From positions 1 through 21,980 of the forward strand of contig JAJPEN010000077.1 in assembly GCA_021166835.1 (NCBI GenBank): 21,980 nt of DNA. The letters run 5' to 3'. Both the position numbers and the translations under genes were made by a program. The notes under the pieces were generated by a model. The model ran no database searches and had not been told where the DNA came from. It was given only the letters and a program-made list of their open reading frames with translations. Below, one piece after another: positions 1 to 21,980 of this stretch (position 1 is the first letter of the stretch; every line of letters starts with the position of its first letter). This DNA is from Burkholderiaceae bacterium. GTDB taxonomy: Bacteria; Pseudomonadota; Gammaproteobacteria; Burkholderiales; Burkholderiaceae.

Positions 1-281
1 GTAGCCCCCCGCGCCCCCCCCGCCCCCCCCCGCGGACCCCCACTGTTCGCCGGCGTCTCAACCCCCCCCGCGCCACCCGCCCCCGGCCCGAGACGGTATC
101 TCGTCCCGCAATACGAACACATCGCCTTCCCCGTAGCCCCCAGCTCCAGGTACACGCGCGGATGCGAAGACCACAGCGGCATTTTCGGATTGGGGCAGAA
201 GGCCGGCAGGTCGGAGGCGTCGATCTCGACGACCTCGTCCTGCGCCGGCTGCAGTTGCGTGGCGGAGTCGGAGCCGTTCAT
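1..281 (-). CDS. Zinc-finger (zf-CHCC type) small protein, 3' end outside window
   Basis: Start at 281 gives MNGSDSATQLQPAQDEVVEI. The ligands C29, H40, C55 and C58 are in the order C-x10-H-x14-C-x2-C, within CPNPKMPLWSSHP and CSYCGTRYRL. This is the zf-CHCC pattern shared with the mitochondrial complex I 13-kDa subunit (NDUFS6) and with small bacterial zinc-finger proteins of roughly 60-70 residues. It probably binds zinc structurally; no catalytic role is visible. The ATG overlaps the ilvE stop codon (ATGA, 278-281), so it is probably translated by coupling to ilvE. In homologues the protein normally ends soon after the last Cys motif. Here the frame stays open through a Gly/Ala/Arg-rich tail encoded by long G runs to the window edge (93 codons visible). 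Either the tail is real, or the homopolymer runs hide an indel and a missed stop. The core family call is firm; the tail is not. Confidence 0.85.
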   Translation of the reverse strand, partial: MNGSDSATQLQPAQDEVVEIDASDLPAFCPNPKMPLWSSHPRVYLELGATGKAMCSYCGTRYRLGPGAGGAGGVETPANSGGPRGGAGGARGA

Positions 282-1213
282 CGCTTCGGCGCTCCGACCG
301 GGGCGAGCCATTCGCGGTAGCGCGGATTGCGGCCGGCGACGACGTCGAAGAACATTCCCTGCAGCCGCTCGGTGATCGGGCCGCGCCGGCCTTCGCCGAT
401 CGTGCGGTCGTCCAGTTCGCGGATCGGCGTGATCTCCGCCGCGGTGCCGGTGAAGAACGCTTCGTCGGCGCAGTACATTTCGTCGCGCGTGATGCGCTTC
501 TCGCGCACCTCGATGCCCGCGTCGCGCGCGAGGGTGATCACCGAGTCGCGCGTGATGCCGTCCAGGCACGAGGCGACGTCGGGCGTGTAGACCACGCCGT
601 TGCGCACGAGGAAGACGTTCTCCCCCGAGCCTTCGGAGACGTAACCCTCGGTGTCGAGCAGCAGCGCTTCGTCGTAGCCGTGGGCGCACACTTCCTGGTT
701 GGCGAGGATCGAGTTGATGTAGTAGCCGCTCGCCTTCGCGCGCACCAGCGAGACGTTCACGTGATGCCGCGTGAACGACGAGGTCTTCACGCGGATGCCG
801 TTGGCGATCGCTTCCTCGCCGAGATACGCGCCCCAGGGCCAGGCGGCCACGGCCACGTGGATCGTGTTGCCGCGCGCCGAGACGCCGAGCTTCTCCGAGC
901 CGACCCAGGCGATCGGGCGCAGGTAGCATGATTCGAGCGCGTTCATCCGCACGACGTCCTTCTGCGCCTGGAGCAGCACGTCGAACGAGTACGGCAGCTT
1001 CATCTGGAAGATCTTCGCCGAGTTGAACAGCCGTTTCGTGTGCTCGTTCAGCCGGAAGATCGCCGTGCCTTCGTCGGTCCTGTAGGCGCGCACGCCTTCG
1101 AACACCGCCATTCCGTAATGCAGCGAATGCGTGAGCACATGGATCCTGGCGTCGCGCCAGTCGACCATCTTGCCGTCGAACCAGATATGACCGTCGCGGT
1201 CAGCCATCGACAT
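278..1213 (-). CDS. ilvE: Branched-chain amino acid aminotransferase
   Basis: A 311-residue class IV PLP-dependent transaminase that catalyses the last step of Val, Leu and Ile synthesis (2-oxoacid plus Glu) in the cytoplasm. Seen in the sequence: the start MSMADRDGHIWFDGKMVDW, the fold-type IV signatures HYGMAVFEGVRAY (about 32-44) and EGYVSEGSGENVF, and the PLP lysine K160 in RAKASGYY, which matches the E. coli IlvE lysine environment. Length is the usual one for the family. A GGGAGA ribosome site about 8 nt upstream supports the start at 1213 over the in-frame Met3. A TAAAAT -10 box lies at 1267-1272, leaving a leader of about 45 nt with no room for an attenuator. The downstream zinc-finger gene overlaps the stop by 4 nt. 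A D-amino-acid or ADC-lyase relative is unlikely given the typical IlvE N-terminus. Confidence 0.96.
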   Translation of the reverse strand: MSMADRDGHIWFDGKMVDWRDARIHVLTHSLHYGMAVFEGVRAYRTDEGTAIFRLNEHTKRLFNSAKIFQMKLPYSFDVLLQAQKDVVRMNALESCYLRPIAWVGSEKLGVSARGNTIHVAVAAWPWGAYLGEEAIANGIRVKTSSFTRHHVNVSLVRAKASGYYINSILANQEVCAHGYDEALLLDTEGYVSEGSGENVFLVRNGVVYTPDVASCLDGITRDSVITLARDAGIEVREKRITRDEMYCADEAFFTGTAAEITPIRELDDRTIGEGRRGPITERLQGMFFDVVAGRNPRYREWLAPVGAPKR

Positions 1214-1266
1214 CGCTTTCTCCCGGGGGGATTCCGAAGGCGCGCGTAGATGCGCGGGAACCGTTC

Positions 1267-1272
1267 ATTTTA
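1267..1272 (-). promoter_or_regulatory. Predicted -10 box of the ilvE promoter
   Basis: On the minus strand this reads TAAAAT (5/6 to TATAAT), in the only AT-rich stretch of the 88-nt gap between ilvE and the divergent MFS gene. It predicts a transcript start near 1259. No good -35 hexamer is seen at the usual spacing. The same box lies where the -35 element of the opposite-strand MFS promoter would be, so the two promoters probably overlap. Confidence 0.5.
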
Positions 1273-1289
1273 GCAACGGGCGCACGCGG

Positions 1290-1295
1290 TAGACT
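1290..1295 (+). promoter_or_regulatory. Predicted -10 box of the MFS gene, 6 nt before its ATG
   Basis: TAGACT (4/6 to consensus) is followed by CGGCCG and then the ATG at 1302. No Shine-Dalgarno sequence precedes the ATG. If this is the -10 element, transcription would start at or next to the A of the ATG, giving a leaderless mRNA. The same hexamer-to-ATG spacing recurs at 13357 and 10575. This is a prediction from sequence only. Confidence 0.35.
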
Positions 1296-1301
1296 CGGCC
1301 G

Positions 1302-2573
<1,272 letters not shown>

Positions 2574-2597
2574 CGCTTCCTCGCCGCAGCCGCGGCT

Positions 2598-5381
2598 TCA
2601 GTCGGCGCCGAACAGCGAGCCCCACAGCGCCAGCACGGCGGCTCGTTCGCCGGCGACGCTCTCAGGCTCCACGCGCGCGGCCACGCCGTCGAGCCGCGCC
2701 TGGTGCTGCAGGCGCCGATAGCGGCGGTAGGCGTCGGCCGCAAGCTGCGCGAGTGCGGCGTCGATCAGCCCGAACTCGCCGGCGCGCCCGAGCAGTGCGA
2801 TGTTGCCGGCGTTGTCGAGCAGCGGTCGATGCTCCCCCGAATGCGCGAGCACGAGGAACTGCACGATGAACTCGATGTCGACCATGCCGCCGCGGTCGTG
2901 CTTGAGGTCGAAGCGGTCGCTGCGGTTCGGGTGGCCCTCGCGCATGCGCGCGCGCATCGCGCGCACTTCGTCGCGCAGCCGGTCGCGGTCGCGCGGGCGC
3001 GCGAGCACGCTGCGCCGGATCGCCTCGAAGCGTTCGCCGATCGATGCGTCGCCCGCCGAGAAGCGCGCGCGCGTGAGCGCCTGGTGCTCCCACACCCACG
3101 CCGCGTCGTTCTGATAGGCCTCGAAGGCCGCGAGGCTCGAGACGAGCATTCCCGACTGCCCGTTCGGGCGTAGCCGCAGGTCGGTGTCGAAGAGCAGGCC
3201 GGCGGCGGTGCGCGTCGACAGCCACGCCGAGACGCGTTGCGCGAGCAGCGCATAGGCCTCGGGCGCGCGTTCGTCGGCGTCGTCGTAGAGGAACACGAGA
3301 TCGAGATCGGCGGCATAGCCGAGTTCCTTGCCGCCGAGCCTTCCGTAGGCGATCGCCGCGAAGCGCGGCCTGTCGCGAAAGCGCAGTCGCAGGTTGCTCC
3401 AGACGAGATCGACGACGAGGCCGAGCACGCGATCGGCCAGTTCGCTCAGGTGGTCGGACAGGCGCTCGACGGTCAGGCGGCCTTCGAGGTCCTGCACCAT
3501 CAGCCGGAACACCTGCGCGTGATGCGCTTCGCGCACGAGGTCCATCTGCCGTTCGACGTCGGGCGCGCCGTCGTGCGTCGCCGCTTCGACGCGCTCGCGC
3601 AGCTGCGCGCTCCAGGCGGCGTAGTCCTGCGGCTCGAGCAGCTCGCCGTCGAGCAGCTCGTCGAGGACGACCGGGTGCTGCATCAGGTATTCGGCAGGCG
3701 ACTTCGCCCAGTCGAGCACGCGCAGCACGCGCGCGAACGCGTCGCGGAAGCGATCGAGCAGCGCGACGTAACCGGGGCGGCGGCAGATCGCCTCGAGCAG
3801 GTCGACCAGCCGGGCGAGTCCGGCCGGGCCGGTGCCGTGGCGCACCGCCTCCGCGAGCAGTCGCTCGATGGCGGCCCGCGTCTCGGCGCGCGCTGCGCGA
3901 TAGCGCGTGCCTTCGCGCAGGGCGGCGAAACGGCGTGCGGTCTCCGGGTCGGGCGCCTGCGCGGCATCGGCCGCCTCGGGCGCATCGCCGTTGTCTTCCG
4001 GCGGCGCGAGCAGCCGGTCGAAGATGCGCGCCGTCTGGTCGGTGCATTCGTCGATCGCCGCATCGAAGTCGGCGACCGGCATGCCGAGCATCGCCGCGAT
4101 CGCCTCGCGCTGCTCGCGGTCGCGCGCGAGGCGGTGCGTCTGCGCATCCTCGCGGTACTGCAGCATGTGCTCGGTGCGGCGCAGCAGCCGATAGGCGCGC
4201 GCCAGCGCCTCGCTCTCGTCTTCGGGCAGCAGCCCCTTCGCGGCGAGCGCCTCGAGCGTCTCGAGCGTGCGCCGGCCCTGCAGCGTGGGGTCCTGGCCGC
4301 CGCGCACGATCTGGAACAGCTGCGCGATGAATTCGATCTCGCGGATCCCGCCGCGGCCGAGCTTGACGTCGAAGGCGTCGGGATCGCGCGCGCCGCGCCG
4401 CGCGACCTGCGCGCGAACCTTCGCGTGCAGCGCGCGCAGCGCCTCGATCGCATCGAAGTCGAGATAGCGCCGATAGACGAAGGGTCCGACGATGCGCGCC
4501 AGCGCCGCTTCGTCGTCGTCGCGCGCCTGCCGCGGAGCGGCGCCCGAGTCGGCGATCACCCGTCCTTTCAGCCAGGCGAAGCGCTCCCATTCGCGTCCCT
4601 GCGCGTAGAAGTACTGCTCGAGCATCGGCAGCGAGACGACGAGCGGGCCGGAGTCGCCGTTCGGCCGCAGGCGTGCGTCGACGCGAAAGACGAATCCGTC
4701 GGCGTCGCACTCGGACAGCAGCGCGATGGTCCGGCGCGCGAGGCGATGCATCCATTCGCTCGCGGCGAGAACGTTGCCGCCGGTGCCCGGTGCGCCCGCG
4801 CTGCCATCCGGCGCGCCCGCGCTGCCGTCAGGCGCGCCTGCGCTTCGGCCCTCGCCGCGGAACACGAAGACGAGGTCGAGATCGGAGGAGACGTTCAGCT
4901 CGCAGCCGCCGACCTTGCCCATGCCGACGGCGAGCAGGTCCTGCGGACAGCCGTCGCGATCGAGCGCAGCGCCGTGGCGCGCCGCCAGCGCGGCGCCGGC
5001 GGCGCGCAGCGCCAGCGAGGTGGCGATCTCGGCGAACGCCGTCATCGCCTCGCACACTTCGTCGAGCGTCGCACGCCCTCCGGTGTCGCGCTCGATGAGC
5101 GCGAGCATCAGCCAGTTGCGCGCGCGGCGCAGCGCGCGGCCGAGCGACGCCTCGTCGCCGGCGCCACCGGGGAGGGCGGGAGCGGCCGCGGCGCGTTCGT
5201 GCTTGCGCTCGCGCTCGTGCTCGCGCTCGCGCTCGACCAGCGATTCGATCGCCGCGCGCGACAGCTCGCCCGCGGCGAGCGCTTCGAGGCGGCTGCGCGC
5301 GCAGGCCTCGTCCGAACGCGCGGCGAACGCGGCCAGCGTGCGCCGGAAGTACGCCGAATGGCGCTCGCCGTCGAAGCCCAT
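2598..5381 (-). CDS. glnE: Bifunctional glutamine synthetase adenylyltransferase / adenylyl-removing enzyme
   Basis: A 927-residue cytoplasmic enzyme that adenylylates and deadenylylates glutamine synthetase under control of PII and glutamine; E. coli GlnE is 946 residues. The two nucleotidyltransferase domains are both visible. The N-terminal one (adenylyl-removing) has GMGKVGGCELNVSSDLDLVF at about 153-172, with D167 and D169. The C-terminal one (adenylylating) has AYGRLGGKELGYAADLDLVF at about residue 690. Each is followed by its RLRPNG block (DARLRPNGDSG and DLRLRPNGQSG) and by a GG(I/M)xDIEF-type block. Both catalytic Asp pairs are intact. Unusual: a charged EREREHERERKHER stretch at about 51-63 and a repeated SAGAPDG linker at about 180-198, right after the first active-site strand. 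It is divergent from yhdP with only 43 nt between the starts. No clear ribosome site precedes 5381. Confidence 0.96.
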   Translation of the reverse strand: MGFDGERHSAYFRRTLAAFAARSDEACARSRLEALAAGELSRAAIESLVEREREHERERKHERAAAAPALPGGAGDEASLGRALRRARNWLMLALIERDTGGRATLDEVCEAMTAFAEIATSLALRAAGAALAARHGAALDRDGCPQDLLAVGMGKVGGCELNVSSDLDLVFVFRGEGRSAGAPDGSAGAPDGSAGAPGTGGNVLAASEWMHRLARRTIALLSECDADGFVFRVDARLRPNGDSGPLVVSLPMLEQYFYAQGREWERFAWLKGRVIADSGAAPRQARDDDEAALARIVGPFVYRRYLDFDAIEALRALHAKVRAQVARRGARDPDAFDVKLGRGGIREIEFIAQLFQIVRGGQDPTLQGRRTLETLEALAAKGLLPEDESEALARAYRLLRRTEHMLQYREDAQTHRLARDREQREAIAAMLGMPVADFDAAIDECTDQTARIFDRLLAPPEDNGDAPEAADAAQAPDPETARRFAALREGTRYRAARAETRAAIERLLAEAVRHGTGPAGLARLVDLLEAICRRPGYVALLDRFRDAFARVLRVLDWAKSPAEYLMQHPVVLDELLDGELLEPQDYAAWSAQLRERVEAATHDGAPDVERQMDLVREAHHAQVFRLMVQDLEGRLTVERLSDHLSELADRVLGLVVDLVWSNLRLRFRDRPRFAAIAYGRLGGKELGYAADLDLVFLYDDADERAPEAYALLAQRVSAWLSTRTAAGLLFDTDLRLRPNGQSGMLVSSLAAFEAYQNDAAWVWEHQALTRARFSAGDASIGERFEAIRRSVLARPRDRDRLRDEVRAMRARMREGHPNRSDRFDLKHDRGGMVDIEFIVQFLVLAHSGEHRPLLDNAGNIALLGRAGEFGLIDAALAQLAADAYRRYRRLQHQARLDGVAARVEPESVAGERAAVLALWGSLFGAD
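4789..4848 (-). repeat. 21-bp tandem repeats in glnE (SAGAPDG units)
   Basis: There are two near-identical 21-bp units and a partial third, at 4789-4809, 4810-4830 and 4831-4848. On the coding strand they give SAGAPDG-SAGAPDG-SAGAP. They lie just after the DLDLVF strand of the deadenylylating domain, in a place where homologues have a short loop. The frame is kept. Confidence 0.85.
5193..5238 (-). repeat. Hexamer-rich repeat in glnE encoding Glu-Arg/His-Glu run
   Basis: Imperfect tandem copies of a GCTCGC-like hexamer (plus strand) encode the EREREHERERKHER stretch near residue 55 of GlnE. The segment is highly charged and probably a helix or disordered linker. It resembles the ER-rich insert in the neighbouring yhdP gene at about 8101-8186. 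Confidence 0.75.
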
Positions 5382-5424
5382 GATCGCCGGTCCGAAAGGT
5401 TATCCTTGAGCCCGATTGTCGCTC

Positions 5425-8400
5425 ATGCACGCCTTCGCACCGCCGCCCGCCGGCCCGACTCGACTCGAGCGCGCGCTCCGGTGGCTCGCGTGGAGCGTGC
5501 TCGTCCTCGCGCTGGCGCTCGCCGGCGCCTACACCGCGCTCCGAACCCTGGTCTGGCCGAACCTCGATCGCTGGCGCCCGCAGATCGAGCAGCGGCTCGC
5601 CGAGACCACCGGCCGCACGGTGCGCATCGGCTCGCTGACCACCGGCTTCGACGGCTGGCGCCCGTGGCTCGTGGCGGACAAGCTCGCCGTGCTCGACGCC
5701 GACGGCGTCGAGGCGCTGTCGGCCGAGCGGCTGCGCGGCGTCGTCTCGATGCGCGGCGCATTGCGCGGGCGCTTCGTGCTCGCGCTGCTCGAGATCGAGG
5801 CGCCGGCGCTGCGCGTCGAGCGCGTGACGCCGAGCCGATTGCGCATCGGCGGCTTCGACGTCGATCTCGACGCGCCCGGCTCGCCCGGCGTCTTCGAGCG
5901 CCTGCTCGCGCATCGCAGGATCCGGCTGCACGACGTGCGCATCGACGCGATCGACCGCGTCGGCGAAAGTCGACTCGCGTTGGCAGGCGTGGACATCGCC
6001 ATCGGCTCGGTCGGTCGGCGCCATCGTGCGTCGCTGCACGTGCCGGCGTGGGGCGAGGTCGCGCAGGACGTCGATGCCGCGATCGAGTTCGCGCACGCGC
6101 CCTTCGCGTCGCCCGCCGACTGGCGCAGCTGGCGCGGTGAGGCCTACGTCGGCGCGCGCAGCGCCGATCTCGCGGCGGCGCTCGCCCAGTGGGAGCGCTG
6201 GCACCAGGTGTTCGGGCTGCCGGCAGCGCCGCCGATGGTTGCCGTCGAAGCGGGCCGGGTGGGCTTTCGCGCGTGGACGCAGTTCGATCCGGACGCCGCC
6301 AGCCGCACCGCGCTGAAGCTCGAAGCCGCGTCGCTGCGCGCGCGCATCGACGGGCAGCCGATTCCGATCGCCGGCGTGCGGCTGGAGGCGAGCGCGACGC
6401 ACGACGCAGCGGGCCGCACGACGCTCGTGTTCGAGAAGCTCGGCTTCGACGACGTGCAGTACGGCAGCTTCGGGGCGATCGCCGGCGAGCCGATGCTGCG
6501 CCTGGACGCCGAAGGCCAGCCGCTCGCCGCGCGCCTTTCGCTCGGACGCTTCGACGCCGCGCGCACCATGGCCTGGCTGCGCGCCTTTCCGTTGCCGCCC
6601 GACGTGCGTGCGCGTCTCGAGCCGCTGCAGCTCGAAGGACAGATCGGTCGTGTCGCGCTCGACTGGTCGGCAGAACCGGGCGAAGCCCATACCCGGGTCG
6701 ACGCAGACTTCGAGCAGCTGGCCTTCGCCCGACACGAAGACGGCGAGTTGCGCCCCGGAGAACTGCGCCTGCCGGCTTTCCGCAATGTGTCGGGGCACGT
6801 GCACCTGACCCGCGAGGGCGGCGAGGCGACGCTGAGCGGACAGGGCGCGGTGCTGCGCTTCCCCGGCCTGTTCGCCGAGCCCGACGTGCCGCTCGAGCGG
6901 CTCGACGCGCGGGCGAGCTGGACGATCGCGGAAGCCGCGGACGGCGAGAGCGCGCCGCGCGTCGCCCTGCGCATCGAGTCGCTGCATTTCGCGAACCGCG
7001 ACGCGGCCGGCGAGCTTTCCGGCACCTGGCGCAGCGGCGGCCGGGGCGCCGGCATCGTCGATCTCGCCGGCCGGCTCGGGCGCGCCGAGGCGTCGCGCAC
7101 CTCGAGGTACCTGCCGCTGGTGATTCCCGCGCAGGTGCGCGACTGGGTGCGCGACGCGGTGCGCGGCGGGCGCTCGGACGACGTGCGCTTCGTGCTGCAG
7201 GGCGATCTGGCGGACTTCCCCTTTCGCGATCCCGCCGCCGGCGCTTTCCTCGTGGAAGCGCGCCTGGCGGACGCGCGGCTCGCCTATGCGCCCGGATGGC
7301 CGGCGATCGAGCGCATCCGCGGCTCGCTGCGCTTCGAGCGCGCCGGCATGGAGATCCACGCGCAGTCGGGAGCGGTGTGGAACGTCGCGCTCGCCGACAC
7401 GCGCGCGCGCATCGCCGATTTCGACAAGCCGCTGCTGCTCGTCGAAGGCAGCGGCGCCGGCCCGGCGCAGGACATGATCCGCTTCGTCAACGAGAGCGCG
7501 CTGCGCACGAAGATCGACGACTTCACGCGCGAGACGACGGTGGCCGGCGACGCCGCGCTGCAGCTCGCGCTCGAGCTGCCGCTCGAGCACCTCGATGCGA
7601 CGCGCGTGCGCGGCGCCGTGCAGTTTGCCGGCAACGACGTCGCGCTCGACCGCACGCTGCCGACCTTCGAGTCGCTCGCCGGCCGTCTCGAATTCACCGA
7701 AGACCGGCTCGCGCTGCGCGGGCTGCGCGCGCGGTTCCTCGGCGGCGAACTGCAGCTGCAGGGCGACGCTCCGGGCCCCGGGCAGCTGCAGCTGAGCGCC
7801 CGGGGATCGGTTCCGGCCGCTTCGCTCGCGCAATGGCGCGATCCGTCCTTCGGGCCTGCGCTGCCTGCCCGCATCGGCGCGGCGCTGAGCGGCTCGCTCG
7901 CCTTCGAGGCGCGCTTCGAACTGAGCGACCGCCGCTCGAAGCTGTCGATCGACTCGACGCTCGCCGGGCTGGCGAGCGCGCTGCCGCCGCCCTTCGCCAA
8001 GAGCGCCGACGAGCGCTGGCCCCTGCGCATCGAATCGGCCACGTCCGCCGACGGCGTCGAGACGCTGCGCGTTCGCCTGCGCGACGACGTGCAGCTCGTG
8101 CTCGAGCGCGAGCGCGCATCGGCCGAGCGCGAGCGCGTGCCACCCGAGCGCGCGCGCGAGCCACCCGAGCGCGAGCGCGAGCCACATCTTGCGGCGGCGA
8201 AGCTGCGCCGCGGCGTGCTCGCGCTGAACACCGACGCGGTGCTGCCCGACGCCGGCTTCGCCGTCCGCCTGCATTCGCCGCAGCTCGATCTCGATGCATG
8301 GAACGCGCTGCTCGACGAAACGCCGGCCAGCGCGGGCGATGGACGGCCGCCATCGGCGGCGTCCGCCAGGCCGTCGGCGGGCGCGTTCGCTGCGCCGTCA

Positions 8401-9648
8401 CCGGCCGCCTCCGGTTCGCCGTCGTTCGTGCCCGACGCCATCTCGATCGTCTCCGATCGCGTGCGCCTGGGCGGGCGCACTTTCGAGGAAGTGGTCGTCG
8501 GCGCCACGCGCGTCGATGCCGCCTGGCGCGCGAACCTGCATGCGAAGGGCATCGATGGCTACCTGCGGTGGAGCGCCCCCGAAGCGGGCGCCGCGGCAGG
8601 GCGGTTGTCGGCGCGCTTCACGCGGCTGTCGATCCCCGACGATCGCATCGACGACATCGAGCAGCTGCTCGATGCGACGCCGCGCTCGCTGCCCGCGCTC
8701 GACGTCGTCGCCGACGAGCTGGTGCTCGGCGCGCGCGCGCTCGGCGCGCTGCAGCTGCGCGCGCGGAACGACGAAACCGGGAATGCGCAGCTGTGGCGGC
8801 TGGAACACCTGCAGCTGCGCAACGACGCTGCCACCTTCGACGCCTCCGGCACCTGGCGCGCTCGCAGCGGCGACGCGAAGCCGCTGAGCACGATGCGCTT
8901 CAACCTGTCGGTGGCCGACGCCGGCCGGCTGCTCGATCTCTTCGATTTCCGCGACGTGCTGCGCGGCGGCGCGGGCGGGCTGAGCGGGGAGGTGCACTGG
9001 AACGGCTCGCCGATGCGGCTCGACGCGCGTTCCCTCGGCGGCGAGATCGCGCTGTCGCTCGGAAAGGGGCAGTTCCTGAAGAGCGACCCCGGCATCGCGA
9101 AGCTGATCGGCGTCGTCAACCTGCAGTCGTTGCGCCGGCGCCTGGTCTTCGATTTTCGCGACGTGTTCGCCGAGGGCTTCGCCTTCGACCGGATCGACGG
9201 CGCCGTCCACGTCCGCGACGGCGTCGCGCGCACCGACGACTTCCACATGCGCGGCGTGGCCGCGCAGGTGCTGATCCGCGGCGAGGCGAGCATTCCCGCC
9301 GAGACGCAGTCGCTCGTCGTCGAGGTGCGCCCCGAGCTGAACGCCGGCCTGGCTTCGCTCGCCTACGCCGCGCTGGCGAACCCGGCGCTCGGGCTCGGAT
9401 CCTTCGTGGCGCAGATGGTGCTGCGCGAGCCCCTGCAGCGGATGTTCGCGTTCGAGTACGACGTGACCGGTCCGTGGGACGATCCGCAGGTGGTGCGACG
9501 CTCGCGTCCGACGCCCGAGGCGCTGGTGTCGCCCGACGTGCCTGCCCCGCCTGCGGGCGGCCCAGCACCGTCGGCGGGCGGCCCAGCACCGCCGGCGGGT
9601 GCTCCCGCCCCGCCCGCCGGCGGCGCTGCCCAGGGAGCGCCCCGGTGA
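5425..9648 (+). CDS. yhdP: YhdP family protein, AsmA-like envelope lipid-transport protein
   Basis: About 1407 residues, longer than E. coli YhdP (1266). One N-terminal membrane anchor (RWLAWSVLVLALALAGAYTA, about 19-38) is followed by a long periplasmic beta-rich region with the early DGWRPWLVADKLAVLD block. It ends in an AsmA-like C-terminal domain with GKGQFLKSDPGIAKLIGVVN, LRRRLVFDFRDVF and the closing YDVTGPWDDPQV. In E. coli this family acts with TamB and YdbH in carrying phospholipid to the outer membrane. Unusual here: an ER-rich insert at about 893-921, a Pro/Ala/Ser-rich insert at about 970-1000, and a repeated AGGPAPS tail from about residue 1376. The ATG at 5425 is chosen; a TTG at 5416 is in frame and 9 nt earlier. 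Neither has a ribosome site. It is followed closely by the amidase gene and tldD, a neighbourhood I also recall from gammaproteobacteria. Confidence 0.92.
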   Translation: MHAFAPPPAGPTRLERALRWLAWSVLVLALALAGAYTALRTLVWPNLDRWRPQIEQRLAETTGRTVRIGSLTTGFDGWRPWLVADKLAVLDADGVEALSAERLRGVVSMRGALRGRFVLALLEIEAPALRVERVTPSRLRIGGFDVDLDAPGSPGVFERLLAHRRIRLHDVRIDAIDRVGESRLALAGVDIAIGSVGRRHRASLHVPAWGEVAQDVDAAIEFAHAPFASPADWRSWRGEAYVGARSADLAAALAQWERWHQVFGLPAAPPMVAVEAGRVGFRAWTQFDPDAASRTALKLEAASLRARIDGQPIPIAGVRLEASATHDAAGRTTLVFEKLGFDDVQYGSFGAIAGEPMLRLDAEGQPLAARLSLGRFDAARTMAWLRAFPLPPDVRARLEPLQLEGQIGRVALDWSAEPGEAHTRVDADFEQLAFARHEDGELRPGELRLPAFRNVSGHVHLTREGGEATLSGQGAVLRFPGLFAEPDVPLERLDARASWTIAEAADGESAPRVALRIESLHFANRDAAGELSGTWRSGGRGAGIVDLAGRLGRAEASRTSRYLPLVIPAQVRDWVRDAVRGGRSDDVRFVLQGDLADFPFRDPAAGAFLVEARLADARLAYAPGWPAIERIRGSLRFERAGMEIHAQSGAVWNVALADTRARIADFDKPLLLVEGSGAGPAQDMIRFVNESALRTKIDDFTRETTVAGDAALQLALELPLEHLDATRVRGAVQFAGNDVALDRTLPTFESLAGRLEFTEDRLALRGLRARFLGGELQLQGDAPGPGQLQLSARGSVPAASLAQWRDPSFGPALPARIGAALSGSLAFEARFELSDRRSKLSIDSTLAGLASALPPPFAKSADERWPLRIESATSADGVETLRVRLRDDVQLVLERERASAERERVPPERAREPPEREREPHLAAAKLRRGVLALNTDAVLPDAGFAVRLHSPQLDLDAWNALLDETPASAGDGRPPSAASARPSAGAFAAPSPAASGSPSFVPDAISIVSDRVRLGGRTFEEVVVGATRVDAAWRANLHAKGIDGYLRWSAPEAGAAAGRLSARFTRLSIPDDRIDDIEQLLDATPRSLPALDVVADELVLGARALGALQLRARNDETGNAQLWRLEHLQLRNDAATFDASGTWRARSGDAKPLSTMRFNLSVADAGRLLDLFDFRDVLRGGAGGLSGEVHWNGSPMRLDARSLGGEIALSLGKGQFLKSDPGIAKLIGVVNLQSLRRRLVFDFRDVFAEGFAFDRIDGAVHVRDGVARTDDFHMRGVAAQVLIRGEASIPAETQSLVVEVRPELNAGLASLAYAALANPALGLGSFVAQMVLREPLQRMFAFEYDVTGPWDDPQVVRRSRPTPEALVSPDVPAPPAGGPAPSAGGPAPPAGAPAPPAGGAAQGAPR
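8101..8186 (+). repeat. GAGCGC-rich repeat in yhdP encoding an ER-rich insert
   Basis: Imperfect tandem copies of GAGCGCGAGCGCG-type units encode ERERASAERERVPPERAREPPERERE. The segment lies between two beta-rich parts of YhdP and is probably a flexible, highly charged insert. Many units are hexamers or 9-mers, so the frame is preserved. Confidence 0.8.
9553..9615 (+). repeat. 21-bp tandem repeats at the yhdP C-terminus (AGGPAPS units)
   Basis: Units run 9553-9573, 9574-9594 and a diverged third at 9595-9615, encoding AGGPAPS-AGGPAPP-AGAPAPP. They extend the protein past the last conserved AsmA-like strand as a Pro/Ala/Gly tail, presumably disordered and periplasmic. The unit length equals that of the glnE repeat (21 bp), although the sequence differs. 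Confidence 0.85.
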
Positions 9649-9684
9649 GCCCGATCATCAGCGCGACCGCCGGTCGCGCATTCC

Positions 9685-9689
9685 AGGAG
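9685..9689 (+). promoter_or_regulatory. Shine-Dalgarno site fixing the amidase start
   Basis: AGGAG lies 6 nt before the ATG at 9696. An alternative GTG at 9645 overlaps the yhdP stop and has GGGAG about 8 nt before it. It would add 17 residues (SPIISATAGRAFQESK region) that homologues of this family do not usually have. The ATG is preferred. Confidence 0.6.
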
Positions 9690-9695
9690 TCGAAG

Positions 9696-10577
9696 ATGTC
9701 CTCGAAGCCCGATGCGGCCGGTTCCGAATCGCGCGGCGCGACGGCGCAGCAGGCGCGGCTGCGCGTGGCGGCCGTGCAGATGGTTTCGTCGACCAGCGTG
9801 GACGAGAACCTCGCGCGCGCCGGCGCGCTCATCGCCGAGGCCGCCGCCGCGGGCGCGCGGCTGGTCGCCCTGCCCGAGCACTTCGCTTTGCTCGGCCGCA
9901 GCGACCGCGACAAGCTCGCGATACGCGAAGCCGACGGCGAGGGGCCGATCCAGCGCTTCCTCTCGGCGCAGGCGGCCGCCAACGGTGTCTGGCTGGTTGG
10001 CGGCACGCTGCCGCTGTTCAGCCCGAATCCCGGCAAGGTGCTGAACACGAGCTTCGCCTACGGTCCGGACGGCGCGCGCACGGCCCGCTACGACAAAATC
10101 CACCTGTTCGGCTTCGAGCACGGCGACGAGCGCTTCGACGAGGCGGCGACCATCGTGCCCGGACGCACGCCGGTGGTCGTCGACATCGACGTCGGCGCGG
10201 CCGGCGCGGCGCAGCGCTGGCGGGCGGGGATGAGCGTGTGCTACGACCTGCGCTTTCCGGAGCTGTATCGAACGCTGGTCCCGGCGGACTTGATTCTCGT
10301 GCCTTCCGCCTTCACGTACACCACCGGGTCGGCGCATTGGGAAGTGCTGCTGCGCGCGCGAGCGATCGAGAACCAGTGCTACGTCCTCGCGCCGGCGCAG
10401 GGCGGTCGCCACGAGAACGGACGGCGCACCTGGGGGCATTCGATGCTCGTCGACCCATGGGGCGAAATCGTCGCGATGCACGACGAAGGCGAGGGAATCG
10501 CCGTCGGCGACGTCGAGCGCAGCCGGCTCGATGCGGTGCGCGCGAGCATTCCGGCCCTCCGACATCGCGTCCTGTAG
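9696..10577 (+). CDS. Carbon-nitrogen hydrolase, Nit/YbeM-like amidase (possible deaminated-glutathione amidase)
   Basis: A 293-residue nitrilase-superfamily protein with the full catalytic triad: E61 (ALPEHFALLG), K134 (YDKIHLFGFEHGDERFDEA) and C182 (SVCYDLRFPELYR). It also has the typical WGHSMLVDPWGEI block near the C-terminus. The Nit1-like subfamily in bacteria (E. coli YbeM) hydrolyses deaminated glutathione as metabolite repair. The overall fit is good, but the exact substrate cannot be read from sequence. It is cytoplasmic, with no signal peptide. It sits between yhdP and tldD, 47 nt after the first and 9 nt before the second, so it is very probably co-transcribed with them. The N-terminal 20 residues before RLRVAAVQMV are low-complexity and may be disordered. 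A general omega-amidase is the main alternative. Confidence 0.9.
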   Translation: MSSKPDAAGSESRGATAQQARLRVAAVQMVSSTSVDENLARAGALIAEAAAAGARLVALPEHFALLGRSDRDKLAIREADGEGPIQRFLSAQAAANGVWLVGGTLPLFSPNPGKVLNTSFAYGPDGARTARYDKIHLFGFEHGDERFDEAATIVPGRTPVVVDIDVGAAGAAQRWRAGMSVCYDLRFPELYRTLVPADLILVPSAFTYTTGSAHWEVLLRARAIENQCYVLAPAQGGRHENGRRTWGHSMLVDPWGEIVAMHDEGEGIAVGDVERSRLDAVRASIPALRHRVL

Positions 10578-10586
10578 CATGCATTC

Positions 10587-12047
10587 ATGAAACTCGTCGA
10601 AACGCCTTTCCAGACGCTTGCGCTCGCACGCTCGGTGCTGCTCGACCCCTACGGGCTCGACGACTCGCACCTTTCGGCGGCGCTGTCCGAGATCTTCCGC
10701 CACCGCGTCGACTACGCCGACCTCTATTTCCAGTTCACCCGCACCGAGGGCTGGAGCCTCGAGGAAGGCATCGTCAAGTCCGGCAGCTTCTCGATCGACC
10801 AGGGCGTCGGCGTGCGCGCCGTCTCGGGCGACAAGACCGCCTTCGCGTATTCCGACGTGATCGGCGCCGATGCGCTGATGAACGCCGCGCGCGCCACGCG
10901 AACGATCGCCGCGCGCGGCGCGGGCCGCACGAAAGTCTCGGGCACGCTGGTGCCCGGACAGGGCCACGCGCTGTACGGGCTCGACGACCCGATTCCGCGG
11001 CTGGAGGCCACGCAGAAGGTGGCGCTGCTCGAGCGCATCGAGCGCATGGCGCGGGCGAAGGATCCGCGCGTGCGCCAGGTGATGGCCGGGCTGGCCGCCG
11101 AATACGACGTCGTCCTCGTCGCCCGCTCCGACGGGCACGTCGCCGCCGACGTGCGTCCGCTGGTGCGCCTGTCGATCAGCGTCATCGCCGAGCAGGGCGG
11201 GCGGCGCGAGCAGGGGCACAGCGGCGGCGGCGGTCGTTTCGACTTCTCGCATTTCGACGACGAGCGCCTCGAGCGCTACGTCGACGAGGCGGTGCACGCC
11301 GCGCTCACCAATCTCGAGGCGCGTCCGGCGCCCGCCGGCACGATGACCGTCGTGCTCGGCCCGGGCTGGCCCGGCGTGCTGCTGCACGAAGCGGTCGGCC
11401 ACGGCCTCGAAGGCGACTTCAACCGCAAGGGGTCGTCGGTGTTCGCCGGCCGCGTCGGCGAGCGCGTGGCCAGCCCCGGCGTCACCGTCGTCGACGACGG
11501 AACGCTGTCGCAGCGGCGCGGCTCGCTGAACGTCGACGACGAGGGCAACCCCACGCAGCGCAACGTCCTCATCGAGGACGGCATCCTGAAGGGCTACCTG
11601 CAGGATTCGCTCAACGCGCGCCTGATGAAGAGCGCCGTCACCGGCAACGGCCGGCGCGAGTCCTTCGCGCATCTGCCGATGCCGCGCATGACGAACACCT
11701 ACATGCTCGCCGGCGAGCGCGATCCGGCCGAGATCCTCGAGTCGGTGGACCGTGGCCTGTACGCGGTGAACTTCGGCGGCGGGCAGGTCGACATCACCAA
11801 CGGCAAGTTCGTGTTCTCGGCCTCCGAGGCGTGGTGGGTCGAGAACGGCCGCCTGCAATACCCGGTGAAGGGCGCGACCATCGTCGGCAACGGCCCCGAC
11901 GCGCTGCAGCGCGTGACGATGATCGGCAACGACATGCGCCTCGATCCCGGCATCGGCGTCTGCGGCAAGGACGGCCAGAGCGTGCCGGTCGGCGTCGGAC
12001 AGCCGACGCTGCGCATCGAGCGGATGACGGTCGGCGGAACGGCCTGA
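10587..12047 (+). CDS. tldD: Metalloprotease TldD
   Basis: A 486-residue homologue of E. coli TldD (481 residues), nearly collinear with it. The zinc-site motif HEAVGH is at 267-272 within [21 protein letters not shown], and the C-terminal Cys ligand is C459 in [20 protein letters not shown]. Other family blocks are [34 protein letters not shown] and [20 protein letters not shown]. In E. coli, TldD works with TldE (PmbA) as a heterodimeric protease that degrades unfolded peptides, including CcdA and the microcin B17 precursor. The tldE partner is not in this window. The start ATG is 9 nt after the amidase stop and has no ribosome site; a -10-like TAGCAT ends 6 nt before it. The stop overlaps the likely beginning of the next gene. 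Confidence 0.97.
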
Positions 12048-13270
12048 CCCCTCCGATCATCGCAAGCCCGCAGACCTTCAGCCTGCGCCGGATCGCGCTG
12101 CCGGCTTTCGGTCCGTCGCTGCTGTTCGGCGTGGGCGAGGGCGCGATCCTGCCGATCGTGCCGCTCACCGCGCGCGACCTCGGCGCCTCGGTTTCGGCCG
12201 CCGCCTTCGTCGTCACGCTGATCGGCGTCGGCTCGCTGGTCAGCAACGTTCCCGCCTCGATGATCACCACCCGCTTCGGCGAGCGGCGCGCGATGGTCGG
12301 CGCTTCGCTGTGGGCGGCGCTGGCGATGCTGCTGTGCATGTTCGCGCGCGACCTCGTCGTCTTCTCGCTGGCGATCCTGATGATCGGCATGTCGGCGGCG
12401 GTGTTCAATCTCGCGCGGCTGAGCTGGCTTGCCGAAGCGGTGCCCGTGCCGTACCGGGCGCGCGCGCTGTCCACGCTCGGCGGCGTGCTGCGCATCGGTC
12501 TGTTCGTCGGGCCTTTCGTCGCGGCGGCGGCGATCCACGCCTTCGGAGCGCTCGCCGCCTACGGAGTCGGCGTCGTCGTGCTCGTCGTCGGCGCGTTCGT
12601 CGCCCGCGCGGCAGGCGATCTGCCGGCGCACGAGGGCGTCGGCGCGTCCCGGCGCACGCCGTTGCGACTGACCGAGGTGCTGCGCGAGCATCGCCGCGTG
12701 TTCGCCACCGTCGGGCTGGGCGTCGTGCTGATCGCCGCGGTGCGCGCCTCGCGGCAGGGGATCGTTCCGCTGTGGGCCGAGCACATCGGCCTGGGCGCGG
12801 CGAGCGTCTCGCTGATCTACGGGCTGTCGAACGCCGTAGACATGCTCGTCTTCTACCCGGCCGGGCGGCGCATGGATCTTCGGGGCCGTCGCGCGGTGGC
12901 AGTGCCTTCGATGATGATCATGGGCAGCGCGCTGCTCGCGGTGCCGTTCACGCATTCGGCGCCGGCGCTGCTCGCGGCGGCGCTGTTGATCGGCTTCGGC
13001 AACGGCATCGGTTCGGGCCTGGTGATGACGCTGGGCGTGGACCATGCGCCGGCGCACGCGCGCACGCAGTTCCTCGGCGTCTGGCGCCTGCTGTCGGACG
13101 TCGGCGCCACGGCCGGGCCCGCGCTGCTGTCGGTGATCGCCGCCGCGGCGCCGCTGGCCGCGGCGATCGCGTCGATCGGCGGGATCGCCTTCGCCGGCGC
13201 GGCGGCCTTCTCGCGCTGGGCGCCGGGGGCAGCGCCCACCGCGCGCGGCTCGCCTCCGCCCCGGTCCTGA
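12044..13270 (+). CDS. MFS transporter with unclear start codon
   Basis: An open frame encoding about 408 residues of MFS-type protein. Twelve membrane segments can be traced, beginning with [25 protein letters not shown]. The helix 2-3 loop is [13 protein letters not shown], a weak motif A. The function is unknown, and a drug or metabolite exporter is only a guess. Oddly, there is no ATG, GTG or TTG between the end of tldD and the first helix. The first in-frame GTG (12131) is inside helix 1 and the first ATG is after helix 2. The start given here is a CTG at 12044 that overlaps the tldD stop (CTGA), which would fit coupled translation. ATC codons at 12056 and 12059 are other options. The coding frame and end are firm; the start is not. 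Confidence 0.8.
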
Positions 13271-13333
13271 GACTGATGTGAGGCCCGAGCCCGCGTTGCC
13301 GAAAGGCCGCGTTGGCCCTTCCGCAGCTGCTGC

Positions 13334-13362
13334 TTGCAGCGCAGTGGCGGCCGACGTACACT
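13334..13362 (+). promoter_or_regulatory. Predicted promoter of the aroG leader
   Basis: TTGCAG (13334-13339), a 17-bp spacer, then TACACT (13357-13362). The -10 matches 4/6 and the -35 matches 3/6 of the sigma-70 consensus. Transcription would start about 7 nt downstream, at or beside the ATG of the leader ORF (13369). That would make the leader mRNA leaderless and agrees with the lack of a Shine-Dalgarno site there. The upstream part of this gap (13271-13333) shows nothing recognisable. Confidence 0.45.
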
Positions 13363-13368
13363 GGCCGG

Positions 13369-13497
13369 ATGTTGCTGCACTGCAAACAGGAATTGGCTCG
13401 TAGCGCTGCCCGTTGGCCGGCCGGCCGATTTACGCGTTTTTTCTTCCACTTTCCCTGCAGCTGGCGGGGCGAGTCGGCAGCGCGCGCAGGCAGCTGA
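13369..13497 (+). CDS. Phenylalanine-rich leader peptide of the aroG attenuator
   Basis: A 42-codon ORF that begins MLLHCKQELARS and contains RFTRFFFHFPCSW, with Phe at positions 21, 24, 25, 26 and 28. The Phe codons span 13429-13452. Three of the five are TTT, although this genome uses TTC almost everywhere. It has no Tyr and only two isolated Trp. It resembles known Phe leader peptides of enteric bacteria (pheA and pheST leaders, with FFF and FRFFFYF runs). The ORF lies 61 nt before aroG and is followed by an intrinsic terminator, so it is best read as a sensor peptide for Phe-tRNA supply rather than a functional product. No ribosome site is visible; translation may start leaderless from the ATG, or from an internal TTG at 13393. 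The call is an inference from layout and composition. Confidence 0.75.
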   Translation: MLLHCKQELARSAARWPAGRFTRFFFHFPCSWRGESAARAGS

Positions 13498-13530
13498 GCA
13501 GCGAAGCACCGAATCCCACGAACCGCCGGC
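13460..13530 (+). promoter_or_regulatory. Candidate antiterminator pairing of the aroG attenuator
   Basis: GCTGGCGG (13460-13467), which begins 8 nt after the last Phe codon, can pair with CCGCCGGC (13523-13530). This gives 8 base pairs, one of them G-U, and uses the 5' arm of the terminator. A ribosome stalled at the Phe codons would leave 13460-13467 free to pair. A ribosome that reaches the leader stop at 13497 would sit between the two segments and favour the terminator. This is a hand-made pairing, not a computed fold. Confidence 0.55.
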
Positions 13531-13551
13531 ACTGTCCGGCGGTTTTTTTTT
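13522..13551 (+). terminator. Intrinsic terminator (attenuator) just before aroG
   Basis: ACCGCCGG (13522-13529) pairs perfectly with CCGGCGGT (13536-13543) around a 6-nt loop, and nine T residues follow at 13543-13551. The T run ends 7 nt before the aroG ATG. The terminator is therefore placed to stop transcription entering aroG rather than to end an upstream gene. The MFS stop is 250 nt away with the leader ORF in between. Confidence 0.88.
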
Positions 13552-13558
13552 GGCGACC

Positions 13559-14695
13559 ATGATGACCCACAGCACCGACGACCTTCGCATCCGCGCGATC
13601 AAGGAACTGGCTCCCCCCTCGCACCTGTTGCGCGAATTCGCGATCGACGCGGCGGCGGCCGAGACGACCTACGAATCCCGGCGGGCGATCCATCGCATCC
13701 TGCACGGCGAGGACGACCGCCTGATCGTCATCGTCGGTCCGTGCTCGATCCACGATCCCGCTGCCGCCCGTGAATATGCGAAGCGGCTCGTCGAGCAGCG
13801 CAGGCGACTGGCCGGCGAGCTGGAGGTGGTGATGCGCGTGTATTTCGAGAAGCCGCGCACGACGGTCGGATGGAAGGGGCTCATCAACGATCCCGATCTC
13901 GACAACAGCTTCGACATCAACAAGGGGCTGCGCATCGCGCGCGAGCTGCTGCTCGACATCACGCGCTCGGGGCTGCCGGCGGGCACCGAATACCTCGACA
14001 TGATCACGCCGCAGTACTACGCCGACCTCATCTCGTGGGGAGCGATCGGCGCGCGCACCACCGAATCGCAGGTGCATCGCGAGCTGGCCTCCGGGCTGTC
14101 GTGTCCGGTCGGCTTCAAGAACGGCACCGACGGCAATCTGCGCATCGCCTTCGATGCGATCAAGGCGGCCTCGCAGCCGCATCATTTCCTGTCGGTCACC
14201 AAGGGCGGACACTCGGCGATCGTCTCGACCAACGGCAACGACGACTGCCACGTGATCCTGCGCGGCGGCAAGCATCCGAACTACGACGCTGCCAGCGTCG
14301 ACGCCGCGTGCCGCGCTGCCGCAGCCGAAGGGCTGCCCTGCCGGCTGATGATCGACGCGAGCCACGGCAACAGCCAGAAGCGTCCGGAGAACCAGATTCC
14401 CGTCGCCACCGCGGTGGCCGCGCAGGTCGCCGCCGGCGACGCGCGGATCGTCGGCGTGATGATCGAAAGCCACCTGCAGCCGGGCCGACAGGATCTGGTC
14501 GAACGCGGCTCGCTGCGTTACGGGCAGAGCATCACCGACGGCTGCATCGGCTGGGACGAAAGCGTGCAGCTGCTCGACGCGCTCGCCGCGTCGGTGCGCG
14601 CGCGCCGGCGCGCGATCGGGGCCGAGGCTGCCCGGTCGTCCGGCGGCGCGGCGATGCAGCGCACCGCCGCGATGCGCTGCGCGGATCCGGGCTGA
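13559..14695 (+). CDS. aroG: 3-deoxy-7-phosphoheptulonate (DAHP) synthase, Phe-type class I
   Basis: Condenses phosphoenolpyruvate with erythrose-4-phosphate, the first step of the shikimate pathway. The protein is 378 residues and aligns almost collinearly with E. coli AroG (350). Metal ligands C62, H269, E303 and D327 are present (GPCSIHD, DASHGNSQ, MIESHL, ITDGCIGW), as is MRVYFEKPRTTVGWKGLINDP. Starting at the second ATG (13562) would give E. coli numbering exactly. The Ser of ASGLSCP, which lines the Phe site in AroG, is kept. This suggests Phe feedback inhibition and agrees with the Phe leader upstream. A longer frame is open from 13334 but would be translated through the terminator, so it is rejected. 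No ribosome site is seen next to the T run. The last roughly 27 residues (Ala/Ser/Arg-rich) extend beyond the usual end. Confidence 0.95.
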   Translation: MMTHSTDDLRIRAIKELAPPSHLLREFAIDAAAAETTYESRRAIHRILHGEDDRLIVIVGPCSIHDPAAAREYAKRLVEQRRRLAGELEVVMRVYFEKPRTTVGWKGLINDPDLDNSFDINKGLRIARELLLDITRSGLPAGTEYLDMITPQYYADLISWGAIGARTTESQVHRELASGLSCPVGFKNGTDGNLRIAFDAIKAASQPHHFLSVTKGGHSAIVSTNGNDDCHVILRGGKHPNYDAASVDAACRAAAAEGLPCRLMIDASHGNSQKRPENQIPVATAVAAQVAAGDARIVGVMIESHLQPGRQDLVERGSLRYGQSITDGCIGWDESVQLLDALAASVRARRRAIGAEAARSSGGAAMQRTAAMRCADPG

Positions 14696-14795
14696 GCGGC
14701 ACGCGCGCGTCGAACCCCGTACAAGCGCCATCCGTCGGAAATTGCCCGAAGCGGGCGCCAGGTAGCGCATGCCGTGCCGAAGGCGCCGTTTACCA

Positions 14796-14822
14796 TGCTA
14801 TAAACGTCGCAGTGTTTCGGAG
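14796..14822 (+). promoter_or_regulatory. Extended -10 promoter and ribosome site of the cNMP-domain gene
   Basis: TGC-TATAAA (14796-14804) is an extended -10 element (TGn plus 5/6 to TATAAT). No -35 hexamer is evident, as is common for extended -10 promoters. GGAG at 14819-14822 is 6 nt before the ATG at 14829. The gap since aroG (14696-14828) shows no clear terminator. Confidence 0.6.
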
Positions 14823-14828
14823 AAATCG

Positions 14829-15422
14829 ATGGAAGCGGTGAAAGGTGGCCCGCCGTCCGAGTCCGCATCGGGCGCATCGACCCCCGCGCGGCGCACGCCT
14901 CACGAGCGACTGCTCGCCGTCGGCCTGAAGCCCATCGGGCGCGCCAGCGACTTCGCCGACCAGATCCACGGGCTGATGGCCCGCACGCCGCTGTTCTCGG
15001 GGCTCGACATCGACGAGACCCGCAAGCTCGGCACCTTCATGTACGTCTACGAAGCGCAGCCCGGCGTCACGATCATCAACGAGGGCGAGACGGGCGACTT
15101 CATGATGCTGCTGATGCAGGGCATGGTCGACGTCCTGCGCCGCAACCGCTACAACTACCCGTCGCGCATCGCCGTCGCGCACGCCGGCCATTCGCTCGGC
15201 GAAATGTCGATGTTCGACGGCGAACCGCGCTTCGCCTCGTGCGTCACCCTCGAGACCAGCCGCATCGCCGTGCTCACACGCGATGCGCTGATGCTCGTGC
15301 TCGGCGACGAACCCGCGCTCGGCAACAAGATCCTCCTCAAGCTCGTACAGCTGCTCTCCGAGCGCCTGCGCCAGACCAGCGCGAAGCTCGTCTCGTACCT
15401 CGAGGCGGCGCGGGACGCGTGA
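14829..15422 (+). CDS. Cyclic nucleotide-binding domain protein without a DNA-binding domain
   Basis: 197 residues. After a roughly 45-residue Ser/Ala-rich N-terminus comes one cNMP-binding (Crp-like) beta-roll, from FADQIHGLMARTPLFSGL to the C-terminal helix. The phosphate-binding cassette is GHSLGEMSMFDGEPRFASCV (120-139), with the Glu (E125) and Arg (R134) that contact cyclic nucleotide in Crp-type domains. So cAMP or cGMP binding is possible. No helix-turn-helix follows: the protein ends with the long helix LLKLVQLLSERLRQTSAKLVSYLEAA. It is therefore not a transcription factor itself and may regulate a partner by contact or dimerisation. The start at 14829 is chosen because of the ribosome site and promoter. 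An earlier in-frame codon at 14769 would place the promoter inside the gene. Confidence 0.85.
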   Translation: MEAVKGGPPSESASGASTPARRTPHERLLAVGLKPIGRASDFADQIHGLMARTPLFSGLDIDETRKLGTFMYVYEAQPGVTIINEGETGDFMMLLMQGMVDVLRRNRYNYPSRIAVAHAGHSLGEMSMFDGEPRFASCVTLETSRIAVLTRDALMLVLGDEPALGNKILLKLVQLLSERLRQTSAKLVSYLEAARDA

Positions 15423-15428
15423 AAGGAG

Positions 15429-15519
15429 GTGAAGGGTAAAGGGTGAAGGGTGAAGGGGAAAAGCCCCGGCCTTCGAAATCGGGGCCTCTGCCCTTGACCC
15501 TTCACCCTTTACCCTTCAC
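15429..15519. repeat. Long inverted repeat built of GTGAAGG-like heptads
   Basis: The left arm 15429-15451 is the exact reverse complement of 15497-15519 (23 bp). After one mismatch the pairing continues for 5 bp (15453-15457 with 15491-15495). An inner GCCCCG/CGGGGC stem (15463-15468 with 15480-15485) closes the loop. Each arm is itself a tandem array of a 7-bp unit, GTGAAGG, with one GTAAAGG variant. It lies between the convergent cNMP-domain gene and the adenosyltransferase gene. It could fold into a roughly 90-nt hairpin in RNA from either strand. There is no T run, so it is not a standard intrinsic terminator. Confidence 0.93.
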
Positions 15520-15520
15520 A

Positions 15521-15548
15521 GGATCGGGCGCGCTAGCGCGCCCGATCC
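15521..15548. repeat. Perfect 28-bp palindrome spanning the adenosyltransferase stop
   Basis: Each half is GGATCGGGCGCGCT and the whole is its own reverse complement, with no spacer (centre between 15534 and 15535). It begins 1 bp after the heptad inverted repeat and contains the TAG stop of the minus-strand gene (15533-15535). It may act as a bidirectional transcription stop or mRNA-end stabiliser for the two convergent genes, or be a protein-binding site. No T run is present. Confidence 0.9.
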
Positions 15549-16084
15549 TTCTGCCACATCACGTCCGGCACCCCCGCGTGCACGTTCAGCACCCGCGACA
15601 GCACGAACAGCAGGTCCGATAGCCGGTTCAGGTAGCGGCGGCAGTCTGGGCGGATCTCCTCGGCGTTGCCCAGCGCGACCACGGCGCGTTCGGCGCGACG
15701 GCAGACCGTGCGCGACAGATGGGCGAAGGCGGCAGCGCGCGAGCCGCCGGGCAGCACGAATTCCTGCAGGCGCGACAGTCCGGCGTTGTGTTCGTCGAGC
15801 AGCGCGTCGAGCTTCGCGACCTGCGACTCGTGCAGGTTCTCGAAGCCGGGAATGCACAACTCGCCGCCCAGGTCGAAGAGGTCGTGCTGGATGCCGATCA
15901 GCTGCTCGCGCACCTTCTCCGGCATCGGCTCGGTGAGCAGCACGCCGATCGTGGAATTCAGCTCGTCGACCTGGCCGATCGCCTCGATGCGCGGTCCGTC
16001 CTTGCTCGTGCGCTTGCCGTTGCCCAGGCCCGTGGTTCCGTCGTCGCCCGTGCGTGTGGCGATCTTCGACAGTCGATATCCCAT
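15533..16084 (-). CDS. pduO: PduO-type ATP:cob(I)alamin adenosyltransferase
   Basis: A 183-residue enzyme that transfers the adenosyl group of ATP to cob(I)alamin to make coenzyme B12. Family signatures are all present: the N-terminal ATP loop IATRTGDDGTTGLGNGKR (8-25), GQVDELNSTIG (37-47), HDLFDLGGEL (67-76), the Arg-rich RTVCRRAERAVV (125-136) and YLNRLSDLLFVLSR (151-164). The length is normal and no key residue is missing. AAGGAG 8 nt upstream supports the start at 16084. It is divergent from the D-lactate dehydrogenase-like gene with a 159-nt gap. No other cobalamin genes lie in the window, so the protein probably serves B12 salvage or a B12-dependent enzyme encoded elsewhere. The C-terminal codons and stop lie inside a 28-bp palindrome. 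Confidence 0.95.
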   Translation of the reverse strand: MGYRLSKIATRTGDDGTTGLGNGKRTSKDGPRIEAIGQVDELNSTIGVLLTEPMPEKVREQLIGIQHDLFDLGGELCIPGFENLHESQVAKLDALLDEHNAGLSRLQEFVLPGGSRAAAFAHLSRTVCRRAERAVVALGNAEEIRPDCRRYLNRLSDLLFVLSRVLNVHAGVPDVMWQKDRAR

Positions 16085-16092
16085 CGTCGCGG

Positions 16093-16118
16093 CTCCTTCG
16101 TTCGATCGGCCGAGTGTA
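16093..16118 (-). promoter_or_regulatory. Ribosome site and candidate -10 of the adenosyltransferase gene
   Basis: On the minus strand AAGGAG (16093-16098) lies 8 nt before the ATG. TACACT (16113-16118) is a candidate -10 box followed by CGGCCGAT, the same arrangement seen before the MFS gene at 1302. No -35 at normal spacing is seen. Between here and 16243 I see no clear promoter for the plus-strand gene. Confidence 0.35.
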
Positions 16119-16243
16119 TCGCCGACCGGCGACGGCTATCGGCCAAGCCCCGCTTACGCGTGGTTCGGGATACCATTTCCTCGAGAAGCCGGCCCGGTGC
16201 GCCCCTGCCCGGGCCGCGACCCCGCCCCTCATTGAAGAATGCC

Positions 16244-17659
16244 ATGAACAGTCCCACGATCGTCGCCGACGCGTTGAAGCGCCCGTTTCCCGACGCGCTC
16301 GCCTCTGCCCTGCGCGCGCGCTTCGGCGAGCGCTTCAGCACCGCCGCCGCCGTGCGCGACCATCACGGCCGCGACGAGTCGCCGTTTCCGCCCACGCCGC
16401 CCGACGCCGTCGTCTTCGCGCACGGCACCGACGACGTCGCCGAGGTCGTCCGCCTGTGTCGCGCACACCGCGTGCCGGTCATCGCCTACGGCGTCGGCTC
16501 GTCGCTCGAGGGGCACCTGCTCGCGGTGCGCGGGGGCGTGTCGATCGACCTCTCGCAGATGAACCGCGTGCTCGCCGTGCAGTCCGAAGATCTCACGGCA
16601 ACGGTGCAGGCGGGCGTCACCCGCATGCAGCTGAACGACGAGCTGAAGGGCACCGGGCTCTTCTTTCCGATCGATCCCGGCGCGAACGCGAGCCTGGGCG
16701 GAATGTCCGCCACCCGCGCATCGGGCACGAACGCCGTGCGCTACGGCACGATGAAGGAGAACGTGCTCGGCCTGACCGTCGTCACCGCCGATGGCAAGGT
16801 GGTCCGCACCGCGCGCCGCGCGAAGAAGTCGTCGGCCGGCTACGACCTCACGCGGCTGTTCGTCGGCTCCGAGGGAACGCTGGGCATCATCACCGAGGTC
16901 ACGGTGCGGCTGTATCCGGTGCCCGAGGCGATGTCGGCGGCCGTCGTCAATTTCCCGAGCCTCGCCTCGGCCGTCGACGCGGTCATCCAGACGATCCAGC
17001 TCGGCGTTCCGGTGGCGCGCTGCGAATACCTGTGCGAGAACACGATCCGCGCGATCAACGCGCACAGCCACACGACGCTGCGCGAGGCGCCGACGCTGTT
17101 CTTCGAGTTCCACGGCACCGAGGCGTCGGTGCAGGAGCAGGCGGCGCTCGTGCAGCAGATCGCGCACGATCACGGCGGGCAGGACTTCGACTGGGCCACG
17201 CGGCCGGAAGACCGCACCCGCCTGTGGACCGCGCGGCACAACGCGTATTTCGCGTGCCTGCAGCAACGGCCGGGTTCGCGGGCGATCTCCACCGACACCT
17301 GCGTGCCGATCTCGCGCCTGAGCGAATCGATCACCGGCGCGCGCCGCATCCTCGACACCGCGAAGTTTCCGACGATGATCGTCGGCCACGTGGGCGACGG
17401 CAATTTCCACGCGGTGCTGCTGATCGACCCGCAGGACGCCGAAGAGATGGCCGAGGCCGAGCGGCTGAACGAGAAGATCGTTCGCCTGGCGCTGTCGATG
17501 GACGGCACCTGCACCGGCGAGCACGGCGTCGGCCTGCACAAGATGGGCTTCCTCGAGGAGGAGGCCGGCGAGGACGCGATCGATCTCATGCGCCGGATCA
17601 AGCGCGCGCTCGACCCGGACGACATCCTCAACCCCGGGAAGATCTTCCGGGTCCCGTAG
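16244..17659 (+). CDS. FAD-binding D-lactate dehydrogenase / glycolate oxidase GlcD-like protein
   Basis: A 471-residue flavoprotein of the FAD-linked oxidase (VAO) family. The FAD-binding half has AYGVGSSLEGHLLAVRGGVSIDLSQMNRV (81-109), GANASLGGMSATRASGTNAVRYGTM (146-170) and FVGSEGTLGIITEVTVRL. The C-terminal cap has GHVGDGNFHAVLLID (about 380), DGTCTGEHGVGLHKMGFL (about 420) and the terminal LDPDDILNPGKIF. These fit cytochrome-linked D-lactate dehydrogenases (Dld1-like) slightly better than GlcD, since no glcE or glcF follows. It would oxidise D-lactate or another D-2-hydroxyacid and pass electrons to the respiratory chain. The ATG at 16244 is used; an in-frame TTG at 16232 would add four residues. 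The ribosome site is weak. A hemerythrin-domain gene follows 37 nt later. Confidence 0.92.
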   Translation: MNSPTIVADALKRPFPDALASALRARFGERFSTAAAVRDHHGRDESPFPPTPPDAVVFAHGTDDVAEVVRLCRAHRVPVIAYGVGSSLEGHLLAVRGGVSIDLSQMNRVLAVQSEDLTATVQAGVTRMQLNDELKGTGLFFPIDPGANASLGGMSATRASGTNAVRYGTMKENVLGLTVVTADGKVVRTARRAKKSSAGYDLTRLFVGSEGTLGIITEVTVRLYPVPEAMSAAVVNFPSLASAVDAVIQTIQLGVPVARCEYLCENTIRAINAHSHTTLREAPTLFFEFHGTEASVQEQAALVQQIAHDHGGQDFDWATRPEDRTRLWTARHNAYFACLQQRPGSRAISTDTCVPISRLSESITGARRILDTAKFPTMIVGHVGDGNFHAVLLIDPQDAEEMAEAERLNEKIVRLALSMDGTCTGEHGVGLHKMGFLEEEAGEDAIDLMRRIKRALDPDDILNPGKIFRVP

Positions 17660-17696
17660 CGCCTGACGCGGGCGGTCCGCCGCGCGGAGAGTGCCG

Positions 17697-18251
17697 ATGG
17701 CCGAGCAGCACGAGCCCGCTTCGAATACCGCCGATCCACTGCGCGACTTTTCGCGCAGTCACGCGGGCATCCTGATCCGGCTCGAGCAGCTGCGCGAACT
17801 GGCGACGAAGCTCTCGCAGGGCGGCGCCGAGCGCCGCGCGCTGCGCGAACGCGCGCACGAGATCGTCTCCTTCTTCCACGAGGCGGTGATCGGGCACCAT
17901 GCCGAGGAGGAAGACTCGCTGTTCCCCGCGGTCGCCCGCAGCGCCGCTGCCGGCGACGAGACTGCACTCGTCGTCGCGCTCGCGGAGCGGCTCACGCGCG
18001 AGCATCGCCAGATCGAGGACGACTGGAAGGCGATCGAACCGGCACTCGCGCGCCTGTCGCGCGGCCGCGGCGCCGAACTGGACGCCGGCATCGTCGCGCG
18101 GCTGTGCGATCGCTACGCCGCGCATGCGCAGTTCGAGGAGAGCGGCTACCTGCCGCTTGCCGCGAAGATCCTCGACGCCGACGACCAGGCCTCGCTCGCG
18201 CTCGCGCTGCACGTGCGGCACTCGCTCGATCGCGTGCTCGGCTTCCTCTAG
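17697..18251 (+). CDS. Hemerythrin (HHE) domain protein
   Basis: 184 residues forming a predicted four-helix bundle with the hemerythrin ligand pattern: H22 (SRSHAGIL), H61 and H67/H68 with E71/E72 (FFHEAVIGHHAEEEDSLFP), H103 (REHRQIEDDW) and H143 plus E147 (AAHAQFEESGYLPLA). Such proteins bind a non-haem di-iron centre and may sense or carry O2, or deal with iron, NO or peroxide. The exact role cannot be told. It is cytoplasmic, with no signal peptide. GGAG at 17686-17689 is 7 nt before the ATG at 17697, which decides against the GTG at 17691. It is probably co-transcribed with the upstream D-lactate dehydrogenase-like gene. It is convergent with gcvT. Confidence 0.9.
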   Translation: MAEQHEPASNTADPLRDFSRSHAGILIRLEQLRELATKLSQGGAERRALRERAHEIVSFFHEAVIGHHAEEEDSLFPAVARSAAAGDETALVVALAERLTREHRQIEDDWKAIEPALARLSRGRGAELDAGIVARLCDRYAAHAQFEESGYLPLAAKILDADDQASLALALHVRHSLDRVLGFL

Positions 18252-18277
18252 CCAGGACTCTAGTCGGAGTTGAATCG

Positions 18278-18302
18278 AGCCCGCGCCGCCGCCAGGCGGG
18301 CT
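18278..18302. terminator. Possible hairpin between convergent hemerythrin and gcvT genes
   Basis: AGCCCGC (18278-18284) pairs with GCGGGCT (18296-18302) around an 11-nt loop. It lies in the 74-nt gap between two converging stops. No T run follows on either strand, so a standard intrinsic terminator is not shown. Confidence 0.3.
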
Positions 18303-18325
18303 GCAGGCAAGGCGCCGGCCGCGCG

Positions 18326-19464
18326 TCAGCGCCGGTAGCGCTTCGGCACGAAGGGCAGCGCGACCCGCTCGATCGGCAGGCGCCGTTCGCGCACGACGGC
18401 GAACAGCGGCGCCTGCGACGCGAGCGCCGCGCTTTCGACGCGCGCCAACAGGATCGGATGTCCGAGCGTCGGCGACAGCGTGCCGCTGCTGACCTCGCCG
18501 ACCGTGCGTCCGCTCCCGTCGACGATCGGCGCGTGCGCGCGGATCGGCACGCCCGTGTGCGAGGCGAAACCGGCCAACTTTCGCGGCACGTCGCCGCCGA
18601 GCTGGCGCAGGACGGCGTCGGCGCCCGGAAAGCCGCCCGCCTTCGCGCCGCCCGTACGCCGCGATTTCGGGATCGCGAAGGACAGGCCTGATTCCGCCGG
18701 CGTCGTCGTCGCGTCGATGTCGCTGCCGTGCAGCGGCAGGCCCGCCTCGAGGCGCAATGTGTCGCGCGCGCCCAGGCCGGCGAGCCGTACGCGCGGGTCG
18801 TCGAGCAGGCGCTCGACGATCGCCTGCGCGCGATCGAGCGGCAGCGAAATCTCGAAGCCGTCCTCGCCGGTGTAGCCCGAGCGCGTCGTGAAGCAGCGCG
18901 CACCGAGCAGGTCGAGCGTGCGCGCCTGCAGGAAGCGCATCGACGCGCACGCGGGGTCGAGCGCGGACAACGCCGCTTCGGCCTGCGGACCCTGCAGCGC
19001 GATCAGCGCCGCGTCGATCTCGTCGATCGCCAGCCCCGGACACAGCGTGCGCAGCCGCGCAAGGTCGGCATCGCGGTTGCCTGCGTTCGCCACGATGCGC
19101 ACTTCGGCGCGGTCGGCGTCGGCGAGGTGCACGAGCATCAGGTCGTCGTCGATGCCGCCCGCGTCGTTCAGCAGCAGCGAGTAGCGCTGCTGCCCGTCGA
19201 CCCAGTCGGCGAAATCGACCGGCAGCGCCGCCTCGAGCTGCGCGTACAGCGTCTCGCGGCGGCCGTCGCGCGCCCGCGCGCGCAGCTGCCCCATGTGCGA
19301 GACGTCGAACACGCTGGCGGCGGCGCGCGTGTGCAGGTGCTCGGCGCGCAGCCCGTCGGCGTACTGGATCGGCATGCGGAAGCCGGCGAAGGCCCCGAAG
19401 CGGGCGCCGTGTCCGGCATGCAGCGCGTGCAGCGGAATCTCGCGCAGCGGTGGGTTCGGTTCGT

Positions 19465-19468
<4 letters not shown>
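18326..19468 (-). CDS. gcvT: Glycine cleavage system aminomethyltransferase (T protein)
   Basis: A 380-residue protein that takes the aminomethyl group from lipoyl-H protein to tetrahydrofolate, releasing ammonia. Seen: [25 protein letters not shown] at the N-terminus, [17 protein letters not shown], the active-site loop [13 protein letters not shown] (101-113) with the catalytic Asp region, [16 protein letters not shown] (folate-binding Glu region), and a C-terminal GCV_T domain with [22 protein letters not shown]. Its ATG overlaps the gcvP stop (ATGA, 19465-19468), and no clear ribosome site precedes it, so translation is probably coupled. Being downstream of gcvP is unusual: the common order is gcvT-gcvH-gcvP. 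No gcvH lies between or after these genes in the window. Confidence 0.95.

Positions 19469-21980
<2,512 letters not shown>

Follow-up and report, generated by a model that had tools for sequence, protein, structure and literature searches.

The window, that is, the whole stretch of 21,980 nucleotides analysed here, contains a gene for a DAHP synthase of the AroG (Phe-sensitive) type, preceded by a short open reading frame (ORF) rich in Phe codons and by a terminator hairpin (Table 1). The aroG frame matches Pfam family PF00793 (E = 2.2e-95), and its best matches in the PDB are entries for the E. coli Phe-sensitive synthase (492-493 bits), compared with 359-388 bits for entries named Tyr-sensitive or Tyr-inhibited. 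At the positions that we take to form the Phe site of E. coli AroG (6, 7, 144, 150, 151, 175, 179, 180, 209, 211, and 221), the window enzyme has D, D, Y, P, Q, L, L, S, F, S, and V, respectively. Ten of these 11 residues are those of E. coli AroG, the exception being position 144, where Tyr takes the place of Phe. An earlier sequence-only reading of this DNA had described an AroG-type enzyme that keeps the Phe-site Ser, and the presence of Ser180 bears this out. Shikimate-pathway families other than that of aroG were not found among the 10 window frames scanned.

Table 1. Positions of genes and of predicted or possible regulatory elements in the window.
Feature	Position	Strand	Details
Class IV aminotransferase	278-1213	-	neighbouring gene
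GlnE adenylyltransferase	2598-5381	-	neighbouring gene
PmbA/TldD protein	10587-12047	+	neighbouring gene
Probable -35 box TTGCAG	13334-13339	+	consensus match; 17 nt before the -10 box
Probable -10 box TACACT	13357-13362	+	ends 6 nt ahead of leader ATG 13369
Leader peptide ORF	13369-13497	+	42 codons from ATG 13369, plus TGA stop (13495-13497)
Phe run FTRFFFHF (sensor codons)	13429-13452	+	five Phe within eight codons
1:2 protector hairpin	13453-13469	+	CCCTGC (13453-13458) with GCGGGG (13464-13469)
Strand 2 GCTGGCGG	13460-13467	+	pairs with the terminator 5' arm (antiterminator)
GAGTCGG, possible inner antiterminator helix	13471-13477	+	partner CCGAATC; 56.3% of cells paired, weak
CCGAATC, possible partner of 13471-13477	13509-13515	+	alignment consensus keeps CCGAATCC
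Intrinsic terminator	13521-13551	+	stem 13521-13529/13536-13544; T run 13543-13551, nine T
Strand 3 CCGCCGGC	13523-13530	+	common to antiterminator and terminator
aroG, DAHP synthase, AroG (Phe-sensitive) type	13559-14695	+	start ATG 13559 or 13562
Cyclic-nucleotide-binding protein	14769-15422	+	neighbouring gene

The leader frame translates as MLLHCKQELARSAARWPAGRFTRFFFHFPCSWRGESAARAGS, with Phe codons at 13429, 13438, 13441, 13444, and 13450. When the window (71% GC) was scanned in all six frames, five Phe within eight codons occurred at this one site, and every eight-codon stretch with four Phe overlapped it. The terminator stem comprises eight perfect pairs, ACCGCCGG with CCGGCGGT (13522-13529 with 13536-13543), which one further A-T pair extends to nine. 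It belongs to the sole terminator-like site listed between 12800 and 13800, where shuffled sequences average 0.5. The sequence-only reading had reported a 42-codon ORF with five Phe codons in eight, a perfect 8-bp GC-rich hairpin with nine T residues, and an aroG gene 7 nt further on, and each of these was found at its place, the 7 nt being counted from the last T to ATG 13559. No Shine-Dalgarno sequence was seen in this short interval.

Transcription in the window is predicted to start at, or 1-2 bases from, leader ATG 13369. The -35 box listed in Table 1 is absent from the output of a generic promoter scan; TTGC-type -35 boxes at 16-18 nt from the -10 box recur among relatives. A TANNNT hexamer ends 6-9 nt before the leader ATG at 34 of 52 loci (19, 6, 1, and 8 loci at 6, 7, 8, and 9 nt, respectively), and the same motif was found 20 times in total at all 39 distances from 10 to 48 nt. 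This 52-locus set consists of loci with an ATG and at least 60 nt of upstream sequence, lacks L002, and takes the near-identical L001 and window as two. In a second set, drawn from a collection of 83 leaders, 43 of the 75 that have an ATG showed the spacing of 6-9 nt. Within the 52-locus set, it is missing in Paraburkholderia and several Oxalobacteraceae leaders. A Shine-Dalgarno-like motif precedes the leader ATG at 3 of the 52 loci. Since the -10 box often lies only 6-9 nt before the ATG, the leader message is probably leaderless. Leaderless messages occur in Burkholderiales, according to two reports (PMC4603805, PMC7563307), and the attenuator ORF of S. meliloti trpL is itself leaderless, with its 5' end at the ATG (PMC7298713, PMC10117765).

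The arrangement around the leader is that of an amino acid attenuator: a short upstream ORF carries a run of codons for an amino acid of the pathway, an intrinsic terminator lies between this ORF and the gene, and an antiterminator strand just after the sensor codons is complementary to the terminator 5' arm and accompanied by a protector hairpin. Over 49 aligned leaders, the 3:4 terminator helix is paired in 97.3% of alignment cells, the 2:3 antiterminator in 81.9%, and the 1:2 protector in 79.9% (for a register one column off the window hairpin), with slid registers giving 19-60%, 18-51%, and 29-62%, respectively. When the 3' letters were redealt as a shuffle control, the corresponding values were 93.9%, 79.6%, and 78.1%, and the 2:3 helix thus gains little over its control. 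Antiterminator pairs with a two-sided change number 2, versus 2.4 in shuffles, and cells with such a change number 20 versus 9.9. Few columns carry the covariation of the 2:3 helix; the best single covariation sign is a three-way change between U-A-U and C-G-C at columns 73/150/164. The duplex of strand 2 with the terminator 5' arm has a mean z of -1.86 relative to dinucleotide shuffles (58 leader loci) and is matched by at most 10 of 200 shuffles at 29 of the 58. Independently of the alignment, the GGCGG core of the strand after the sensor codons is found in each possible phase relative to the leader frame (38, 23, and 20 of 81), and similar RNA, for example GAGTCGGGAGCGCG, encodes differing peptides across relatives, which argues that the RNA, rather than the peptide, is under selection. 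Spacing is confined as well: in 66 of 83 leaders, GGCGG follows the last aromatic codon after 11-15 nt, approximately the distance to the leading edge of a ribosome, and the stop codon lies 15-34 nt from the terminator in 72 of 83.

Predicted folding is consistent with a switch between these helices. With a ribosome placed either on the last aromatic codon or on one before it, the better of the two being taken, and with the RNA ahead of it folded up to the terminator loop, the modelled antiterminator probability exceeded 0.5 in 80 of 80 leaders, averaging 0.77 on the last aromatic codon and 0.95 on the earlier one; the stalled-state folds of the window range from -27.9 to -34.6 kcal/mol. For 73 of 80 leaders, strand 2 is predicted to pair upstream, in the protector hairpin, with a probability above 0.5, and with the ribosome at the stop codon the terminator reached a mean probability of 0.99 (79 leaders). 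As long as strand 4 is still missing, the model with no ribosome also gives the antiterminator a probability above 0.5, in 57 of 80 leaders (0.81 in the window), so that the direction of the switch would depend on the order of folding as well as the 1:2 hairpin. After synthesis of strand 4, the terminator is favoured at equilibrium, even when the ribosome is stalled (median 0.99), and the switch would therefore have to act through the order of folding.

A comparison of upstream regions across Burkholderiales, which the sequence-only reading had proposed in advance as a check, found the leader, the terminator, and the antiterminator strand in numerous relatives. DAHP synthases were obtained from 54 of 61 relatives, and the named loci are the best 80 of 431 encoding stretches together with the window. 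A classifier requiring a terminator-like hairpin and, shortly before it, 10 codons with five or more aromatic residues recognized the arrangement at 56 of these 81 loci and, in an order-wide sample, at 31 of 100 DAHP synthase loci, the other 69 not being classified as carriers. This sample draws on 99 of the 117 genomes that had a match (G102 appears twice); the carriers G001 and G004 stand outside it, as do 16 genomes whose best matches were more distant. As background, the classifier accepted 8 of 3000 random pieces and a single one of 80 reverse-complemented sequences; five random-piece positives that were inspected stem from two stretches, and no leader was seen in either. Among 20 loci of a second, less similar DAHP synthase, no leader was found. 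The named carriers include Paraburkholderia, Oxalobacter, Limnobacter, Lautropia, Zeimonas, Herminiimonas, and Parvibium. Loci missed by the classifier include L023, L032, and L158, which have short upstream sequence; L052, L174, and L239 have a score of 4 and are leader-like, L224 scores 4 too, and L195 and L246 are uncertain. At L188 (G104), two aromatic-rich stretches lie in the frame upstream of aroG, possibly as a tandem or displaced leader.

A covariance model (R1) that includes 1:2 pairs only was built on the 49 aligned leaders (A1); run on 150 genomes of the order, it returned 45 sites, distributed over 43 of them. All 35 sites with E <= 1.8e-5 lie on the same strand as a DAHP synthase gene and 10-137 nt upstream of it, and none of the 10 sites with E >= 1e-4 lies upstream of such a gene. 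A second target in the same genomes was rejected: in eight relatives, each genome had one strong R1 match, at aroG, the next best having an E value of 0.28. At E <= 0.01, the model matched 13 of 276 genomes in a class-wide sample and 58 of 299 in a phylum-wide sample, part of these matches being weak. Among 18 such loci inspected, aroG is present at the 11 with E <= 2.3e-6 and absent from the 7 with weaker matches, and all 12 further loci chosen from the phylum-wide sample (E from 1.4e-8 to 0.0018) have aroG. The aroG loci checked include members of two further gammaproteobacterial families (f61 and f66) and of four families from another class of the same phylum (f228, f232, f235, and f239), and f232, whose locus L288 has the leader MITVATNYFWYFSYDSSLAAGGSRSI, clusters in a tree of AroG proteins with L063, a record named as alphaproteobacterial (Devosia), and with L076. 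Similar leaders are thus apparent in other Gammaproteobacteria and in what appear to be Alphaproteobacteria.

The apparent alphaproteobacterial loci with AroG and an aromatic leader are L288-L290, L292-L295, L298-L300, L303, L063, L076, and L043. Their leaders, for example SFWYFSY, have Phe, Trp, and Tyr in tandem, and -10-like boxes near the ATG were again seen by eye. In the AroG tree of 119 proteins (95 with and 24 without a leader), at least 9 presence changes are required, compared with 22.1 when presence is shuffled; the tree overstates leader presence, since some loci were picked by the covariance model. L016, L021, L028, L053, and L073 form a clade with AroG of Sphingomonas and Sphingosinicella in which no leader was classified, pointing to transfer or loss. 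The record names of L026, L055, L056, L067, L069, L076, and L080 (Bordetella parapertussis, Deinococcales, Alistipes, planctomycetes, and Mycobacterium) are odd for these AroG sequences, and binning or naming errors are likely for some of them.

The codon runs of the relatives are mixed. In the 10-codon runs of the 83 leaders, a set without L001, L004, L029, and L067 that includes one wrong start position (leader length 979), Phe accounts for 45% of residues, Tyr for 17%, and Trp for 5%, versus 21, 4, and 1% in base shuffles. Leu is reduced to 1.4% from 19% in the shuffles, and Ser, Val, Ile, and Cys are depleted too, which indicates that aromatic residues, and not T-richness, are selected. 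Phe is present in 83 of 83 runs, Tyr in 77, and Trp in 41; all three occur together in 39 runs and Phe alone in 4, among them that of the window, and the sister locus L003 reads FFFYF. The name "Phe attenuator" given by the sequence-only reading therefore suits the window lineage and fits the family as a whole less well. These runs suggest that a general aromatic sensor may have been narrowed to Phe in the window lineage.

Attenuators with Phe leader peptides are known from enteric pheA (pheL) and pheST. The window system shares with these a Phe-rich leader ORF, alternative RNA helices, and an intrinsic terminator before the gene; it differs in its target, a DAHP synthase catalysing the first common step, and in the position of its leader ATG near a -10 box, and most aroG-leader relatives mix Phe with Tyr, half also with Trp. 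In E. coli, thrL reads Thr and Ile codons and ilvL reads those for Ile, Val, and Leu. The aroG leaders are similar in that one leader serves several amino acids of one branched pathway, but the amino acids are aromatic and the target and the RNA are others. Transcript-level control of DAHP synthase is known mainly through repressors of the E. coli TyrR and TrpR type, which place the same enzyme family under aromatic amino acid control by means of proteins. The described TyrR and TrpR regulons belong to gammaproteobacterial lineages (PMC5343134). The trpL/rnTrpL system of S. meliloti has a leaderless leader-peptide ORF, as predicted for the window, but differs in its Trp codons and in its target, trpE(G).

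Predicted attenuators of the Merino database, as listed in PMC1173090, include one of unstated type in two Vibrio species, ahead of an operon whose first gene encodes a Tyr-type DAHP synthase; both the type of gene and the lineage differ from those of the window. The list also gives a predicted attenuator before the serC-pheA-tyrA supraoperon in Bordetella parapertussis. Phe attenuators were absent from Rfam at the time of a further report, which states that amino acid attenuators may have originated in gammaproteobacteria (PMC3766115). With Rfam 15 at gathering score, no match was found in the window, and 20 and 18 relatives gave one tRNA only and no amino acid leader. Sub-threshold matches of the leader region were to unrelated families, and identity with an Rfam family was rejected, there being no leader match at gathering score in the window or the relatives tested. 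The portions of the open literature searched, a body that did not extend to the proteobacterial attenuator survey of Vitreschak et al. (2004), describe no Phe leader or other aromatic leader ahead of aroG in these groups. The main text of PMC2965389 has no word beginning with "phe"; the main texts of start-site papers on B. cenocepacia and C. metallidurans do not mention aroG, attenuation, or phenylalanine, that of a Caulobacter map does not mention DAHP or phenylalanine, and that of an S. meliloti small-protein study does not mention aroF, DAHP, or phenylalanine.

Judging from its parts, conservation, spacing, and predicted folding, a ribosome-mediated transcription attenuator of the classical kind very probably controls aroG. 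The proposal of a Phe-type attenuator made by the sequence-only reading is supported in that leader, terminator, and antiterminator strand recur in relatives. We infer from the sequence where transcription starts, that the leader is translated, that the ribosome stalls on it, and that the system responds to Phe. In the proposed mechanism, transcription would begin at or next to the leader ATG, and the first ribosome would load on a leaderless message. When charged tRNA-Phe is scarce, this ribosome would stall within 13429-13452 and mask strand 1 (13453-13458), leaving strand 2 to pair with strand 3, which would block the terminator and let the polymerase continue into aroG. When Phe is ample, the ribosome would reach the stop codon (13495), the 1:2 hairpin would hold strand 2, and strand 3 would pair with strand 4, ending transcription at the T run and releasing an RNA of about 183 nt. 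Because a Phe-rich leader and a switchable terminator precede aroG, in the same arrangement as in relatives, the gene is probably turned up when phenylalanine is short.

The hairpin might instead merely terminate the upstream transporter-like gene, whose frame ends at 13270 with no other terminator-like site listed before aroG, the Phe-rich frame then being a product of chance. However, the window's upstream gene is matched at only three named leader loci (L002, L003, and L020), so that leader and terminator appear to travel with aroG, as they do outside the order too, and when the longest upstream frame was taken as a crude stand-in for the gene, 46 loci gave 17 clusters. As upstream frames vary among leader loci, this explanation was rejected, and we regard its probability as close to negligible. 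Chance occurrence of the Phe run, or mere T-richness, was likewise rejected in view of the unique site with five Phe in eight codons, the aromatic enrichment over shuffles, and the low classifier background. It is very unlikely that the leader governs aroG translation or Rho access more than intrinsic termination. The T run does end close to the first start codon, with no Shine-Dalgarno sequence seen between them, and the stem end is 18 nt from ATG 13562 in the window, L001, L002, and L003; at the remaining leader loci of that comparison, however, the same type of hairpin and T run lies 22-149 nt from aroG. The overlap of terminator and initiation region is thus limited to the window lineage, and the conserved part fits termination.

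Two further possibilities concern what the attenuator does besides, or no longer does. The terminated leader RNA, with AUG first, or the peptide could also act in trans, adding to attenuation and not replacing it, as in leaderless S. meliloti trpL, where the attenuator RNA rnTrpL and the peptide peTrpL act in trans according to two studies (PMC7298713, PMC10117765). For the peptide, this is countered by the RNA after the run being read in all three frames across relatives, so that the peptide tail is not conserved as such, and we consider action in trans unlikely. That the switch is a relic, conserved in form in this strain while aroG expression has ceased to follow aromatic supply, seems extremely improbable: the Tyr codons of most relatives are missing from the window run, but all parts are intact, and the near-identical L001 has the same leader peptide and terminator as the window.

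Attenuation of aroG would thus represent a classical mechanism on an unusual target, conserved among relatives and combined with a probable leaderless start and, in those relatives, a mixed aromatic code. A broader and more tentative reading, to which we give somewhat under an even chance, is that a widespread class of attenuators in Alpha-, Beta-, and Gammaproteobacteria gates the first shikimate step through joint Phe, Tyr, and Trp charging, often on a leaderless mini-message, in lineages where TyrR-type control of this step is not known, with the window lineage narrowed to Phe. Such narrowing suggests that the amino acid specificity of pathway entry may be retuned by changes of leader codons. 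The aroG leaders offer a system for studying how three amino acids are weighed by a single leader and how attenuation proceeds on a leaderless message, and they bear on the engineering of aromatic production. If the switch works as proposed, many Burkholderiales, some other gammaproteobacterial families, and some Alphaproteobacteria would set the entry of carbon into the shikimate pathway by tRNA charging instead of repressors.
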